Origin: Rhodopirellula bahusiensis | Lineage (GTDB): Bacteria; Planctomycetota; Planctomycetia; Pirellulales; Pirellulaceae | Direction: 5' to 3' | NCBI RefSeq assembly: GCF_002727185.1 | Contig: NZ_NIZW01000009.1 | Span: 124,001 to 188,000 of the forward strand | Length of the DNA: 64,000 nucleotides | Part shown: positions 1-64,000 of the stretch, in pieces | Layout of the letters: each line of letters begins with the position of its first letter | Numbering within the stretch: the stretch's first letter is position 1 | Made by a program: the position numbers and the translations under genes | The notes under the pieces: model-generated | Told to the model about the DNA's origin: nothing | The model's input: only the letters and a program-made list of their open reading frames with translations | Database searches by the model: none

Positions 1-255
1 CGACCCAAAGGCGATGCGTGGCGTTTGGCTTGGACTTGGGCCAGTGCCATCGCCAGTTCCTATTACCACTTTCGCTGGCCTTTGCCATCGGAGATCGCAA
101 GCCAGTACATGGTTCTTTTGCTGTGCGAGATGAAAGAGGGGCGGTCACTCAGGCTGCCATTTCGGGCTGACCAAGTTCAACCAGAACCGGTTCAAAACAT
201 GTTTCCAAACGAATCATTGCTAGAAATTCCACGTCTCAAATCAGAGGCCAAGTAA
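1..255 (+). CDS. Unknown protein, C-terminal part (5' cut by window edge)
   Basis: The reading frame is open from base 1, so the gene begins upstream of the window; about 84 residues are visible. The visible part is rich in Trp and hydrophobic residues at first (AWRLAWTWASAIASSYY), then has a charged tail. I do not recognise a family. Its stop codon TAA is the first three bases of the 13-base island repeat TAACACCCGCTTG, as in several genes further on. It is read in the same direction as the next genes, so it is probably part of the same accessory gene run. Confidence 0.5.
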   Translation, partial: RPKGDAWRLAWTWASAIASSYYHFRWPLPSEIASQYMVLLLCEMKEGRSLRLPFRADQVQPEPVQNMFPNESLLEIPRLKSEAK

Positions 256-265
256 CACCCGCTTG
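253..265 (+). repeat. Island 13-mer repeat, exact copy
   Basis: TAACACCCGCTTG. TAA is the stop of the preceding gene. The following bases allow a short AACA/TGTT stem with CCCGCT as loop. Confidence 0.9.
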
Positions 266-333
266 TTCGTCAGCGAACCGGGGCGATCCCTGACAGGCGT
301 TTTGTGTGGCTGGGGCAAGGAGGCCCCATTTTT

Positions 334-389
334 AATCCAACTTTTGTAACACCCGCTTGGAAGGCATCAGTCAATCCAACTTTTGTAAC
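334..389 (+). repeat. 17-bp direct repeat bracketing a 13-mer copy
   Basis: AATCCAACTTTTGTAAC occurs at 334-350 and again at 373-389, 39 bp apart. The first copy runs into ACCCGCTTG and so forms a complete island 13-mer; the second runs into the GGAG ribosome binding site of the next gene. The arrangement looks like a 39-bp tandem duplication or an insertion of a motif-plus-leader unit. Confidence 0.85.
347..359 (+). repeat. Island 13-mer repeat, exact copy
   Basis: TAACACCCGCTTG, 41 bases before the ATG at 400. This copy is not at a stop codon of a recognised gene; the 145-base gap before the next start holds two motif copies. Confidence 0.9.
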
Positions 390-399
390 GGAGCAATCG

Positions 400-681
400 A
401 TGTCACGAACCCCGCTGATCACCGACGAAGAACGCAATCAACTCCATCCACTGCTGTCGCTCATCCGAGATCCCGACCAACTTTACGCCTGCACGACGGC
501 TGGCGAATTCTTCGACTGTGACGACCACGCCCTGATGGCGTTTCAGATTTGGCGACGAATGGGCCGTAGCAACGAAGCCACCGGAGCGGCTTGGCGGCGA
601 CTGATGGAGAGCGATTGCCCAACGCATGACGTGATGGCACTGGTCGCTTTCCATGTCTTTCACGAGTTGGACAAGGATTAA
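400..681 (+). CDS. Small acidic protein of unknown function (93 aa)
   Basis: I do not recognise this protein. It begins MSRTPLITDEERNQLHPLL and is soluble, mildly acidic and predicted helical, with no signal peptide or membrane segment. The start at 400 is preferred because GGAG lies 6 bases upstream; the same frame is open further upstream to 304, but that stretch only translates the intergenic repeat. The stop TAA at 679-681 is part of another 13-mer copy. It precedes the RuvB-like gene by about 40 bases and is probably co-transcribed with it. Confidence 0.6.
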   Translation: MSRTPLITDEERNQLHPLLSLIRDPDQLYACTTAGEFFDCDDHALMAFQIWRRMGRSNEATGAAWRRLMESDCPTHDVMALVAFHVFHELDKD

Positions 682-691
682 CACCCGCTTG
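679..691 (+). repeat. Island 13-mer repeat, exact copy
   Basis: TAACACCCGCTTG; TAA is the stop of the 93-aa gene. The RuvB-like gene starts 31 bases after the motif. Confidence 0.9.
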
Positions 692-722
692 TCAATCAAA
701 TCAACCACCACGGAGCAATGAA

Positions 723-1670
723 GTGAAAGAGACCGAACCGATCATCACGAGCCTCAGTCAAGTTGTGGGGCAAGCCCGAGCCGTGCGAGTGCTGCAAACG
801 GCACTCGATGCCTATTGGCATGAACGAAGCAAACATGGCGAAGACAACGTGTCGTTCCCACACTTGCTGATGGCAGGTCCAGGAGGAACCGGCAAGACGA
901 TGCTGAGTGAACTTGTCGCTCGTGAGCTTTGCACCGAAGTCCACGTTGAATTGGCTCAGAACATCAGCAACATCGGGCAGATGCAAGGTCTTTTGATGAT
1001 GCTCGATAAGCCGGGCCAAATCTTGTTTTTAGACGAAATACATCAACTCAACGAGTCGGTTCAAGTATGCCTCTATCGGGCTTTGGAAGAACGAAAGCTG
1101 TTCCTTGGCGGAAATAAAAAGCCGGTGACGTTGCCACCGTTCACGCTGATCGGTGCCACAACTCACGAATATATGCTCACGACAAGCTCAAGAGATCGAT
1201 ATCAGATTTTGATTCGTCTGTCCCACTACGACACTGATGAAATGACGGTGCTGATCGAACAACGAGCCAAACGTCTTGGTTGGGGCCTCGATCCAAAGTC
1301 AATCCGTGAACTCGCCAAGCGAAGCCGTGGCGTCCCCAGACTCGCCGTTCGAATGTTGGAAGCAGCCAAGCGATCCTGTTCCGCCAACGGTTGTGATTTC
1401 ATCGAAGCCAGTCACGTTGCCGAAATGCTGGAAATGGAAGGCATTGATGCCCTCGGATTCGATCCGGTGGAGCAAAGCTATCTTCACCTGCTGAAGCAAC
1501 ATCAAGGAGCGGTAAGGCTCAACGTATTGGCCACGCATCTGGGCTTGCCCCGTCAGTCCATCGAGATGTTTGAAAGCGATTTCATCCGGTTGGGACTGAT
1601 CACGAAGAACGAAAAGGGACGCTGTTTAACACCCGCTGGACACGAGCATTTGAAGGCCAGCAACGGCTGA
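723..1670 (+). CDS. RuvB-like AAA+ ATPase (Holliday-junction helicase paralogue)
   Basis: An AAA+ ATPase most like the RuvB branch-migration motor. Visible motifs are Walker A GPGGTGKT (52-59), Walker B LFLDEIH (101-107), sensor 1 GATTHEY (144-150), SRDRYQ (156-161) where RuvB has its arginine finger, sensor 2 SRGVPR (201-206) and a C-terminal winged-helix segment (about 255-315). At 315 aa it is slightly shorter than housekeeping RuvB. GTG at 723 follows a GGAG by 7 bases; ATG at 718 runs straight into TGA. No ruvA or ruvC is adjacent. With the HTH and recombinase genes downstream it probably forms a recombination module of the island rather than being the chromosomal ruvB. That role is inferred. 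Confidence 0.8.
   Translation: MKETEPIITSLSQVVGQARAVRVLQTALDAYWHERSKHGEDNVSFPHLLMAGPGGTGKTMLSELVARELCTEVHVELAQNISNIGQMQGLLMMLDKPGQILFLDEIHQLNESVQVCLYRALEERKLFLGGNKKPVTLPPFTLIGATTHEYMLTTSSRDRYQILIRLSHYDTDEMTVLIEQRAKRLGWGLDPKSIRELAKRSRGVPRLAVRMLEAAKRSCSANGCDFIEASHVAEMLEMEGIDALGFDPVEQSYLHLLKQHQGAVRLNVLATHLGLPRQSIEMFESDFIRLGLITKNEKGRCLTPAGHEHLKASNG
1627..1639 (+). repeat. 13-mer near-copy inside a gene (12/13)
   Basis: TAACACCCGCTGG lies inside the RuvB-like gene, read Leu-Thr-Pro-Ala-Gly in its winged-helix end. The family often has similar residues here, so this copy may be chance. Confidence 0.4.
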
Positions 1671-1715
1671 TTTTTCTGTGCTTCCACTGTCCGAATTCTG
1701 CAAGGCAACTGAACG

Positions 1716-2174
1716 ATGACCGTAAAAACAACGAACGATAATCAACCGAAAGCCGCAATCACCGTGAGCCGGATGTGTTCGAAACTGGGAATGTCACGCA
1801 GCCAATTCTACTGGCATGTGAAGCGAGGGACGTTCCATGCTCCCCTTCGATTGTCCAATGGTCGTCCCTATTTTAATGCTTCTCAAGTCGAGGACAACCT
1901 GAAGGCGAGAGAGCTTGGGATCGGTGTCAACGGTGAATACGTCCTGTTCTATGAGCGATCCGAAACTCCGACTCATCCGAAGGCAACACCCGCTTCTAAA
2001 GCAGATCACTCGGGGCTGTTGGAGAGCCTTCAGACGCTCGGCCTCAACGGCCTGACGACCAAGCAAGTTGCTGAAGCAGTTGATGCTTGCTACCCGAAGG
2101 GCACCAGCGGCGAGGACGAAAACGACATTCTCCGAACAGTTTTCCGACATCTGAAGCGTTCGGGAATTGGCTGA
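1716..2174 (+). CDS. Helix-turn-helix (excisionase/AlpA-like) DNA-binding protein
   Basis: 152 aa. Residues 15-60 (ITVSRMCSKLGMSRSQFYWH then a K/R-rich turn and RPYF) match the winged HTH typical of AlpA/excisionase-type and MerR-like proteins, which recognise DNA through one short HTH and a wing. The C-terminal half (about 90-152) is a separate helical segment of unknown role. It sits directly before a tyrosine recombinase gene, the usual arrangement of a recombination directionality factor and its integrase. The assignment as excisionase is inference; it could also be a plain repressor. A degenerate 13-mer copy lies inside it at 1984. Confidence 0.65.
   Translation: MTVKTTNDNQPKAAITVSRMCSKLGMSRSQFYWHVKRGTFHAPLRLSNGRPYFNASQVEDNLKARELGIGVNGEYVLFYERSETPTHPKATPASKADHSGLLESLQTLGLNGLTTKQVAEAVDACYPKGTSGEDENDILRTVFRHLKRSGIG
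1984..1996 (+). repeat. 13-mer degenerate copy inside a gene (11/13)
   Basis: CAACACCCGCTTC, read Ala-Thr-Pro-Ala-Ser in the linker of the HTH protein. It is in the same codon phase as the 1627 copy. Confidence 0.4.
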
Positions 2175-2188
2175 TTCGTGGTCAGTGA

Positions 2189-3232
2189 ATGCTTGAGGAC
2201 TGTTTGGAACTCCTGCGAACTTCGTTTGATGTCCGTCAACTTCCGCAAGAACTTGGCAAGAAGTGTGTTGAGAAACTGTTCGATTTACCAACGAAAGCTG
2301 TACCAAAGATGAACGAAAACCAATCCGAAAAGTGTTCGGAATTAAGCACGACAAGTCACGTTATCTTGCGTTCGCCTGATTCACCGGGCCAGATCACACG
2401 ACAGGCCGACAACGACGAACAGTTGATCGAACTGTGGCTCCACGGTCGGCCCAAGAACACCCAGCGTGGCTATCGGAAGGAGGTGGATTGCTTCGCCGAC
2501 TTTGTGGGCAAGCCGTTGCGTTCCGTAAAACTGATTGACCTCCAGTCATTCGCTGATCGCCTCGGCCAGAATCTCAAGCCTTCATCAATTCATCGAGCCA
2601 TGAGCGCCGTCAAAAGTCTCTTGGCGTTTGGACATCGACTGGGCTATCTCCCGTTTGATGTGGGCAGTGCATTGAAACTACCCGGCTTCAGGGATGAGTT
2701 GTCTGAACGAATCATTAGCGAAGCTGAAGTCCTGCGGATCATTGCCCTTGAGCCAAATCCACGCAACAGAGCAATCTTGTTGACGTTCTACGCTGGCGGT
2801 TTCCGAGTCTCGGAGATCTGTGCAATGAAGTGGCGGCATTTGCAAGAGCGTGAATCAACCGGACAGATTACTGTCTTCGCCAAGGGAGAGAAAACGAGAT
2901 CCGTTTTGATGCCCAAATCGGTTTGGGACACGCTGATAACTTTACGTGGCGATGCCCCAACGGACACCCCCGTGTTCCGCAGTCGCAAAAAAGGCCATCT
3001 GTGCGAATCGGCGGTTTGGCGAGTTGTGAAAAAGGCGACTAAACGTGCTGGCATCCCGAAGGAAGTCAGTTGTCACTGGTTCCGGCACGCTCATGCCTCC
3101 CATGCACTAGATCGTGGTGCCGGGATTCACTTGGTCCAAGCAACATTGGGACATTGCTCGATTGCGACCACCGGTCGTTATCTTCATGCTCGACCAAGTG
3201 ATTCCAGTGGAAGCTACTTGCCTATCTCATGA
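2189..3232 (+). CDS. Tyrosine recombinase (XerC/phage integrase family)
   Basis: A site-specific DNA recombinase of the tyrosine family. In the 347-residue reading frame, a SAM-like core-binding domain spans about 75-165 (NTQRGYRKEVDCF onward) and the catalytic domain follows. All catalytic residues are present: R206 (GGFRVSEI), K232 or K235 (AKGEKTR), H296 and R299 (CHWFRHAH), H322 (LGHCSIATT) and Y331. The true start may be ATG at 2309 (residue 41), because the first 70 residues are not family-like and 2189 has no clear ribosome binding site. It lacks the extra helix expected of integron IntI. It follows the HTH gene by 14 bases, so the two are probably one operon. It is an intact second recombinase of the island; whether it moves the whole island or a part of it cannot be seen. 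Confidence 0.88.
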   Translation: MLEDCLELLRTSFDVRQLPQELGKKCVEKLFDLPTKAVPKMNENQSEKCSELSTTSHVILRSPDSPGQITRQADNDEQLIELWLHGRPKNTQRGYRKEVDCFADFVGKPLRSVKLIDLQSFADRLGQNLKPSSIHRAMSAVKSLLAFGHRLGYLPFDVGSALKLPGFRDELSERIISEAEVLRIIALEPNPRNRAILLTFYAGGFRVSEICAMKWRHLQERESTGQITVFAKGEKTRSVLMPKSVWDTLITLRGDAPTDTPVFRSRKKGHLCESAVWRVVKKATKRAGIPKEVSCHWFRHAHASHALDRGAGIHLVQATLGHCSIATTGRYLHARPSDSSGSYLPIS

Positions 3233-3250
3233 GAGCAAACTATAGACACT

Positions 3251-3670
3251 TCACGCCATCTCTCTTGCGGTGTCACGCAGCCTTTGGAAATCTCGCTCTA
3301 GATCGTGCCGATGTTTCGGTATCTCGGTGTCAATGCACGGTCTTCTTCTGTGCTGAATGTTGAAGTCTTGGTGCCACTGGGAAACCGGTTGTACGATCAC
3401 CGAGTCCATTCCTTCAAATTGATCAGCAGAAATGTCAATGATTAAACCGTCGTGTTCAATCCACGCATGATGCTGGACACCCTTTACACCAGCAACGTAT
3501 TCAACATCAACACCTAGAGATTCTTCCAAATAAAGACCAAGAAGAGTGCTGCCATCACCACATGCACCTTGTGGGAAATCGGACAGGGAAATGGCACTGA
3601 AACATCCAGCATTTAAGTCAATGGCCTTACGAAAACGCAATGCCGCTTTATTAAATCCGTCAATGTCCAT
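3251..3670 (-). CDS. Small transglutaminase-like (papain-fold) protein
   Basis: 139 aa, cytosolic. The order Cys37 (FPQGACGDGSTLLG), His68 (VQHHAWIEHDG) and Asp79 (LIIDISADQF) is that of the transglutaminase/NlpC-type Cys-His-Asp triad, including the typical His-Ala-Trp and an Asp in the next strand. Length is short for a transglutaminase domain but adequate for the core fold. The C-terminal 40 residues are a charged helix. It lies 47 bases downstream of the trypsin-like gene on the same strand and converges with the recombinase gene. Substrate and reaction (protease, amidase or transamidase) are unknown. The fold call is from motif order only. Confidence 0.5.
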   Translation of the reverse strand: MDIDGFNKAALRFRKAIDLNAGCFSAISLSDFPQGACGDGSTLLGLYLEESLGVDVEYVAGVKGVQHHAWIEHDGLIIDISADQFEGMDSVIVQPVSQWHQDFNIQHRRRPCIDTEIPKHRHDLERDFQRLRDTAREMA

Positions 3671-3717
3671 CGCTAATCATTTCGGAGGCAAGGGCAAGGA
3701 GACACAAACCCAGCAAT

Positions 3718-4560
3718 CTAAACTTCAGTTTTTGAAGTCGATTCGTCGGAACCGCTGGGAAGTAGACAGGATGCGATGGCTTTTGCGACTTGGTGTGCTG
3801 GCGTAGCGACGACGTACTCAATCGAACCGTTTCGCACAAACTCAGCGATCTGTTGACCCGCAAATTTAAAGCTGGTTGGATTTGCAGGATCGGCAACAAC
3901 AATTGGACTGCCACTCATCCCGGTTAGTGTTGGCAGGTTATTCCGACACAACTTAAAATGGAGTTTCAAGCTTTCTTGTAAGACAGCCTTGATCGGGATA
4001 ATTCGATTGCACATTTTGCCAATCCCGATGACATCATGAGTGTACTGTTCATTGTTTTCGATGGTATGTATGCGAGACTTCAGGACAGTGGTTGTTTCGT
4101 GTGAGCTATAGCCAATAAGTAGACCCAATACTTGCGAATCGTCTTGTTCACCGAAATGGAGTCCGTACCTAATGGAGGGTATTCGATTCTCCTCAAAGGA
4201 TTTGCCAATATCTTTGGTGATCTTGCAAACAGATAAGTCTGTGTCACCCTTCGCCAGTGAAAAAAGCTCGTCAATCTTGCTGAGAGGTATATCGACTTCA
4301 ATGTTGTGGCTCTCGCTCGAAAGAGAACGATGGACAACGCTAAGAGACGTGACTGTTCCTTGCTTGTTTCGCTGGACTAGAGACTCGACAAAGTGCTTGA
4401 CTGTCACTATTACTCGAAAGTCACTTGCATCTTCCGATGCAAATACGAATCCTGAAGCCATGTGAAAGGGCTTGCCCTCGTACTTCTTGGAAGTCGAATA
4501 GATGAAGCTAACGGCGTAGGAAGAGAGAGTTACACGGTCCACATCGGAAATCTCGTGCAT
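3718..4560 (-). CDS. Trypsin-like serine protease, no signal peptide
   Basis: A 280-residue chymotrypsin-fold protein. The triad reads His56 (VTVKHFVES), Asp108 (KGDTDLSVCKI) and Ser216 (LTGMSGSPIVV). The start at 4560 is preferred because AGGTG lies 8 bases before it; the frame is open to 4677 but that extension (RHHCTRNSVAS...) is not protein-like. No signal peptide or membrane segment is visible, so it is probably cytoplasmic, unlike secreted trypsins and DegP. Its partner downstream is the transglutaminase-like gene, giving two potential hydrolases in one operon. Intracellular trypsin-like domains are known as effectors in several bacterial conflict systems, but nothing here proves such a role. 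Confidence 0.7.
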   Translation of the reverse strand: MHEISDVDRVTLSSYAVSFIYSTSKKYEGKPFHMASGFVFASEDASDFRVIVTVKHFVESLVQRNKQGTVTSLSVVHRSLSSESHNIEVDIPLSKIDELFSLAKGDTDLSVCKITKDIGKSFEENRIPSIRYGLHFGEQDDSQVLGLLIGYSSHETTTVLKSRIHTIENNEQYTHDVIGIGKMCNRIIPIKAVLQESLKLHFKLCRNNLPTLTGMSGSPIVVADPANPTSFKFAGQQIAEFVRNGSIEYVVATPAHQVAKAIASCLLPSGSDESTSKTEV

Positions 4561-4742
4561 TGGTTGAACACCTAAACGCAAGGCTGAAAAAGATCGAACG
4601 CAATCATGCCGCAGATTGTGGCAAAGCTGCGGCGACGCTACGGAGTTGCGGGTGCAGTGATGCCTGAATCCACTCATCCAGCTTGCTTCTTACTTTGTGC
4701 TGAACTGTGAGACAGCGAATGTTGGGTTGATCATACCGCTCT

Positions 4743-5411
4743 CTACTTGAAATTTGCTAGAACGAACCGGCGATTCAATGGCTGCGGAAACCTGGCAGGC
4801 TTTTTTAGATAGGGCATAAGCTTTGAGAGTTCTGCCTTGGGGATCGTTTTCGGTTCCCGGAGGATGACCCAGCTTACATTTTCGTCGTACTTCGGCGTGG
4901 TCAGTGAGCCTTCGTAGCGGTAGTATTCATCTCGATTGCCTGGTAGCCACTCAAGCGGGTTTGTGGGGATGATTGAGTTGCTACCATCGCCTTGTGACGC
5001 ATAAAACCCTTGCATTTGGGCGACGAGTCCCGGCGTCGATTCTGCTTCGCCGTTTGGTTCGATGAAGATTCCCAGGACTGCACGAGTGCCATCATCGACG
5101 TTCTGATGAACGACGTGCAATTCCATCGTCTGCTGGGAACCGCCGACCCAGTGTTCGCTTGGGTGGTGAAAGTGGAATTCGACGAGATGGAATCTCTTTC
5201 GGTCTAACTCAATATATTGCCGATGGTCAGCAACAAATTTGACGTGAATTCCGTGTCCGTCGTCCTCGATGGTCCCTGTTGCTGACTTCTTCCACTTGAT
5301 CGACAGTTTGTCCTTGCCGAAGTCGGTCAGATAGTGACCGTTCAAGTTGATTGGCGATTGTTGAGCGTTTCCCACGAGGTTCTCCCAAAACGGCGTTTGC
5401 GAATTTCCCAA
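4743..5411 (-). CDS. Alpha-class carbonic anhydrase
   Basis: Catalyses reversible hydration of CO2 with a zinc centre. Family marks are QSPINL (18-23) and the zinc ligands His80 and His82 (EFHFHHPSEH) and His99 (MELHVVH). Threonine of LTTP near residue 170 matches the Thr199 region of the family. At 222 aa it is the normal domain length. It begins MGNSQTPFWENLV with no signal peptide, unusual because bacterial alpha-class enzymes are normally periplasmic; no upstream in-frame extension that would supply one is open in this frame. It lies between the protease pair and the small-gene run and is transcribed away from the latter. It looks like cargo of the island. Confidence 0.9.
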   Translation of the reverse strand: MGNSQTPFWENLVGNAQQSPINLNGHYLTDFGKDKLSIKWKKSATGTIEDDGHGIHVKFVADHRQYIELDRKRFHLVEFHFHHPSEHWVGGSQQTMELHVVHQNVDDGTRAVLGIFIEPNGEAESTPGLVAQMQGFYASQGDGSNSIIPTNPLEWLPGNRDEYYRYEGSLTTPKYDENVSWVILREPKTIPKAELSKLMPYLKKPARFPQPLNRRFVLANFK

Positions 5412-5467
5412 ATTGTATCCGAATGCTCTCCTATATGCTGTTCATTCGTGAAAACCCCGTCCAGCAG

Positions 5468-5480
5468 TAACACCCGCTTC
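5468..5480 (+). repeat. Island 13-mer repeat, 12/13
   Basis: TAACACCCGCTTC in the divergent gap between the carbonic anhydrase gene and the first small gene, 37 bases before the ATG at 5518. Confidence 0.8.
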
Positions 5481-5517
5481 GAATCCAGAACAATTCAACC
5501 CCTTTCTGGAGATCACG

Positions 5518-5826
5518 ATGAATCAAACGACTTCCATTGCTGACGGCAATGATCCAACCGTCAAATCAGCCGCTCAGGATGCCAATGCCGTTCAGGATGC
5601 GGTTAATCTGATCGCAATCGTTGGCTGTTTTCATCGCCATCTGATGGCTCTTCGTCAAACCGGCCTGTGCAGTGATGATCTGAACAATCATCCCGCCTCG
5701 CTCGCATTCGTGAGCAAGTTGAACAGCCTTTGTCGGATGACGACCGAACGGGAGATGGCGGCATTCTCAGCAATTGATTGCATGGAGCGAGGTGAAACGG
5801 CGGAGTACGAAGTTATTCCGTTGTAG
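5518..5826 (+). CDS. Small protein of unknown function (102 aa)
   Basis: I do not recognise this protein. It starts MNQTTSIADGNDPTVKSA after a GGAG 8 bases upstream. The middle (about 25-60) is a moderately hydrophobic helical stretch with one Cys-Phe-His-Arg-His patch; three cysteines occur in all. No signal peptide. It opens a run of ten small same-strand genes separated by island 13-mers and short leaders, and is probably the first gene of that transcript. The stop is TAG and the motif follows 1 base later. Confidence 0.55.
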   Translation: MNQTTSIADGNDPTVKSAAQDANAVQDAVNLIAIVGCFHRHLMALRQTGLCSDDLNNHPASLAFVSKLNSLCRMTTEREMAAFSAIDCMERGETAEYEVIPL

Positions 5827-5827
5827 C

Positions 5828-5840
5828 GAACACCCGCTTG
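5828..5840 (+). repeat. Island 13-mer repeat, 12/13
   Basis: GAACACCCGCTTG. Downstream, CGCTTG can pair with CAAGCG at about 5900-5905 and CTCGTCGCAG with CTGTGACGAG, giving a long imperfect leader hairpin before the next gene. Confidence 0.8.
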
Positions 5841-5914
5841 TTACTCGTCGCAGTTGGCTCCCACGGAACAATTCGTTCCGACCGCCTGTGACGAGGAATC
5901 AAGCGAGAACAAAA

Positions 5915-6328
5915 ATGCAAACCAATTGTGTTCGATCAGGGCAAATTGAAGTCGGAATCATCACTCACGAAGGAAAAGATTTTTCCTCCATCGGAGCAAG
6001 CGTTGTCGGTCGTACTCTCACCGCATACACCCGATGCACTCACGGTGAAATCCATCTCACATCGTGGTGCGGCCAAACGATTCTCGCCTGCCGATCCGAA
6101 GTTGTGCAGCGGTATGCGGACGACTCAATGGCGATCATGTTTCGGCTTACAGCCAATCGATTCATCGTTGGTTATGCACTCGCCGACGATGGAATGCTCT
6201 TCCATGGTGAATTGCTCCGTCACGGCGATGAAGACGACGCTCGATACCTTGCACGCCAGTTAGCCGATGATTTCGCCCAACTCGATGCGGATGACGAGGA
6301 AGCCTTCGCCTTCAACGAAGAACATTGA
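5915..6328 (+). CDS. Small acidic protein of unknown function (137 aa)
   Basis: I do not recognise a named family. The protein alternates short strands and turns in the first 100 residues (VGIITHEGKDFSSIGASVVG, then LTAYTR and IHLTSWCG), followed by a strongly acidic C-terminus (about 105-137, DEDDARYLARQLADD). No signal peptide. ATG at 5915 has a GCGAG-type weak binding site and follows an 85-base leader that folds; the same frame is open upstream to 5774, overlapping the previous gene, which is unlikely to be used. Confidence 0.55.
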   Translation: MQTNCVRSGQIEVGIITHEGKDFSSIGASVVGRTLTAYTRCTHGEIHLTSWCGQTILACRSEVVQRYADDSMAIMFRLTANRFIVGYALADDGMLFHGELLRHGDEDDARYLARQLADDFAQLDADDEEAFAFNEEH

Positions 6329-6582
6329 CCTTGGCTTGAGAGCTCGCAGCTCAAATGTCAGTTCTTACCACTGCGATTGAAAAGCTTGGCTGCGGCTACA
6401 CACATCCGGCCTCACTGTTTCGCAAAAACCTTTGGAACTGGCTGAACTAAGAGAAAGAACCGGGTTTAATTTTTCGATTTGCTTTACCGAGTTGAAACCG
6501 AGTCATAAAGTAATGTTGGCCATCAATCATTGTGCGACATGGCAACTCGTTACTGACCCGTTTATGTGTTTGGGAAGAAAAA

Positions 6583-6852
6583 ATGAATGAACTGAACCGA
6601 TTGCTCACGGACATTGAAGCTTTCGACATCGATGAAATCAACAAGCTGATTTCCGATCTGGGCGAAACTTTCGCTGATTGCGAAAACAAGCGTTTCACCA
6701 GCGATAGCATTCGTATCGCCGGAAGAACAGTTGTGTTGTCTCGTGATGAACTTATGATCCTTCAAGAGAAACTGAAAAACGCTAAGTTTGATCTTCAGGA
6801 CACGGAGAAGACTATCGCACATATGTACGACGGTGTTCCGCCCTCAAACTAG
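6583..6852 (+). CDS. Small coiled protein of unknown function (89 aa)
   Basis: I do not recognise this protein. It is almost wholly helical with heptad-like leucines and isoleucines (NELNRLLTDIEAFDIDEINKL), net acidic, without signal peptide. ATG at 6583 is preferred over the in-frame ATG at 6532 because GGGAAG lies just before it. No 13-mer separates it from the preceding gene (255 bases away), and a perfect palindromic terminator follows, so it seems to be its own unit inside the run. Confidence 0.55.
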   Translation: MNELNRLLTDIEAFDIDEINKLISDLGETFADCENKRFTSDSIRIAGRTVVLSRDELMILQEKLKNAKFDLQDTEKTIAHMYDGVPPSN

Positions 6853-6869
6853 AGGCTTACAACAGTCGA

Positions 6870-6903
6870 AGCCGCCATGATCATGATCATGGCGGCTCTT
6901 TTC
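6870..6903 (+). terminator. Intrinsic terminator, perfect 28-bp palindrome
   Basis: AGCCGCCATGATC and its reverse complement form a perfect palindrome at 6870-6897, followed by CTTTTC. It ends the 89-aa gene's transcript. Confidence 0.8.
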
Positions 6904-6970
6904 AATCCAAAATAGCTAGATGATTCCGGTCTGCCCCGTGTTTCTCTTGGCGAACAGGACCAGCAACGAA

Positions 6971-6983
6971 TAACACCCGCTTG
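6971..6983 (+). repeat. Island 13-mer repeat, exact copy
   Basis: TAACACCCGCTTG, 39 bases before the ATG at 7023. The leader continues with GCATCAA and CAACTTTTG, also seen before the gene at 400. TTGCTC after the motif could pair with GAGCAA at the ribosome binding site. Confidence 0.9.
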
Positions 6984-7022
6984 CTCTGCATCAAACCCAA
7001 TACAACTTTTGGAATGGAGCAA

Positions 7023-7430
7023 ATGATGAGTGAGATTAAAGCGAATGGTAATTTACACGGCCACGAACTGACCGACCTTCCCGTACTGAATCCCGGCGAT
7101 TGGTTCGGAAAGACATGGCTGATCGAAATTGGTGGCAGCTATTCATCGCTGTTTCTGATCGTCGAAGCGAATAGCTTGTCAGACGCAATCGATGAACTGG
7201 CTGACAACGAAAAATATGGTCATCTGATCGTCGTCGAAGACGAGTATCTCGGTGACTATCCCGAGGATGATCGACACTACGGCCCAAGTGGACAAGTTCT
7301 GGATCTCGATCACCTGATGGCATATGGCCAAGAGGGAGTCGAGATCCCATTCCCTTGTCGCTATCACGGTGAGGGCCTTCCCGATGAAGGAGTTCTCCCA
7401 ACTGAGTTTGAGCACGTTGATTCGGAGTAA
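7023..7430 (+). CDS. Acidic protein of unknown function (135 aa)
   Basis: I do not recognise a named family, though the pattern (TWLIEIGGSYSSLFLIVEA then SLSDAIDELADNEKYG and LIVVEDEYLGDY) resembles small conserved proteins found near plasmid and ICE backbone genes. Predicted alpha/beta, acidic, no signal peptide. Start at 7023 or the adjacent ATG at 7026; GGAG lies 5 bases upstream. Its TAA stop is the first three bases of the next 13-mer. Confidence 0.6.
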   Translation: MMSEIKANGNLHGHELTDLPVLNPGDWFGKTWLIEIGGSYSSLFLIVEANSLSDAIDELADNEKYGHLIVVEDEYLGDYPEDDRHYGPSGQVLDLDHLMAYGQEGVEIPFPCRYHGEGLPDEGVLPTEFEHVDSE

Positions 7431-7440
7431 CACCCGCTTG
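7428..7440 (+). repeat. Island 13-mer repeat, exact copy
   Basis: TAACACCCGCTTG; TAA is the stop of the preceding gene. Next ATG is 39 bases after the motif. Confidence 0.9.
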
Positions 7441-7479
7441 ATCGACATCAATCAAACTCACTCACAAGGAGAAACAAAA

Positions 7480-7905
7480 ATGGGCTGGCTTTTTCGTGAA
7501 GACATCACACGCAAAGAACTGATCGCTGAACGCACCGAATCATGGGAGCGGCAATCGGGTGAAACAATCGTGCAAAGCGAATGTTTGGCCCACTGCTTTC
7601 GTGGCTGCGGATTTAGCGGTGTGCTTTGGGCCGTCTGGGAGCGTCGATTCATCAAGGATGGCGAAGACACCGAACCAACACAACGATGGATCACTTGCGA
7701 TCTGATTCAGTATCGCAGGGATGCTGGCTTTGGCTACAAGGACATGGACGAATCAATGGGACCGTACTATTACTCGTGTCCCATGAAGTATCTGAACATG
7801 GTGCCAATTGATCGCTTTGGCGGAAACTCTGGATGGCGAGAAATGGTCATCGACCATCACCAGCGCCAACGTGAAAAACGCAAATCACGAGCAATCATCG
7901 TGTGA
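7480..7905 (+). CDS. Conserved small plasmid/ICE-type protein (MGWLF family)
   Basis: 141 aa. The opening MGWLFREDITRKELIAE, the AHCFRGCGFSGVLWAVWE core and the DESMGPYYYSCP segment match, from memory, a family of small uncharacterised proteins common on proteobacterial plasmids and integrative elements (I believe DUF6927). Function is unknown. Four conserved cysteines (about 35-50 and 100) might bind metal. GGAG lies 8 bases before the ATG. The stop is TGA and the next 13-mer begins 15 bases later. Family recall is moderate; no search was run. Confidence 0.65.
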   Translation: MGWLFREDITRKELIAERTESWERQSGETIVQSECLAHCFRGCGFSGVLWAVWERRFIKDGEDTEPTQRWITCDLIQYRRDAGFGYKDMDESMGPYYYSCPMKYLNMVPIDRFGGNSGWREMVIDHHQRQREKRKSRAIIV

Positions 7906-7919
7906 TTGCGGGCGATCAG

Positions 7920-7932
7920 TAACACCCGCTTG
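7920..7932 (+). repeat. Island 13-mer repeat, exact copy
   Basis: TAACACCCGCTTG, 15 bases after a TGA stop. Its CGCTTG continues into CGCTTGTGGAT, which is matched by ATCCACAAGCG at about 7968-7978; GAGCC/GGCTC extends the stem. Confidence 0.9.
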
Positions 7933-7991
7933 TGGATTGTTCGAGCCGACAAGACTGGCTCACAACGATCCACAAGCGAGGTAGATCAACA

Positions 7992-8600
7992 ATGACACCA
8001 ATGGAAGCATACGAATACGCAGCAAGCTGGGGATCGTTTTTGAGAAGTGGCGACCCCGGTGCTTGCATGTACGGATTCGACTCAGACTGTCGCCCTCAGT
8101 CTGAAGAACATCGGCAAGCCGTTATCGAATGGATGAAACAATGCCGATTGAACGTCATCGAACGCTCCGAAGATTTTGGCGACGATGAACTCGAAAAGCT
8201 CGATGCCTTCGTTGAATTCATCACCAAAAGAAACATCAAAGGCCAAGCCGGTGGATCGTTCATCATCGAAATCAGCCTTTGCGGATCGGTCACTTGCTGT
8301 ACCACTTACGGCCAAGAACTTGAAGGCGAAATGCGGTCGGATATGAATGATTGCAACGGTTCAGGCGATGCCGAACCCGCTTGTCAATATATCCTCGACA
8401 ACTACAAGCCCGAATTCCGAATCGTGCGCCGAATAGGTGACGTTTGTCAAAACGTCGTTGCCTGCAAAGAGGAAAAGCTTCAAGTGTGCCGTGAGATCTA
8501 CGGTGGAAGCGACACGAATTTCAACGATAAAGATAACGCAAATCTCTATCTCGTCTGGGCTGCTGCCTCCAGTTTGGAAGCAATGCAAGAGGCAGGGTAA
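7992..8600 (+). CDS. Conserved small plasmid/ICE-type protein (202 aa)
   Basis: The N-terminus (AYEYAASWGSFLRSGDPGAC followed by MYGFD) matches, from memory, a conserved uncharacterised protein encoded near the other small genes on proteobacterial plasmids; those are usually about 100 aa. Here the family-like part ends at about residue 75, and an extra 125-residue segment with eight cysteines (SLCGSVTCCTTYG, then NDCN, ACQY, DVCQNVVACKEE) follows. That added Cys-rich half is not recognised. The start at 7992 is chosen because the family begins there and the upstream frame only translates the leader hairpin. The TAA stop is shared with the next 13-mer. Confidence 0.6.
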   Translation: MTPMEAYEYAASWGSFLRSGDPGACMYGFDSDCRPQSEEHRQAVIEWMKQCRLNVIERSEDFGDDELEKLDAFVEFITKRNIKGQAGGSFIIEISLCGSVTCCTTYGQELEGEMRSDMNDCNGSGDAEPACQYILDNYKPEFRIVRRIGDVCQNVVACKEEKLQVCREIYGGSDTNFNDKDNANLYLVWAAASSLEAMQEAG

Positions 8601-8610
8601 CACCCGCTTG
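8598..8610 (+). repeat. Island 13-mer repeat, exact copy
   Basis: TAACACCCGCTTG with TAA as stop. TAACA and TGTTA flank the CCCGCT loop in this copy. Confidence 0.9.
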
Positions 8611-8623
8611 TTAGACATCAACA

Positions 8624-8655
8624 GAGCCAAGGCAACACGTCTTGGTTCTTTCTTT
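8624..8655 (+). terminator. Hairpin plus T-rich tract in leader (possible attenuator)
   Basis: GAGCCAAG and CTTGGTTC form an 8-bp stem (one G-T pair) with a 9-base loop, followed by TTTCTTT. It lies between the motif and the next ribosome binding site, so it would act as an internal terminator or attenuator. Confidence 0.45.
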
Positions 8656-8677
8656 GACACACACAACGGAGAACGTC

Positions 8678-8953
8678 ATGAGCAAGCGATTGTTCAATTT
8701 AGGTCAGATTGTTGCCACTCCCGGAGCCTTGGAATTCTTGGAGCGTCACTCGATGACTTCAATGCAGCTTTTGCAAAGGCATGTCACGGGAGATTTCGGG
8801 GATCTTGGCGATGAGGACAAGGAGTCCAACAACGAGGCAATTTGGAATGAAGAGCGAATCCTTTCCTCGTACAAGATCGGCGATGACAAGATCTGGATCA
8901 TCACCGAGGCCGACAGGTCGAGCACTTGTTGCCTGCTACCCGAAGAGTATTGA
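8678..8953 (+). CDS. Conserved plasmid-related small protein (91 aa)
   Basis: The sequence (LGQIVATPGALEFLERHSM, then RHVTGDFGDL, ILSSYKIGDDKIWIITEADR and the final CLLPEEY) closely matches a widespread small protein of proteobacterial plasmids and ICEs, often mis-named in databases as a type I restriction subunit; it has no methylase motifs and its function is unknown. Length is that of the family. GGAG lies 7 bases before the ATG at 8678. The next gene starts 3 bases after its TGA stop, without a 13-mer between them. Confidence 0.8.
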   Translation: MSKRLFNLGQIVATPGALEFLERHSMTSMQLLQRHVTGDFGDLGDEDKESNNEAIWNEERILSSYKIGDDKIWIITEADRSSTCCLLPEEY

Positions 8954-8956
8954 GCG

Positions 8957-9163
8957 ATGGACACAGTTCAAACCAGCGTCTTCGACACGCTGTACACGAT
9001 TGTTTTCACGAACACCACGTTGGGCCGCTCCGCTGAAGAGGGGCTCAACGTCTGGGTGTGTGAAAACGTCGAAGCTTTCCGTCAATCACTAAATGTGCTG
9101 AAAACCAAACCGCATTGCCGAGTGATCAGCGCCGGTCCCAGCGTGGTCAAGCGAGAGATGTAA
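8957..9163 (+). CDS. Small protein of unknown function (68 aa)
   Basis: MDTVQTSVFDTLYTIVFTNT then a short helical part and a basic end. I do not recognise it. It follows the previous gene by three bases and so is translationally coupled; this is the only junction in the 6.9-9.9 kb run with no 13-mer and no leader. The TAA stop belongs to the next 13-mer copy. Confidence 0.55.
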   Translation: MDTVQTSVFDTLYTIVFTNTTLGRSAEEGLNVWVCENVEAFRQSLNVLKTKPHCRVISAGPSVVKREM

Positions 9164-9173
9164 CACCCGCTTG
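9161..9173 (+). repeat. Island 13-mer repeat, exact copy
   Basis: TAACACCCGCTTG. TAA stops the 68-aa gene and the next ATG starts at the base after the motif. Confidence 0.9.
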
Positions 9174-9374
9174 ATGACTGTCGAGCCCGGCAGTCGAGAG
9201 GATCTGACGGAACGCTATGGCGACGTTTGGGACACATCGCAACTGCAAGAGCACTTCAGTGTTCTTGCCTTCTCTGCCCCTTTCGGCATCGTCTCCCGCA
9301 AGTCCGATGGGGTCAGGGGCAGCGTCCTCTTCCAGCACAGCCCCCGGTTCTATCACTCATTCAAACCCGAGTGA
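9174..9374 (+). CDS. Conserved small plasmid/ICE-type protein (66 aa)
   Basis: The run DLTERYGDVWDTSQLQEHFS, followed by APFGIVSRKSDGVRGSV and HSPRFYHSFKPE, matches from memory a small conserved protein of proteobacterial plasmids. Function is unknown. ATG at 9174 directly abuts the 13-mer, and no Shine-Dalgarno sequence is present upstream, so it may depend on re-initiation after the previous stop, 11 bases away. A TTG at 9171 inside the motif is the only alternative nearby. Confidence 0.65.
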   Translation: MTVEPGSREDLTERYGDVWDTSQLQEHFSVLAFSAPFGIVSRKSDGVRGSVLFQHSPRFYHSFKPE

Positions 9375-9435
9375 TTCGCACCAAGCCAAGAGGGACCATC
9401 GACAAGTTCGGTGGTCCCTTTGGCCATGCGCCGAC

Positions 9436-9448
9436 CAACACCCGCTTG
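9436..9448 (+). repeat. Island 13-mer repeat, 12/13
   Basis: CAACACCCGCTTG. Here ACCAACA and TGTTGGT form a perfect 7-bp stem with CCCGCT as loop, the strongest hairpin of the set. The T-to-C change in the motif is matched by a pairing G in the other arm. Confidence 0.8.
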
Positions 9449-9488
9449 TTGGTTGTAGCACGCATCAACACTTAAACGGAGAACGACG

Positions 9489-9851
9489 ATGGCATGGTCT
9501 TGGTCACACACGAACGAAGCATACGCAGCAGTTGAAGAACAACTCAACGACAAAGCGAACGCCGCCAACAACGGCGACACCGAAGTTGCCGAGTGGCTTG
9601 AAATCGTCTGGTCTGAATGGATCGCAAGCGATTGGCGGGAGGATCGAGTGACTACCGATCTCGATCTTCAGAAGTACGAGCGGTCATTGGCACGAGCCAA
9701 GCGGCAAGGAAACGAACTCGGCTATGAAAAGCTGGCCGCCGACATCTGGAACTGGAGCAGCGAGCTTTCCACTTGCACCAACGGCGGCTGGGATGCGTGG
9801 GTCTGCCCGTTCGGTTGCCATTTGATTCCTTTCACCGTCGAAGTCGAGTGA
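9489..9851 (+). CDS. Conserved small plasmid/ICE-type protein (MAWSWSHT family)
   Basis: 120 aa. MAWSWSHTNEAYAAVEEQL at the start and TCTNGGWDAWVCPFGCH at the end match a small conserved protein of proteobacterial plasmids that I recall from the same gene neighbourhood as the 91-aa and 66-aa proteins above. Function is unknown. Four cysteines in the C-terminal part could be a metal site. GGAG lies 7 bases before the ATG. It is the last gene of the run; a terminator follows. Confidence 0.75.
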   Translation: MAWSWSHTNEAYAAVEEQLNDKANAANNGDTEVAEWLEIVWSEWIASDWREDRVTTDLDLQKYERSLARAKRQGNELGYEKLAADIWNWSSELSTCTNGGWDAWVCPFGCHLIPFTVEVE

Positions 9852-10156
9852 CAATCAAGCGAGTTGCAACGTCGATGTTCTTCAGTTTGAAGCATCGATG
9901 TTGCACTTTTTTTAATTGAAAAACTTTTCATGGAACCTGGTAACACCCAGTACCCGGATCGCCCTTGCCAGGGATAGTGCGTTGTCGCTTTCTATTGCTC
10001 TCGCACTTTTTCCGTCCCGGAGAGGTTGTTGCAAAAATTGAATTTCCCAGAGTTTTGAACTGGACTTCCACTGCTCAAAGTTGTTGCCAGAAGCGTTGGC
10101 CCGTAGAAAACGGCGGCTGAAAATAGTTGTTCTGGCTTTGTTTCGACGCAGCCCAA
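9852..10156. other. 305-bp gap with one terminator and a partial 13-mer
   Basis: After the terminator, TAACACCC at 9941 repeats the first eight bases of the island 13-mer and then diverges. No reading frame here looks coding. It separates the plus-strand gene run from the minus-strand GYF_2 gene, which ends at 10157. Confidence 0.5.
9865..9913 (+). terminator. Intrinsic terminator of the small-gene run
   Basis: TGCAACGTCGATG and CATCGATGTTGCA pair with one G-T, then CTTTTTTT. It lies 14 bases after the last small gene. Confidence 0.8.
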
Positions 10157-11518
10157 TTACGGGCTAATTGTTGCACCATCCAGCCAAATCTTTGAGCAGG
10201 TCATCTTGCTTTTGGATGAATTGCTGTGGTCGATAGCGAAGCCAACGCCGAAGTTTTTGTTGTACTCCATGTAGATCGTCGTCACATTCGAGAGCGTGTC
10301 ATGGTTGTTGGTAGAAGTGGCTCGCAGTGGAAGCAAGTCAGCTCTCCCCGCTGCCCGGACTGCCTCTTCAAGTCCTAAGTGAAATCCGTTGGGCGTCATG
10401 CTAGACCAAAGATTTTCATTCTTAATTCTGTACGCTACTCCTCGTGCGATATCATTTAGGTCGGTGTCACTTTTAGAACCACTGGGATTTGTCGATTCCG
10501 AATCAGACGATCTTGTTGATGTTGCACCCTTAGCCTTCAAATCAGCGATTTTTTCGTCGGAGAGTCCTTCGGTTGAGATCTTGTTCCCGTTGTACTCCAA
10601 CCACTCTCGATCTGGTTTGCTTTTGGACTGTCCGATGATCCCCAGCAACAGAAAGCATCCAAGAGATGCGCCGGCCCACTTTAGCTTTGCGTCTTTGCTC
10701 CAAGTGGGATGTCGCCAAATTAGGAACAAACCAATGGGCGCACATAGACATGCGAAGGATGCGACAACTGCTGTCGATGCCATGAGCGATTTCCCAGCCG
10801 CAGATGCCTCTTTTCTTAGGGCATCGATTTCGCTCTGCAATATCCCTGATCGCTCCAGCAAGCCTCCGATATTTTCTTGTTCGTTCAGACAAGCCTGTGG
10901 CACATTGCCAATAGCACAGGCCGATTTTCCGAGTGCAATCAGCTTTTGACGACGTTGGAAGTGGGCAGTCTTGAGTTTGCCAGCAATGACAGCTTGGTTG
11001 CCAAGCGACTTGGCTTTGTCGGTGAATGTCTTGGCTTCGGGTGAAGTCGCTTCAGCCGATTCAAGTTCGGCAATGTTTTGGTTCAGTTTTTCGATTTCAC
11101 TGAACTGCGATTCATGCGTCTCACGTTCAAATTGCGTTTCAAATGTCCGCTGGCCGATGATGTGATACTCCTTGGGAAGAAGCACCTGATGAATTTTTGT
11201 GAACTCCGTTTGCTTAGCAGCCAATTGACTTGCAAGTTTTGCTGATCCGCCAAACGACACTGTTTCCTCTCGGTTGTTGTAAATCTGGGGAGGAACATCG
11301 TTCTCAACAACTCCTGGCTTATGACGAAGTGGTGACGCTGCGGATTGTGGGAAGAGACCTTTGACAGAGCCAGCGGTTCGCCATTTGGCCATTCCCTCTT
11401 TCCAGATTTGATCATCTGGCTTCAGCACACCATCTACCGCCATTTTTCGAAGGTCGCTGTCACCGAATGGACCAAACTTTTCATTTTCTCGACTGTAGTA
11501 CCACTGATTTGCCATCAA
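10157..11518 (-). CDS. GYF_2-domain membrane protein with coiled coil
   Basis: 453 aa. An N-terminal GYF_2 (DUF4339) domain, about 5-55, reads WYYSRENEKFGPFGDSDLRK and then KEGMAKWRTA; such domains bind proline-rich peptides and are usual at the ends of bacterial membrane proteins. A helical, probably coiled-coil stretch follows (about 90-240), then two membrane segments (about 245-268 and 280-300, ASLGCFLLLGIIG), then a soluble C-terminal domain of about 140 residues with a low-complexity Ser/Asp linker. The C-terminal domain is not recognised. A zinc-ribbon gene lies 13 bases upstream, suggesting a two-gene operon. Role unknown. Confidence 0.75.
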   Translation of the reverse strand: MMANQWYYSRENEKFGPFGDSDLRKMAVDGVLKPDDQIWKEGMAKWRTAGSVKGLFPQSAASPLRHKPGVVENDVPPQIYNNREETVSFGGSAKLASQLAAKQTEFTKIHQVLLPKEYHIIGQRTFETQFERETHESQFSEIEKLNQNIAELESAEATSPEAKTFTDKAKSLGNQAVIAGKLKTAHFQRRQKLIALGKSACAIGNVPQACLNEQENIGGLLERSGILQSEIDALRKEASAAGKSLMASTAVVASFACLCAPIGLFLIWRHPTWSKDAKLKWAGASLGCFLLLGIIGQSKSKPDREWLEYNGNKISTEGLSDEKIADLKAKGATSTRSSDSESTNPSGSKSDTDLNDIARGVAYRIKNENLWSSMTPNGFHLGLEEAVRAAGRADLLPLRATSTNNHDTLSNVTTIYMEYNKNFGVGFAIDHSNSSKSKMTCSKIWLDGATISP

Positions 11519-11531
11519 GTGTTTTCCTCTA

Positions 11532-11693
11532 TTATCGATTACGACCAGTGAATTGCCCGTGATCCACCTGAGCGGTGAAGTTCTTTCGGCAAGCGTTGCA
11601 GGTGATGACTTGTCCGCCTTGCTGCATCCGAATTGGATAGGTGCCGACTGAACCGCACTTCGGACACTGGGTTACACCTGAGTTTTGAGCCAT
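11532..11693 (-). CDS. Small zinc-ribbon protein (53 aa)
   Basis: Two CxxC knuckles, CPKCGSVG and CNACRKNF, separated by 15 residues, form a single zinc ribbon; nothing else is in the protein. The start at 11693 (MAQNSGVTQ) is preferred because the frame upstream is Ser/Thr-rich and not family-like. It precedes the GYF_2 gene on the same strand. Such ribbons bind nucleic acid or protein; no target can be seen. Confidence 0.65.
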   Translation of the reverse strand: MAQNSGVTQCPKCGSVGTYPIRMQQGGQVITCNACRKNFTAQVDHGQFTGRNR

Positions 11694-11902
11694 CGTCGGG
11701 ATTCCTGAGCTAGTTGAACTGGATATGCTTGCGTCTGTTGGGATGAGCGGAACCCGGATCACAACCGGCTCAAAATTTTTTCGATCCCAATTTCTGAGCC
11801 TGTTTTGAACCCGCCTACGCTTATCCCGGTAGAGCCAAGGCCCAATCCGAAATCGCTTCAGCTAAACTGGCCGTCTTTGAGATTCGACGGCGGAACCGGT
11901 TG

Positions 11903-12496
11903 ATGGAACTTGGCCACACACAACGACTTGGGCAATGGCTCACCCTAGCTCGGCAGGGTCAGGTTGACGCACGCAACGAGATCATCGCTCATGCCTGCGA
12001 ACGGCTGAGGCTGCTGACCAGAAAGATGCTGAAGAATTACCCGAAGGTGAAACGCTGGTCCGAAACAGATGATGTGCTGCAAAACGCTATGATCCGGCTG
12101 CATCGTTCGCTGGCCGAGATTCAACCCGAAACACCGAGGCAGTTTTATGGACTGGCGACGACACAAATTCGCCGTGAACTCATCGATCTAGCCAGACATC
12201 ACTTTGGAGCCCATGGAAATGGTGCAAACCATCTCACCGATGGCGGTGAGGCAGCGAATCAAGAGATTGATGGGCGAGAACCTGAGTCATTGGACTCTTG
12301 GAGCAAATTTCACGAAGCAGTTGAAGGGCTGCCGGAAGACCAACGAGAGGTTGTGAACTTGCTTTGGTACGAAGGCATCTCACAACCTGATGCCGCAAAA
12401 CTGCTGGGGATCTCGCTGGCTACATTAAAACGTCGCTGGCAATCGGCACGAATCACACTTGGAAAACTGATCGAGGAAATCCAGCTTGGCGAATGA
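11903..12496 (+). CDS. ECF-type RNA polymerase sigma factor (kinase-associated)
   Basis: Directs RNA polymerase to a set of promoters. Region 2 spans about 25-95 (TDDVLQNAMIRLHR is the core-binding helix) and region 4 about 140-195, with the HTH YEGISQPDAAKLLGISLATL then KRRWQSAR. The two are joined by a short linker. 197 aa is normal. It overlaps the downstream Ser/Thr kinase gene by 11 bases; planctomycetes often pair this sigma type with such kinases, where phosphorylation is thought to control the sigma factor. ATG at 11903 is preferred to TTG at 11900. Confidence 0.88.
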   Translation: MELGHTQRLGQWLTLARQGQVDARNEIIAHACERLRLLTRKMLKNYPKVKRWSETDDVLQNAMIRLHRSLAEIQPETPRQFYGLATTQIRRELIDLARHHFGAHGNGANHLTDGGEAANQEIDGREPESLDSWSKFHEAVEGLPEDQREVVNLLWYEGISQPDAAKLLGISLATLKRRWQSARITLGKLIEEIQLGE

Positions 12497-14231
12497 TGAC
12501 GAAGATCGATTGTCCGCACTACTGCTGAAGTGGGAAGAGGCTTGGGATCTCGACGAAGACATCTCGGTGGCCGACCTGTGCGCTAACCATCCTGAACTAG
12601 AGCAGGCACTTGCCGATCAGATCAAGCTGCTCAAGTCCATGAGTTGGATGAAGCAGGATGCTGCTGACGACGATCAGGATGACGATGAGGAAATCGATTC
12701 TCTGATTGGTGAGACTTTGGCCGGTCGCTACCAAATTGACTCCATTGTTGGCTTCGGTGGCCACGGAAAGGTTTACAAGGCGTTTGATCCCGAGCTTGAA
12801 CGACATGTTGCGGTTAAAGTTTCCAAGTCAATCGCCAGCGAAAATCAGACCGATGAACTACTTGAAGAGGCACGTCGTGCGGCCAAGCTGAAGCACTCGA
12901 ACATCGTTGCCGTCTACGATGTCGGTCGCCATGAGGGTCAATTGTTCTTCGTGACAGAACTGGTCGAAGGCCAAAACCTTGCCGATCTGATTGCAGGCGG
13001 GCGAGTCAAACCGTCCGAAGCAACGAGAATCGTCTCTGCTTTGGCGGATGCACTCCAGTTTGCTCATCAGCAAGGTTTTTTGCATCGAGACATCAAGCCC
13101 GCAAACATCTTGTTGGATCACCAGGGGCGTGTACTTGTAACCGACTTTGGGATCGCAACGACGATTGACAAGATCGAGGATCATCGAGGCGGTACTCCCG
13201 GCACCCTTCCTTACATGGCACCCGAGCAAATTGCGGGACAGGTCCAACTGATCGACGGTCGTACCGACATTCATGCTCTCGGCGTCGTCCTCTACGAATT
13301 GTTGACTGGTGAGTTGCCGTACCTGGGACGAACACCCACTGCCGTCCGTGAACAGATTCTTTTACGGCAACCTAAGCCACTGTCTTCACTGAATCGGTTA
13401 GTGCCAAAAAAACTGGAAGCGATTTGTCTGAAGTGCTTGGCAAAGCATCCGGCTGATCGCTACAGGACGGCGATGGAGGTCAAGCAAGCGTTTGAGACTC
13501 CTGATTCGACCAGCATTGCAAAAATTGGACTGGTTGTATTAGGCATTTCACTCATCGCCTTGTCATTGATCGCTTGGCGACCTTGGAATGGAGAGAATAC
13601 CTCTGCGGAAAGTAAGGTTGCCGCACCTTTGGTCGAAGGAGGGATCATGTTTGACGGCATACGGCGGATTTTGACTCCGGTAATGAACTCGACTCTCCCG
13701 CTAACGATTGAAGCATGGATTGCCCCTAGCGATGTGAACAACTCAGAGAATCAGTTCATCGTTGGCAGTGATGTTCCGGGGCACTTCGGCATTGGCATGG
13801 GGATTGGCAAAGGCGGTCATCCAATGGCTGAGACGGTGCGTGGAGGTATTGACGCAACCCGATTTCGTTTATCGACAAATCGCTGGAGCCACTTAGCGGC
13901 GGTTTTCGCCTCCGATGAAACTCGGATTTACCTCGATGGGAAGCTGGCAGCAACTTGTGAAGCGACCAACGTGCCAGAGGTCGAATCACCATTTGTCATC
14001 GGGAATCTCGGTGAGCAGCAAGGAAACATGCGTTTCACCGGCAAGCTGAGGTCAGTGAGGATTTCATCGGGAGAAAAATTCAAAGGTGAGTTCATCTCAG
14101 ACGAGAGCTTCACAACCAGTGACCACTCTGAGGCACTATTGATCTACGACGAAAGCAGCTTCGGCGGCGACCAGATCAAGGATCTAAGCGGCAGTGGAAA
14201 CGACGGAAGCTGGGAATCAATCGTCAACTGA
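12486..14231 (+). CDS. Membrane Ser/Thr protein kinase with LamG-like sensor domain
   Basis: 581 aa. After an acidic N-terminus (about 1-75), a Hanks-type kinase domain (about 78-340) has the glycine loop VGFGGHGKVYKA, catalytic Lys in HVAVKVSKS, HRDIKPANILL, DFGIA and APEQ, so it should be active. One membrane helix follows (about 348-367), then a LamG/concanavalin-like domain of about 190 residues (IEAWIAPSD, RIYLDGKLAATCEA) on the other side of the membrane. Initiation is probably TTG at 12486, inside the sigma gene, giving translational coupling. It likely senses an outside carbohydrate or protein ligand and acts on the sigma factor; both points are inference. Confidence 0.88.
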   Translation: MANDDEDRLSALLLKWEEAWDLDEDISVADLCANHPELEQALADQIKLLKSMSWMKQDAADDDQDDDEEIDSLIGETLAGRYQIDSIVGFGGHGKVYKAFDPELERHVAVKVSKSIASENQTDELLEEARRAAKLKHSNIVAVYDVGRHEGQLFFVTELVEGQNLADLIAGGRVKPSEATRIVSALADALQFAHQQGFLHRDIKPANILLDHQGRVLVTDFGIATTIDKIEDHRGGTPGTLPYMAPEQIAGQVQLIDGRTDIHALGVVLYELLTGELPYLGRTPTAVREQILLRQPKPLSSLNRLVPKKLEAICLKCLAKHPADRYRTAMEVKQAFETPDSTSIAKIGLVVLGISLIALSLIAWRPWNGENTSAESKVAAPLVEGGIMFDGIRRILTPVMNSTLPLTIEAWIAPSDVNNSENQFIVGSDVPGHFGIGMGIGKGGHPMAETVRGGIDATRFRLSTNRWSHLAAVFASDETRIYLDGKLAATCEATNVPEVESPFVIGNLGEQQGNMRFTGKLRSVRISSGEKFKGEFISDESFTTSDHSEALLIYDESSFGGDQIKDLSGSGNDGSWESIVN

Positions 14232-14247
14232 TCGCATTCTCCGGTTC

Positions 14248-14260
14248 TAACACCCGCTTG
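14248..14260 (+). repeat. Island 13-mer repeat, exact copy
   Basis: TAACACCCGCTTG, 16 bases after the kinase stop and 50 bases before the next ATG. It shows the motif is not confined to the small-gene run. Confidence 0.9.
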
Positions 14261-14310
14261 GTTTTCGGTGCATCTTTGCCCGTATCCATCGTCTAGTCAG
14301 GAGCGAGAAC

Positions 14311-14688
14311 ATGATTTTAAGAGCAGAACCAATTGGCCAACCGCCATCCCGGCGATGGGTCGTTCAAAATACTCACGACGACACCGCATGGGACGGTGAG
14401 AAGTTCGTCGAAGATTGGGAAGCCGCTAGGAAGTACGCTCATCCCAGCGATGCTTGCGGCGACATGGCCGAGATTCTCAAGGACTTTTATGGAGACTTGG
14501 AAAAGCGAACATTCATTGTTCCTGTCGAGATCGAAGTGTACGGATCAGCCACCAAGAGCAAGATTGCTCGCTACCTGTACCAAGCGTCTGTGCTTCACAT
14601 GCGAACTCAAGAATACGGCAACGGTCCTTGCGAGTGTTTGGTTCTTCCGACAATTCATTGGGGAAGAATCCGAGAGTCAAAAGAGTAG
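14311..14688 (+). CDS. Unknown protein, tandem paralogue 1 (125 aa)
   Basis: Not recognised. It has the plan TAWDGEKFVEDWEAARKYAH, then EKRTFIVPVEIEVYGSATKS and QEYGNGPCECLVLPTIHWG. The next gene repeats this plan (FFDGYRFVSDITSAKRY, KQRTYILPVTVQVAGDVTR, EDFGNGPTPE, AHW), so the two are diverged tandem duplicates. No signal peptide or membrane segment. Preceded by GGAGCGAG and an island 13-mer. Confidence 0.65.
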   Translation: MILRAEPIGQPPSRRWVVQNTHDDTAWDGEKFVEDWEAARKYAHPSDACGDMAEILKDFYGDLEKRTFIVPVEIEVYGSATKSKIARYLYQASVLHMRTQEYGNGPCECLVLPTIHWGRIRESKE

Positions 14689-14737
14689 GTTCGCAGTTTT
14701 CTTCCAAATTCCACAAGTCAAACAAGAGGAGAGGCAG

Positions 14738-15172
14738 ATGTTCTTGAAGCCGCTAGACCTCAGTGATGGTATCGTTATTACAAGGCTCAACGACGATACG
14801 TTCTTTGACGGCTACAGATTTGTCAGCGATATCACATCAGCAAAACGCTATGAGTTTTTGTCTGAAGCGCTTTTTGAGATCTCTGAAATTGAAGACCAAT
14901 ATGGCGAATCCGCCAAGCAGCGAACTTACATCCTTCCCGTCACAGTCCAAGTAGCCGGAGATGTGACACGCCAAGAGGTCGGTGAGTATCTCGAATCGGC
15001 GATCAAGCTGATCATGAATCGAGAAGATTTTGGAAACGGTCCTACTCCCGAAAGCTACGTCGAGTCAGAGGCTCATTGGCACTTGATTAAAGAGATGCCC
15101 AATCGCCTGGATGAAGATCCCGACGAGCCAGACTTCTCCTTGGGCTATTACATAGATCCCGAGGATATTTAA
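14738..15172 (+). CDS. Unknown protein, tandem paralogue 2 (144 aa)
   Basis: Diverged duplicate of the preceding gene, matching it along the central 100 residues; it lacks the first dozen residues of its partner and has an extra acidic tail (DEDPDEPDFSLGYYIDPEDI). GAGGAGAGG lies just before ATG 14738; the same frame is open upstream to 14333 but that would overlap the whole paralogue. No 13-mer lies between the two paralogues, so the duplication did not carry a motif along. Confidence 0.65.
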   Translation: MFLKPLDLSDGIVITRLNDDTFFDGYRFVSDITSAKRYEFLSEALFEISEIEDQYGESAKQRTYILPVTVQVAGDVTRQEVGEYLESAIKLIMNREDFGNGPTPESYVESEAHWHLIKEMPNRLDEDPDEPDFSLGYYIDPEDI

Positions 15173-15197
15173 TGGTTATTTACCACGGAGTTCAACT

Positions 15198-15728
15198 TTG
15201 CGCACCTCAAGATTCATGATCTTCGGCCGATCCATCGTGATCGTTTTTGTCATTTACATGACTATGGAGTGGGCCTGGAACACAGCAACCGGGACAAGCT
15301 TTTGGAAGCCTTGGGAAATGGCGATCAGTGCGGTGTTGTCCGTGGCGTTTTTCGGTGGACTGGCCTGGCTGATTACAAATGTTGGAATGGGTTTGCTGTT
15401 CGGCGGAAACCCCGAGTATCGAGCGTATCGAAGTACCGGTGGCGATCCATTTTTCGACTCACTACCTCGAATTTTCAATCGTGATTCACAGACTGTCTGT
15501 GCATCGGGAATGGATGAACCGCAAACGGACTTTGATCCTCCTGCAAGTTGGAAATTTCGGTGTCCCCGGTGCAATGCCCGAGTTCAGCATCGAATCGACG
15601 TGTGCTGGAGTTGTCCCTACGGCCAAGACAGCGACAGCACGGCTTATTTCGGAAGGTACGGTAATGTGAAACCGCCAGAGATCAGCGATGCCGACTGGGC
15701 TGAGATCAAGAGGCGTCACGATGTCTGA
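15198..15728 (+). CDS. Two-helix membrane protein with C-terminal zinc ribbon
   Basis: 176 aa. Membrane segments at about 9-26 and 42-70, then a soluble tail with two knuckles CPRCNARVQH and CWSCPYG that can form a zinc ribbon. Initiation is TTG at 15198 (GGAG 7 bases upstream) or ATG at 15216. It follows the paralogue pair by 25 bases and is the last plus-strand gene of the island, converging with the integrase gene. I do not recognise a family. Confidence 0.6.
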   Translation: MRTSRFMIFGRSIVIVFVIYMTMEWAWNTATGTSFWKPWEMAISAVLSVAFFGGLAWLITNVGMGLLFGGNPEYRAYRSTGGDPFFDSLPRIFNRDSQTVCASGMDEPQTDFDPPASWKFRCPRCNARVQHRIDVCWSCPYGQDSDSTAYFGRYGNVKPPEISDADWAEIKRRHDV

Positions 15729-15736
15729 TGGCGAGC

Positions 15737-17554
15737 CTAGCTCTTTTCACGAAGACCAAGCTCATTCAGTCGTCGGTGAACGGTAGCGACCGAAATCTCA
15801 AGAGAGTCGGCGATCTGCTTGGGTTTTCGAACTCCCGTTTCCCAGAGTGTGCGTACCTTGTCCCCGAGCGGGTCTGGTTCGGAAGTCGGATCGGGAACTG
15901 AGTCAAACATGGGCATCAAGTGCTGGCGGAACTCCCGTTGTGCTTTGAATAACGAAGCCCACGGGCGATTTGCGTAATGACGATATAGAAGCTTGTCACC
16001 TTTGTGTGGGATTCCATGGCAAAGGGCAACACTCGCAACAATAGCCCTGGCCTGCTCGCCTCCAAGCCAGTCAGGCAATTGGTTTCGAAGCGTGCCAAAC
16101 GGTAAATCCGAAACGGTCGCTTCTGGATTGTTTTTTGCAATTCGTTTGCGGAGCCGACTCCATGTGTTTCCGAAACTTGATTGGGCGTTGCGAGATTCAT
16201 CTCGATACAGAGGCGTCCCGGTTTCAGACAGCAGAATCCGTTCGTGTTGTTTCAGTTCTCGTCCGAGCCTTCTTTTGCTCTCAACTCGCCACCATTCAAG
16301 AAGCTTCACGGTTTCGGGCCAAAGCCACCACCATCCAATCACATCACTCTTCGGGCGAGTCAAACCGCACCAATTGTCTTCCTCGGAACATTCAACCTTC
16401 AGACCTTGGCTCTTCCAAGGATGTTCTTGAGCGAGAAATAGATCTCCCCATTCGACTCGCCCGACCTCTGCTGCACCATGAGCACAATTGAGCCCCCATG
16501 TGATCAGGAAGCGTTCGAAGGGGATCGCATTCATGTAAAGGGTTTTGAGATCCCCTAAAGAAAACGTCTTGATTTCCATGTCATGCACGGATCGTCTATC
16601 ACTCTTCAGCTTTCGAACATCTTTTTTGATGGAGGAAAAATCTTGCGGCTTTCGCCAACCGAATTCAGTCGAGAGATGAAGCCACTCAAAGAATCGCCAC
16701 AACTCTCCGACGTAGTTCTGGCAAGTTTTTTGAGCGAGAGGCTTGCCTTCCTTATTCTTGCGGCGATCTTCTGGGCGATCACGCCAAAAATCGAACTCGT
16801 CTTGGCATTTTCGAAAGTCCAATTCGGCGAGCTGAAAATCTGGCCTTCGTTCTTGGACGGCCTTGATGATCCCCAGAAAGTGGTGGCCGCTTCCGTCAAA
16901 TGTTCCATCGGGCTCCGTGAACTCTTGGCGGCGATTCTTTTCGTAGGACGTTAGGGCCGCATGAAATGTGCCAGTGATCAATGGAGTGGTTGGCTCTGGC
17001 TGCGTTTGATTCTTCGCCTTTGCCAGTTGTTCGAGGCTCCAGCGAGCGTTCTTCTCGTGACGCTTGACCTTTTCTTCGGCGAACGGTTTGGGCAGCCCCC
17101 AGTTAACTGATGGAAATGCCTCAGTCACTACATCGTAAATGTGCATTGCTTCATCGGCTTGGAAGCCATCCACTGTTGCCGGGTAGTGACAGGAAAAGTC
17201 TTCTGTCGTGTAGCGATCAATGATCAGCTTCAGAAGAATCGGCAATTCGGACTCCTCGAAGGAGGCGAGGATGTCATCAATTGGGGGAAGCGGAACACGA
17301 AATTCACCCTGCCGAATTGACTCCGCAGCCCAGATGGCGATGGGTGTCCATTGGGCATCTTGTTTCAGGTCATTCTCGCAAAAGTGTTCGTTGTCATCCC
17401 AAAGCTGGTCAATTCGGGCAAATCGCTTGTCGGCCTCATCGCCAGCCACGCCGGGAGTTCGAAACCGCTTCCCCGCCTTCATGCGGCGGTCGCCCTTGCC
17501 ATCATCAGTGCGTTTCTTGCTGCGTCGTGTTTTTAGTTTTTTCGTGGCTGTCAT
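15737..17554 (-). CDS. Integrase-like tyrosine recombinase with C-terminal HTH
   Basis: 605 aa, located at the island edge next to tmRNA, where an island integrase is expected. The basic N-terminus (1-45) is followed by a SAM-like core-binding region (about 195-300) and a catalytic-like domain (about 330-545). Arg490 (GTLRNQLPDW), a hairpin Lys402 (TRPKSD), His513 (LCHG) and Tyr524 or Tyr527 (LLYRHYANRP) fit the family. The first catalytic Arg is not seen: the helix reads NCAHGAAEVGRVEW where GLRxSE is expected. Residues 565-605 form an HTH (KQIADSLEISVATVHRRLNE), not usual in integrases. Either it is a divergent planctomycete integrase type or it has lost catalysis. The other recombinase at 2189-3232 is intact. 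Confidence 0.75.
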   Translation of the reverse strand: MTATKKLKTRRSKKRTDDGKGDRRMKAGKRFRTPGVAGDEADKRFARIDQLWDDNEHFCENDLKQDAQWTPIAIWAAESIRQGEFRVPLPPIDDILASFEESELPILLKLIIDRYTTEDFSCHYPATVDGFQADEAMHIYDVVTEAFPSVNWGLPKPFAEEKVKRHEKNARWSLEQLAKAKNQTQPEPTTPLITGTFHAALTSYEKNRRQEFTEPDGTFDGSGHHFLGIIKAVQERRPDFQLAELDFRKCQDEFDFWRDRPEDRRKNKEGKPLAQKTCQNYVGELWRFFEWLHLSTEFGWRKPQDFSSIKKDVRKLKSDRRSVHDMEIKTFSLGDLKTLYMNAIPFERFLITWGLNCAHGAAEVGRVEWGDLFLAQEHPWKSQGLKVECSEEDNWCGLTRPKSDVIGWWWLWPETVKLLEWWRVESKRRLGRELKQHERILLSETGTPLYRDESRNAQSSFGNTWSRLRKRIAKNNPEATVSDLPFGTLRNQLPDWLGGEQARAIVASVALCHGIPHKGDKLLYRHYANRPWASLFKAQREFRQHLMPMFDSVPDPTSEPDPLGDKVRTLWETGVRKPKQIADSLEISVATVHRRLNELGLREKS

Positions 17555-17593
17555 CGTGCCTGTCCGTGAGTGGATCAGGGCGTTTCAAAGACG

Positions 17594-17729
17594 CTTATTG
17601 GCCACTCTGCGTAGCCTTATTGGCCACCAATTTGGCCACTGCAACGAAGTCGAAAAACGCCCAGAGCACGGAATATAGCAAAATCCCAATGAAAAAGCCA
17701 CTTTGCGACGAATCGCAAAGTGGCCAATA
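17594..17729. repeat. Direct and inverted TATTGGCCAC repeats beside tmRNA
   Basis: TATTGGCCACTCTGCG at 17596-17611, TATTGGCCAC at 17618-17627 and TTGGCCACTGCAACG at 17632-17646 are on the plus strand. The inverse of the first, with one mismatch (TATTGGCCACTTTGCG on the minus strand), lies at 17714-17729, 2 bases beyond the tmRNA 3' end. These are candidate integrase-binding sites. Part of the inverted copy is also the tmRNA terminator stem. Confidence 0.6.
17692..17724 (-). terminator. tmRNA terminator
   Basis: On the minus strand, GCCACTTTGCG and CGCAAAGTGGC form a perfect 11-bp stem with a 6-base loop, then CTTTTTC. It starts 7 bases after the tmRNA 3' end. Confidence 0.85.
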
Positions 17730-17730
17730 G

Positions 17731-18107
<377 letters not shown>

Positions 18108-18217
18108 TTGCTTCTTCATCAGACGTTCATTGTACCCGATTGGTTCGGCGTTCGCCTGGGGGTTTGCCTTGGTTTCCCGCCTGAATTCGTCGCCAAACAG
18201 GACGTTTCTCCGGAAAA

Positions 18218-18835
18218 TCAACGTTGCAGAGCCATTTCGACCAACGATGACAAACCGCCAAATTCGCTTTCGCGAACGACCAATCGGTCTCCGGCACGCA
18301 GTGCGTAGTCGGATTCAGGACGCACATCGCCGGCACCATGATCCGCGAATTGGACTTCCATGCGGAGGCCTTCGACCGAATCGGTTGAATGGCGATACAA
18401 CACCGCTTCCAAGCGACCGAATCGCTTGTCCACGCCAGTTTGTTTGAGCAACGTGCTGACGAAAACAGATTGCCCTTGAGGGTTGGCACCCGATGCGGGT
18501 GGCAAAGGAAGAACGCGAACGGGACTTTGGTCACCGACGATTTGCAGCACGATCGAGGAGTTTGCCTTGGCTTCGCGAACTTTGTGATAGACCTCTTCGG
18601 TGAATGATCCGGAGGACAGCGCCGTGCCCGAACCGACCGTGTCGAACCTTGATTCTGAACTGGTGCCGCCTGGTGCCATCCCGCTCAACTCGCTGAGTTT
18701 GGGAGGTTTCATGCTGGGCATCTTCAGAGCACTCAGCTGCAAGGGAGCACAACCGCTCGCGACGACGGACAGAGCTCCAACGACACAGGTGAGAAGCAGA
18801 GTTCCGCGCATTTTTCGTTCGGTGGGGAGTGTCAT
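18218..18835 (-). CDS. Predicted lipoprotein of unknown function
   Basis: 205 aa. The N-terminus has a basic patch, a hydrophobic run and the lipobox VASGC (about residue 29), so the mature protein should be lipid-anchored. A Pro/Met-rich linker follows, then a domain of about 130 residues (SIVLQIVGDQSPVRVLPLPP, SDYALRAGDRLVVRES) with alternating strands and no family I recognise. The end resembles SLBB/polysaccharide-export style turns but not enough to assign. Start could also be ATG at 18811. It lies upstream of ssrA on the same strand. Confidence 0.7.
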   Translation of the reverse strand: MTLPTERKMRGTLLLTCVVGALSVVASGCAPLQLSALKMPSMKPPKLSELSGMAPGGTSSESRFDTVGSGTALSSGSFTEEVYHKVREAKANSSIVLQIVGDQSPVRVLPLPPASGANPQGQSVFVSTLLKQTGVDKRFGRLEAVLYRHSTDSVEGLRMEVQFADHGAGDVRPESDYALRAGDRLVVRESEFGGLSSLVEMALQR

Positions 18836-19151
18836 GGTGGGAAGGCTTCGTCAGGCGAAAAGAGACCCTGCGGGTCGCGGAAATTGGATCGTCTGGGAAG
18901 ATAATCGGCCTGGGCCCGAAGTTTCTTGAGCAATCTTTCGACATTTCCTCAACCCAATCAAATCGAAGTCACCGTCCGCCGCGTCCCGCTGAAGCGAGGA
19001 AAACGGGCTCCAACTGAATGAATTCACCGTATCCGCGAATCAGTTCGCCGGCGTTTGGCTTCTCGTTCGCGTGTAACTGGGGTGGCAAACGAAGTGAGGG
19101 CTCTGTTATCGAAAAATCTCTCGAATCGCTTCCTCCCAGGAGTCTTCTCTT
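18836..19151. other. 316-bp divergent intergenic region
   Basis: Lies between the minus-strand lipoprotein gene and the plus-strand DUF4332-like gene, so both promoters should be here. I see no strong promoter, hairpin or repeat; the frames across it have no plausible protein. Confidence 0.4.
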
Positions 19152-19892
19152 ATGTTCGAGTTTTTGAAACGTTTTCCTCTGCGTCGTCGGTCTCCCATTT
19201 CTCCGACTCCGTTGAATCGCGGTGACGTATTGTCCGATGACGTCGTGCTTCGACTTCAACTGCCGCCCGCTGCCGCTGACCTCAGCCCGGCGGTTTCGAC
19301 GAACTCAGCTTCCGCCTCGCTCGCGATGCAAAGTTCCGCGGACCAAGCGACCGCCTCGGCAACCATGCAAGCTCCCGTCGCTTCGCCTGCCACACCGAGC
19401 GTTCGACCATCGAGGCTTCGCAGCAGTCATCGCGAACGTATCTTTGCGATGCGGATCGAACACCTTCAGATCTGCAACGAGAAACGATGCCGCCTGCTCG
19501 CCAAAGTCGGTGTCGTCACCGCAGGCGATCTGGCATGCTGCAACCCCGAACAGATTTCGCGTCAGTACAAGTCGCCTGAAAGAGCTCTTCGCTCCATCAA
19601 ACGATTGCGTGCGGCCGTTCGATTGTCGGTTGCCATCGACGGCATGATGCCACGCGACGCTTTAATTTTGGTAGCGATTCATCGCCGCAGCGTGGCGTCA
19701 CTCGCTCGTGAATCAGCCGCCGCCTTGCATCGCGATTTGGAACGATTCTCGCTTAGCAGTCGCGGCCAAAAGATGGTGGGACACCGAGGTGTTCCCAGTC
19801 TGCGCCGCGTCAAAAGCTGGGTGGGACAATGCGAGGAATTGGTCGCAACTTGGATCCAAAACCATCCCGCTGAAACGCAGATGGCGGCCTGA
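19152..19892 (+). CDS. DUF4332-like helix-hairpin-helix protein
   Basis: 246 aa. After a basic start and a low-complexity Ala/Ser/Thr-rich linker (about 35-85), residues 90-245 hold repeated helix-hairpin-helix-like units (EKRCRLLAKVGVVTAGDLAC), as in DUF4332 proteins common in planctomycetes and related to nucleic-acid-binding HhH folds. GGAG lies well upstream at the intergenic end (CAGGAGTC), 8 bases before ATG. Role unknown; DNA binding is likely. Confidence 0.6.
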   Translation: MFEFLKRFPLRRRSPISPTPLNRGDVLSDDVVLRLQLPPAAADLSPAVSTNSASASLAMQSSADQATASATMQAPVASPATPSVRPSRLRSSHRERIFAMRIEHLQICNEKRCRLLAKVGVVTAGDLACCNPEQISRQYKSPERALRSIKRLRAAVRLSVAIDGMMPRDALILVAIHRRSVASLARESAAALHRDLERFSLSSRGQKMVGHRGVPSLRRVKSWVGQCEELVATWIQNHPAETQMAA

Positions 19893-19922
19893 CCCGAAAG
19901 CTCAGCAGGCTGCACATTGCGG

Positions 19923-21032
19923 TCACTGCATCTTCAGCACCGGCAATCGACCTCGCGTATCAATGCGATTGCGAATCGATTCCGGTGTGGCATCGGCTGG
20001 CCGAGGCCGTTCCGCCGGAGCCACCTTGGGCGGCACGTAGTGGTCACCTTGTCGAGAATCGCGGCGTTCGAATTCGGCTTCGATTTCGCGGCGGATGTTC
20101 TGCTTGTCCGCACACCATTTGGGTTCAATCAGATAGTTGGGCGGCGCGTCACCGCTGACTCGTTCCACGATCACTTCCGGCGGAACGAGTTCGAGGAAAT
20201 CGACGACCGTGCGAACATAGTCTTCTCGTTTCATCATCTGAACCTTGCCGGCCAAGACTTCTTCACCGAGCGGTGTTCCGCGAACACTGTAAAGGTTGTG
20301 CAGCTTGATCGCGTCGAATCCCAAGCGACCAACCTCGACGGCCGACTCCATCATCATCGCATGATCTTCTCGAGGCACGCCGAGGATGATGTGCGAACAA
20401 CATTCGAAGCCGCGACCTCGAGCTCGGTCGATCGCGTTGATCATGTCGGCATGCGTGTGAGCTCGGTTCATCCACACGAGCGACTCATCGTGGACAGTTT
20501 GCATGCCGAACTCCAGCGACACGTCGTGATCGACCGCCAGTTCTTGAAGCAGATCAAGAACGCTGTCGGGAACACAATCGGGACGCGTCCCAACGGCCAG
20601 GCCCACGATTCGGTCATCTGAAGTGAGCGCCAGATCGAAAATTTCTCGCAGCTGTTCGATCGGAGCGTAGGTGTTTGTCGCCGGTTGAAAGTAGGCGATG
20701 AAGCCGCGGACGTCGGTGTATCGCTTTTGAACGCGGCCGATTTGTTCGGTCAGCTGGTCCGCCACACGTTGCAGGCGAACTCGTCTGGAAGGGCTGAACG
20801 ATCGGTTGTCACAAAAATTGCATCCGCCCGTCGTGACTGCTCCGTCGACGTTGGGACAAGTGAACCCAGCGTCGATGCTGACCCGCTGGATTCGACCGCC
20901 ATGTCGACGACGCAGAGCTTTGCCAAACGCATTGAATCGAGCCCCTTCGGATTGCCAAGCCAACCGAGATTGGTCGGGAATGATGGCCGGAATGGGATCT
21001 GAGTCAGCAGAGCGGTCGCGGGAAGATTGCAT
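19923..21032 (-). CDS. Radical SAM protein, YhcC family (TIGR01212)
   Basis: 369 aa. The cluster-binding cysteines are in GFTCPNVDGAVTTGGCNFCD, the TIGR01212 spacing (C-x10-11-C-x2-C). Other family parts follow in order: GFIAYFQPATNTYAP, VGLAVGTRPDCVPD, EFGMQTVHDESL, HIILGVPRE and KLHNLYSVRGTPL. The family cleaves S-adenosylmethionine to a radical; the E. coli member YhcC has no fixed function. The frame is open upstream to 21194, but ATG 21032 gives the family length. Confidence 0.9.
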   Translation of the reverse strand: MQSSRDRSADSDPIPAIIPDQSRLAWQSEGARFNAFGKALRRRHGGRIQRVSIDAGFTCPNVDGAVTTGGCNFCDNRSFSPSRRVRLQRVADQLTEQIGRVQKRYTDVRGFIAYFQPATNTYAPIEQLREIFDLALTSDDRIVGLAVGTRPDCVPDSVLDLLQELAVDHDVSLEFGMQTVHDESLVWMNRAHTHADMINAIDRARGRGFECCSHIILGVPREDHAMMMESAVEVGRLGFDAIKLHNLYSVRGTPLGEEVLAGKVQMMKREDYVRTVVDFLELVPPEVIVERVSGDAPPNYLIEPKWCADKQNIRREIEAEFERRDSRQGDHYVPPKVAPAERPRPADATPESIRNRIDTRGRLPVLKMQ

Positions 21033-21337
21033 CGGCGAATTGTACCGCGGCGACGTTCGAAACCAACCGCCGACGTCGCCGGAGGATGACGGCTCCAGTG
21101 TTGATGGCGCTCCGACCTGAGTGTTCCCGGGAATCAGCCATGCAGATTGCCAACCGCTTTCTCCAGTTTTCCGCGATCCTTCCAATCGGAACAAGCGTCA
21201 AAGGTTGCATAGAAAGTCCATCGATTAGCTTCGAACGATCCCCGACGGGGGGTCCGAAGTCTGGTCGGACGCTCACGGCGAGAATACAATGGAGCGTTTC
21301 TAGTGATCATCCCCCTTCTTTGAAACTCAACGTCACC
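21033..21337. other. 305-bp divergent intergenic region
   Basis: Separates the YhcC-like gene from the FHA gene. Frames from both genes extend into it, but these extensions are not family-like. I see no hairpin or repeat. Confidence 0.35.
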
Positions 21338-21793
21338 ATGAGTGCTGAAGACGCCCCTCGATTCGCTGGCGCATTCGGTCAACTGACGCCTTTGGGCGGC
21401 GGCGATCCGATCCCCCTGATCAAAGACAAGCTTTTGATCGGCCGTCGGCGACACTGTGATATTTGCTTGGACTTCTCGAACGTGTCCAGCCAACACTGCC
21501 GAATGACCCTGGAACAGGGTTATTGGTTCATTCGCGATTTGAACAGTCGCAACGGAACCAAGGTGGATGGCCGCGCGATCATGCGGAAACGCGCCGATCC
21601 CAAGTGCAAAATTTCCATCGCCAAACACCACTACACGCTGGAGTACGAGCCGCAGTTGCTGGGCGCTTACGGCCCACCGCCGGCGGACGACGACTACATC
21701 GAAGAAGTCATGAAGAGTTCATTGATGGATCGTGCTGGCATTAGTCGGCGAGATCCCAAAAAAGGGTTCTTCAACCGCAAATCGGAAGACTGA
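21338..21793 (+). CDS. FHA-domain protein
   Basis: 151 aa. A forkhead-associated domain (about 15-105) with the phosphothreonine-pocket marks LIGRRRHCDICLD, SSQHC and NGTKVDG occupies most of the protein. The C-terminal 45 residues are acidic then basic and unstructured. It should bind a phosphothreonine protein made by one of the cell's Ser/Thr kinases. No kinase gene is adjacent; the nearest in the window is 7 kb away inside the island. Start at ATG 21338 is preferred because the upstream frame is not protein-like. Confidence 0.88.
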   Translation: MSAEDAPRFAGAFGQLTPLGGGDPIPLIKDKLLIGRRRHCDICLDFSNVSSQHCRMTLEQGYWFIRDLNSRNGTKVDGRAIMRKRADPKCKISIAKHHYTLEYEPQLLGAYGPPPADDDYIEEVMKSSLMDRAGISRRDPKKGFFNRKSED

Positions 21794-21823
21794 TTGATTC
21801 AGCGGTCCAGTTTCAACCAAACG

Positions 21824-21866
21824 AAAAAAGGCACGTGCGAGAGGCTCTCACACGTGCCTTTTTTGA
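21824..21866. terminator. Bidirectional terminator
   Basis: AAAAAAGGCACGTG and CACGTGCCTTTTTT form a 14-bp stem around a 13-base loop. It lies between the convergent FHA and thioredoxin-like genes and can serve both. Confidence 0.9.
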
Positions 21867-21920
21867 TGCATTCCTTCGTCGTTTAGCAATCGCTTTGCTA
21901 GCGATCCCAGACGATTTTGA

Positions 21921-22379
21921 TCAACCGCGACCCAAGGTGGTGGTGACTCGTTTGATCAGAGAGCGAACTGGCTGAACGGGCTGATAGCCAGTCAACTTGC
22001 GTCGACTCCAGCGACCGTCTTCGGTTTTGCTGTAGAGGATGATTTGTGGGATCATCTTTTCGTTCTCCATCAGCGTTTTCGCGAGTTCTGGTTCCGCGTC
22101 GCGGTCGACAAGAGCAACACTGACTCCGTCAAGTTCACCGCTGTTTTGCATGTTAGCGATGGTTGTTTTCTTCAACGTTTCGCAGGCGGGGCACCACGGT
22201 GCACCGACGACGACCATCAGAGGCTTGTCTTCCTCCACCGATTTTTTGTAGGCGAGCGTGTAGTTCTGGTCTGGCGTCTGAGTGGACGTGTGATGGGTGA
22301 CCTCGGTCGTAACAGAGCCGTTGGTCGCCATTGCGATCGTAAGACCCAAGAACAGTGACAGCATTCCAAGCTTCCTCAT
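21921..22379 (-). CDS. Exported thioredoxin-like protein
   Basis: 152 aa. A signal peptide (MRKLGMLSLFLGLTIAMA) leads to a short linker and a thioredoxin fold (about 35-140) with the redox pair in APWCPACETLKK. The cis-Pro comes in KMIPQIILYS. CPAC is a less common active-site pair than CGPC. It should act outside the cytoplasm as a disulfide reductase or isomerase. The start at 22379 is chosen because it begins the signal peptide. Confidence 0.82.
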   Translation of the reverse strand: MRKLGMLSLFLGLTIAMATNGSVTTEVTHHTSTQTPDQNYTLAYKKSVEEDKPLMVVVGAPWCPACETLKKTTIANMQNSGELDGVSVALVDRDAEPELAKTLMENEKMIPQIILYSKTEDGRWSRRKLTGYQPVQPVRSLIKRVTTTLGRG

Positions 22380-23148
22380 ACAACGTGTGAAGCGTCGACG
22401 GTTGCGGCAACATGCCGGCATTCGAGCTGGGCGACCGATTGACTGACCGCCTCAGAGTCCTGAGGGCTGCAGATCATCCGCAAACCACGTCCTAGCTCAA
22501 GAAAAGTTCGATGAGTGGTACCGCCAAACGCTTGTGCAACGAAACACGCCAAACCATTTTCGAGTTCCTCTCGAAGGCACCGGCGAGTTCGCGGTAAACG
22601 CTGAAAGTCGGCTCCAGTCGATGGCTTCCTGATCGACGGCGGAAATGACTTCGACCCGGACGGAAAACGTCTGACCCAGTTCAGCCCCCATTGTGGGTGA
22701 ATAGCCAAACTGTGTCGATCGCGTTGACCGGACAGGCTGGGCGGGATTCTAGGACTGCAGCAAATGCATGCAAGTATCCGCACCCCGCTTTTGCAATTTT
22801 CGCATTAACGATGCCACAAAGACCACTAAACGGCACCTAAAAGAGCTCAAGCCATCACTGACATGTAAAAATAGGCAAGGTGGATCGGGAGCCAAGTGAA
22901 ATCCTTGTGCAAAAGCCGCGAATATCTGTGCAGCGAACCGCCGTCCACTCGCTTGCTCAGCGGGAAGACAATGCGGACGACTCGAGCATTCCAGCCCTTG
23001 GTTTCGGGGTCGCGGTTGCTTCGATTTTGCATTTCGCGGGTTGAGATGAAGGCGGTTTGCTGGCAAGTTCTTCGCCATTCCATCTACCTTTTCCGTTCCG
23101 TGTCTCGATCGATTGGCCGAGCCACCTCCTTCGCCTCCCAAAACGTCC
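22380..23148. other. 769-bp region without a convincing gene
   Basis: Several open frames cross here on both strands, the longest 135 codons on the minus strand (22376-22783), but none has a plausible ribosome binding site or protein-like composition. It must hold promoters for the divergent genes on each side. I see no hairpin or repeat. Confidence 0.4.
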
Positions 23149-23880
23149 ATGCAACCGCCCTCAGTCCCGGCCGTTCCTCCCGATCACCCAGGCCTCGAGG
23201 CATTGCTTCGGCGGATGGGTGAGGCCGTCGGAATCATGGACGACTCGGTGTTTGAGAACGACAAATTTGTCGGCTTCTTTCAGTCTTTCCGGCCGGATGG
23301 GCGCGGGTTGGACGGCGTGTTTGAGCGTCTGGATTGCGGCGATGAACTGCAGCAGCGACTGGAAAAGCTGTTCGAGGTTGCCGGGGATGACCGCCGGCCG
23401 CAGGGTGGCCGCGACGCGTTTTTCTTAGCCCGCTCTCCAAAACCCATCGATCCAAAGGTTGTTGAATCGAAAGCGGTGGATTGGACCGAAAGAATGGCGG
23501 CGATGGCAGAGACTCTCGGCGAGCCAGAGGCTGCGGACCGACTGCGTGCGATCACCAAACACCGCGTTTTGGAAGGCATCCCACCGAAGCATCCCAAGCA
23601 GGCCCATGAGAAGACGGAACTGCTGAAGACATTTCAGAACGTGGTGGAGAACTTGGTCTGCCAAATCGCGACCCCCGACCCGTTCGCGGAAACGCTGCGT
23701 CCCCCGTACTACTTCGTCAGCTGCGACGCCGGCGTGCGAGATCACTTGATGTGGCCGCTGTATCGAGATCACGTCGAAGTGGAAGAACCGTTCCAGCCTT
23801 ACTTTGATTTGTGGTCGCACGGCGTGAAATTTCGCGTCTACCAAGAAAATCAGGTCGACTGGTACATGCCACGTCTATAG
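23149..23880 (+). CDS. Conserved-looking protein of unknown function (243 aa)
   Basis: Not recognised. A Pro-rich N-terminus (about 1-15) is followed by a soluble, mostly helical protein; the C-terminal third has aromatic-rich segments (LRPPYYFVSCDAGVRDHLMW, EEPFQPYFDLWSHG). No membrane segment. TTG at 23113 is an alternative start. The O-antigen ligase-like gene begins 8 bases after its stop, so the two may be co-transcribed. Confidence 0.6.
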   Translation: MQPPSVPAVPPDHPGLEALLRRMGEAVGIMDDSVFENDKFVGFFQSFRPDGRGLDGVFERLDCGDELQQRLEKLFEVAGDDRRPQGGRDAFFLARSPKPIDPKVVESKAVDWTERMAAMAETLGEPEAADRLRAITKHRVLEGIPPKHPKQAHEKTELLKTFQNVVENLVCQIATPDPFAETLRPPYYFVSCDAGVRDHLMWPLYRDHVEVEEPFQPYFDLWSHGVKFRVYQENQVDWYMPRL

Positions 23881-23888
23881 TGGGCTCG

Positions 23889-25313
23889 ATGTCACCCTCG
23901 TCTTCTCCGCCAACGTATGCGGGCACCGAGTCCTCGTTGTCCGAAGCGGCCGTCGTGTCCCAGGATGCGTCGGAAGTGGACGCATTGCCGACCCAGGATG
24001 CCGATGAGAGGGGCGAGTTTGAACCGCCGTCGGCGATCGGCTCCGAGCCGCCGAGTGGCGGAGGCTTCATCACCGCGATTGTTTTCGCGGTCGTGATGCT
24101 GGCGATGTTCATCAACCCGATCGAATTCAAAACCAGTGCCGAGTTTGATCGCGCGACCAGCAACTTGAACGTGCTGACGCTCGCAAAACTTGCACTCGCT
24201 GCGGCGGCGAGTGGACTGGGGGCAATCGCCGTTTTCGTCAGCCCGCGGACCCGACAGTTACTCGGCAGTCTTCCCGGCCTTGGGTTGCTCGCACTGGGTG
24301 CGTTGTTTTGTGCTACCAGTCTGTTTGCGATCGAAAGCAACGCGATGATCAGTCGCGCGTCGGCAATGATTTTTGTCGGCTACTTGCTGTTCACCGCGAT
24401 GGCTCTGGCGACGCTGGGACCGCGAAAGATGTTGGCAGCAATCGTGGCAGGAACGTCGCTGTACATGTTGCTGACTTGGGGACTGTTCCTACTCGTTCCC
24501 GAGATGGGCACGTTTGAGGAGTACATCAGCGCAACCGAAACGGTCCAGCGAATGGGAGGCACGGGGCACCCGAACAACATCGCGAAAACAGCGATCGCAA
24601 TTGTGTTGGTTGGCGTGGCGATGTACCTGGGACGTAACGACTCATTGATCTCGGTTGGTCTTCGAGGCCCGTGGCAACGCCTCATCCTGATTGGAATCAT
24701 GGTGCTTGCCGCGGCAACCGTCGTGGCAACACTCAGCCGGACAGCCATGCTGGCGGGAGCGGCGGCGGGAGGCATCTTGCTGATCGATCGCCTTTATGGA
24801 CGAGGCGGTCTGGCACTCGGGATCTTCGGAATCGCTTCCGCTGCCTCACTGGTTCTGGCGATTTCGCTGTTCACCGGAAAAGGCCCCTTCTCGGAATCTG
24901 CCGTCAGTGCGGTGACGAAAAGCGGCGATGTCGAAGAGCTCACCTCACTCACCGGCCGAACCACCATCTGGGAAGAAGCGATCGGGTTCATCGTCGAGAG
25001 ACCACTCACCGGTTACGGCATGGACAGTGCCGCCAGCGTCATGAGCCGAGAAGCAACGGGAACTCACAACCTGTTGCTTCACGTGACATTTTCGGCCGGC
25101 GTGATTGCGTGCCTGGTGATGATCCTGATGCTCGGCTGGTCGCTCGTGTTCGGAGCGACTTCGCCGCATGAATGGATTCGCACCGTGCTGACTTATGTCC
25201 TGGTGTCAGGACTGGTCGAAGACACGATCATCGAATCGTTTCCAACCACGTTGACCGTCCTTTGGATGGCCGCGTTGTTGGCGCCGACTCTAGCCGGTCG
25301 TTCCCAACCCTGA
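23889..25313 (+). CDS. O-antigen ligase/polymerase-like membrane protein (Wzy_C)
   Basis: 474 aa. After a disordered acidic N-terminus of about 55 residues there are roughly ten to twelve membrane helices. The large periplasmic loop carries TGRTTIWEEAIGFIVERPL, then TGYGMDS and THNLLLH, the typical signature of the O-antigen ligase/polymerase superfamily (PF04932), which transfers or joins surface polysaccharides. No glycosyltransferases are adjacent. Its last 24 bases overlap the convergent ppc gene. Confidence 0.8.
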   Translation: MSPSSSPPTYAGTESSLSEAAVVSQDASEVDALPTQDADERGEFEPPSAIGSEPPSGGGFITAIVFAVVMLAMFINPIEFKTSAEFDRATSNLNVLTLAKLALAAAASGLGAIAVFVSPRTRQLLGSLPGLGLLALGALFCATSLFAIESNAMISRASAMIFVGYLLFTAMALATLGPRKMLAAIVAGTSLYMLLTWGLFLLVPEMGTFEEYISATETVQRMGGTGHPNNIAKTAIAIVLVGVAMYLGRNDSLISVGLRGPWQRLILIGIMVLAAATVVATLSRTAMLAGAAAGGILLIDRLYGRGGLALGIFGIASAASLVLAISLFTGKGPFSESAVSAVTKSGDVEELTSLTGRTTIWEEAIGFIVERPLTGYGMDSAASVMSREATGTHNLLLHVTFSAGVIACLVMILMLGWSLVFGATSPHEWIRTVLTYVLVSGLVEDTIIESFPTTLTVLWMAALLAPTLAGRSQP

Positions 25314-28049
25314 TGCGATCGCGTTGACGCTCAGCAACAACGCTGGCAGCAAAGCATCCGCTTGAGTGTGCTCGCCCATTTTGTTGTAGCTGCGCCAACG
25401 CTGCAGCAACGAGATCTGTTGACGGTGCAGCAAACGCAAACCTTCGCTTCGCAATGCGATCATGCGTTGAACATTGGGACGCTGCGATTCCATGGGTCCG
25501 CCGTAGACGGCTTCGACCATCTCGCACGCTAACTTCCATTGCGTTTCGATGTCGGTGACGAAGCGTTCTCGCAGCGCTGGATTTTCGACCAAGGCGGCGT
25601 ATTGCTTCATCACTTCGATGTCGACGGCGGTGACGCTGGTCGCGACGTTGCTGATCAAGTAATGAAGCGGCGCCCAATCGCGAAGGGCTTCTTTGACAGC
25701 GGCGAATTCTTCGGGGCATTCGGTTTGCAACTTTTTCAGAGCCGTTCCAACGCCGTACCAACCCGACAGATAACAACGGGCTTGGCCCCAACTGAACACC
25801 CAAGGAATGGCTCGCAAGTCATCCAGGGTCTGTTGACCAGTACGACGGGCCGGACGCGAACCGATCCGGCTTTGTTCGATCGCGTCGATCGGCGTGGCTT
25901 CGCGGAAGAACTCGACAAAGCCATCGCTGTGCAACAATTCGTGGTATGTCGTGCGTGCCCAGGCGGCCAGCTTCACCAGCGTTGGTTCCAACGGGTGATC
26001 CGGTTCCTCGGAGCGTGAATCAGCAAGCGATTTACGAGTGACTCCCGCCAAGAACAATTCCAAGTTGTAGATCGCGGTGGGTTCGTGAGCGTACTTCTGG
26101 GCGATCGTTTCGCCTTGCTCCGTCAAACGCATGTCGCCGGCGATCGTGTGATCGGGAAGGCTCTTGATGAACCGGTGCGTCGGTCCGGCACCGCGGCTGA
26201 TCGTGCCGCCACGCCCATGAAAGAACCGAGCTCGAACCCCGTGCGAACGCGCGACTTGAGTCAGCTTCCGTTGTGCGTGTCGCAACCCAACCAGGCTGGC
26301 CAAAATGCCGCCGTCCTTGTTGCTGTCGCTGTAGCCGATCATGACCTGGCCGACCGATCCGGTTGCACCTTCGCGTTGTGCGATCGCGGCCAAGCTGTTT
26401 CGTGTGATCGGGTGCTGCAGGAATCCGTCGTAGATTTCCGGCGAACGTTCGAGGTCATCGATCGTTTCGAACAAAGGCACAACCGGTAGCGGACAAACCG
26501 CACCCGATTCGGTGCGTTGCAACAGACCGACTTCGCGAGCGAGCAAGTACACCGCCATCAAGTCGGACGTCTTGCGAGTCATGCTGACGATCAACGCCCC
26601 CAGTCCATCGGCGCCGTGTTGCGAGCGATACTCAGTCACGACACGCAGTGCACCAAGGACCGCATCGGCTTCTTCACCGGCAGATGAATCGGGGTGAGTC
26701 AGCGGTCGCGAACTGGCGAGTTCCTCATTAAGGAACTTCATTCGCTTCTCTTCATCCCAGCTCGCGAATTTCCAGTCGGCCATCCCCGCGGCACGAAGCA
26801 GTTGCTCAATCGCGGTGTCGTGTTTCGCACTGTTTTGACGGATGTCCAAAACAGCCAAGTGGAATCCGAACGTTTGAGCGATTCGCATCGTTGGTGCAAC
26901 GGCACTCTCGGCCACATCACCCAAATCGACCGCGACCAAACTTTCGTGCAGGCAACGAAGATCCGCCAACAGCTCTCGCGAACGTTGGTAGGTGTGCTGC
27001 TCCTTGCCGCTCGCCATCGTCTTTTCAGAAGGCAGGCTCGCGAGCATCAAGTTAATGAACTGACGCCAAGGCTCGTTCGGATTACGAGCGATCGCGGCCG
27101 CACCGGCCGGGCCCATCGCATGGGCACGTTCAGCGATCCGAGTTAAGAAATCACTGGTCGGCGGCAACCAGTAAGCCGACACACTGGTCAATCGAGCGAG
27201 CTGGACCAACTCTTCTCGCATCAGTTCGACCGCACCGCGACGCAATTGCATCAGCGTTTCTTCCGTCACCTCGGGAGTGACCAAGGGGTGCCCGTCTCGG
27301 TCGCCGCCCACCCAGGTTCCAAACGTCAATCGTGGCAGAGCCAACGGGTCGGCGATCGCTTTCTCGCACAATCCGACCTCTCGCCAAGCCTGACGCAAGC
27401 GTTGATCGAGTGGTTGCAACGCTTTCGGGAACACAACCGTCAAGTAATCCATCACATTGCGGCGTTCGGATTGCAGGTCTGGTTTGTCGAGATAGATTTC
27501 GCCGGTCCGCCACAGGATGTTCAGCACCGATTCAATTGCTTGATCGTTTTCGGACCGTCGCCAAGGTGGAAGATCCGTTTGGTGCCGCATCTGAAACCGA
27601 CGAAACAAGCGACGGTGATGAGCCAGAACGGTCGCGCGTTTGGCTTCCGTTGGGTGAGCCGTCAGAACCAACTCGACACGCATCGAAGGCAATTCTGCAG
27701 CGATCATCTCCGCACTCCAACCGCGGTCGATCAACTGCTGCAAGCTCTCGCCCCACAACGCGGGCAAGTCAGCCATGCCCGATTCGGATTCGATGCGATC
27801 GCGAAACTGGGCGGCTGAGCTCTGTTCAGCCATGCTCAGCAATTGAAAAGCGATCGAATACGCCTGCGTCAGCTGGACCGAATCGGCAGGCGCTTTCGCG
27901 GGATCGAGTTTCGACCCCGGAACCGGCAGCAGTTCCGCCAGCCTTTCGTCGCCGCCACGTTGCAACACGGTCTGCAACGCCGACAACATCCATTGCCAAT
28001 CGCGATTCAGTTGGTCGACATCAAGAGCGAGAATATTGGCTGAAACCAT
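25290..28049 (-). CDS. ppc: Phosphoenolpyruvate carboxylase
   Basis: Makes oxaloacetate from phosphoenolpyruvate and bicarbonate, refilling the TCA cycle. 919 aa, full length. Active-site parts are visible: LTAHPTEAKRATV (about 130-142, catalytic His), MIGYSDSNKDGG and FHGRGGTISRGAGPTHRF (about 570-625), and the C-terminal RAIPWVFSWGQARCYLSGW. It converges with and overlaps the O-antigen ligase-like gene by 24 bases, so the two transcripts are antisense at their ends. Confidence 0.97.
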   Translation of the reverse strand: MVSANILALDVDQLNRDWQWMLSALQTVLQRGGDERLAELLPVPGSKLDPAKAPADSVQLTQAYSIAFQLLSMAEQSSAAQFRDRIESESGMADLPALWGESLQQLIDRGWSAEMIAAELPSMRVELVLTAHPTEAKRATVLAHHRRLFRRFQMRHQTDLPPWRRSENDQAIESVLNILWRTGEIYLDKPDLQSERRNVMDYLTVVFPKALQPLDQRLRQAWREVGLCEKAIADPLALPRLTFGTWVGGDRDGHPLVTPEVTEETLMQLRRGAVELMREELVQLARLTSVSAYWLPPTSDFLTRIAERAHAMGPAGAAAIARNPNEPWRQFINLMLASLPSEKTMASGKEQHTYQRSRELLADLRCLHESLVAVDLGDVAESAVAPTMRIAQTFGFHLAVLDIRQNSAKHDTAIEQLLRAAGMADWKFASWDEEKRMKFLNEELASSRPLTHPDSSAGEEADAVLGALRVVTEYRSQHGADGLGALIVSMTRKTSDLMAVYLLAREVGLLQRTESGAVCPLPVVPLFETIDDLERSPEIYDGFLQHPITRNSLAAIAQREGATGSVGQVMIGYSDSNKDGGILASLVGLRHAQRKLTQVARSHGVRARFFHGRGGTISRGAGPTHRFIKSLPDHTIAGDMRLTEQGETIAQKYAHEPTAIYNLELFLAGVTRKSLADSRSEEPDHPLEPTLVKLAAWARTTYHELLHSDGFVEFFREATPIDAIEQSRIGSRPARRTGQQTLDDLRAIPWVFSWGQARCYLSGWYGVGTALKKLQTECPEEFAAVKEALRDWAPLHYLISNVATSVTAVDIEVMKQYAALVENPALRERFVTDIETQWKLACEMVEAVYGGPMESQRPNVQRMIALRSEGLRLLHRQQISLLQRWRSYNKMGEHTQADALLPALLLSVNAIASGLGTTG

Positions 28050-28216
28050 TGTGGCGATTCAATGTATGGAAAAAGGAAAGAGCAGCGGCAATCCAACGGC
28101 ATCATTGGACCTCGTACACCCTACGATTTTGCAGACTGAGGGCCGGAGCAACAGAGGCGATGGACAAGAACGCATGCGAAACGGACGGAGTAACGAAAGA
28201 AGCAACGACTGCGCAT

Positions 28217-28250
28217 AAAAAAACGAGCACTGTTCGTGAACAGCACTCGC
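28217..28250 (-). terminator. Terminator downstream of the Cys-rich repeat gene
   Basis: On the minus strand, GAGTGCTGTT pairs with AACAGTGCTC (two wobble pairs) across a CACG loop, followed by GTTTTTTT. It is 60 bases past the stop of the repeat-protein gene and upstream of ppc. Confidence 0.75.
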
Positions 28251-28308
28251 TCTTAGACGGTGAAACGTCGTTTCCAATTCAGGTCGAAAACGAACGGCTT
28301 CCGTTGAT

Positions 28309-28713
28309 TCAGTTGCAGCAAGGATCTGGGCAGCACTTTTTGGCTGCGAACTTTGCTTTGAGCTTGGCGAACAAGCCACACTTTGGCTTTGCACATGGGT
28401 CACAGCAAACTGGAGCTGGTTCTGGGCAGCAAACAGGTGCTGGCTCGCAGCAAACTGGAGCTGGGGCAGGTTCGCAGCAAGGTGCTGGAGCTGGGGCAGG
28501 TTCGCAGCAAACGACTGGTGCTGGAGCTGGCTCGCAGCAAACTGGAGCTGGGGCTGGTTCGCAGCAAACTGGTTCTGGTGCTTCGCAGCAAACTGGAGCT
28601 GGTTCGCAGCAGCTTTTCTTTTTGAAGCAACCGAACAAGCCAGCTTCGGCTTGAGGAGCAACAGCAACGCTGGAAACAGCGAACAGGGCGACAACCATGA
28701 TCGATCGAATCAT
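28309..28713 (-). CDS. Secreted Cys/Pro-rich repeat protein (CCEPAPAP repeats)
   Basis: 134 aa. A signal peptide (MIRSIMVVALFAVSSVAVAP, cleavage near AEA-G) precedes a mature protein of about 110 residues with some 25 cysteines, mostly in CC pairs. The core is about nine imperfect repeats of CCEPAPAPV. The ends mirror each other: GLFGCFKKKSCC at the start, CGLFAKLKAKF then KKCCPDPCC at the end. AGGAGA lies 7 bases before the ATG. Its own terminator follows. Planctomycete walls are described as proteinaceous and rich in cystine and proline, so a cross-linked envelope role is a fair inference. I know no named family. Confidence 0.85.
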   Translation of the reverse strand: MIRSIMVVALFAVSSVAVAPQAEAGLFGCFKKKSCCEPAPVCCEAPEPVCCEPAPAPVCCEPAPAPVVCCEPAPAPAPCCEPAPAPVCCEPAPVCCPEPAPVCCDPCAKPKCGLFAKLKAKFAAKKCCPDPCCN

Positions 28714-29037
28714 CTAAACTCTCCTAGACTAGGTGGAAATGCCTCAAACACGCGCGGAGGCAATTTGGGCAGAGTTTAGGTGTCACGCAGCTTGCGTCAA
28801 CCATAGCAAATGCACCGTAAATAACGGTTAAAACGACTTTCCGGGCCGATTGCTTGCGGTTTTTGAGCGTTTTTACGCGACTGTGTTCAAATCGGGAACG
28901 CCACCGCGTCAGGATGCCGCACCGAGCTCCCTAGCCAAATTTCACGCCATCGAACTGAAAACCAGCGATTTCCGCAACGAATGCGACCAAGCAATTGCGT
29001 CTTTCGCCGAAATACGACCTGCCAAGTGACGGCTGAA
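28714..29037. other. 324-bp region upstream of the repeat-protein gene
   Basis: Contains the promoter region of the minus-strand Cys-rich gene and the end of the lpx-linked transcript. I see no hairpin terminator and no plausible gene. Confidence 0.4.
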
Positions 29038-30147
29038 TCAAGCAGCACGGCGAGTCGGGGTCGCGATCTCTTCGCGTTTGGCAGGCTGGCCAACGCGGCG
29101 TCGTGGAATCGCAAGCGGCCCACGTTCGTCCGCTCCGGCGTAGGAATACCACGCACGATCGTCGATGGTGTCCAAAATCGAACCGGCGACTTTCACCGCT
29201 CGAGCTCCGGCGGAACCATCCACAACCGGCGATGATCCACTGTCGATACTGATGACAAAGTCATGCAGCTCATCCAGGATCGCGTTTCGAGGTTGCAGTT
29301 CATTGACTTCGCACTGCAGATGTTCGCCGAACAAAGTGTCGGCGTAACCCAATGGGTTTTCCGTTTGTTCATTCAAGTCAAACTGACGAGTCGAAAGCGT
29401 TTCGCTCGCACGCACGGTGGCGAGCGAAGGCTTGCCAAAGTCAATTTGTGCGAAACCCGCTGGGCTGAATAAAGTCATGTCACGCGCTGGCAAAGGACTG
29501 ACACGGGACGCTTTCAAATTCGCAACCATGCCGCATTCGAATTCGATGCGAGCCTCGGCGATGTCTTCGTGATCGCTGACAACCGAGATGCCGCTGGCTG
29601 AAATGGATCGTACGGCGGACTGTGTCAGTGACAGTACCAGGTCGAGATCATGGATCATCAAGTCCATGACAACGCCAACATCCAAGCAACGTCCGGGGAA
29701 ACGAGATGCGCGAGTGGCTTCGATGTACTTCACATCGACGCCAAACTCTTCCAACGCGGTGAAGGCTGGATTGAATCGTTCCACGTGGCCAACTTGAAGC
29801 ACGACGTTGCGTGTCGATGCCATCAATGCCAACCGGCGAGCGTCGTCGGATTCGGCGGCCAATGGCTTTTCAACCATCAGGTGCTTGCCGGCTTTGATCA
29901 ACGTCGAAGCGATGTCCGCGTGATAATCGGTGGGAGCCGCGATAATGGCGGCGTCGATGTCTTCAATGACATCGTGGTAATCGGTGTGAGCAGCAACACC
30001 GTGCGTGTCGGCGACCGCCTGACACGCGGATTGGACCGGATCGCAAACGGCGACGAGGCGAGCGCCATCGACTTGTGAAATCAATTTCGCGTGGATGCGG
30101 CCCAAGTGACCTGCACCGATGACGGCGACTCGCAATTCCCGGTTCAT
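29038..30147 (-). CDS. Gfo/Idh/MocA-family oxidoreductase, linked to lpxA
   Basis: 369 aa. An N-terminal Rossmann fold (RVAVIGAGHLGRIHA, 6-20) and the family active-site run VEKPLAAES with a second block VGHVERFNPAF point to an NAD(P)-dependent sugar dehydrogenase. Its ATG overlaps the lpxA stop by 4 bases, so the two are translationally coupled. In some bacteria a protein of this family, GnnA, oxidises the 3-OH of UDP-GlcNAc, and GnnB then aminates it to give the UDP-GlcNAc3N used by LpxA. No GnnB-like aminotransferase gene is in the window, so the GnnA reading is a hypothesis. Confidence 0.85.
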   Translation of the reverse strand: MNRELRVAVIGAGHLGRIHAKLISQVDGARLVAVCDPVQSACQAVADTHGVAAHTDYHDVIEDIDAAIIAAPTDYHADIASTLIKAGKHLMVEKPLAAESDDARRLALMASTRNVVLQVGHVERFNPAFTALEEFGVDVKYIEATRASRFPGRCLDVGVVMDLMIHDLDLVLSLTQSAVRSISASGISVVSDHEDIAEARIEFECGMVANLKASRVSPLPARDMTLFSPAGFAQIDFGKPSLATVRASETLSTRQFDLNEQTENPLGYADTLFGEHLQCEVNELQPRNAILDELHDFVISIDSGSSPVVDGSAGARAVKVAGSILDTIDDRAWYSYAGADERGPLAIPRRRVGQPAKREEIATPTRRAA

Positions 30148-30953
30148 GCTGCTTTCTTTCTTCTATCTCGGCCTCGGCCGGCACGACCAAGGCAACTGTT
30201 GTCCAAACAATCAAACAAGTGCCGCAAAACGGGGCGGATCGGACCAGTCGCGAACAATTGATCGCGAGCGGGTTCCACGCCGATACGTTTCCGATACAGC
30301 AAACGAAACGCCTGCGTCAACACTGCAATGTCATCGTCGGTGTAATCATGACGTTTCAGCCCCACCGTGTTGACGCAACGGGGACGAGCATCGGCACCGT
30401 CGACAATCACGAACGGAGGCACGTCCTGCAGGATGCGTGTCATCGCACCCACGAAGCTAAGTGTTCCGATCGAAACGAATTGGTGCACACCGGCTCCACC
30501 GGCGATCGTGACATCGTCGGCAATGTGTGCGTGACCACCGATCATGCAATTGTTGGCCAACACGATCCGCGAACCGATGCTGCAATCGTGAGCGATGTGC
30601 GTTCCGGTCATCAGGTAGTTGTGATCACCGACCCGAGTCACGCCGTCTTCTTTTTCGCTGGCGCGATTGATCGTGACTTGCTCACGAAAAACGTTGCCGT
30701 CGCCGATCTCAACCCGCGTTGGCGTGTTGCGATAGCTGACGTCTTGTGGATTGGTACCAATCGAAACGTGCGGAAAGATCTGGTTGTCGCAACCGATCGA
30801 GGTGACGCCATCGAGGGTCACATGATCTCCCACACGCGTGCGGTCACCCAATTTGACGTTGGGACCGATGACGCAGAAGTGTCCGATCTGGACACCTTCG
30901 CCAATTTGAGCACGAGGATCGACCACGGCGGTTTGAGCGATAGTGGCACTCAT
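30144..30953 (-). CDS. lpxA: UDP-N-acetylglucosamine O-acyltransferase
   Basis: First step of lipid A synthesis: transfers an acyl chain from acyl carrier protein to the sugar nucleotide. 269 aa. The first 190 residues are left-handed beta-helix hexapeptide repeats (AQIGEGVQIGHFCVIGPNVK); the catalytic His is in GTHIAHDCSIGSR and the substrate run FREQVTINRAS is present. The C-terminal helical part is family-like to about 250, ending in a basic tail. It follows lpxC by 73 bases and overlaps the downstream oxidoreductase gene. Confidence 0.93.
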   Translation of the reverse strand: MSATIAQTAVVDPRAQIGEGVQIGHFCVIGPNVKLGDRTRVGDHVTLDGVTSIGCDNQIFPHVSIGTNPQDVSYRNTPTRVEIGDGNVFREQVTINRASEKEDGVTRVGDHNYLMTGTHIAHDCSIGSRIVLANNCMIGGHAHIADDVTIAGGAGVHQFVSIGTLSFVGAMTRILQDVPPFVIVDGADARPRCVNTVGLKRHDYTDDDIAVLTQAFRLLYRKRIGVEPARDQLFATGPIRPVLRHLFDCLDNSCLGRAGRGRDRRKKAA

Positions 30954-31026
30954 AGTTGGATCCCTGGTGCGTTGTTCAAAGGTTGAGATGCGTTTTCAAA
31001 GCGGGTCAAGTTTCCGTTGCGACTGC

Positions 31027-31935
31027 TCATGCGACTCGGCTTCTCCGCTGGCCAGCGAACGAATTCGAGGCATGCGTGAGCCGTTGCTGTTTCGCGAGCT
31101 CAGCCAGTCGGACGGCGACCATTCCGTTGATCTGGTGCCCGCCGCGAACGGACGAGAACTGTCCTATCAAACCGACGCCGGCGAGCGAAAGATCACCGAT
31201 TAAATCGAGTGTCTTGTGACGAGCGCATTCGTTTCGGAAACGAAATTCGTTCTCGACGGGTCCGTCAGCACCGATCACCAAAAGGTCTTGATGGGTCACG
31301 TGCGACGCAACGCCGGACTGGCGTAATTGTGTGGCTTGATCAGCGGTCACGAACGTCCGAGCGGAGGCGACTTGCCGAGCAAACGTGTGAGGTGTTTGCA
31401 CGCACTGGAAGGTTTGCTCACGAATGGTGCTATCCGGACCGTAGTCCAGGCTGTACTCGTAAACCGCTTCGTTGTTGTTGCTGGGCGACACGTCAACGTA
31501 GCCGCCGCTGTGTTCGATCCGAAACGAATCGCGAACAATCAACGGCTGCGCGGTGGCGGCTTGGATGACCAATCCGGCTTCTTGCAAAGCTTCCACATAG
31601 GCCAGTGAGCTTCCGTCCAAACCGGGCAATTCTTCGGCAGTGATTTCGACGCGGCAATTGTCGATTTCGAGTCCGGCCAGAGCCGCCATCAAATGCTCGA
31701 CCATTTCAAAGCTGGCCGGGCCATTGGCAAGATTCGTGCGAAACGAAACGCCGGTGGCGTATTGGGTGTTGGCGGGGCACTCCGGCTGACCAGGCAGATC
31801 GGCTCTTACGAGCACAATGCCGGTTCCAGCTGGCGCGGGACAACAAGTGACGCAAACGTCCTTGCCGCTCCAGTAGCCACGTCCGCTGATTTCGCAGCAC
31901 GACGCGATCGTATGTTCGTTGCGAATCCCCATCAC
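31027..31935 (-). CDS. lpxC: UDP-3-O-acyl-GlcNAc deacetylase
   Basis: Second, committed step of lipid A synthesis, a zinc amidase. 302 aa. Zinc ligands are the His of MVEHLMAALAGL and the His and Asp of RHKTLDLIGDL; the ending GGHQINGMVAVRL near the C-terminus carries the general-acid His. A GTG start at 31935 follows AGGAGG by 8 bases; ATG 31932 is next to it. Unlike some planctomycete and Bacteroidetes proteins it has no FabZ domain fused. It stands between ompH and lpxA, similar to the skp-lpxD-fabZ-lpxA order of other bacteria. Confidence 0.93.
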   Translation of the reverse strand: MMGIRNEHTIASCCEISGRGYWSGKDVCVTCCPAPAGTGIVLVRADLPGQPECPANTQYATGVSFRTNLANGPASFEMVEHLMAALAGLEIDNCRVEITAEELPGLDGSSLAYVEALQEAGLVIQAATAQPLIVRDSFRIEHSGGYVDVSPSNNNEAVYEYSLDYGPDSTIREQTFQCVQTPHTFARQVASARTFVTADQATQLRQSGVASHVTHQDLLVIGADGPVENEFRFRNECARHKTLDLIGDLSLAGVGLIGQFSSVRGGHQINGMVAVRLAELAKQQRLTHASNSFAGQRRSRVA

Positions 31936-32099
31936 GCTGCGAGCCTCCTTGCACGCGAGCGAAGCCTATCCATCGGCATCGAAATGCTGACAGACCCCAT
32001 TCTTGTTCTTGGACAACGCCGCGAGTCCTTCGCGACGCTCAACGGGTGGCTCGAAACGAGTTCGAACCACCGCATTCTTGCTTCAGTCGGTGGACTGAA

Positions 32100-32720
32100 C
32101 TACTTACGATTTGGCGTTCCGCCAGGATTCGTAGCCACACCGGACGCCAGCTTCTTGTCGAGGTATTGCATGACAGCACCGGTCATGTCCAATTTCTCGT
32201 CGTGGTAAACGATGTTTCGCATCACGCCACGAATGACCGACTCGCCCTGTTCCAGATCCATCTGTTCGCTGTTGTAACGCAAAACCAAGTTGATTTTGTG
32301 GTACTCGGCGATCGCTTGAACGCCCGAAGTGATGAGTTGGTAGTTGTCGTAGTAGATCTTGGCTTCGCGGTCAGCGAGTTCTTTACGCTTGCGAGCCATG
32401 TCCAAACGAAGTTTGGATTCCATGGAAGCGACTCGTTCTTCCTGAGCAGTGAACTCAGCTGAGCCGGCTTGATAGGTCTTCAGCTTTTCGAGCGAGTTCT
32501 TCAACTCTTCTCGCTTCGCGGTCAGCTCGGCGTCGAAGGCTTTTAGATTGTCCTCCACAGCCTTGACTTGAAGCTTGATGCCTTCGTTGTTTTTGAAGAT
32601 GTAAGCAACATCAACAACAGCGAGGCGGTGGCCTGCGTCTTGGGCCGAAGCTTTTGCTGGCGCCAATACGCTGACGGTGGTCATGGCCAATGCGATGGCC
32701 GAAAGAACGATGGTTCGCAC
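32100..32720 (-). CDS. OmpH/Skp-family periplasmic chaperone
   Basis: 206 aa. GTG at 32720 follows AAGGAG by 7 bases and starts a clean signal peptide (MRTIVLSAIALAMTTVSVLA to ASA-QDAG); the frame upstream to 32762 is not needed. The mature protein opens with a beta strand (LAVVDVAYIFKN), then long coiled-coil helices (about 60-150) and a final strand region (INLVLRYNSEQ), the plan of Skp, which holds unfolded outer-membrane proteins. It lies directly upstream of lpxC, an order kept with outer-membrane biogenesis genes. Confidence 0.88.
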   Translation of the reverse strand: MRTIVLSAIALAMTTVSVLAPAKASAQDAGHRLAVVDVAYIFKNNEGIKLQVKAVEDNLKAFDAELTAKREELKNSLEKLKTYQAGSAEFTAQEERVASMESKLRLDMARKRKELADREAKIYYDNYQLITSGVQAIAEYHKINLVLRYNSEQMDLEQGESVIRGVMRNIVYHDEKLDMTGAVMQYLDKKLASGVATNPGGTPNRK

Positions 32721-32890
32721 GTCCGCTACTCCTTGCGTGGTGAATGCGATTGTCTGATTCAAGCCCGCTTGAATGGCTCCGGTTTCCTCACCGAAATCAA
32801 GCGTTGCTGCCGGTCATTGTGTCAATCCGTCCCAACCGCTTCAAGGCGGATCGTGGCGTTTCAACAGCAGATTGGCATTTTTCTTGGCGT

Positions 32891-35140
32891 TTATCTTGCC
32901 CGAAGGCGCACGTCCAATTCCACCTCATTTCCGTCCCGCTGAATGGTTAATTTCAGCAAGTCTCCGGGTGACTTCGGTCGAAGTTCGTCCCGCAAATCGT
33001 TGATGGTTTGAATCGTCCGGTCTCCGGCCTTGATCAATTGATCGCCCACTTGGATGCCACCTTCCTTCGCAGCACTGGGATCCATCAAATCGGTGATTGC
33101 ATTGGTTTCTGGATCCAATTGGATGCCCAAAACCACTGTCAATTGACGCCGAATCTGAAAGTCTTTGTTGGTCTGCGTATACGGAGGTCGCTGCTCCATC
33201 GTGGCGACACGATTGGCGGCCTGAGAAACGATATCGGTTATGCGGGTCATCCCATCCAGATTAAGTTTCTCGAAATCATCACTTGGACGGTGATAGTCAC
33301 TGTGCAATCCAGTGAAGAAGAACAGAACCGGCACGCCGGCTTCGTAAAATGAGGCGTGATCGCTGGGGCCGTACCCGGTCGCGACGAGATTCAGCTTGAA
33401 TGGCCGCGACGTTTGGTCCATCCCGGCGTTCAAATCCTTGACCAACGACTCAAATCCCCCGGACGTTCCCGTCCCGTAAACGGTCAACTCGTTGTCGCGA
33501 AGCCGCCCGACCATGTCCATGTTCAGCATCGTGACGGTCTTCGACATCGGAAATCGCGGTTGAGAACAATAATACTTGCTGCCCAACAAACCACGTTCCT
33601 CACCAGTGAAGGCGATGAAAACAATTCGGCGATGATCCGTCGCCTCACTGAGTTCGCTGACGACGCGACCAGCAACGGCCAACATGGTCGAAGTGCCCGA
33701 GGCATTGTCATCGGCACCGTTGTGAATCTCGACGGTTCCCGGTGCGAGAGACCCGACACCTCCCATTCCGACGTGGTCGTAGTGAGCTCCGATCACGATG
33801 GTTTCATCCGCCAACTTGCCTTTTCCCTCCAACACCCCGATCACGTTGGGACTGGTCGCGGTGGCTTTGGTCAGCCCCACTTTCAAGCGGCCACACAGTC
33901 CCGGCGAATCGATCGCCCTGGGCTTGTAGTCGGCGTCAATTGCTGTCTCGACCGCGGCCAAACCCTTTGCGAAGAGTTCTCGTGATTGCTCGGATTCGGC
34001 GGAGACGTCGTTTTGGGAATCTGCGGGCAGCGAAGCCATTTGCTTCAGCAGACGATCGGCGACCTCCCGTGAAATGGATGCAACGGGAATGGCGGGACGG
34101 CGATCCATCTTTCCAGTTTGCGGGTCGATGATTCTCTCGTCGCCCTTGCGAGGTCGCATGCCAGCTTCCGCGACGCCGAGCAGCCCCCAGTTCGCCTTCG
34201 CTTTTTCTCGCTCACGATTGCCCAGCATTTCATTGACCTGATTCAGTTTTTCGGTCAACGATGCACGCAGATTCGTCGCTTCGGCGGGCAACGCGTTGAG
34301 CTGAGCCGTCAATGCTTCGAGACGTTTATCCTCGGCCGCGTAACGAGTGTCGATCGCTTGTAAGTTGCGTTCGATGCTCACGGGATCGTTGACGAACAAC
34401 ACCCCCACGGCACCTTGATCAATCGCTGTCGCAATCTTGGTGTCGAAGAATGCGTGGCGAGTGTTTTTGACGCCGTCGAACGGACTGTCCGGGTCAGCGA
34501 AACCAGGTTCCTTGCGAAGCATCATCACGATCTTTCCGTTGACGGAGTCTTCGCCCTCGGCCGCTTTCACACTTTGAACGTCTTTCACAGACGCGTAGTC
34601 GTCGTACCCGAGCTCGGGGGCTCGGATGCCATAGCCCACCCAAACGATGTCCGCTTCGACATCTCCCTGGGTGGCGCCGATCGCCAGCGGCATGAACTGA
34701 TCTTCCAGCTGGATCTCTGTCGGCTCGACTCCGGGCGACCACCATCGCAGGCCGTTTTGCTCGGCCGATGTTGGCTGCGATCCAGTTGCCATCTCGACTG
34801 GCTGCATCGGCGAATCGCCGTACAACTCGGTTTCCAAACCGATCTCTCGGTAACGCTTGGCAATGTAATCCGCCGCCTTCAAGATCTCGGGACCGACGGC
34901 GCTGCGGCCGGCCAACTCTTCGCTGGTGAGGAACTGCAAGTCCATTGCCAGCGACTCAGCTGTGGTGATCGCGGCCTTCGATCCCGTCTCGGAATCGGGT
35001 GTCAGCTCCTCAGCCTGGGATGGCGAAACTACGATACTGATGAAGAGCAGTGCGAGCCCCACCCGGCCGACCAAACCGAGTCGACAAACCAACCGAGTGA
35101 TCCAGTTCCCAAACGTGCTGTTCGTGTTCCTTCGCGTCAT
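32891..35140 (-). CDS. Secreted M28 zinc aminopeptidase with PA and PDZ domains
   Basis: 749 aa. Signal peptide (about 1-43), an N-terminal part with a PA-domain insertion (about 120-400), an M28 catalytic domain (about 420-640) and a C-terminal PDZ domain (about 660-749). Zinc ligands are in VIGAHYDHVG, HNGADDNASG, TGEERGLLGS, MDMVGR and the final LHSDYHRPSDD. ATG 35140 gives the best signal peptide; an upstream ATG at 35206 is less likely. It should trim peptides outside the cytoplasm. Placed just upstream of ompH but 170 bases away. Confidence 0.9.
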   Translation of the reverse strand: MTRRNTNSTFGNWITRLVCRLGLVGRVGLALLFISIVVSPSQAEELTPDSETGSKAAITTAESLAMDLQFLTSEELAGRSAVGPEILKAADYIAKRYREIGLETELYGDSPMQPVEMATGSQPTSAEQNGLRWWSPGVEPTEIQLEDQFMPLAIGATQGDVEADIVWVGYGIRAPELGYDDYASVKDVQSVKAAEGEDSVNGKIVMMLRKEPGFADPDSPFDGVKNTRHAFFDTKIATAIDQGAVGVLFVNDPVSIERNLQAIDTRYAAEDKRLEALTAQLNALPAEATNLRASLTEKLNQVNEMLGNREREKAKANWGLLGVAEAGMRPRKGDERIIDPQTGKMDRRPAIPVASISREVADRLLKQMASLPADSQNDVSAESEQSRELFAKGLAAVETAIDADYKPRAIDSPGLCGRLKVGLTKATATSPNVIGVLEGKGKLADETIVIGAHYDHVGMGGVGSLAPGTVEIHNGADDNASGTSTMLAVAGRVVSELSEATDHRRIVFIAFTGEERGLLGSKYYCSQPRFPMSKTVTMLNMDMVGRLRDNELTVYGTGTSGGFESLVKDLNAGMDQTSRPFKLNLVATGYGPSDHASFYEAGVPVLFFFTGLHSDYHRPSDDFEKLNLDGMTRITDIVSQAANRVATMEQRPPYTQTNKDFQIRRQLTVVLGIQLDPETNAITDLMDPSAAKEGGIQVGDQLIKAGDRTIQTINDLRDELRPKSPGDLLKLTIQRDGNEVELDVRLRAR

Positions 35141-35486
35141 CGCTGGCTTCCAAAGATTGTGACTGAGATCGTTTCGCGAAAAGATGTGGGGACCTTCGTT
35201 ATACATGTTGGCGTCAGCAGAATCTCGCCCCAGCTCAGTGGACTTGCGAAGCCGGATCGAAACTTAGTTCGATGCAATGGAGCATTCTCGTTGCCAAAAC
35301 ACCCTTCCCCCAGATAGAATTGCGGGTCGGCGAAGGCAATGAGACTGCTACACCGGCATTCATTTCCTCCCACCAGTCGCTCACCGGTGGCCGAGACAGC
35401 CCACTGTTTCGGTCACCGGCGCGGGACTGAAGATTTGACACTCCTGTCGTTTCTTCCCTATCCCACTTCAAGAGGTCTCCCTGCGC
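35141..35486. other. 346-bp divergent intergenic region
   Basis: Between the peptidase gene (minus) and rnc (plus); both promoters should be here. No hairpin, repeat or plausible gene is seen. Confidence 0.4.
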
Positions 35487-36380
35487 GTGTCACCCCAGTC
35501 ACCGAAATCTTCTCGTGATCCTTCACGAGAATCGCTCTCGTCATCGGCGATGCCAACGAACGAAGCCGACATGATCGAACTCGAATCTCAGTCGCCATCC
35601 GATTCGGACGATGGCTCGCAGACGATTCGTTTGGTCGATGCCTCCGACGACGAACCCTACGCCGATGCAGTCGCGAAAATCCAGCGTTGCCAAGAGATCC
35701 TGGGTTACGACTTCAAAGACCTCGATCTGTTGCGTTCGGCTCTGACTCACGCGTCCGGTGCGTCCAACCGATTGGCCAGCAACGAACGTTTGGAGTTCCT
35801 CGGCGACTCGGTCTTAGGCCTGACCGTTTGCGAATGGTTGTTCAACGAATACCCAGAATACAGCGAAGGCGATCTGACCAAAATCAAGTCTGCCGTCGTC
35901 AGTCGTCGGTCGTGCGGCAAAGTCGCTTGCAAATTGGGACTCGACCAATGCTTGATCGTCGGTCGTGGTGTGACCCGAAATCGAAGCTATCCCAAATCGC
36001 TCGTCAGCGACGTTTTCGAGGCGGTCATCGCTGCGTTGTACATTGATGGTGGGCCCGAGATCGTTCGTGACCGTTTGAAGAAATGGCTTGCCGACGAAGT
36101 CAACTTGGCCGTCGACACACAAGGCTCGGGGAATCACAAATCGGTGCTTCAGCAATTCGCTCAACGTGAATTGTCCGCGACACCGATCTACAAGCTGATT
36201 CGGGAAACAGGGCCGGACCATCGCAAGATGTTCTTGATGGGCGCGATGGTCGACGACCGTAACTTTTCTCCCGCTTGGGGAAACAACAAGAAGGACGCAG
36301 AGCAACGTGCGGCGGCCAACGCGTTGGCTGAACTGCACGATACGAAGGTTCCCTACGCCAGCGACCAGCCACCAATGTGA
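35487..36380 (+). CDS. rnc: Ribonuclease III
   Basis: Cuts double-stranded RNA in rRNA and mRNA processing. 297 aa as given. The catalytic domain (about 70-200) has the signature NERLEFLGDSVLGL and the metal-binding Asp and Glu of SDVFEAVIAALY; the double-strand RNA-binding domain (about 215-290) ends KKDAEQRAAANALAEL. The N-terminal 60 residues are a Ser/Asp-rich extension not found in standard RNase III. GTG 35487 has AGAGG 11 bases upstream; ATG 35550 would trim part of the extension. Confidence 0.95.
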   Translation: MSPQSPKSSRDPSRESLSSSAMPTNEADMIELESQSPSDSDDGSQTIRLVDASDDEPYADAVAKIQRCQEILGYDFKDLDLLRSALTHASGASNRLASNERLEFLGDSVLGLTVCEWLFNEYPEYSEGDLTKIKSAVVSRRSCGKVACKLGLDQCLIVGRGVTRNRSYPKSLVSDVFEAVIAALYIDGGPEIVRDRLKKWLADEVNLAVDTQGSGNHKSVLQQFAQRELSATPIYKLIRETGPDHRKMFLMGAMVDDRNFSPAWGNNKKDAEQRAAANALAELHDTKVPYASDQPPM

Positions 36381-36551
36381 CTGGCTGCCCTGGACGAAGT
36401 ATCAGCGATTCTCGCTTCGTCACGATTCAGGTGAACCGACCGTGGGACTTTCGTGTCACCGCTGGAGCATGCGGACGGGTTGCGACATCTCGGTTGCGTT
36501 GCAACTCTGACGCCGTATCCGTTCCTACGCTTCTCTGAATCGAGTCATTCC

Positions 36552-37511
36552 GTGACCACGGAAACCACCGCCGCCAAACCAGTCTCTGAGACAGGTCCGA
36601 TCCCCGTTCAATTCTCTTGGGGAGTGACGCTGGCCGTCGTGGGCACCTTCTTGTTCGCGCTGAAGTCGATCTTTATCAAGCTGGCTTTTGCCGCGGGAGC
36701 TGATGCGACGTTGTTGCTGGCCATTCGGATGGGCATGGCGTTTCCGTTCTATGTCGTGGTGTTTGCCGTGTTGCTTCGCCGTCGACAAGCTGCGGTTTCC
36801 GATTCCGGCTCAGCCGCACTCCCGCTGCCGATCGTGATTCGGTCGTTGCTGCTCGGCTTCCTGGGCTACTACCTCGCGTCGTACTTGGACTTGTCCGGGC
36901 TCGAGTACATCTCCGCACAACTCGAACGATTGACGCTCTTCACTTACCCTGCAATCGTCGCCGCATTGGCGTGGATGTTTTTGGGTGAGCAAGTCAACGC
37001 GAAAATCATCGCCGCGATTGGAATGTCCTATGCCGGTGTTTGGTTGATGTACGGGCAAGAACGTTCATTCACACCTGACGCCAACACGGGCTGGGGCGTC
37101 TTCTTGGTGTTTGGTGCCGCACTCAGCTATTCGCTGTACGTGTTGTTTGCCAAACCGGTGATGCAAAAAATCGGAAGTCGCGAATTCACCAGCTTGGCGA
37201 TGATCGGATCGACGGTGTTCGTCGCCATTCACTTTCTGACGACGCATTCGATCAGCGACTTCTTCCAGGTCCATCCCATCGTCTATGCGTATGGGTTGAT
37301 TCTGGCGTTTGTCTGCACGGTGATTCCAAGCTTCATGATCAACGAAGCAATCTTGAAAATCGGAGCGACCCGAACCACCGTCATCGGTTCAGTCGGACCA
37401 GTGCTCACAATGTTGCTCGCCGTGGTCATACTCGGCGAACCATCTTCATGGAAACACTTCGCCGGAATGGGAATCGCAATCGTCGGAGTCAGCTTGGTTG
37501 CTAAGAAATAG
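36552..37511 (+). CDS. DMT-superfamily transporter (EamA domains)
   Basis: 319 aa with ten predicted membrane helices in two EamA halves (about 18-160 and 170-315). The second half ends with RTTVIGSVGPVLTMLLAVVI and GEPSSWKHFAGMGIAIVGV, typical of the family of small-metabolite exporters. The substrate cannot be told. The GTG start (MTTETTAAKPV) is chosen because the upstream frame from 36453 is not protein-like. It follows rnc by 170 bases. Confidence 0.85.
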   Translation: MTTETTAAKPVSETGPIPVQFSWGVTLAVVGTFLFALKSIFIKLAFAAGADATLLLAIRMGMAFPFYVVVFAVLLRRRQAAVSDSGSAALPLPIVIRSLLLGFLGYYLASYLDLSGLEYISAQLERLTLFTYPAIVAALAWMFLGEQVNAKIIAAIGMSYAGVWLMYGQERSFTPDANTGWGVFLVFGAALSYSLYVLFAKPVMQKIGSREFTSLAMIGSTVFVAIHFLTTHSISDFFQVHPIVYAYGLILAFVCTVIPSFMINEAILKIGATRTTVIGSVGPVLTMLLAVVILGEPSSWKHFAGMGIAIVGVSLVAKK

Positions 37512-37578
37512 CGACGTCACAGACGCCAAGAATGATTGACTGCCTTGGATCGCATCGTTCCTGTCAGTTCCGCAGTCA

Positions 37579-38280
37579 TCAGCCAGCTGCGATGGCGACC
37601 AAGACCAATGCGATGATCGGAACAAAAACAACCGCTCCGGCGAGGAGCATGTTGGAGAATCCACGCCAAGCTGAACCGAAGGATTGCACTTCCGCGATGG
37701 TGTTGCACATCAACACGAACGACCAAACCGCCAGGACAATTTCAACGAGCGACAGAGCAAGCACGGGAACGATCAGACCTGGATTCGCTTCCAAACGAGG
37801 TGTCTCGCTCGTAAACAACTCTTCCCTCATCATCAACAGTTGAGGAATCCAGAGAAGCATAGCGACAATCGTTGGAACGGATGCCCAAGTGATTGCCGTT
37901 CGAACCGTTTCGCTCGTCCCGGTGCCGCCGATCCATTTACCCGTGAACGCTATCAACCAAGATCCGATCCAAAGCCCCACTATTCCGCCGACCGGACCAA
38001 GAAGACATGCAATTGCTATGATCACCGGCAAGGACACTACATCGCCAAGATTACGCATCGATGCGCGGTCCAAGGTTTCGCCGACACCGGAAAGACACGC
38101 CAGCAAAAGCACGTGCAACGTCGGGTCGACTGAAACAATTTGGCGTACAGTTCGACGCGGTGACAACCAAATCGTTTTGAATGGTTTGAACTCACCTTGC
38201 AGGTCGTGTTCGCTAGGTCGCTGGAATGAATTGTCCGCCGTTGCTTGAGGCGTGGAGTACGGATTTTGGTAATCGCTCAA
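37579..38280 (-). CDS. YIP1-family membrane protein
   Basis: 233 aa. A cytoplasmic start (MSDYQNPYSTPQATADN, common to several planctomycete membrane proteins) leads to the YIP1 signature, FKTIWLSPRRTVRQIVSVDP, and about five membrane helices with GTGTSETVRTAITWASVPTI. Function of bacterial YIP1 proteins is unknown. It is read toward the DMT transporter gene. Confidence 0.82.
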   Translation of the reverse strand: MSDYQNPYSTPQATADNSFQRPSEHDLQGEFKPFKTIWLSPRRTVRQIVSVDPTLHVLLLACLSGVGETLDRASMRNLGDVVSLPVIIAIACLLGPVGGIVGLWIGSWLIAFTGKWIGGTGTSETVRTAITWASVPTIVAMLLWIPQLLMMREELFTSETPRLEANPGLIVPVLALSLVEIVLAVWSFVLMCNTIAEVQSFGSAWRGFSNMLLAGAVVFVPIIALVLVAIAAG

Positions 38281-38431
38281 GGTTGACTTCTCCAGCTCGC
38301 AATGATGATTCGAGTGTCCGCGCCCAGCTACGCTTCATACGGTCGACGAAACTGATCTGGTTGGATGAGAGGCTAGCTTAGCACCCCCACCAGTTATGAA
38401 AACCATCCCACCCGCTTGCTTGGCGATCACG

Positions 38432-38469
38432 AAAAAGCGGCGTGTTCTTTGGGCCAGAACACGCCGCTT
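38432..38469 (-). terminator. Terminator downstream of sulfatase gene
   Basis: AAGCGGCGTGTTCT and AGAACACGCCGCTT form a perfect 14-bp stem with a 7-base loop; on the minus strand it is followed by TTTC. It is 70 bases past the sulfatase stop. Confidence 0.85.
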
Positions 38470-38539
38470 CCAATGCTTTCAGATTCTTTAAAAAGGACCG
38501 TCATCGTCGACAACAGTCCCATTCAGCACAAATGATTCC

Positions 38540-40102
38540 TCAATTGGCGTTGCGGTTGATTGGTTCCTCAACAACGAAGGCCTTTGGGAAGTCGGCGGCG
38601 TCTGATCCACCCTGGTCCACCCAACGCTTGTTGTTGGAATTGCCCTGGGGTTGATTCATGGGAATGTCCATGCCGCCTTCGTCGCCAAGCATCTCATAGA
38701 GCTGGTTTTCCATTTCCTTGGCGACCGATTTGTAGTCCGGATCGTGAATCAGGTTGTTCAATTCATCCGGGTCCGTTTGCAGGTCGTACAGTTCGTCGGT
38801 GTCCCACAGACCGTAGTACGTGATGTATTTGAAACGATCGCCTCGCAAGGCAAACTGGGTCGGCGTTTGCGGGAAGTTCTTTTCCCAGTAGTAAACGTAG
38901 AGAAAGTACTTCCGCCAATCGGCGTCACGGTCATTGGGTAGATCGAGGAAACTTTGCCCGTCCATGTAGTCCGGCGTTTGCAATCCTGCGGCGTGCAAAA
39001 TCGTCGGCCCGACATCGATGTTGCCAACGACGTTTTCGATTGGTTTGCCGCCTTCGAACAAACTGGGGCACTGCATCAACATCGGTACGCGAATGGAGGC
39101 TTCGTAGGAAACTCGTTTGTCAATCAATCCATGTTCGCCCCACATGAATCCATTGTCGCCCATGTAGATGATCAGCGTGTCATCGTGGATTCCCATGTCT
39201 TTGAGTTGCTGCAACACGCGGCCAACGCTGTCGTCGACGGCCAACACTGATTCACAGTACCGACGGTACAAATAGTCGAGGCCTTTGTCGCTGTGATACG
39301 AAAAGTCGATCCCGTGCCAACTGTTCTTTTGGTCGCGAACCCAACGCGGGGTGTTCTTGTCAGCCGACAACTCTTTCCCCGTTGGGAGGAAGCTCAGGTC
39401 AGCATCGGCGTAGCGTCCTTGGTGTCGTTCGGCGGGCGTGAAGTTCGAGTGAACGGCCTTGTGAGACAGGTAAAGGAAGAATGGTTTGTCATCGTCTCGT
39501 TCTTTCAACCAATCCACCGCGTAGTCGGTCAATTCGTCGGTGATGTATCCCTTCTGTTTAACTCGGTCGCCGTTGACGTTGAGCGTGTACTTGGGGCCCG
39601 GCGGCAGGTAGTTGCCTTGGCCTCGGAAGCTGACCCAGTGATCAAACCCAGGCCGCGGATCGTCGTGATGCCCGCCCATGTGCCATTTGCCGACAAAAGC
39701 GGTGTCGTATCCGGCTCGTTGCAAGTACTGAGGAAAGAACAACGTTCCTTCCGGCACCATGCGGTTGTTGTCGATCACACGGTGCTTGTGCGTGTACAAA
39801 CCCGTCAGGATCGAAGCTCGACTGGGGGAGCACAAACTGGTCGTGACAAACGCGTTCTTGACGTGCGTGCCATTGGCCGCAATCGAATCGAGGTGGGGCG
39901 TTTCGAGGAACGGATGACCGGCGCAACCCATGGCGTCGAAGCGGTGGTCATCAGTCAGGATGAAGACAACGTTGCGGGGTTGGACTCCGTCACGCTTGGG
40001 CGTTGGAGGCAACTCACCAGCGGCTTGAGCAATGGTTCCACCGAGAGCCACGCACAGCAGCGCGGCGAGATACGGTCGGACTCGTGAAAGTACGGTGCGC
40101 AT
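38540..40102 (-). CDS. Secreted sulfatase (formylglycine type)
   Basis: 520 aa. Signal peptide (MRTVLSRVRPYLAALLCVAL to AQA-AG), then the sulfatase fold: metal Asp in FILTDDHRFDAMG, the formylglycine site CSPSRASILTG (C-x-P-S-R), KWHMGGHHDDPRPG, IYMGDNGFMWGEHG. All are needed for activity and present. It hydrolyses sulfate esters, probably of algal or animal polysaccharide; the exact substrate is unknown. Closer to the iduronate/glucosamine-sulfatase type with an FDHW block. The frame is open upstream to 40573 but only this start gives a signal peptide. Confidence 0.93.
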   Translation of the reverse strand: MRTVLSRVRPYLAALLCVALGGTIAQAAGELPPTPKRDGVQPRNVVFILTDDHRFDAMGCAGHPFLETPHLDSIAANGTHVKNAFVTTSLCSPSRASILTGLYTHKHRVIDNNRMVPEGTLFFPQYLQRAGYDTAFVGKWHMGGHHDDPRPGFDHWVSFRGQGNYLPPGPKYTLNVNGDRVKQKGYITDELTDYAVDWLKERDDDKPFFLYLSHKAVHSNFTPAERHQGRYADADLSFLPTGKELSADKNTPRWVRDQKNSWHGIDFSYHSDKGLDYLYRRYCESVLAVDDSVGRVLQQLKDMGIHDDTLIIYMGDNGFMWGEHGLIDKRVSYEASIRVPMLMQCPSLFEGGKPIENVVGNIDVGPTILHAAGLQTPDYMDGQSFLDLPNDRDADWRKYFLYVYYWEKNFPQTPTQFALRGDRFKYITYYGLWDTDELYDLQTDPDELNNLIHDPDYKSVAKEMENQLYEMLGDEGGMDIPMNQPQGNSNNKRWVDQGGSDAADFPKAFVVEEPINRNAN

Positions 40103-40223
40103 ATTCAACAATTCTTTGGGGCGGGAATGAGGGGAAGCCCGCCATTGTAGTCGAATTGCGTGGGCTGATCGACGATCTTCGCCCGCGAGGCGGGGCGATT
40201 CAGCAGCCATCATCCAGTTTGAC

Positions 40224-41831
40224 TCAATCGGCTTGAGCCGCGTCCCAAATCGCTTCGTCCGCCTTTCGAATGATCGGTTCGAACTGCTCGATCTCGACCG
40301 CGTTGTTGCCTTGTTCATGCTTGCGAAACAAGAACAGATAGGTCTCGTTCTGAGGCCGATAACGATGGAAAAAGAACTCGTTCTTTCGAGCAATCGCTTC
40401 AAGCAATGACTTTCGTTCCGCCTCGCCGAGTGACTTTTCAGCGACGGCTCGATTCGATGCGATTGTTTCACCCGACGTGACTGGTTCACCCAACAGAGCT
40501 CCAGCCAACTGCTTGGCCAAGTCGCGATAGCCGACTTCATTGGGCAACATGCGATCGTCCACCAATTGCTCATCGGTGGGTTGCCAGTTCAGCTCCACCA
40601 ATGCCAATGATTTGGCTCGCGCCACGTTTCGAAGCATCTGTTCAAACGCTTCCAGTCCGGACTCATAGTTGGGACGTCGATCGCCGGGCATGGCAACAGG
40701 CGTGAGCAAGATGACTCGTATTTCGCGTTGCTGCATCTCATCGATCAAGCTTATCAAGTCAGCTTGGTTGCGTTCGGCATTTTCTGCGAACGCCCCCGCT
40801 TCGGATTGGCCGTACCACAGCAAGGCGACGGTCGGATCGGCCGCATCAATGTCCGCCAAACGCCGGGCTCGTCCGGCTTCGATGTTGTCGAAGCGTTTGC
40901 GTGCGATGGCGGCGACCGTGTCACCGGACCAACCCAAATTCCGGACGGACAACTTCCAATCCGGACGCTGGGTTTGCAACGCCGCTTCCAGTTCGTCTCG
41001 TGGCTGCATACGTTCAACGAACGTGCCTCCGATGACAGCGATTCGGTCTTGCGGGTGCAGCAGTGCATTGCCCTCTTCGGCCATCGCGGCACCGCCACCC
41101 ACACCGAAGATCAACGCGAAAAAAACGACGGCGGAAACTTTCTTCACCATGACACATTCCTCTGTGTCCAATTCGTCATTGCCTCGCACGAATCGGTACA
41201 ACCATCCTCCAGCGATCGCGCCCACGATGGGCGCGGTCAGATACAACCAAAGCAAATTGTAATGGTTGGACATGACCGCGGGACCCAGGCTGCGAGCGGG
41301 ATTCATGGATGCTTTGGTCAACGGTCCGGCCACGAAGGCCTCCATCGCGATGGTGGCGCCGACCGCCAATCCAGCGGTGATCGATTTCTCTTTCGCGCCG
41401 GTCGAAACGCCCAGCACGATCCACATCAGGATCATCGTCATCATGAACTCCACCGCCCACGCTGAGCCCGTCGGCAAGGATGCCATCGTGGAGCCAAGCT
41501 TCACGTCGTCGACACCAAAAACCATTCCCAGCGAACCGGCGGCGAGCAACGCACCCGCACATTGAGCGACGATGTACGCGGCGGCGTCGACCACCGGCAA
41601 TCGCCCCACGCTAGCGAATGCGATCGAAACGGCTGGGTTCATGTGAGCCCCTGACAAATCGCCGATCGAATAGATCATGGTCATCACGATCAACCCCCAA
41701 ACCGTGGCCACGCCAACGTGAGTCAGCATGCCAGTTTGATTGTCGACGACCATTGCGCCGCAGCCAATCAACACCAAGCAATAGGTGCCGATGACTTCGC
41801 AGACGCATCGGCGGGTCAGAGAAAGTTGCAT
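40224..41831 (-). CDS. Aquaporin (MIP) fused in frame to an SGNH hydrolase
   Basis: One open frame of 535 codons joins two unrelated domains. Residues 1-227 are a complete MIP channel: six helices and two half-helices with SGAHMNPAVSIAFA and TKASMNPARSLGPA. Residues 228-535 begin MVKKVSAVVFFALIFGVGGG to AMAEEG, a typical cleavable signal peptide, followed by an SGNH-like domain (IAVIGGTFVERM, NLGWSGDTV, LLWYGQSEA) of the type also seen in planctomycete heme-binding proteins; a Ser is replaced by Gly/Thr in block I. GAGGA lies 7 bases before the internal ATG. Either one fused polytopic protein or two separate products are possible. Confidence 0.8.
   Translation of the reverse strand: MQLSLTRRCVCEVIGTYCLVLIGCGAMVVDNQTGMLTHVGVATVWGLIVMTMIYSIGDLSGAHMNPAVSIAFASVGRLPVVDAAAYIVAQCAGALLAAGSLGMVFGVDDVKLGSTMASLPTGSAWAVEFMMTMILMWIVLGVSTGAKEKSITAGLAVGATIAMEAFVAGPLTKASMNPARSLGPAVMSNHYNLLWLYLTAPIVGAIAGGWLYRFVRGNDELDTEECVMVKKVSAVVFFALIFGVGGGAAMAEEGNALLHPQDRIAVIGGTFVERMQPRDELEAALQTQRPDWKLSVRNLGWSGDTVAAIARKRFDNIEAGRARRLADIDAADPTVALLWYGQSEAGAFAENAERNQADLISLIDEMQQREIRVILLTPVAMPGDRRPNYESGLEAFEQMLRNVARAKSLALVELNWQPTDEQLVDDRMLPNEVGYRDLAKQLAGALLGEPVTSGETIASNRAVAEKSLGEAERKSLLEAIARKNEFFFHRYRPQNETYLFLFRKHEQGNNAVEIEQFEPIIRKADEAIWDAAQAD
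41148..41162 (-). promoter_or_regulatory. Internal ribosome binding site and ATG inside the fused frame
   Basis: On the minus strand GAGGAATGTGTCATG places a Shine-Dalgarno sequence 7 bases before an ATG that starts a signal peptide. It suggests that the SGNH protein (40224-41150) can be made on its own. Confidence 0.65.
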
Positions 41832-41840
41832 CGTGGGTGA

Positions 41841-42851
41841 TCAAGCTCGAGTGGTAGGCAAGGGAATGACATCTTCAATCGAATCGGCATCAACACGCAA
41901 CATCAGCAATCGGTCGACGCCCAACGCGACTCCGCTGCATGCCGGCAACCCTCGCCGCATCGCCTGCAGCAACGTTGTTTCGACGGTCAAAGCCGGCCGA
42001 CCGTGTGAGATTCGAATTTGGTTGTTGTGCTCGTAACGTTTCTTCAGTTCTTCGGCGTCCAACAGCTCGTCGTAGCCGTTGGCCAGCTCAACGCCTCGGT
42101 AGAACAACTCAAATCTTTCGGCACATTGCGGGTCATCGTCGCAAGGTTTGGCCAAGGCGGCTTGGGTCACAGGGTAACGAGTCAGAATCGTCGGTGTGTC
42201 ATTGGCGAAGACCGGCTCGATCCTTTCGCTCAGCAACACGTCCAACAAAGCATCGCGATCGAGCCCAATCGATTCAGCCAGTGATGAATCAACCTCGCCA
42301 ACAACGTCTCGCAATTCAGCGATGGGAATATCGATCGGATCGAACCCAAGATGCTGGCCGAACGCGTCTCGGTAGGTCAATGTTTTGTAGGGAGGGGTAT
42401 TCAACGTCTCGGCGGCGAGTCCGCCCATCAATTCAATCGCGGACGCCGCGTTTCCGCCGACCTCGTACCACTCCAGCATCGAAAACTCGACGTTGTGCCG
42501 AACCCCTGTTTCGCCCTTTCGAAACACCGGAGTGATCGCGTAGATCGAAGGGGCTCCCTCGGCGAGCAGCCTTTTCATCGCGGATTCGGGTGACGTCTGC
42601 AGGTAGAACGTCGACGGCGAATCGGGCTCGCTCACCAAACCAACTTGCGAACCTTCAACCTCAATCGGATCCAAAAACGCATCGACGACGCAGTCTCGGC
42701 CTAAACAAGGTGGCTGGACCTCCAAGAAGCCTCGGTCGTCGAAGAATTGCCGAATCTCCCGCAGCAAGTCGGCTCTTTGCCGCAATCGGATCGCCAAACT
42801 GGTTTTCGAAGACGAAGCGACGGCAGATTTCGAAGCGGACGGGTCAGGCAT
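41841..42851 (-). CDS. epmA: EF-P lysyltransferase (EpmA/PoxA/GenX)
   Basis: Attaches beta-lysine to elongation factor P. 336 aa, a class II lysyl-tRNA synthetase catalytic core without the anticodon domain. Class II motifs: FLEVQPPCLG (motif 1), TPVFRKGETGVRHNVEFSML (motif 2), ACSGVALGVDRLLML (motif 3); VELANGYDEL lies between them. Start ATG 42851 is chosen; the frame is open to 42980. It lies 9 bases upstream of the aquaporin frame on the same strand, so the two are probably co-transcribed. EF-P and EpmB genes are not in the window. Confidence 0.92.
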   Translation of the reverse strand: MPDPSASKSAVASSSKTSLAIRLRQRADLLREIRQFFDDRGFLEVQPPCLGRDCVVDAFLDPIEVEGSQVGLVSEPDSPSTFYLQTSPESAMKRLLAEGAPSIYAITPVFRKGETGVRHNVEFSMLEWYEVGGNAASAIELMGGLAAETLNTPPYKTLTYRDAFGQHLGFDPIDIPIAELRDVVGEVDSSLAESIGLDRDALLDVLLSERIEPVFANDTPTILTRYPVTQAALAKPCDDDPQCAERFELFYRGVELANGYDELLDAEELKKRYEHNNQIRISHGRPALTVETTLLQAMRRGLPACSGVALGVDRLLMLRVDADSIEDVIPLPTTRA

Positions 42852-43127
42852 GGACGACAAGGAAACGAGGACTCGAGGCGGCGGAAGCGGTGAACTGACG
42901 GAAAAACGACGCTCAAACCGAGCGTTCACCACCCGAAGATGCGGATTCTGCCCCCAAGAATACGGGCACCAGAGGAACAATTACATAACCGTTACACGCT
43001 TTTACACGACACGTGACGTCGCAAACGGCTCGCGTTGCTATTCTTCCGGCGGAAACAAAGACGTCAGCCTTTTCGCGGCTGAGTCCCCGACTTATTTAAC
43101 GCACCACGAGACCAGGATCGTTCTCTG

Positions 43128-44228
43128 ATGTCGACCGTTGTTGAACCCACCAAAAACCGGGGCCCAGCCAAGAGCAAGGGCAACGCTGACCAAACGAACA
43201 CTCTCAAACCAGAATCCACGACGTTGGATTCTCCCCAAACCGGCGGAAAGCTGCGTTTGGATCAACCAACAGCCGAAGATGCCGACGGTTTCTCGTCGCT
43301 CGTCGCTCAAAAGGCCGCGAAGAAACGCGATTTGGCCAAACCGACCAAAGCGGACCGCGTTCGAGCTTCCAACATCAGTTGGTGGGCCGTCGGATGGCTG
43401 GCAATGGCACACATCGTTTGCTTGGCCGCACCGTTCACTTTCACTTGGACCGCGTTGATCACCGCCTTGGTGCTGCACTGGGTCGCTGGCAGCCTCGGCA
43501 TTTGCCTGGGTTACCACCGCTTGCTGACGCACACCGGCATGAAGACCTACAACTGGGTCCGCTACACCTTTGCAGCAATCGGTTGTTTCGCCGGCGAAGG
43601 CTCACCGTTGGATTGGGTCGCCGATCACCGCAAACACCACGCACACAGCGACCTCGAAGGCGACCCGCACTCGCCTCATGACGGTGGCATCTGGAGTCAC
43701 ATTTTTTGGCTCGCGTTCCACACCCACAATGGCGACCGTGACGCTTACCTGAATCGCTGGGTGCCGGACCTGTACAAAGACCCAGCGATGCGGGCCTTTG
43801 ACTTGTTGTTCCTGCCGATTCACATCGTAGCCTCGTTTGCCTTGCTCGGCATCGGCTATGCGTTCGGCGGTTGGGAACTCGGTGTCTCGATGTTGGTATG
43901 GGGCATGTTCGTCCGCTTGGTCGCCGTTTTGCACGCGACCTGGATGGTCAACAGTGCGTCGCACATCTGGGGTTACAAGAACTACGAAACCACCGACGAC
44001 AGCCGCAACAACTGGTTGGTCGCGATCGTGGCTTACGGCGAAGGCTGGCACAACAACCACCACGCTTACCCACGCATGGCCAAACACGGTCACAAGTGGT
44101 GGGAATTCGACATCACTTGGCAAGCCATCAAACTGCTCCGCGCGGTTGGCTTGGTTTGGGACGTCGTCGACTACCGCACCGTCGCTGAAAAGAAAGCTCG
44201 CGACGCGAAAAAGACCGCCGCAGCCTAG
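43128..44228 (+). CDS. Acyl-CoA/acyl-lipid delta-9 desaturase
   Basis: 366 aa. A membrane di-iron desaturase; the three His boxes are YHRLLTH, DHRKHHAHSD and WHNNHHAYPR, with four membrane helices around them. A charged N-terminus of about 80 residues (not family-like) precedes. Introduces the first double bond into fatty acyl chains. The downstream gene is a TetR regulator, but a terminator separates them. Start ATG 43128. Confidence 0.92.
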   Translation: MSTVVEPTKNRGPAKSKGNADQTNTLKPESTTLDSPQTGGKLRLDQPTAEDADGFSSLVAQKAAKKRDLAKPTKADRVRASNISWWAVGWLAMAHIVCLAAPFTFTWTALITALVLHWVAGSLGICLGYHRLLTHTGMKTYNWVRYTFAAIGCFAGEGSPLDWVADHRKHHAHSDLEGDPHSPHDGGIWSHIFWLAFHTHNGDRDAYLNRWVPDLYKDPAMRAFDLLFLPIHIVASFALLGIGYAFGGWELGVSMLVWGMFVRLVAVLHATWMVNSASHIWGYKNYETTDDSRNNWLVAIVAYGEGWHNNHHAYPRMAKHGHKWWEFDITWQAIKLLRAVGLVWDVVDYRTVAEKKARDAKKTAAA

Positions 44229-44287
44229 GGCTCGGAAGTCGCCAATAGTTCGAGCCGATTCAATCGAGCCTCGAAGCAAATCACAAG

Positions 44288-44317
44288 AAGCCGGTTTCTC
44301 AGGAGACCGGCTTTTTT
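44288..44317 (+). terminator. Terminator of desaturase gene
   Basis: AAGCCGGTTTCTC pairs with GGAGACCGGCTT, then TTTTT. It lies 60 bases past the stop. Confidence 0.85.
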
Positions 44318-44353
44318 CGTGCGCGGTCGACGGTGAAAACTCAGCACGATTTT

Positions 44354-44385
44354 TTGACAGTTTGTCAATTTTGACATCTTGTCAA
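44354..44385. promoter_or_regulatory. Double palindromic operator before the TetR gene
   Basis: TTGACAGTTTGTCAA (44354-44368) and TTGACATCTTGTCAA (44371-44385) are two 15-bp palindromes TTGACAnnnTGTCAA, with centres 17 bp apart, 28 bases before the ATG. They probably bind two dimers of the adjacent TetR protein for self-repression. Confidence 0.75.
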
Positions 44386-44412
44386 AAAGGTTCATCGAAC
44401 GATCATGGGTGT

Positions 44413-45228
44413 ATGAACCCAGCGACCATCGAAGAAACGACCGCGAAGCTGACGCCCAAGCAGATCGAGATTCAGCAGCGAGAATCGCGAATTCTCGACA
44501 AAGCCTTCCCGATGCTGCGCAGTGGCGGCGTGGCCGCGATCAGCATGAATGCAATCGCGAAGGAAATGGGCTGCACTCGCGGGACGATTTACAATCACTT
44601 TGCCAACAAGGAAGAGATCTTGCTCGCGTTGGCGACGCGAGCGGTTCGGCGGCGAATTGCATTGTTCCAGTGTGCGATGGAAAGCCAAAAGATGCCGCGA
44701 GACCAATGCGCGGCCGTCGGAATCGCGGTCGAAGTTTATGCCGACTACATGCCCGACGAATTCGCGATTGAGCAAATCATTCGTCACGATGTTGTTTGGC
44801 AGAAGACATCCGCGGGCCGACGCGACGTTCTTTCCGATTGCGAACAACTGTGCATCGGTTCACTCGGACGCCTCGTCCAAAGTGCCATCTCCGCCGGTGA
44901 CTTGAAACCTGCTCGTGGACAAACCGCCTCCGAGTTGTCTCAACAATTGGTGTTTGGACTTTGGTCGCTCACTTATGGCGGCCTGGTCCTGGAAGCCACC
45001 AGCCCCTCGTTGATCGCGGCGGGGATCGAAGACGCTCGTTTGACCATTCGTCGCAATGGCAACCTGTTGCTCGACGGCGTCGGCTGGCAACCGCTCTTCA
45101 ATGCTCGTCGCTACAACGCCTGGGCCAAACGTCTTCGACCGACGTTGATCGAAAACGCCAAAACCATTCGGCAATTGCCCTGCACCAGCGAAAAGGATTT
45201 CTCACACGCACCCGAGTCCGCATCATGA
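44413..45228 (+). CDS. TetR-family repressor of the efflux operon
   Basis: 271 aa, longer than the usual 200 or so. The N-terminal HTH (about 38-68) reads ISMNAIAKEMGCTRGTIYNH then FANKEEIL. The rest is a helical ligand-binding domain with a C-terminal extension (about 215-271). It overlaps the downstream adaptor gene by 4 bases (ATGA) and has a double operator in front, so it most likely represses its own operon and responds to a pump substrate. It could also act on the desaturase gene upstream, though no such palindrome was seen there. Confidence 0.88.
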   Translation: MNPATIEETTAKLTPKQIEIQQRESRILDKAFPMLRSGGVAAISMNAIAKEMGCTRGTIYNHFANKEEILLALATRAVRRRIALFQCAMESQKMPRDQCAAVGIAVEVYADYMPDEFAIEQIIRHDVVWQKTSAGRRDVLSDCEQLCIGSLGRLVQSAISAGDLKPARGQTASELSQQLVFGLWSLTYGGLVLEATSPSLIAAGIEDARLTIRRNGNLLLDGVGWQPLFNARRYNAWAKRLRPTLIENAKTIRQLPCTSEKDFSHAPESAS

Positions 45229-46745
45229 ACGCTCCAGTGCCCGCCCCCAAGCAACGCTCCGTTTGGAATGCCAGATCGATCGCATTGATCGCGTTCCTCT
45301 TGACGACCGGAACGCTGCTTTCGATTGCATTGGGTCCCGGTGTCCTGGGAATCGATCCGGCTCCCGCGGACGACGGATCATCCGACACCGCAACGCCTCG
45401 TTTGCATGTGCGTGTCGCCCAAGCCCGATCCATCGAAGGTCCGGAACTGTTCCATCGCTATCGCGGCGAAGTGGTCGCTCGCCGAGACAGTTCGCTGGCG
45501 ATGCGACGTGGCGGTCGGTTGACTGAGGTTTCGGTTCACGAAGGTGACATGGTTGCCAAGGGGGATGTGCTGGCACGAATCGATGTCGCTGATCTGGACG
45601 CGGCAGCAGCCTCAGCCGATGCGGAAATCGCCGCCGCGAAAGCGGCTTTGGACGAAGCCATCGCGGGACCACGTTCTCAAACCATCCGCGTCGCGGAAGC
45701 CAACGTACAACAACTCCAGGCCCAATGGACCGCATCAAAGAATCGGTTCGAGCGACAGCAATCCCTTCGCGGACGCGGTGCCGGAACACAACAAGAACTG
45801 GACGACGCCAAGTTCGCAACCGACGCCCTCGCCGCGAATCATCTGGCCGCGATGGCGTCGCTCGATGAGCTGAAGGAGGGCACACGACGAGAACAGATTG
45901 CCGCCGCAAAGGCACGGTTGCAATTGGCCAACGCGGCTCGTCAACGCGTCGAGGTGGATCTGTCAGACAGCCTCATCGTCGCACCCTTTGATGGTGTGAT
46001 TGCGACTCGTTTATTCGACGAAGGATCGATCATTGGACCGAATCAACCTGTCTTGCGAATCCTGGAAGCTCCTCCGGTCCACGCCACATTTGGAATTCCA
46101 GCGGACGCTTCTGATTTCCTGAAGGTGAACGATCGACTGCGAGTTTCGGTGGGGGAAGCGGGTGCCGAGCAATCACAACCGGCTCGCGTGATTCGCATGC
46201 AACCTCAAATCAATCCGGTCACTCGCCTACGACTCATCGAAGTCGAACTGGTAGACAATCACTCGGCTTCCGAATTGGAATCAGCGTCTAAGTCGTCGCT
46301 CGATACAGAGTCCATCGGATGGATCGGCAAGACTGCAACGCTCTGGGTGCCATGGTCGAAAACAGAAACGCAAACCGATGGCTGGATCGCTCAACGCGAG
46401 AATTCCGAGCGGGCTGCGATTTGGGTGCCGACGTCCGCGCTCGTTCGCGGCGTCCGCGGGCTTTGGTCAATCTACGTCGCTGAACCTGATCTGAATTCAG
46501 ATGTGGAACCCGGGTCCGGCGAGAAGTCACTGGAGACGATCGACTCCAACACCGTCACCATCAACCGTCGCGATGTCAAAGTCATTCGAACGGCGGGGCA
46601 AATGTCGCTGGTTTCGGGACCAATCGCTCCCACCGAAGCGATCGTGATCGAAGGCACTCAGCGAGTCGGTCCGGGAGTCAACGCTGTCGCGGTTTGGGAC
46701 ACCCCGGCCTCTTCGCTGTCTTCACAGGAAATGGCGGCACAATGA
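45225..46745 (+). CDS. RND efflux periplasmic adaptor (HlyD/AcrA family)
   Basis: 506 aa. One membrane anchor near the N-terminus (about 17-38), then a biotinyl-lipoyl half (RRGGRLTEVSVHEGDMVAKG), a long coiled-coil hairpin (about 125-215, alanine-rich), the second lipoyl half (VAPFDGVIATRLFDEGSIIG) and beta-barrel domains. It links the inner-membrane pump to an outer-membrane channel. Overlaps both neighbours by 4 bases, so stoichiometric translation is likely. No TolC-type gene is adjacent. Confidence 0.92.
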   Translation: MNAPVPAPKQRSVWNARSIALIAFLLTTGTLLSIALGPGVLGIDPAPADDGSSDTATPRLHVRVAQARSIEGPELFHRYRGEVVARRDSSLAMRRGGRLTEVSVHEGDMVAKGDVLARIDVADLDAAAASADAEIAAAKAALDEAIAGPRSQTIRVAEANVQQLQAQWTASKNRFERQQSLRGRGAGTQQELDDAKFATDALAANHLAAMASLDELKEGTRREQIAAAKARLQLANAARQRVEVDLSDSLIVAPFDGVIATRLFDEGSIIGPNQPVLRILEAPPVHATFGIPADASDFLKVNDRLRVSVGEAGAEQSQPARVIRMQPQINPVTRLRLIEVELVDNHSASELESASKSSLDTESIGWIGKTATLWVPWSKTETQTDGWIAQRENSERAAIWVPTSALVRGVRGLWSIYVAEPDLNSDVEPGSGEKSLETIDSNTVTINRRDVKVIRTAGQMSLVSGPIAPTEAIVIEGTQRVGPGVNAVAVWDTPASSLSSQEMAAQ

Positions 46746-49700
46746 GCGATCATGATTTCCCGCCGAATGACACGCTGGCAGATGATTCGCTGGCAAGTGA
46801 CAACATGGTTTCCAATCAGACTTGGCTGGAACGTTCCGCGGAACGATTCTTTCACGACCGTCGTTTGCTGGTTCTGATTCTGGCGTTGATCTTGGTCGCT
46901 GGCCTGAGCAGCTTGGCTATTTTGCCACGAATGGAAGACCCGGTGCTGGCTCGCCGAGTCGCGTTGGTGAACACTTCACTGCCGGGTGCCGGTGCGGAGC
47001 GCGTCGAAGCGTTGATCACCGAGAAGATCGAAGACCGCCTGCGAGACATCGAGGAGATCAAAGAGCTCCGCTCGGTCAGCCGCGTTGGGATCAGTACCGT
47101 GTCGATCGAGCTTCGCGATGAAGTCACCGAGACGGACACGGTTTGGTCACGTGTTCGAAGTCGGATCGAAGACTCGCTTCCCGACCTACCGCCCGATGCT
47201 TCGCGTCCCCAGTTTGATGAACTGGAAGTCCGTGCCTACGCGTTGATCGTCGGTCTCGTTTGGGATGGCGATGGGCCTGCCGACACCAGATTGCTGCGTC
47301 GTCTAGCGATTGATCTACAAGATCGAATGCAAGCGGTGACGGGCACCGATTCAATCGATCGGTTTGGCGATCCCGGTGAAGAGATCGACGTGCGGCTCGA
47401 TCCACGAAGGCTCGCTGCGATTGGATTGACTCCATCGGACGTGGCATCGCGTTTGGCGGCTTACGATGCAAAGGGAAGTGCGGGGCAACTCCGCAATGCT
47501 CCGATGCAAATGCTGATCGAAGTCGGCAACCAATTTGATGCGACGGAACAGATTGCTTCGATCCCAATTCGCGCCGGCGATGGCAACGATGTTCGCTTGG
47601 GGGAACTGGCTCAAATTCAGTTGGCCGTTCCCGATCCGCCTTCAACCGCGTCGTTGATTGAAGGTCGCGAGGCCGTTGTGCTTGGGATGATGGTTCGACC
47701 TTCCTACCGAATTGACACTTGGACGGAGAACGCGGAAGCGATCCTGGCTGAGGTCGCTGAAACGTTGCCCGATGGAGTTCGCATTGACACGGTGCTTCGG
47801 CAAGGCGACTACGTCGATGATCGCCTGCAATCGTTGACGGGAAACCTGCTGATGGGTGCAATCGCAGTGGCGTGCGTCATTTGGTTGCTGATGGGTTGGC
47901 GTTCCGCATTGATCGTGACGCTGACATTGCCGCTCGCCAGCCTGATGGTTTTGTTTGGGCTGCGTGTGGTTGGCATTCCCATTCATCAAATGTCGATCAC
48001 GGGATTGATCATTGCGTTGGGATTGCTGATCGACAACGCGATTGTGGTGGTCGACGAGGTTCAAGCCCGTTTGCGAAACGGGATGACGCCTTCCCAAGCG
48101 ATGACGAGCAGCGTGTCGCACCTGGCGATTCCATTGCTCGGGTCAACACTGACGACGGCACTCGCGTTCGCCCCAATCGCATTGATGCCTGGTCCCGCGG
48201 GCGAATTTGTGGGCTCGATCGCAATCAGCGTGATCATGGCAATCACATCTTCGCTGTTCTTGGCGTTGACCGTTATCCCGACGATAGCATCGCGAGTTCT
48301 TGCCAGTTCGTATCAAACGTCGAGCGCTGATCCAGCATCAAAATTCCGAAAGCTTCGCTGGTGGACCAACGGCATTCGTTTGCCGCGAGTGGCCAAGCTA
48401 TTCGAATCCGTTGTTCGAATCTCAGTGCGTCGTCCGTCGGTCGGACTCGCGATTTCTTTCGCGTTGCCGGTGATCGGATTTGGATTGGCCCAAACGCTCG
48501 AAGAACAATTCTTCCCGCCTAGTTCACGCGATCAATTTCACATCACTGTTGAAGGAGCGGCGACATCGTCTTTGGCGAAGACACGGGAAACGGCCGAGAT
48601 CGTCGATGCGATGGCTCGTGAGATGGGCGCCGAACGAATTGATTGGTTCTATGGCGAGAGCGCGCCGCAGTTCTACTACAACGTGATCGCGAATCGACGT
48701 GGCACCGCCAACTTCGCACAAGGACTGGTGCGATTGCCTGCCGGTCAATCGCCGACTCCCGTTATCCGCGAACTGCAGAAGCGTTTGGATCAACGCATTC
48801 TTTCCTCCCGTGTCTTGGTTCGCCAACTTGAACAAGGCCCACCTTTCGCGGCACCGATCGAAGTCCGGTTGTTCGGGCCTGATTTGGATGTTCTTCGTCA
48901 AATTGGGGAAGACGTTCGTGCGAGATTGACTCAGATGGACAACGTCGTCGCGGTGCGGACCGACCTCGCGGAAGTCTTGCCGCAACTGACGCTGGAGATC
49001 GACGATGCTGCCAGTGCTCGGGCAGGGGTCACTCCCAGTGAAGTGTCGCGTCAGCTTTCGACGGCATTGGAAGGCCAGCGTGGCGGCAGCGTTCTGCAAG
49101 GCAACGAAGAATTGCCGATCATCGTCCGCGTGCAAGCCGATGACCGAGGCGACTTGGCTCGATTGGAGAGCATGGACTTGGTCCTCGCGTCGAGAGTTTC
49201 GCCCGTCGGTGACACGTCGTCATCGATCCAGCTGACGCCGGTCTCGGCATTCGCGAAAACGAAGTTGCATCCTGAATCGGCCGCGATTCCCCGGCTGAAT
49301 CGACGGCGGATGAACGAAGTGGCTGCGTTCTTGGATGCCGGAGTGCTTCCCAGTTCCGTTCAAGCTCAACTCGAAGCGGATTTGGAGTCCAATCCGTTGG
49401 ACTTGCCGGCGGGATACTCAATGGAGTTTGGTGGGGAAGCATCCAAGCGTGACGATGCGGTCGGCAATTTGTTCTCGACCGTTGGTGTCCTGGGAGTGTT
49501 GATGCTGGCGACGTTGGTTTTGTCGTTCAGCTCGTTTCGAATGGCAGGAATCATTTCGGTGGTTGCCGTTCTATCGATTGGGCTGGCGATGGCAGCTCTT
49601 GCGATCAGCGGCTATTCATTTGGCTTCATGGCCATCATCGGAACGATGGGTTTGATCGGCGTCGCGATCAACGATTCGATCGTGGTGTTGGCGGGTATTC

Positions 49701-49972
49701 GAGCCAACCCCAAAGCCTCGAGCGGTGACGTCGAAGCCACGGTTGCCGAAACCATGCACACGTCTCGGCACGTTGTCGCAACGACATTGACGACCATGGC
49801 CGGGTTCACACCGCTGATCTTGGATGGCGGAGGATTCTGGCCACCGATGGCGGTGTCGATCGCCGGCGGTGTTGCTGGTGCGACTTTGCTGGCGTTGGTT
49901 TTGGTTCCTGCACTGCATCAGCGATTGGTGAAAACACCTTGCCGCGAAAACGCATCGCCAGCCCCGGTCTGA
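46742..49972 (+). CDS. RND-family efflux transporter permease
   Basis: 1076 aa, the full length of the AcrB/MexB superfamily. Twelve membrane helices in two halves, two large periplasmic loops; family marks include PRMEDPVLARR, PLASLMVLFGLRVVG and GLLIDNAIVVVDEVQ in helix 4 and VAINDSIVVLAG in the second half. It exports drugs, lipids or metals with proton uptake. Helix 4 has DN in place of the more usual DD. Start ATG 46742 overlaps the adaptor stop by 4 bases. Confidence 0.95.
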   Translation: MSDHDFPPNDTLADDSLASDNMVSNQTWLERSAERFFHDRRLLVLILALILVAGLSSLAILPRMEDPVLARRVALVNTSLPGAGAERVEALITEKIEDRLRDIEEIKELRSVSRVGISTVSIELRDEVTETDTVWSRVRSRIEDSLPDLPPDASRPQFDELEVRAYALIVGLVWDGDGPADTRLLRRLAIDLQDRMQAVTGTDSIDRFGDPGEEIDVRLDPRRLAAIGLTPSDVASRLAAYDAKGSAGQLRNAPMQMLIEVGNQFDATEQIASIPIRAGDGNDVRLGELAQIQLAVPDPPSTASLIEGREAVVLGMMVRPSYRIDTWTENAEAILAEVAETLPDGVRIDTVLRQGDYVDDRLQSLTGNLLMGAIAVACVIWLLMGWRSALIVTLTLPLASLMVLFGLRVVGIPIHQMSITGLIIALGLLIDNAIVVVDEVQARLRNGMTPSQAMTSSVSHLAIPLLGSTLTTALAFAPIALMPGPAGEFVGSIAISVIMAITSSLFLALTVIPTIASRVLASSYQTSSADPASKFRKLRWWTNGIRLPRVAKLFESVVRISVRRPSVGLAISFALPVIGFGLAQTLEEQFFPPSSRDQFHITVEGAATSSLAKTRETAEIVDAMAREMGAERIDWFYGESAPQFYYNVIANRRGTANFAQGLVRLPAGQSPTPVIRELQKRLDQRILSSRVLVRQLEQGPPFAAPIEVRLFGPDLDVLRQIGEDVRARLTQMDNVVAVRTDLAEVLPQLTLEIDDAASARAGVTPSEVSRQLSTALEGQRGGSVLQGNEELPIIVRVQADDRGDLARLESMDLVLASRVSPVGDTSSSIQLTPVSAFAKTKLHPESAAIPRLNRRRMNEVAAFLDAGVLPSSVQAQLEADLESNPLDLPAGYSMEFGGEASKRDDAVGNLFSTVGVLGVLMLATLVLSFSSFRMAGIISVVAVLSIGLAMAALAISGYSFGFMAIIGTMGLIGVAINDSIVVLAGIRANPKASSGDVEATVAETMHTSRHVVATTLTTMAGFTPLILDGGGFWPPMAVSIAGGVAGATLLALVLVPALHQRLVKTPCRENASPAPV

Positions 49973-50110
49973 CCGCCCAAGACCGAACGGTAGCGTCCAG
50001 GAAAACGACCTAGCCGTTGAGGTAGGTTGGATGGAATCAATCCCAGGTTGTGGACTCGTCCGAACCCTCGTATCGTCCGGCCAGTTTCTTTCCTTGGGGC
50101 CTCGGAGACC

Positions 50111-51709
50111 ATGAACCCGATTCTCGTTCTCCTATGTGTTATCGCATTGGGTTTGCTGGTTGGCCGCGTCTCTTTTCGCGGCATCTCGCTCGGCACCTCG
50201 GCGATTTTGTTTGTTGCGTTGCTGGCTGGGCACTATGGATGGAGAATTCCAACCGGCTTCGGAACGTTGGGGCTGGCCCTGTTCGTGTACTGCGTAGGGA
50301 TCTCCGCGGGACCAACTTTTTTTCGCGGGCTGGCGTCGCACGGCCGAGCGATGGCGATCACCGGATCCGTCATTGTCCTGACCGGAGTTGCGGTGACCTG
50401 GGTTTGTGCTCGGCTGCTGGATCTGCCAGCGGAACTCGCGGGCGGTTTGATGGCTGGAGCGATGACCAGCACTCCCGCCCTCGGTGCGATCACGCAATCA
50501 TCGGACAATCCCGCCGCCGTCGCCGTTGGCTTTGGCGTGGCTTATCCCATTGGCATCATCTCCGTCGTCTTGTTCGTTCAAATCGCGATCAAATTGTTCG
50601 CGACCTCCGACGACGATGATAAAAATGGCTCGGCATCTCCGGCAGATTCCGACGCTGAAACCACGCCGTCGAACAGCATTGGCAGACGAGTCGTCCGGAT
50701 CGCGAATCCAGTGGTGTCGGGAAAACGTCCCAGCGAGATCGCAGCGTTTGCGGATTCACCATGTCAGATGTCACGCGTCCAACGAGAAGGCCGCTGGCGT
50801 CCGACGCCACCCGATTACCAATTCCAAATTGGTGACGATGTCATGCTGGTTGGCGGAGCCTCTGAAATTTCGCGAGTCTCAGAAACACTGGGCGAATTGC
50901 AAGACACCGCGGATCCGGTCGTCGATGCGGATCGAGAACGCCGGTATGTCGTCGTCACTTCACCAGAGATCTACGGCCACACACTCAAAGAACTTCGCCT
51001 GCGATCGAAGTATGGCGTGACGATCGTTCGAGTCCAACGTCACGATGTCGAATTTGTTCCCTCGTCCAGAACGCGAATTGAGTTCGGTGACGGGTTGGTC
51101 GCCGTCGGGGAACCTGATGCGCTCGCAAAGATTGCCGCCGCCGTCGGTCACCGCCCGCGCACGGTCAATGAGACCGATCTGTTATCGCTGGTTGCCGGAA
51201 TCGTGCTGGGGATCTTCGTCGGCAACCTTTCGTTGCAGATCGGCGAGTTCTCAATGTCATTGGGAATCGCTGGCGGCCCGCTGATGGTCGGACTGATCCT
51301 GGGACACTTTCGACGGCTCGGACCGATTCGTGGTTCTTATCCGCCGGCCGCAATGCTGTTGATGACCGAAGGCGGCCTGGCATTGTTCTTGGCCGACGCC
51401 GGGCTGAACGCGGGCGCCAATGTTGTCGAGGTGCTGATGGAACGCGGGGTTTTGCTTTGCGTTGCTGCTGCCGCAATCGCAATCATTCCGTTGCTCGTCG
51501 GCTTTGCAGGTTCCCGGTATTTCGGAGGCCGCACACTGTGGCAATCGCTCGGTGCAACCTGCGGCGGGATGACGTCGACGCCAGGTTTGGCGGTTCTGAC
51601 GGGAGCGACGGACTCCAGCCAACCAGCGACCAGTTATGTCGCGGCTTATCCCGTCGCACTGGTGATGATCACGATCGCTGCACCGTGGTTGGTCGACCTG
51701 ATCAGCTGA
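50111..51709 (+). CDS. AspT/YidE/YbjL-type transporter
   Basis: 532 aa. Two membrane repeats of about five helices each (about 1-170 and 365-532) enclose a soluble region with a TrkA-C-like regulatory domain (ARRVVRIANPVV, QIGDDVMLVGGASEI; VEFGDGLVAVGEPD). Each membrane half carries the duplicated signature MAGAMTSTPALGAIT and CGGMTSTPGLAVLTG. The family includes aspartate:alanine and other amino-acid antiporters. It follows the efflux operon by 138 bases and may be separate. Substrate not predictable. Confidence 0.9.
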   Translation: MNPILVLLCVIALGLLVGRVSFRGISLGTSAILFVALLAGHYGWRIPTGFGTLGLALFVYCVGISAGPTFFRGLASHGRAMAITGSVIVLTGVAVTWVCARLLDLPAELAGGLMAGAMTSTPALGAITQSSDNPAAVAVGFGVAYPIGIISVVLFVQIAIKLFATSDDDDKNGSASPADSDAETTPSNSIGRRVVRIANPVVSGKRPSEIAAFADSPCQMSRVQREGRWRPTPPDYQFQIGDDVMLVGGASEISRVSETLGELQDTADPVVDADRERRYVVVTSPEIYGHTLKELRLRSKYGVTIVRVQRHDVEFVPSSRTRIEFGDGLVAVGEPDALAKIAAAVGHRPRTVNETDLLSLVAGIVLGIFVGNLSLQIGEFSMSLGIAGGPLMVGLILGHFRRLGPIRGSYPPAAMLLMTEGGLALFLADAGLNAGANVVEVLMERGVLLCVAAAAIAIIPLLVGFAGSRYFGGRTLWQSLGATCGGMTSTPGLAVLTGATDSSQPATSYVAAYPVALVMITIAAPWLVDLIS

Positions 51710-51732
51710 GGATGCCAATCAGAGACTGGAAT

Positions 51733-52650
51733 TCACTCCGTCTCGGCCATGTCGCGTGCGTGGTAGCTACTTCGCACGAACGGGCCACTGGCGACCTTCT
51801 TGAATCCCATGGATTTGGCGATGTCCGCCAATTCATCGAATTCTTCTGGCGGCACATAGCGAACCACGGGCAAGTACTTTTCGCCTGGCTGCAGGTACTG
51901 GCCAAGAGTCAGAAAGTCGACGTCGTGTTCGCGAAGGTCAGACAGTGCGTCGAGCAATTCGCCTCGTTCTTCGCCCAACCCCAACATCAAACCGCTTTTG
52001 GTTTTGACTTCGGCGTCATAGCGTTTGACTTGCCGCATCATCTCCAGCGTCCAAGCGTAGTCGCTCTTGGGCCCGCGAACTCGGCGGTAGAGACGTGGCA
52101 CAGTTTCCATGTTGTGATTGAACACGGTTGGTTTGGCTTCGATCACGCGAGCCAACGCTTCTTTGCAGTGAACAAAGTCAGGCGTCAAAACTTCCGTGGT
52201 CGCTCCAGTGCGTTCCCGAACCGCGATCACGCAGTTGTGGAAGTGATCGGCACCACCATCGGGCAAATCGTCTCGGGTGACGCTGGTGATGACAACGTGT
52301 TTCAGTCCCAAACGTTCAGCCGCTTTCGCGATTCGATCGGGTTCATCCACAGCTGGGGCGGCTGGTGGACGGCCACGGCTGACGGCACAAAAACCACATG
52401 GCCGCGTGCAGACATTGCCCAGCACCATGAATGTCGCCGTCTGCTGGCTGTAGCACTCCATCCGGTTGGGGCACTTGGCGTTGTCGCAAACGGTTTCCAA
52501 CCCGTACTCTTCCATCAACGAATCGGTCAAATGATTCGAATTGGACTTTGGGATCGGCCGCTTGAGCCATCGCGGCAACCGTCCCGTCGAGCTGACGTCG
52601 GTGCCCGCGGGCATTTCTGGTTCGGCGACAACTGGCAATCGAAAAGCCAT
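51733..52650 (-). CDS. lipA: Lipoyl synthase
   Basis: Inserts two sulfurs into octanoyl groups on lipoyl domains. 305 aa. Auxiliary iron-sulfur cluster CDNAKCPNRMEC (C-x4-C-x5-C), radical SAM site CTRPCGFC (C-x3-C-x2-C), and the final Ser motif KKVASGPFVRSSYHA are all present. Full length. It is divergent from smpB, with 175 bases between. lipB is not in the window. Confidence 0.97.
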   Translation of the reverse strand: MAFRLPVVAEPEMPAGTDVSSTGRLPRWLKRPIPKSNSNHLTDSLMEEYGLETVCDNAKCPNRMECYSQQTATFMVLGNVCTRPCGFCAVSRGRPPAAPAVDEPDRIAKAAERLGLKHVVITSVTRDDLPDGGADHFHNCVIAVRERTGATTEVLTPDFVHCKEALARVIEAKPTVFNHNMETVPRLYRRVRGPKSDYAWTLEMMRQVKRYDAEVKTKSGLMLGLGEERGELLDALSDLREHDVDFLTLGQYLQPGEKYLPVVRYVPPEEFDELADIAKSMGFKKVASGPFVRSSYHARDMAETE

Positions 52651-52825
52651 CGGCGTCTATCCGGATGAAAGGCAAAAAATCAAAAATCAATGGTCGTCAG
52701 CTCACTGAACCGTTCTGCGGAACCGTCCGTAACCAAAGCCAACTCGCTCCAGTGTAATGGCCCGGGCGGAAATCGAAAATGGTCGCCCCATCCTGCTTTC
52801 GCGGGATCCCGATACAATCACGACC

Positions 52826-53389
52826 ATGTCAAAGAACAAAAGTAAAAAGCAGCCCACCTTGACCGAGGCTGGCGCAAAAAAGGCAGCCGGTAAGAAGTCA
52901 GGGAAGGGCAAAGGCAAAAACGCGAAAAAGAATCAACCGAACACCACGGCGGTCGCTGAAAATCGCAAAGCCAAGTTTCGCTACGAGATTCTCGATAGCG
53001 TCGAGTGCGGCATGATGCTGATGGGCAGCGAAGTCAAATCCATGCGGGAAGGCAAACTTTCTCTCGATGAAGCGCACATTCGCGTCACCAACGGAGAACT
53101 GTGGTTGGTCGGTTCTGACATCGCCCATTACAACAACGCGGGGATGTGGAACCACGATCCACGCCGGCCTCGCAAGCTGCTGGTGCACGCCAGAGAGTTC
53201 GACAAATTTGCCGGCCGCGCTCATGAGCGTGGACTGACCCTGATCCCCCTGCGAGTGTATTTCAACGAGCGTGGCTTGGCGAAATGCGTGATGGGATTGG
53301 TCAAGGGTAAAAAGCTGCACGACAAACGAGAAACGATCAAGAAACGCGAATCCGACCGTGGTCTGCAAAGAGCCATGCGGCGCAAATAA
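52826..53389 (+). CDS. smpB: SsrA-binding protein
   Basis: Partner of tmRNA in freeing stalled ribosomes. 187 aa with an N-terminal Lys-rich disordered extension of about 45 residues (SKNKSKKQPTLTEAGAKKAA) that most SmpB lack. The core reads FRYEILDSVECGMMLMGSEV, DEAHIRVTNGELWLVGSDIA, RPRKLLVHARE; the C-terminal helix KKRESDRGLQRAMRRK enters the mRNA channel. The gene is followed 31 bases later by the ABC exporter genes. Confidence 0.96.
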   Translation: MSKNKSKKQPTLTEAGAKKAAGKKSGKGKGKNAKKNQPNTTAVAENRKAKFRYEILDSVECGMMLMGSEVKSMREGKLSLDEAHIRVTNGELWLVGSDIAHYNNAGMWNHDPRRPRKLLVHAREFDKFAGRAHERGLTLIPLRVYFNERGLAKCVMGLVKGKKLHDKRETIKKRESDRGLQRAMRRK

Positions 53390-53420
53390 GAATTGCCATG
53401 CGGCGAAAGTTAACAGCGAC

Positions 53421-54104
53421 ATGCTAGCGATTGAGAACCTGATCAAACGATTCGATCAACCTGGTGGAGGCGAACTGACGGTGCTGGATGTGCCCAAGTT
53501 CGAGATCGCCGTCGGCGAACAAGTCGCCTTGATCGGCCAAAGTGGCGGCGGCAAAACAACGCTACTGCATCTGATCGCTGGCATGCTGTCGGCCACCTCC
53601 GGCTCAATCCGCATCAACAACTTGGAACTCACTCGATTGAGTGAACAAGGTCGCGATCGGTTTCGCGCTGGAACGATCGGCTACGTCTTTCAAACGTTCA
53701 ACTTGTTGCCAGCTTTCTCCGCACTGGAGAATGTCAAACTGGGCATGTCATTTGGAAGCGGAAATGTCGACCCGGCCCGAGCATCGGACTTGCTCAATCG
53801 AGTTGGCTTGTCCGATCGAGCCCACTACCGACCGAATCAGCTCTCAGTTGGTCAACAGCAACGCGTCGCGATCGCTCGTGCTCTGGCCGGTCGTCCAAAA
53901 CTGTTGCTGGCCGATGAACCCACCGCCAACGTGGACCCCGCCAGTGCCGACACCGTTCTGAATTTGATCATTGATTCGTGTCGTGATGAACAAATCTCGC
54001 TGCTGATGGTCACCCACAGCATGGATGTGGCTCAGCGTTTTCAGCGTTGCGACAAACTCGAAGTAATCAACCGAGCCTTCTCACCGTTGGGGGCCGGAAC
54101 ATGA
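53421..54104 (+). CDS. ABC transporter ATPase (LolD/MacB type)
   Basis: 227 aa. Walker A GQSGGGKTTLL, Q-loop VFQTFNLLPAFSALENV, signature LSVGQQQRVAIARAL, Walker B LLLADEPT and the H-loop VTHSMD are intact. Energises the permease encoded next, to which it is coupled by an ATGA overlap. It belongs to the class that drives MacB-like or LolCDE-like periplasm-facing machines rather than uptake. Confidence 0.93.
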   Translation: MLAIENLIKRFDQPGGGELTVLDVPKFEIAVGEQVALIGQSGGGKTTLLHLIAGMLSATSGSIRINNLELTRLSEQGRDRFRAGTIGYVFQTFNLLPAFSALENVKLGMSFGSGNVDPARASDLLNRVGLSDRAHYRPNQLSVGQQQRVAIARALAGRPKLLLADEPTANVDPASADTVLNLIIDSCRDEQISLLMVTHSMDVAQRFQRCDKLEVINRAFSPLGAGT

Positions 54105-55459
54105 GCCTGCTGTTCATCGCTTGGCGAAACTTTCGCTACCGAGCCCTTTCGAGTTTCCTGACCACGCTGTCGCTGACACTGGGCGTGGGACTCGTTGTTC
54201 TGGTCATGTCGATTTATGGCATCATCAGCGAAGCCTTCGTTCGCAACGCTTCGGTGGGATACAACTTGGTCGTTGGACCCAAAGGCAGCACACTGCAATT
54301 GACGCTCAATGCGGTTTACTACCTCAGCCAACCGATCGAGAACCTACCCTACACCGAGTACATGGAGTTCTATCCAAAAGAAAAACGAGCCGAAATGGTT
54401 CGCACTTTCGGTGGCGATCCAGAGCTCGGCAAACGCGATGGCATCTACGCGGGATTCATGAAGGAAGGCTACGCGATCCCACTCGCGCTTGGCGACTACT
54501 TCGGCGAATTCCGTGTTGTGGGCACCACACCGGACTTCTTTGAATTGTTGAAACACGGCCCCGACGTCGATCAGCCATTCACGTTTGAGGAGGGACGCAA
54601 CTTTGAATTCCACAACGAGGAAAACAGCTACTTCGAGTGTGTGCTGGGGTCTCGCGTCGCGGATCAGATGGGTATGCGTGTCGGCGATGTCATGAACCCG
54701 ACCCACGGTGACCCGGAAGGCAAAGGGCACGGGCAAGGATTCCAGATCGTCGGTGTCTTGGATCCCACCGGAACGCCCAATGACCGAGCCGCGTTTGTCA
54801 ATCTGGAAGGTTTCTATCTGCTCGAAGGGCATGCGAAACCGATTCCGGATGATGCCGTGATTGAGCTTCCTGAAAAAGCGGATCCGGACGAACCGTGGTT
54901 GCTGACGATCCCCGAACGAGAAGTCACGTCGATTTTGGTTCGCAACGGGAACCTGATGATGGCTCCGATGTTGCAAAACCGAATCAAAGAAAGCGTCCGA
55001 TCAGAAGCGGCAACCCCGATCGGTGAAATCAACAAACTGATGACGATGATTGTTGGCCCGCTGATGCAAGCGTTGCTGGCGATTACGTTGATCACCTGCG
55101 TGGTTGCTGCGGTGGGTGTTTTGGTCGCGATCTACAACTCGATGAATGATCGCAAACGAGACATCGCTGTGATGCGAGCGCTCGGTGCTCGTCGTGGCAG
55201 CGTGACATGGATCATCTTGTTCGAAAGTTTGATCATCGCTTTGGTCGGTGGCATCGCCGGATGGGTCTTGGCTCACCTGGGGATCTGGGCCGCCAGCCCG
55301 TTGATCGAAGCACGGACGGGAGTTCAAGTCGGATTCTTCTCGATCAGCACTTACGAGCTGTACTTATTGCCGTTGGTGATCGGACTCAGCTTGCTGGCCG
55401 GCATCGTCCCCGCGGCTTCCGCCTACAGCACCGACGTGGGAACAAACTTGTCCGCCTAA
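54101..55459 (+). CDS. ABC transporter permease (FtsX/MacB-like)
   Basis: 452 aa. One helix at the start (about 15-40), a large periplasmic domain of about 280 residues, then three C-terminal helices (about 320-345, 370-395, 420-445) with the FtsX-type signature YNSMNDRKRDIAVMRALGA. This topology fits type VII ABC systems, which move lipoproteins, peptides or drive shape changes across the envelope. A single permease gene suggests a homodimer. No adaptor or TolC-like gene is adjacent. Confidence 0.9.
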   Translation: MSLLFIAWRNFRYRALSSFLTTLSLTLGVGLVVLVMSIYGIISEAFVRNASVGYNLVVGPKGSTLQLTLNAVYYLSQPIENLPYTEYMEFYPKEKRAEMVRTFGGDPELGKRDGIYAGFMKEGYAIPLALGDYFGEFRVVGTTPDFFELLKHGPDVDQPFTFEEGRNFEFHNEENSYFECVLGSRVADQMGMRVGDVMNPTHGDPEGKGHGQGFQIVGVLDPTGTPNDRAAFVNLEGFYLLEGHAKPIPDDAVIELPEKADPDEPWLLTIPEREVTSILVRNGNLMMAPMLQNRIKESVRSEAATPIGEINKLMTMIVGPLMQALLAITLITCVVAAVGVLVAIYNSMNDRKRDIAVMRALGARRGSVTWIILFESLIIALVGGIAGWVLAHLGIWAASPLIEARTGVQVGFFSISTYELYLLPLVIGLSLLAGIVPAASAYSTDVGTNLSA

Positions 55460-55517
55460 GGATCTGCGAACAGCATTCCGACGCCCGAGTCGTACCAAAG
55501 CCTCCCCCATTGTCGCC

Positions 55518-55602
55518 CACCGACTCCGCTCGGTGAAACAAATCGTTGCCCACCGACTCCGCTCGGTGGAGAGGATTGTCGCCCATCGACTCCGCTCGAT
55601 GG
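55518..55602 (+). repeat. Three 33-bp tandem hairpin repeats
   Basis: CACCGACTCCGCTCGGTG at 55518-55535 and 55551-55568, and CATCGACTCCGCTCGATG at 55584-55601; start-to-start spacing is 33 bp both times. Each forms a 6-7-bp stem with loop CTCCGC. In the third the C-G pair is replaced by T-A on both sides, so pairing is kept. It lies in a 268-bp gap after the ABC permease gene. Confidence 0.85.
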
Positions 55603-55727
55603 ATTGCGAGACATCCCAGATCCGACGAACCCAAACTCTCCATTTGACGGAGCCAATGGGCGACGATGGGCACAACCGCGAATGGTAAACTGGACGGTCC
55701 TCACTCCTACCTTGAGAACGGACCACG

Positions 55728-57065
55728 ATGAATCCCAATTCCGCCCGCCGTCTTCATTGCCTTCTACCAACTACCCTTTCGCTCGGCACACTCTTGCTAG
55801 CGTCGCTAGCGGTTGCAGCCGAACCAATCGGTGATGGAATCGCCGACGACACCGTCGCGATTCAGCAATGGATCGACACCAAACATGACGTGCAGCTCCC
55901 CGCGGGAACGTACCGGATCACGAGCCCGCTCCACATCGATTTGAAACGCACGGGAGCGATCGCGTTCAAAGGTGAAGGACGCGTTCGAATCGTGATGGCC
56001 GGCCCCGGACCAGCGATCCAGGCAATCGGGACTCACACGGGCACAGCGGATCCGTCGACCGTGACCGACGAAGTTTGGAACAAGCAGAACGCCCTGATCA
56101 TTTCAGACTTGGAAATTGTCGGTGAGCATCCGGACGCCGATGGCGTGGAACTGTCTGGAACGATGCAACCGACGCTTCACAACCTGACGATCCGGAAGTC
56201 ACGCCATGCGATTCACTTGGTGAATCGCAATCGCAATGTGATCGTCAGCGATTGTCACTTATACGAGAACTCCGGCGTTGGTTTGTATCTCGATGCGGTT
56301 AATTTGCATCAGATCAATGTCACGGGATGCCACATCAGCTACAACGCTGGCGGCGGGATCGTTTCGCAAGGCGGCAACGTTCGCAACTTGCACATCACCG
56401 GGTGTGACATCGAAGGCAACATGGGTTCCGCTGACGCCGATCCATCCGCGAATGTTTGGTTGGTCAGTGGGGATGGATCGATCGGTGAGGTCGCAATCAC
56501 GGGATGCACGATCCAGCACACCCATCAAGCAAACGACTCGGCCAACATTCGGATTGATTTGCACAGCGAAGCCGTCTCTGGCACGGAAGAACGCCGGCAT
56601 GGCAACATTACCATCAGCGGCAACATTCTCTCCGACGCTCGGGTCAACATTCACTTGCGGCACCTTCGCAGTGCGACCGTCACCGGCAACACAATGTGGC
56701 AAGGCTTTGATAGCAACATCTTGCTGGAAAATTGCGAGGCACTCACGATGACGTCCAACACACTGGACCGAAACCCGCGTTACCACTTGGGCAGAAATGC
56801 AGTGGCCAAACATGGAATTCAAATCGACGACTGTCGCGACTGCATCCTCTCCGCGAATGTGATCAGTGGCGTTCGAGAACGCCCCGCCTTGATGGAACTG
56901 ACACACTGTCAACGCATCATCGTTCAGAGCTGCCTGTTCACCGACGACGCGCAACCCGCCATCCTCGCGAAACATTGTTCCAACTGCGTGCTCCGGAACA
57001 ATCTGGCGAAGGGCGGTGACTTGGAGATCAAGCTGCAAGACTGCGAGAGCATGCGAACCGATTGA
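55728..57065 (+). CDS. Secreted right-handed parallel beta-helix protein
   Basis: 445 aa. After a signal peptide (cleavage near AVA-AEP) comes the pectate-lyase-type opening GDGIADDTVAIQQWIDTKHD and then a long run of beta-helix coils, visible as repeated N-x-I/V-T/S-x-C/N (HITGCDIEGN, ISGNILSDAR, SGVRERPALME). Such proteins bind or cleave polysaccharides; active-site residues cannot be picked out. An ECF/FecR pair follows 100 bases later. Confidence 0.85.
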   Translation: MNPNSARRLHCLLPTTLSLGTLLLASLAVAAEPIGDGIADDTVAIQQWIDTKHDVQLPAGTYRITSPLHIDLKRTGAIAFKGEGRVRIVMAGPGPAIQAIGTHTGTADPSTVTDEVWNKQNALIISDLEIVGEHPDADGVELSGTMQPTLHNLTIRKSRHAIHLVNRNRNVIVSDCHLYENSGVGLYLDAVNLHQINVTGCHISYNAGGGIVSQGGNVRNLHITGCDIEGNMGSADADPSANVWLVSGDGSIGEVAITGCTIQHTHQANDSANIRIDLHSEAVSGTEERRHGNITISGNILSDARVNIHLRHLRSATVTGNTMWQGFDSNILLENCEALTMTSNTLDRNPRYHLGRNAVAKHGIQIDDCRDCILSANVISGVRERPALMELTHCQRIIVQSCLFTDDAQPAILAKHCSNCVLRNNLAKGGDLEIKLQDCESMRTD

Positions 57066-57166
57066 CCGTTCACACGATCGACGCTGACTTTTACGCAAAT
57101 CGCTGCCATTTCTTCCAATTCGCAAATATTTGCGGCAGGTGGCTGCTCCGACTCAAATAGGTGGGC

Positions 57167-57712
57167 ATGTCCCCATCCGAAGTCCCGCCGACGACGCTGA
57201 CCGAGAGCGATTTCATGCGTCTCTTCCTCAAGCATGAACTCGCGCTCCGAGCCTTCGCACGATCAATCCTTCCAAATTGGAACGCGGTGGACGATGCGAT
57301 TCAGGAAGCCAGTGTGACGATGTGGCAAAAGTTCTCTCAACTGGAGAACGAAGCCGGCTTCCTCCCGTGGGCAAAGGTCATTCTGCGTTTCAAATGTTTG
57401 AACGCCGTCACGGGATTGAGACGCGATGGGCGGCTGCTCAGCGACGAGGTGTTGAAACAAATCGCTGATGAATCGGAGGCCATCGAGGCGGAACGAGTGA
57501 CTGAAATTCGCTCTGCTTTGCAAGATTGCCTGACTCAATTCACTCGGCCCCACCAGGAACTGCTGATGGCACCGTACCAAGGTGACGGACAGATCACCAA
57601 GATCGCGAATAGCTGCGGCAAGACGGTCAACGCATTCTACAAGTTGCTCGGACGCCTCCGAGCCAAACTTGCAACCTGCGTTCAACAGCGTCTGCAAATG
57701 GAGACTTCTTGA
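57167..57712 (+). CDS. ECF-type sigma factor (planctomycete/Verrucomicrobia type)
   Basis: 181 aa. Region 2 (about 18-85) contains NWNAVDDAIQEASVTMWQKF; region 4 (about 115-175) has the HTH of QITKIANSCGKTVNAFYKLL. The region 4 helix differs from housekeeping sigma factors, as is usual in the planctomycete/Verrucomicrobium family of ECF proteins (TIGR02989). The FecR-type gene begins 1 base after its stop, the standard sigma/anti-sigma arrangement of the family. ATG 57167 is used; GTG 57161 is possible. Confidence 0.88.
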   Translation: MSPSEVPPTTLTESDFMRLFLKHELALRAFARSILPNWNAVDDAIQEASVTMWQKFSQLENEAGFLPWAKVILRFKCLNAVTGLRRDGRLLSDEVLKQIADESEAIEAERVTEIRSALQDCLTQFTRPHQELLMAPYQGDGQITKIANSCGKTVNAFYKLLGRLRAKLATCVQQRLQMETS

Positions 57713-57713
57713 A

Positions 57714-59054
57714 ATGAATTCATCGGAATTGATTCAGCAGTACCTCTTGGGAACGCTCTCCGATTCTCAAGTCCGCGAATTAGAACACGAACTTGAAAGT
57801 GACGCGGGACTTCGCAGGAAGTTTGCCATCGCAGCGGCGACGGATGCAGGACTGCGCGACTTGGCCATTCAAAACTCGATGGAACCGCAGGCCGCCACGA
57901 CGCCATCCCCACAACGAAACGCTTGGCTAATCGGTTGGTGTGCAATGGCTGCGTCTTTATTGCTCGCCGTGCTGTTCACCACCCGCCCCAAAACCCCGGT
58001 CCCAATCGCAACGCTCAGCACCAGCGAAAATGCAGCCTGGGAAAGTGCATTGCCAACCACGGTTGGATCCAAACTGGTCGCCGGCAACATGAAATTGATG
58101 TCAGGGATCGCAACGGTTCAATTCGACTCAGGAGCCCAGATCACCTTCGAAGCTCCGGCCCATTTTGAACTGATCGATGCCATGCGAGTTCGGATGGTCG
58201 ATGGGGCGGCAGTCATTGATGTTCCGGAAACGGCTCATGGATTCACCGTGGAAACTCCCGGCGGGTTCGCGGTCGATCACGGCACTCAGTTCGCGGTCGC
58301 AGTCAAAGAGTCGTCGCAGACAGCCCATTTTGAAGTGCTGCAGGGCGAGATCTCGGTTCACCATCCTTCCAGCGGCAAAGAGGTCCACTTGTTTGATGAA
58401 CAATTCGCATCGCTCTCTGATGCTGATTTAGAAACGCAAACGCAAGAGTCGCCGGAACAAGAATACGACCAATCTGATTCCGAACGCCCGCGTCTGATTC
58501 GCGTCGGAACGGAAGGACGATCCGACTATCTCATCCGCAACAATCGTCGCGGCAAGTGGATTCATCCAGAGATGCTGATGGTCAAACGCGCGGACAGTCG
58601 CAAATGGGATATGCGAGCCATCTTTTCGATGGACATCCATTCGGTGGACTTGGATTCAGTCGTCTCTGCTCGCTTGCGTTTGAACCAGGTGCCGAGCGGA
58701 AAAGGGTTTGCTTCGCGCCTTCCAAAAATCAACACGTTCGCGGTTTATGGCGTGACGAACCCAGAACGAGAAACTTGGCAGCACGACCCGACTTGGGAAA
58801 ACGCTCCCGACATCATCGATGGAATCTTGCTGGGCAAATTTGAGATCCCTCGCAGCCAACAGACAGGAACGTTTGGCATCCAGTCCGATGCGTTGCTGGA
58901 ATTCCTTCGAAGCGACTCGGATGGCAAGGTGACCTTTGTTCTCGTTCGCGAATCGGTTTTGGTCGAAGGCACTGACCGAGGTTTGGTTCACGCATTCGCG
59001 AATGACTCGCATCCAGAAGTCTCCGGCCCGCTCTTGGAATTCGCGGTGGATTAG
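57714..59054 (+). CDS. FecR-type anti-sigma membrane protein
   Basis: 446 aa. The N-terminal cytoplasmic part (about 1-70) is the anti-sigma segment (LIQQYLLGTLSDSQVRELEH), then one membrane helix (about 78-96), then a periplasmic FecR domain (about 150-240; TFEAPAHFELIDAMRVRMVD, DVPETAHGFTVETPGG). The C-terminal 180 residues form a beta-rich domain like CBM96/DNRLRE domains (FSMDIHSVDLDSVVSARLRL). It likely holds the preceding sigma factor until an outside signal arrives. Confidence 0.85.
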   Translation: MNSSELIQQYLLGTLSDSQVRELEHELESDAGLRRKFAIAAATDAGLRDLAIQNSMEPQAATTPSPQRNAWLIGWCAMAASLLLAVLFTTRPKTPVPIATLSTSENAAWESALPTTVGSKLVAGNMKLMSGIATVQFDSGAQITFEAPAHFELIDAMRVRMVDGAAVIDVPETAHGFTVETPGGFAVDHGTQFAVAVKESSQTAHFEVLQGEISVHHPSSGKEVHLFDEQFASLSDADLETQTQESPEQEYDQSDSERPRLIRVGTEGRSDYLIRNNRRGKWIHPEMLMVKRADSRKWDMRAIFSMDIHSVDLDSVVSARLRLNQVPSGKGFASRLPKINTFAVYGVTNPERETWQHDPTWENAPDIIDGILLGKFEIPRSQQTGTFGIQSDALLEFLRSDSDGKVTFVLVRESVLVEGTDRGLVHAFANDSHPEVSGPLLEFAVD

Positions 59055-59131
59055 CCGAGTGAAATCGCACTGCCACACCGCTCGGTTTCGCCGGTGTTCC
59101 CTTTATCATTCCCCCCCTGACGTTCATCCAA

Positions 59132-61681
59132 ATGGTCCTTCTTCGAACTTCATTCGCTCTGCTTTTCGCCGTCGCGTTTCAAACGGCAACGGGGGCGGAA
59201 GTTCCCAACACCGAGATGCCGCAGCGGCACGCGGAGCTTCTTGAAAACCACTGTTTGGATTGCCACGACAGTGCGACGAAGGAAGCCAACATCGATCTCG
59301 AGACTCTATCGATGAATGTCTCCAAGGACATGGCCACCGCGGAGTTATGGTCGAAGGTTCTTGGTGCACTCAACTCGGGTGAGATGCCACCGGAGGACTC
59401 CGAGCCACTGCGTGATGCCGACAAACTGGCGTTCTTGGAAGACTTGTCGCAGAAGATGGTCACCGCGAGACAAATTCTGAGCGATTCGGGAGGCGACGTT
59501 GTGATGCGGCGTCTCAATCGCCGCGAATACGCGAATACCGTGGAATCCCTGTTGGGTGTGCGACCTGATGTCACGACGCTGCCGGACGACCAAGCCACGG
59601 CAGGGTTCGACACCGCAGGAGCATCTTTGTTCTTGTCGAGCGACCAAATCGAGCAGTACCATGCGACGGCGACGACGAATTTGCGACTGATGCTTCTGCC
59701 TCGGAAGCGACCTGCAACAAAAACAGTACGCATCGAACCCGAGGACTACTACACGCCGCACTACACCGAAGCGGCTGAACAGATGCGAGATATTGGCAAG
59801 CGTGCGAATGCATTCTTGGCTCAATCAGAGAAGCCTGCATCAGAGTTTGGGTTGCTGGACGAGTACCAAGCTAAGAAACAAAAAGTGCAAGAGTGGCTGC
59901 CATTGATGGAAGACTACCTGGCTCGACCTGAGACCCAAACCGGGATCACGTTGATCATGACCATCAAGCAAGGCGGCTACACAAAAGTCAAACTGCCCAC
60001 GCAACATCCCGACGCCGACGGCCTCTACCACTTGAAAATCCGAGCGGCAATGTACCCTGATGCGGATGAGCGACATCACTACCTGGAATTCAGCTCGGGC
60101 TTTGGAACGGGGCGCAAACTGCTGGGATGGCGCAAAGTCTCTGCGCCATTGGACGATCCGCAACTGATCGACTTTGAGTTCTCGCATGAACCTGGTGCAA
60201 AGCAGCAGGTTTGGATTCATCAACGGTCTCACCAGGATCGTGGCGACAAGAACCTGGCCACACTGCACATGCGTGAAAACGGGATTGGGACTCCTCCCGG
60301 GATCTGGATCGACTCGGTGGAATTGTCCGGCCCACTGCCCTCGGCACAAACCGATGCGATTCAGGCTGCTCGCGATTCGATACTCTTCGAACAACCAAGC
60401 GACATGGAAGAATCCGAATACGTTCGCGAAGTCATTCGTCGCTTTGCAACCCGAGCGTTTCGTGGGTCGCCTCCTGCTGATGAGTACCTGCAACGATTGG
60501 GCGAGCACTATCAAACGGCTCGTGACCAAGGCCAAACGCTTGCGGAAGCCTTGATCTCACCGCTCTCAATTGTGATGGCTTCGCCAAGCTTCCTCTATCA
60601 AGTTGAACAAGCCGATTCCGATCAACAACGCAGTCTCTTGCCGACCGAACTGGCCGTGCGGTTGTCGTACTTTTTGTGTTCAGCTCCGCCCGATGAAGAA
60701 CTGTTGGCCTTGGCAGAATCCGGCGAACTTTCTGATCCGGCAACGTTGGCATCGCAAACCGAACGGTTGCTTCAAGACCAACGCTCCGTTGCGTTTCTGG
60801 AAGGCTTCGTTCACCAGTGGCTGCAGATGGAACGCTTGGACATGTTCCAGTTCAACGGGGCTGACTTCCCGAACTTTGACAACGCCGTTCGAGAAAATGC
60901 TCGGCAAGAGTTATTCGAAACGTTCGCCTACTTGCTGGACAATGATCTTCCCCTCCAAAAATTGCTGAAAGCGGACTTCGTCGTCATCAACGATTTGCTG
61001 GCGGGTTACTACGAAATCGAGGGCGTTCAGGGGCATGAGTTTCGCAAGGTTCCTGTTCCAGCGAATTCCATTCGCGGAGGCTTGCTGGGAACGGCGGCGG
61101 TGCTGGCGATGGGATCCGATGGGCAACGTTCCTCGCCAGTCGAACGCGGTGCTTGGGTGCTGCGTCACCTGCTGCACGATCCTCCACCGCCGGCACCACC
61201 CAACGTTCCTCAACTGAGCCGATTGGCTGGCGAATCACTTTCCGCACGTGACTTGGCTCGGGCTCACCAAGAACAACCCCAGTGTGCAAATTGTCATCGC
61301 AAAATTGATCCGATTGGATTTGGACTCGAAAACTTTGACGCGGCCGGTCAGTGGCGAAATCAAGAAGTGATTGGACTTGGCAAGCGCCGATATGGCCGCT
61401 GGCAAGATGAAGTTCGTTTCGACATCGAACCCGCTGGTACGCTTCCAAATGAACAGGCGTTTTCGAACTTCTTTGAATTACGCGATGCCGTCGCAGAGCA
61501 CGAAGACGAGTTCGCCCGTGGATTCACGGAAGCTTTGATCGCATATGGTCTGGGTCGTCCTTTCGGATTCACCGATGCAGAGCTTGCCGAACAAATCAGT
61601 TCGCAGGCAAAGCAACACAATCATTCGATTCGCGAATTCATACACGCACTGATTCAGTCTCGAGCGTTTCAAACTCACTGA
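59132..61681 (+). CDS. Planctomycete cytochrome-type protein (DUF1587/1595/1592/1588/1585)
   Basis: 849 aa. Signal peptide (MVLLRTSFALLFAVAFQTAT), an N-terminal PSCyt-like heme-binding site CLDCHDSATKE, then DUF1587 (RRLNRREYANTVESLLGV), a central carbohydrate-binding-like region (about 270-400), DUF1595, DUF1592 (SFLYQVEQA, LSYFLCSAPPDEELLALAES), DUF1588 (ANSIRGGLLGTAAVLAMGSD, CANCHRKIDPIGFGLENFD) and DUF1585 (about 775-849). Two CxxCH sites indicate covalent heme. This family is hugely expanded in planctomycetes; its reaction is unknown. It is followed by the DUF1552 gene, its constant partner. Confidence 0.93.
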   Translation: MVLLRTSFALLFAVAFQTATGAEVPNTEMPQRHAELLENHCLDCHDSATKEANIDLETLSMNVSKDMATAELWSKVLGALNSGEMPPEDSEPLRDADKLAFLEDLSQKMVTARQILSDSGGDVVMRRLNRREYANTVESLLGVRPDVTTLPDDQATAGFDTAGASLFLSSDQIEQYHATATTNLRLMLLPRKRPATKTVRIEPEDYYTPHYTEAAEQMRDIGKRANAFLAQSEKPASEFGLLDEYQAKKQKVQEWLPLMEDYLARPETQTGITLIMTIKQGGYTKVKLPTQHPDADGLYHLKIRAAMYPDADERHHYLEFSSGFGTGRKLLGWRKVSAPLDDPQLIDFEFSHEPGAKQQVWIHQRSHQDRGDKNLATLHMRENGIGTPPGIWIDSVELSGPLPSAQTDAIQAARDSILFEQPSDMEESEYVREVIRRFATRAFRGSPPADEYLQRLGEHYQTARDQGQTLAEALISPLSIVMASPSFLYQVEQADSDQQRSLLPTELAVRLSYFLCSAPPDEELLALAESGELSDPATLASQTERLLQDQRSVAFLEGFVHQWLQMERLDMFQFNGADFPNFDNAVRENARQELFETFAYLLDNDLPLQKLLKADFVVINDLLAGYYEIEGVQGHEFRKVPVPANSIRGGLLGTAAVLAMGSDGQRSSPVERGAWVLRHLLHDPPPPAPPNVPQLSRLAGESLSARDLARAHQEQPQCANCHRKIDPIGFGLENFDAAGQWRNQEVIGLGKRRYGRWQDEVRFDIEPAGTLPNEQAFSNFFELRDAVAEHEDEFARGFTEALIAYGLGRPFGFTDAELAEQISSQAKQHNHSIREFIHALIQSRAFQTH

Positions 61682-61757
61682 GAAGGTACGCAGGTGTCTT
61701 TGGGTATCTGCACCGCTCTGAAGTCATCCCCCATTCCATTGACCGGCAGGATGCCGG
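61680..61757. repeat. Partial copy of the interspersed GGTACGCA repeat plus hairpin
   Basis: AGAAGGTACGCAGGTGTCTTT (61680 on, first 20 bases considered) resembles the left end of the 63090-63212 element. CCGGC-AGGAT-GCCGG at 61743-61757 is a separate small hairpin. The right half of the element is not seen here. Confidence 0.5.
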
Positions 61758-61791
61758 CCACCGTCTTCCGAACCAGAACAAGGCAACTTCC

Positions 61792-63090
61792 ATGAGAAAC
61801 ATTCGCCCATCCCGCCGTGGTTTTCTTCGCAGTGGCAGTGCCTTGGTTGCATTGCCAATGTTGGAATCGTTTGGTTTCAAGCGGTTCGCAAACGCGGCAA
61901 CGACAACAGTCGCGCCACCCAAACGCATGGTGTTCTTGGGGATGGGATTTGGCGTCACAGCGGATCGTTGGTATCCCGACACCAACACCGTCGGGGAGAA
62001 CTACGAATTGCCTAAGATCCTTCGTCCTCTGACCCGACACCAGAAGGACATCACGATCATTCAGAACCTGATGCACCAGTACTCCGCCGACGGTCACTCC
62101 GGCAGCACCTTCTGGTTGACCGGAGCCAACCGATACGCGATTCCAGGCCAAAGTTTTCACAACACCGTTTCAGTGGACCAAGTCGCCGCGGAAGTGCTCG
62201 GCCAACAAACTCGGTTCACTTCCATTCAGCTTGCCGCCAAAGGTGCATCCACCGACGGGCACGGTCCCGGTGGATCGCTTGCTTGGAACCGTTCCGGCAA
62301 ACCAATCGCCGGGTTGGACACGCCCGTTGCCGCTTTCCACCGTTTGTTCTCGGTCGACGAAACTCCACTGGAAGTGCAACAACAACGCCTGAGCGAACAA
62401 CGGAGCGTTTTGGACACGGTGCTTTCGGATGCCAAGTCCATCAACCTGAAACTCAATGCGTCTGACAATGCCAAGCTGGACGAATACTTCCAGTCCATCC
62501 GAGAAATTGAGATTCGGCTGGCCAAAGAAGAAAAGTGGTTGGGTGTGGATAAGAAGCGACCCCAGCAAGCCGTTCGCGAACCCGGTGAATCGCTTGAGGG
62601 CGTGGAAGAGATTCGCATGATGTATGACATCATGCTCGCGGCCATGCAGGTCGATGCGACTCGCGTCTTCACCTACCGCATGCCAGTCAACTCGATGATC
62701 TCAAGTCTTGGTGCGACGATGAGCGCACACAGCATGAGTCATTACTCGGAGGGCGAACGCCGCACGGTTTCTCAGAATCGTGACACCGCTCACGCGCGAT
62801 TGCTGGCGGAGTTCATGGACAAACTGAAGGCGAGCACCGAACCCGATGGATCCAGCCTCTTCGACAACATCGCCATCTCATTGGGCACCAACCTCAGTTC
62901 AGTGCATACGCTCAAGAATTGCCCCACTTTGATCGCGGGTGGTGCAGCGGGATTCCGTCATGGTCGTCATATCGTGATGGACGACCCCAAGACACCGTTG
63001 TGCAACCTTTGGCTCAGTACACTGCAGGGAGCAGGTATTCAAACGGGCTCCTTCGGTGATTCGACTGGTATGATTGAGGAGCTGTTTTAA
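61792..63090 (+). CDS. DUF1552 protein, Tat-exported
   Basis: 432 aa. The N-terminus has a twin-arginine signal, SRRGFLRSGSALVALPML, so it should be exported folded. The rest is the DUF1552 family, marked by KRMVFLGMGFGV, ADGHSGSTFWLTGANRY, VDATRVFTYRMPVNS and GHHIVM-like (GFRHGRHIVMDD). Family function is unknown; it is found almost always after a DUF1592 protein, as here (110 bases away). Confidence 0.93.
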   Translation: MRNIRPSRRGFLRSGSALVALPMLESFGFKRFANAATTTVAPPKRMVFLGMGFGVTADRWYPDTNTVGENYELPKILRPLTRHQKDITIIQNLMHQYSADGHSGSTFWLTGANRYAIPGQSFHNTVSVDQVAAEVLGQQTRFTSIQLAAKGASTDGHGPGGSLAWNRSGKPIAGLDTPVAAFHRLFSVDETPLEVQQQRLSEQRSVLDTVLSDAKSINLKLNASDNAKLDEYFQSIREIEIRLAKEEKWLGVDKKRPQQAVREPGESLEGVEEIRMMYDIMLAAMQVDATRVFTYRMPVNSMISSLGATMSAHSMSHYSEGERRTVSQNRDTAHARLLAEFMDKLKASTEPDGSSLFDNIAISLGTNLSSVHTLKNCPTLIAGGAAGFRHGRHIVMDDPKTPLCNLWLSTLQGAGIQTGSFGDSTGMIEELF

Positions 63091-63212
63091 GCAGGTACGC
63101 AAGTGTTTTCTGGGATGTAAGCCGTTCGGCGTTTGCCACGGTTCACGCTCACAACCGGGGCTGACGCCCAAACGGCTCACGGGATTGCCCCAGTTAATCC
63201 TGCCTACCTGCT
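63090..63212. repeat. 123-bp element with terminal inverted repeats and inner hairpin
   Basis: AGCAGGTACGCA at the left and TGCCTACCTGCT at the right are inverted repeats with one mismatch. Inside, AGCCGTTCGGCG... and ...GACGCCCAAACGGCT pair over about 25 bases (63119-63179). The left repeat overlaps the stop codon of the DUF1552 gene. Confidence 0.65.
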
Positions 63213-63300
63213 AGACACCGCGAAATCTTGATTCTCGAAACGGTTTCCCGGATCGTTTCACCCCGGCCACATTCCCCTCGAAAGCCCTCCGGTCCCCGCC

Positions 63301-64000
63301 ATGATCTTGCGTCTACTGCCCTGGTCGCCAACCTTCCTTTGCCTGTTGATCTCCGCGATCGCGGGACAAATCGGCATCGCTTCTTCCGCGAATGCTGCGG
63401 ATCGCCCCAACATTGTTTTGATGATGTGTGACGACTTGGGCTGGGGTGACACTGGGTTCAATGGCAACACGATCATCAAAACACCCGAACTGGATGCTCT
63501 GGCAGAAGAGGGAACCGTGCTTGATCACTTTTATTCCGTCGGTCCGGTTTGCTCACCCACGCGAGCCTCGTTTCTGACGGGACGCCATTACTTTCGAATG
63601 GGGATTTGGACGGCCAACCGAGGCCACTTGCCATCACAAGAGTTCACGCTCGCTCGCATGCTGAAGCAAGAAGGCTACGCGACCGGGCACTTTGGGAAGT
63701 GGCACCTTGGCACGCTCAGCCGAACGGTCTCTGCAAAAGGGAAAGGACGCCGGCCTGACCTTCACTACGCTCCGCCATGGGAACGCGACTACGACGCTTC
63801 GTTTGTGACCGAATCCGCTGTGTGCACCTGGGATCCCGGCTTGGGCAAGCGTGCTCACAACAATCCATACTACGAAAACGGCGTTGCCACGGATGAAAAT
63901 GTTCTGGGTTGCGACTCGAGGGTTCTGATGGATCGGGCATTGCCGTTCATTGAGAATGCGGCGAAGAAAGATCAACCCTTTCTCAGTGTGATTTGGTTCC
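63301..64000 (+). CDS. Secreted sulfatase, N-terminal part (3' cut by window edge)
   Basis: 233 residues are visible; the frame is open to the window end. Signal peptide (MILRLLPWSPTFLCLLISAI to ANA-AD), then metal Asp pair MMCDDLGWGD, the formylglycine site CSPTRASFLTGR and GKWHLGTLS. These are the N-terminal marks of a formylglycine sulfatase. The C-terminal half lies outside the window. It follows the DUF1552 gene by 210 bases. Confidence 0.92.
   Translation, partial: MILRLLPWSPTFLCLLISAIAGQIGIASSANAADRPNIVLMMCDDLGWGDTGFNGNTIIKTPELDALAEEGTVLDHFYSVGPVCSPTRASFLTGRHYFRMGIWTANRGHLPSQEFTLARMLKQEGYATGHFGKWHLGTLSRTVSAKGKGRRPDLHYAPPWERDYDASFVTESAVCTWDPGLGKRAHNNPYYENGVATDENVLGCDSRVLMDRALPFIENAAKKDQPFLSVIWF

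Follow-up and report, generated by a model that had tools for sequence, protein, structure and literature searches.

An aquaporin gene of Rhodopirellula that runs in frame into a signal-peptide-bearing SGNH-fold protein, with a putative internal translation start at the junction

FbcH of Bradyrhizobium is a precursor comprising cytochrome b and cytochrome c1, which is cut by signal peptidase into parts that work in one complex. In bacteria, in-frame internal translation starts also yield shorter second products from one gene. Aquaporin-arsenate reductase fusions of actinobacteria have been described (PMC9775063, PMC12838822), so that the statement of an earlier note on the present DNA, i.e. 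that fused genes of this kind are not known, is too broad; in the available parts of these sources, however, no signal peptide lies between the aquaporin and the enzyme. The Rhodopirellula literature on aquaporins or major intrinsic proteins, as far as it is accessible in one open library and in the available parts of its texts, has nothing on a fused gene.

Here we describe such a gene in a stretch of 64,000 nt of Rhodopirellula bahusiensis DNA, called the window below. A frame of 535 codons, from ATG to stop, is located on the minus strand from 41831 down to 40224. Along this frame, an MIP channel is followed by a short charged linker, by a start codon, lysines, and a hydrophobic core ending in A-M-A, and by a protein of the SGNH fold (Table 1). 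The earlier note, which gave no strand, had claimed that the channel is joined in frame, without a stop, to a signal-peptide-bearing SGNH protein; the open frame and the Pfam matches of the two halves agree, and the in-frame fusion is confirmed. The channel half matches PF00230 with residues 3-212 (profile positions 5-222 of 222, E 2.2e-49), and its two NPA boxes read HMNPAV (residues 63-68) and SMNPAR (175-180). Kyte-Doolittle analysis placed six hydrophobic segments before residue 212, which, together with the whole-domain match, bears out the complete six-helix channel described previously. A seventh segment at residues 226-244 is the strongest of all (2.15). The six fused genomes introduced below have cores with hydropathies of 2.1-2.5, preceded by two lysines in five cases, and all of them contain an A/S-x-A at the expected cut (AMA, SMA, SMA, AVA, AVA, and ATA). 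A structure model of the whole chain was poor (pLDDT 64, pTM 0.48, pLDDT <50 at residues 219-254) and was left out of the topology reasoning. The mechanical ORF of the downstream sulfatase, 38540-40573 on the minus strand, extends upstream by 471 nt and overlaps the SGNH gene in a different frame; its likely start is at 40102.

Table 1. Features of the fused gene and its neighbours in the window
Feature	Position	Strand	Basis or remark
MIP/aquaporin channel part, residues 1-216	41184..41831	-	Pfam PF00230; two NPA boxes
Junction block, codons 213-228: linker, GAGGAA, and internal ATG	41148..41195	-	Lowest synonymous change of the frame, four close species
GAGGAA, Shine-Dalgarno-like	41157..41162	-	Invariant in six genomes
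Internal in-frame start codon ATG, codon 228	41148..41150	-	GTG in G011
Putative signal peptide / seventh hydrophobic segment, residues 228-251, ending A-M-A	41079..41150	-	Sequence and hydropathy
SGNH-fold protein, mature part, residues 252-535	40227..41078	-	Ser, Asn, and His of the SGNH set replaced
C-terminal motif FFFHRYRPQNETYLFLFRKHEQGNNAV of the SGNH subfamily, near-invariant	40296..40376	-	Alignment
Inverted repeat CGATTCGT-N11-ACGAATTG within the junction block	41169..41195	-	Candidate element
Upstream neighbour, epmA/lysyl-tRNA-synthetase-like (PF00152)	41841..42851	-	Pfam; 9 nt from channel start; synteny in 6 of 6 fused genomes
Downstream neighbour, sulfatase (PF00884)	38540..40102	-	Pfam; synteny in 6 of 6 fused genomes

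The second half matches Lipase_GDSL_2 with residues 289-436 (E 5.7e-10). A model of the mature part reached a pLDDT of 71 and a pTM of 0.74, and matched the SGNH enzymes TesA (best Foldseek match, E 3.5e-7, TM 0.77 by target length) and Axe2; SGNH enzymes were also found by profile search. To this half we aligned relatives, giving 33 sequences in total, i.e. the six fused ones, the best 24 stand-alone loci from the family, and three more, with block assignments that rest on the alignment and on the general SGNH motifs. The Ser of block I is replaced by Thr in all 33 sequences (GGT in 31, GNT in two). The His of the block V motif DxxH is present in nine of the 33, with Leu in all six fused proteins, and the Asn of block III is absent from the six, which read YGQSEAG. 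For comparison, the distant relatives in Verrucomicrobia have GDT in all nine (of ten) that cover block I, together with the block V His. Since the catalytic Ser and His are replaced and a C-terminal motif, FFHRYRPQNETYLFLFRKHEQGNNA, is nearly invariant in the subfamily instead, it is probable that the second protein, though of the SGNH type, is either non-classical or non-catalytic. It probably is a binding or accessory protein rather than a classical esterase, and perhaps it acts with the neighbouring sulfatase on sulfated sugars. Of the designation "SGNH hydrolase" in the earlier note, the fold stands, as indicated by the model and by Foldseek, but with Ser, Asn, and His replaced a classical hydrolase is unlikely. 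Members of the subfamily (L016, L019, L091-L113), which have Thr for the nucleophile Ser, share the C-terminal motif RPQNETYLFLFRKHEQGNNA almost without change (positions 40296-40376 in the window) and are found in other genera in frames of 400-1600 codons; because of this recurrence, the subfamily is probably a module of larger proteins.

For a comparison within the genus we used 13 genomes, including that of the window (G000). The full-length fused frame is open in five of them, i.e. G000 (538-codon open frame), G004, G006, G009, and G011, and the proteins of the latter four are 85, 85, 86, and 75% identical to the window frame, respectively. A sixth fused genome, G002, has an open frame of 420 codons with an in-frame gap within the channel. 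Linker lengths are identical in all six. The earlier note had named a junction stop or frameshift in most relatives as the observation that would speak against the fusion; among the six genomes with both halves side by side, none has one. Loss of the stop by a sequencing or assembly error has a negligible probability and is refuted by the occurrence of the same open junction in six separate genomes with protein identities of 75-86%, two of which, G002 and G004, are single-contig. Four other genomes (G001, G003, G010, and G012) contain a stand-alone, stop-terminated channel at a different locus with 70-76% identity, and a close copy of the SGNH protein was found in none of them. The remaining three (G005, G007, and G008) yielded weak matches only, to either half.

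The gene order desaturase, epmA, channel, SGNH, and sulfatase is common to all six fused genomes. In the epmA protein tree, for which a midpoint root is the only rooting, these six all fall to the same side of one branch, which is supported at 100/100. Of the seven unfused genomes, six have other genes after epmA, and the contig of G012 ends there. Within the family (241 genomes), the SGNH half was found in 144 genomes (E ≤1e-15) and the channel half in 94 (E ≤1e-30), and among the channel matches outside the six no open frame exceeds 405 codons. At the level of the order, 396 genomes were drawn, including G000 and G004 as the only fused ones, and among the matches listed there is no other channel frame of more than 433 codons. 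A contig scan with exact short peptides gave 19 loci, one of which is fused (R. europaea), and missed other fused genomes. As far as examined, the halves are separate genes elsewhere in the family. Stand-alone SGNH relatives have their own signal-peptide-like N-terminus, and in seven of eight regions their genes are located in other settings, six of them beside a glutathione-peroxidase-like or MFS-like gene, as assigned by eye. Outgroups with adjacent but separate channel and SGNH genes were not found in the loci compared. The fusion is known only in this clade, and a single origin would be the simplest reading.

In G002, the fused gene (single contig; L077, 5955-7208, minus strand) has lost 112 channel codons in frame. 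The two copies of a 13-nt repeat that flank the deletion, CATGAACCCGGCT as in G009, encode the two NPA boxes; one box is left, reading RNPA, so that the pair of boxes is lost, and the linker and the SGNH part are intact. The SGNH half is constrained in the G009-G002 pair (pN 0.039, pS 0.21). The persistence of the SGNH protein without an intact channel argues against a strict joint function of the two halves.

Across the six fused genomes, the channel is the most conserved part (mean pN/pS 0.10), followed by the mature SGNH part (0.21), the signal peptide (0.41), and the short linker (1.18). The linker ratio is unusual, owing to an almost complete lack of synonymous change in this segment. We scanned the whole frame for synonymous change in the four close species with an intact gene, using 5000 column shuffles as permutations. 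All ten of the lowest 10-codon windows, out of 529, are at codons 212-221. In codons 213-228 there are 2.0 synonymous differences per 62.0 pairwise sites, i.e. a pS of 0.032 compared with 0.571 in the rest of the frame, whereas amino-acid change is like that elsewhere (pN 0.102 versus 0.083). The lowest value was reached by none of the 5000 shuffles for windows of 16 and 20 codons, and by 25 of 5000 for windows of ten. At the 387 columns with an invariant amino acid, codons differ in none of ten within the block and in 268 of 377 outside (Fisher 5.8e-6; 3.3e-5 with per-residue rates). The longest run of identical codons, 11, lies in the block, and the next longest is four. Codons are fixed while amino acids vary, and a copied tract would have erased the amino-acid differences too; among the close species we thus read the block as being under selection at the level of DNA or RNA.

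This pattern is confined to the close species. For G011 versus the four, the trough is absent (pS 0.669 versus 0.707 in the rest). When G011 was added, the lowest 16-codon window still began at codon 213, but 50 of 5000 shuffles reached its value, and with 10-codon windows the lowest value was at codon 175. In terms of raw nucleotide identity, the block does not stand alone, as a window at codon 191 is equally conserved. The close species differ from G000 at three to four of the 48 nt of the block, and G011 at 22 of 48. The absence of stops from the block is weak as proof of selected read-through, since only six to eight of 144 single changes would create one and the close species differ little. 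A frameshift that ends the channel just after the ATG was also considered and dropped: an early stop in the +1 frame is present in some, not all, of the six genomes and is not conserved.

Within the block, GAGGAA is located 6 nt before a start codon, with the same spacing in all six genomes; the start codon is ATG in five and GTG in G011. These observations agree with the earlier claim that the second protein has its own ribosome binding site and start, and the synonymous trough, which holds among the close species and is absent for G011, coincides with this site. The predicted pairing of the internal site with the anti-Shine-Dalgarno sequence is -5.8 to -8.4 kcal/mol, compared with -2.2 for the start of the channel. 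The 27 gene starts in the window have a mean of -2.72, which is no enrichment over random positions (-2.53), and Planctomycetes have small fractions of SD genes, according to the available part of PMC5397173; for both reasons the Shine-Dalgarno argument is weak here, although the site by itself would make a good SD. Taken together, an internal translation start is the most likely function of the block. In G000 only, GAGGAA also forms the loop of a perfect 6-bp inverted repeat, GACACA-GAGGAA-TGTGTC (41151-41168), which is broken in the other genomes.

In the absence of a stop between the two, a ribosome completing the channel continues into the SGNH part (unless it slips or the message is cut). 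We propose that the six channel helices would leave the end of the chain in the cytoplasm, that the former signal peptide would insert as a seventh helix, and that the SGNH part would be exported. Signal peptidase I would then cut after the A/S-x-A, and the precursor of about 58 kDa would give rise to two proteins: the channel, extended by one short helix, of about 26 kDa, and the periplasmic SGNH protein of about 32 kDa. In addition, ribosomes would initiate at the internal ATG behind GAGGAA and produce an SGNH preprotein of about 34 kDa, in excess over the channel; that there are two translation products is inferred from the nucleotide-level selection at the internal start. We judge the chances to be about even that the gene encodes such an obligate precursor, cut by signal peptidase, with extra SGNH protein from the internal start. 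A more far-reaching version is put forward tentatively: one gene might have two translation programmes, one for an aquaporin with a seventh helix and one for a secreted pseudo-SGNH protein from a guarded internal start, with the channel carrying an outside domain before cutting and the levels of both being mutually fixed. On that reading, it would be the first aquaporin to be synthesized as one polypeptide with a globular domain outside the cytoplasm.

The conserved block might serve another purpose than initiation, as a DNA operator, an internal promoter, or a hairpin in the RNA, with the inverted repeat CGATTCGT-N11-ACGAATYG as its basis. This repeat fills the first half of the block and pairs in all five close genomes, and CGATTCGT-N11-ACGAATTG is its only perfect copy in the genome. 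With up to two mismatches, 30 forward and 34 reverse copies exist, and none of the backwards pattern; the words CGATTCG and CGAATCG may simply be common in this genome. Against an RNA structure, hairpin stability is unexceptional when compared with synonymous shuffles (fractions of 0.02-0.45 in five genomes and 0.96 in G011), and pairs with changes on both sides are missing from the repeat, which pairs no better than the shuffles. The promoter scan, which covered the sigma-70-like type only, found no site on the minus strand and one on the plus strand, and a scan for terminator-like sites gave four versus 3.9 expected. A hairpin or operator at the junction thus obtained no support from shuffles or pair counts, in spite of the repeat, and we consider a function of this kind rather unlikely.

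Two further explanations concern the fate of the protein, and we rate both as improbable, somewhat below an operator or hairpin. For the case of read-through, the earlier note had proposed a product with the hydrolase outside and the former signal peptide as a seventh helix; as a stable fusion with a permanent helix, it would tether the SGNH domain by the channel mouth. The lack of a stop in all six genomes and the strength of the hydrophobic segment 226-244 fit such a product, as does a helix at residues 224-244 in the structure model, although that region is within the part with a pLDDT <50. Yet the signal-peptidase-type A/S-x-A is kept in all six, which makes a stable seven-helix product less likely than a cut precursor; in addition, G002 retains the SGNH part despite its broken channel, and tethering would serve no purpose for that part of the SGNH protein which came from an internal start. 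Alternatively, the locus could consist of two genes in practice, with the SGNH protein translated exclusively from its own start, and with a run-on channel that is tolerated or degraded as a by-product of the lost stop. This would account for the synonymous trough at the internal start, for the separate halves elsewhere in the family, and for an SGNH part in G002 that does not need an intact channel. However, the channel, intact in five genomes, is the most conserved part of the frame, and since it can be translated only together with what follows, the run-on product must have a function. If such a by-product were costly, a stop should also have reappeared, which is the case in none of the six genomes.

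The new observation is that, among four close species, synonymous change drops lower in codons 213-228, up to the internal ATG, than anywhere else in the frame. If the proposed reading is true, a bacterial gene would be a precursor of a channel and a secreted protein and a nested gene at once, having arisen by loss of one stop codon and then been retained by selection. In the literature of one open library, we found no case in which a channel is combined with a mid-chain secretion signal and a guarded internal start. Separate genes, the fused gene, and the fused gene with a disabled channel form a natural series for studying how fusions settle and whether old starts stay in use. Moreover, what is labelled "SGNH hydrolase" in this group may be a non-catalytic protein family, marked by a strongly conserved C-terminal motif.

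Among the known systems, the SGNH/GDSL hydrolases, e.g. TesA and the acetylxylan esterase Axe2, share with the second half the fold and a Gly block (NLGWSGD), but in all six fused proteins GDS is changed to GGT, the block III Asn is absent, and the His of DxxH is replaced by Leu. The aquaporin-arsenate reductase fusions, as far as described in the available parts of the sources, are similar in that an MIP channel and a C-terminal globular domain are encoded in one gene. In those fusions, however, the channel is joined to its domain with no signal peptide in between, and the domain produces the channel substrate, whereas in Rhodopirellula the domain would be placed outside by a signal-peptide-like helix and lacks classical catalytic residues. 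Other systems with internal starts likewise have one frame and two starts, but here the second start would be that of a former independent gene with its own secretion signal. FbcH resembles the present gene in that a polytopic membrane protein is fused in frame to a signal-peptide protein, with small residues at positions -3 and -1 relative to the expected cut, and in that one chain gives rise to two products, which are inferred here. In contrast to FbcH, the Rhodopirellula gene joins a channel and an SGNH protein without a known joint role, and it carries evidence for an internal start.
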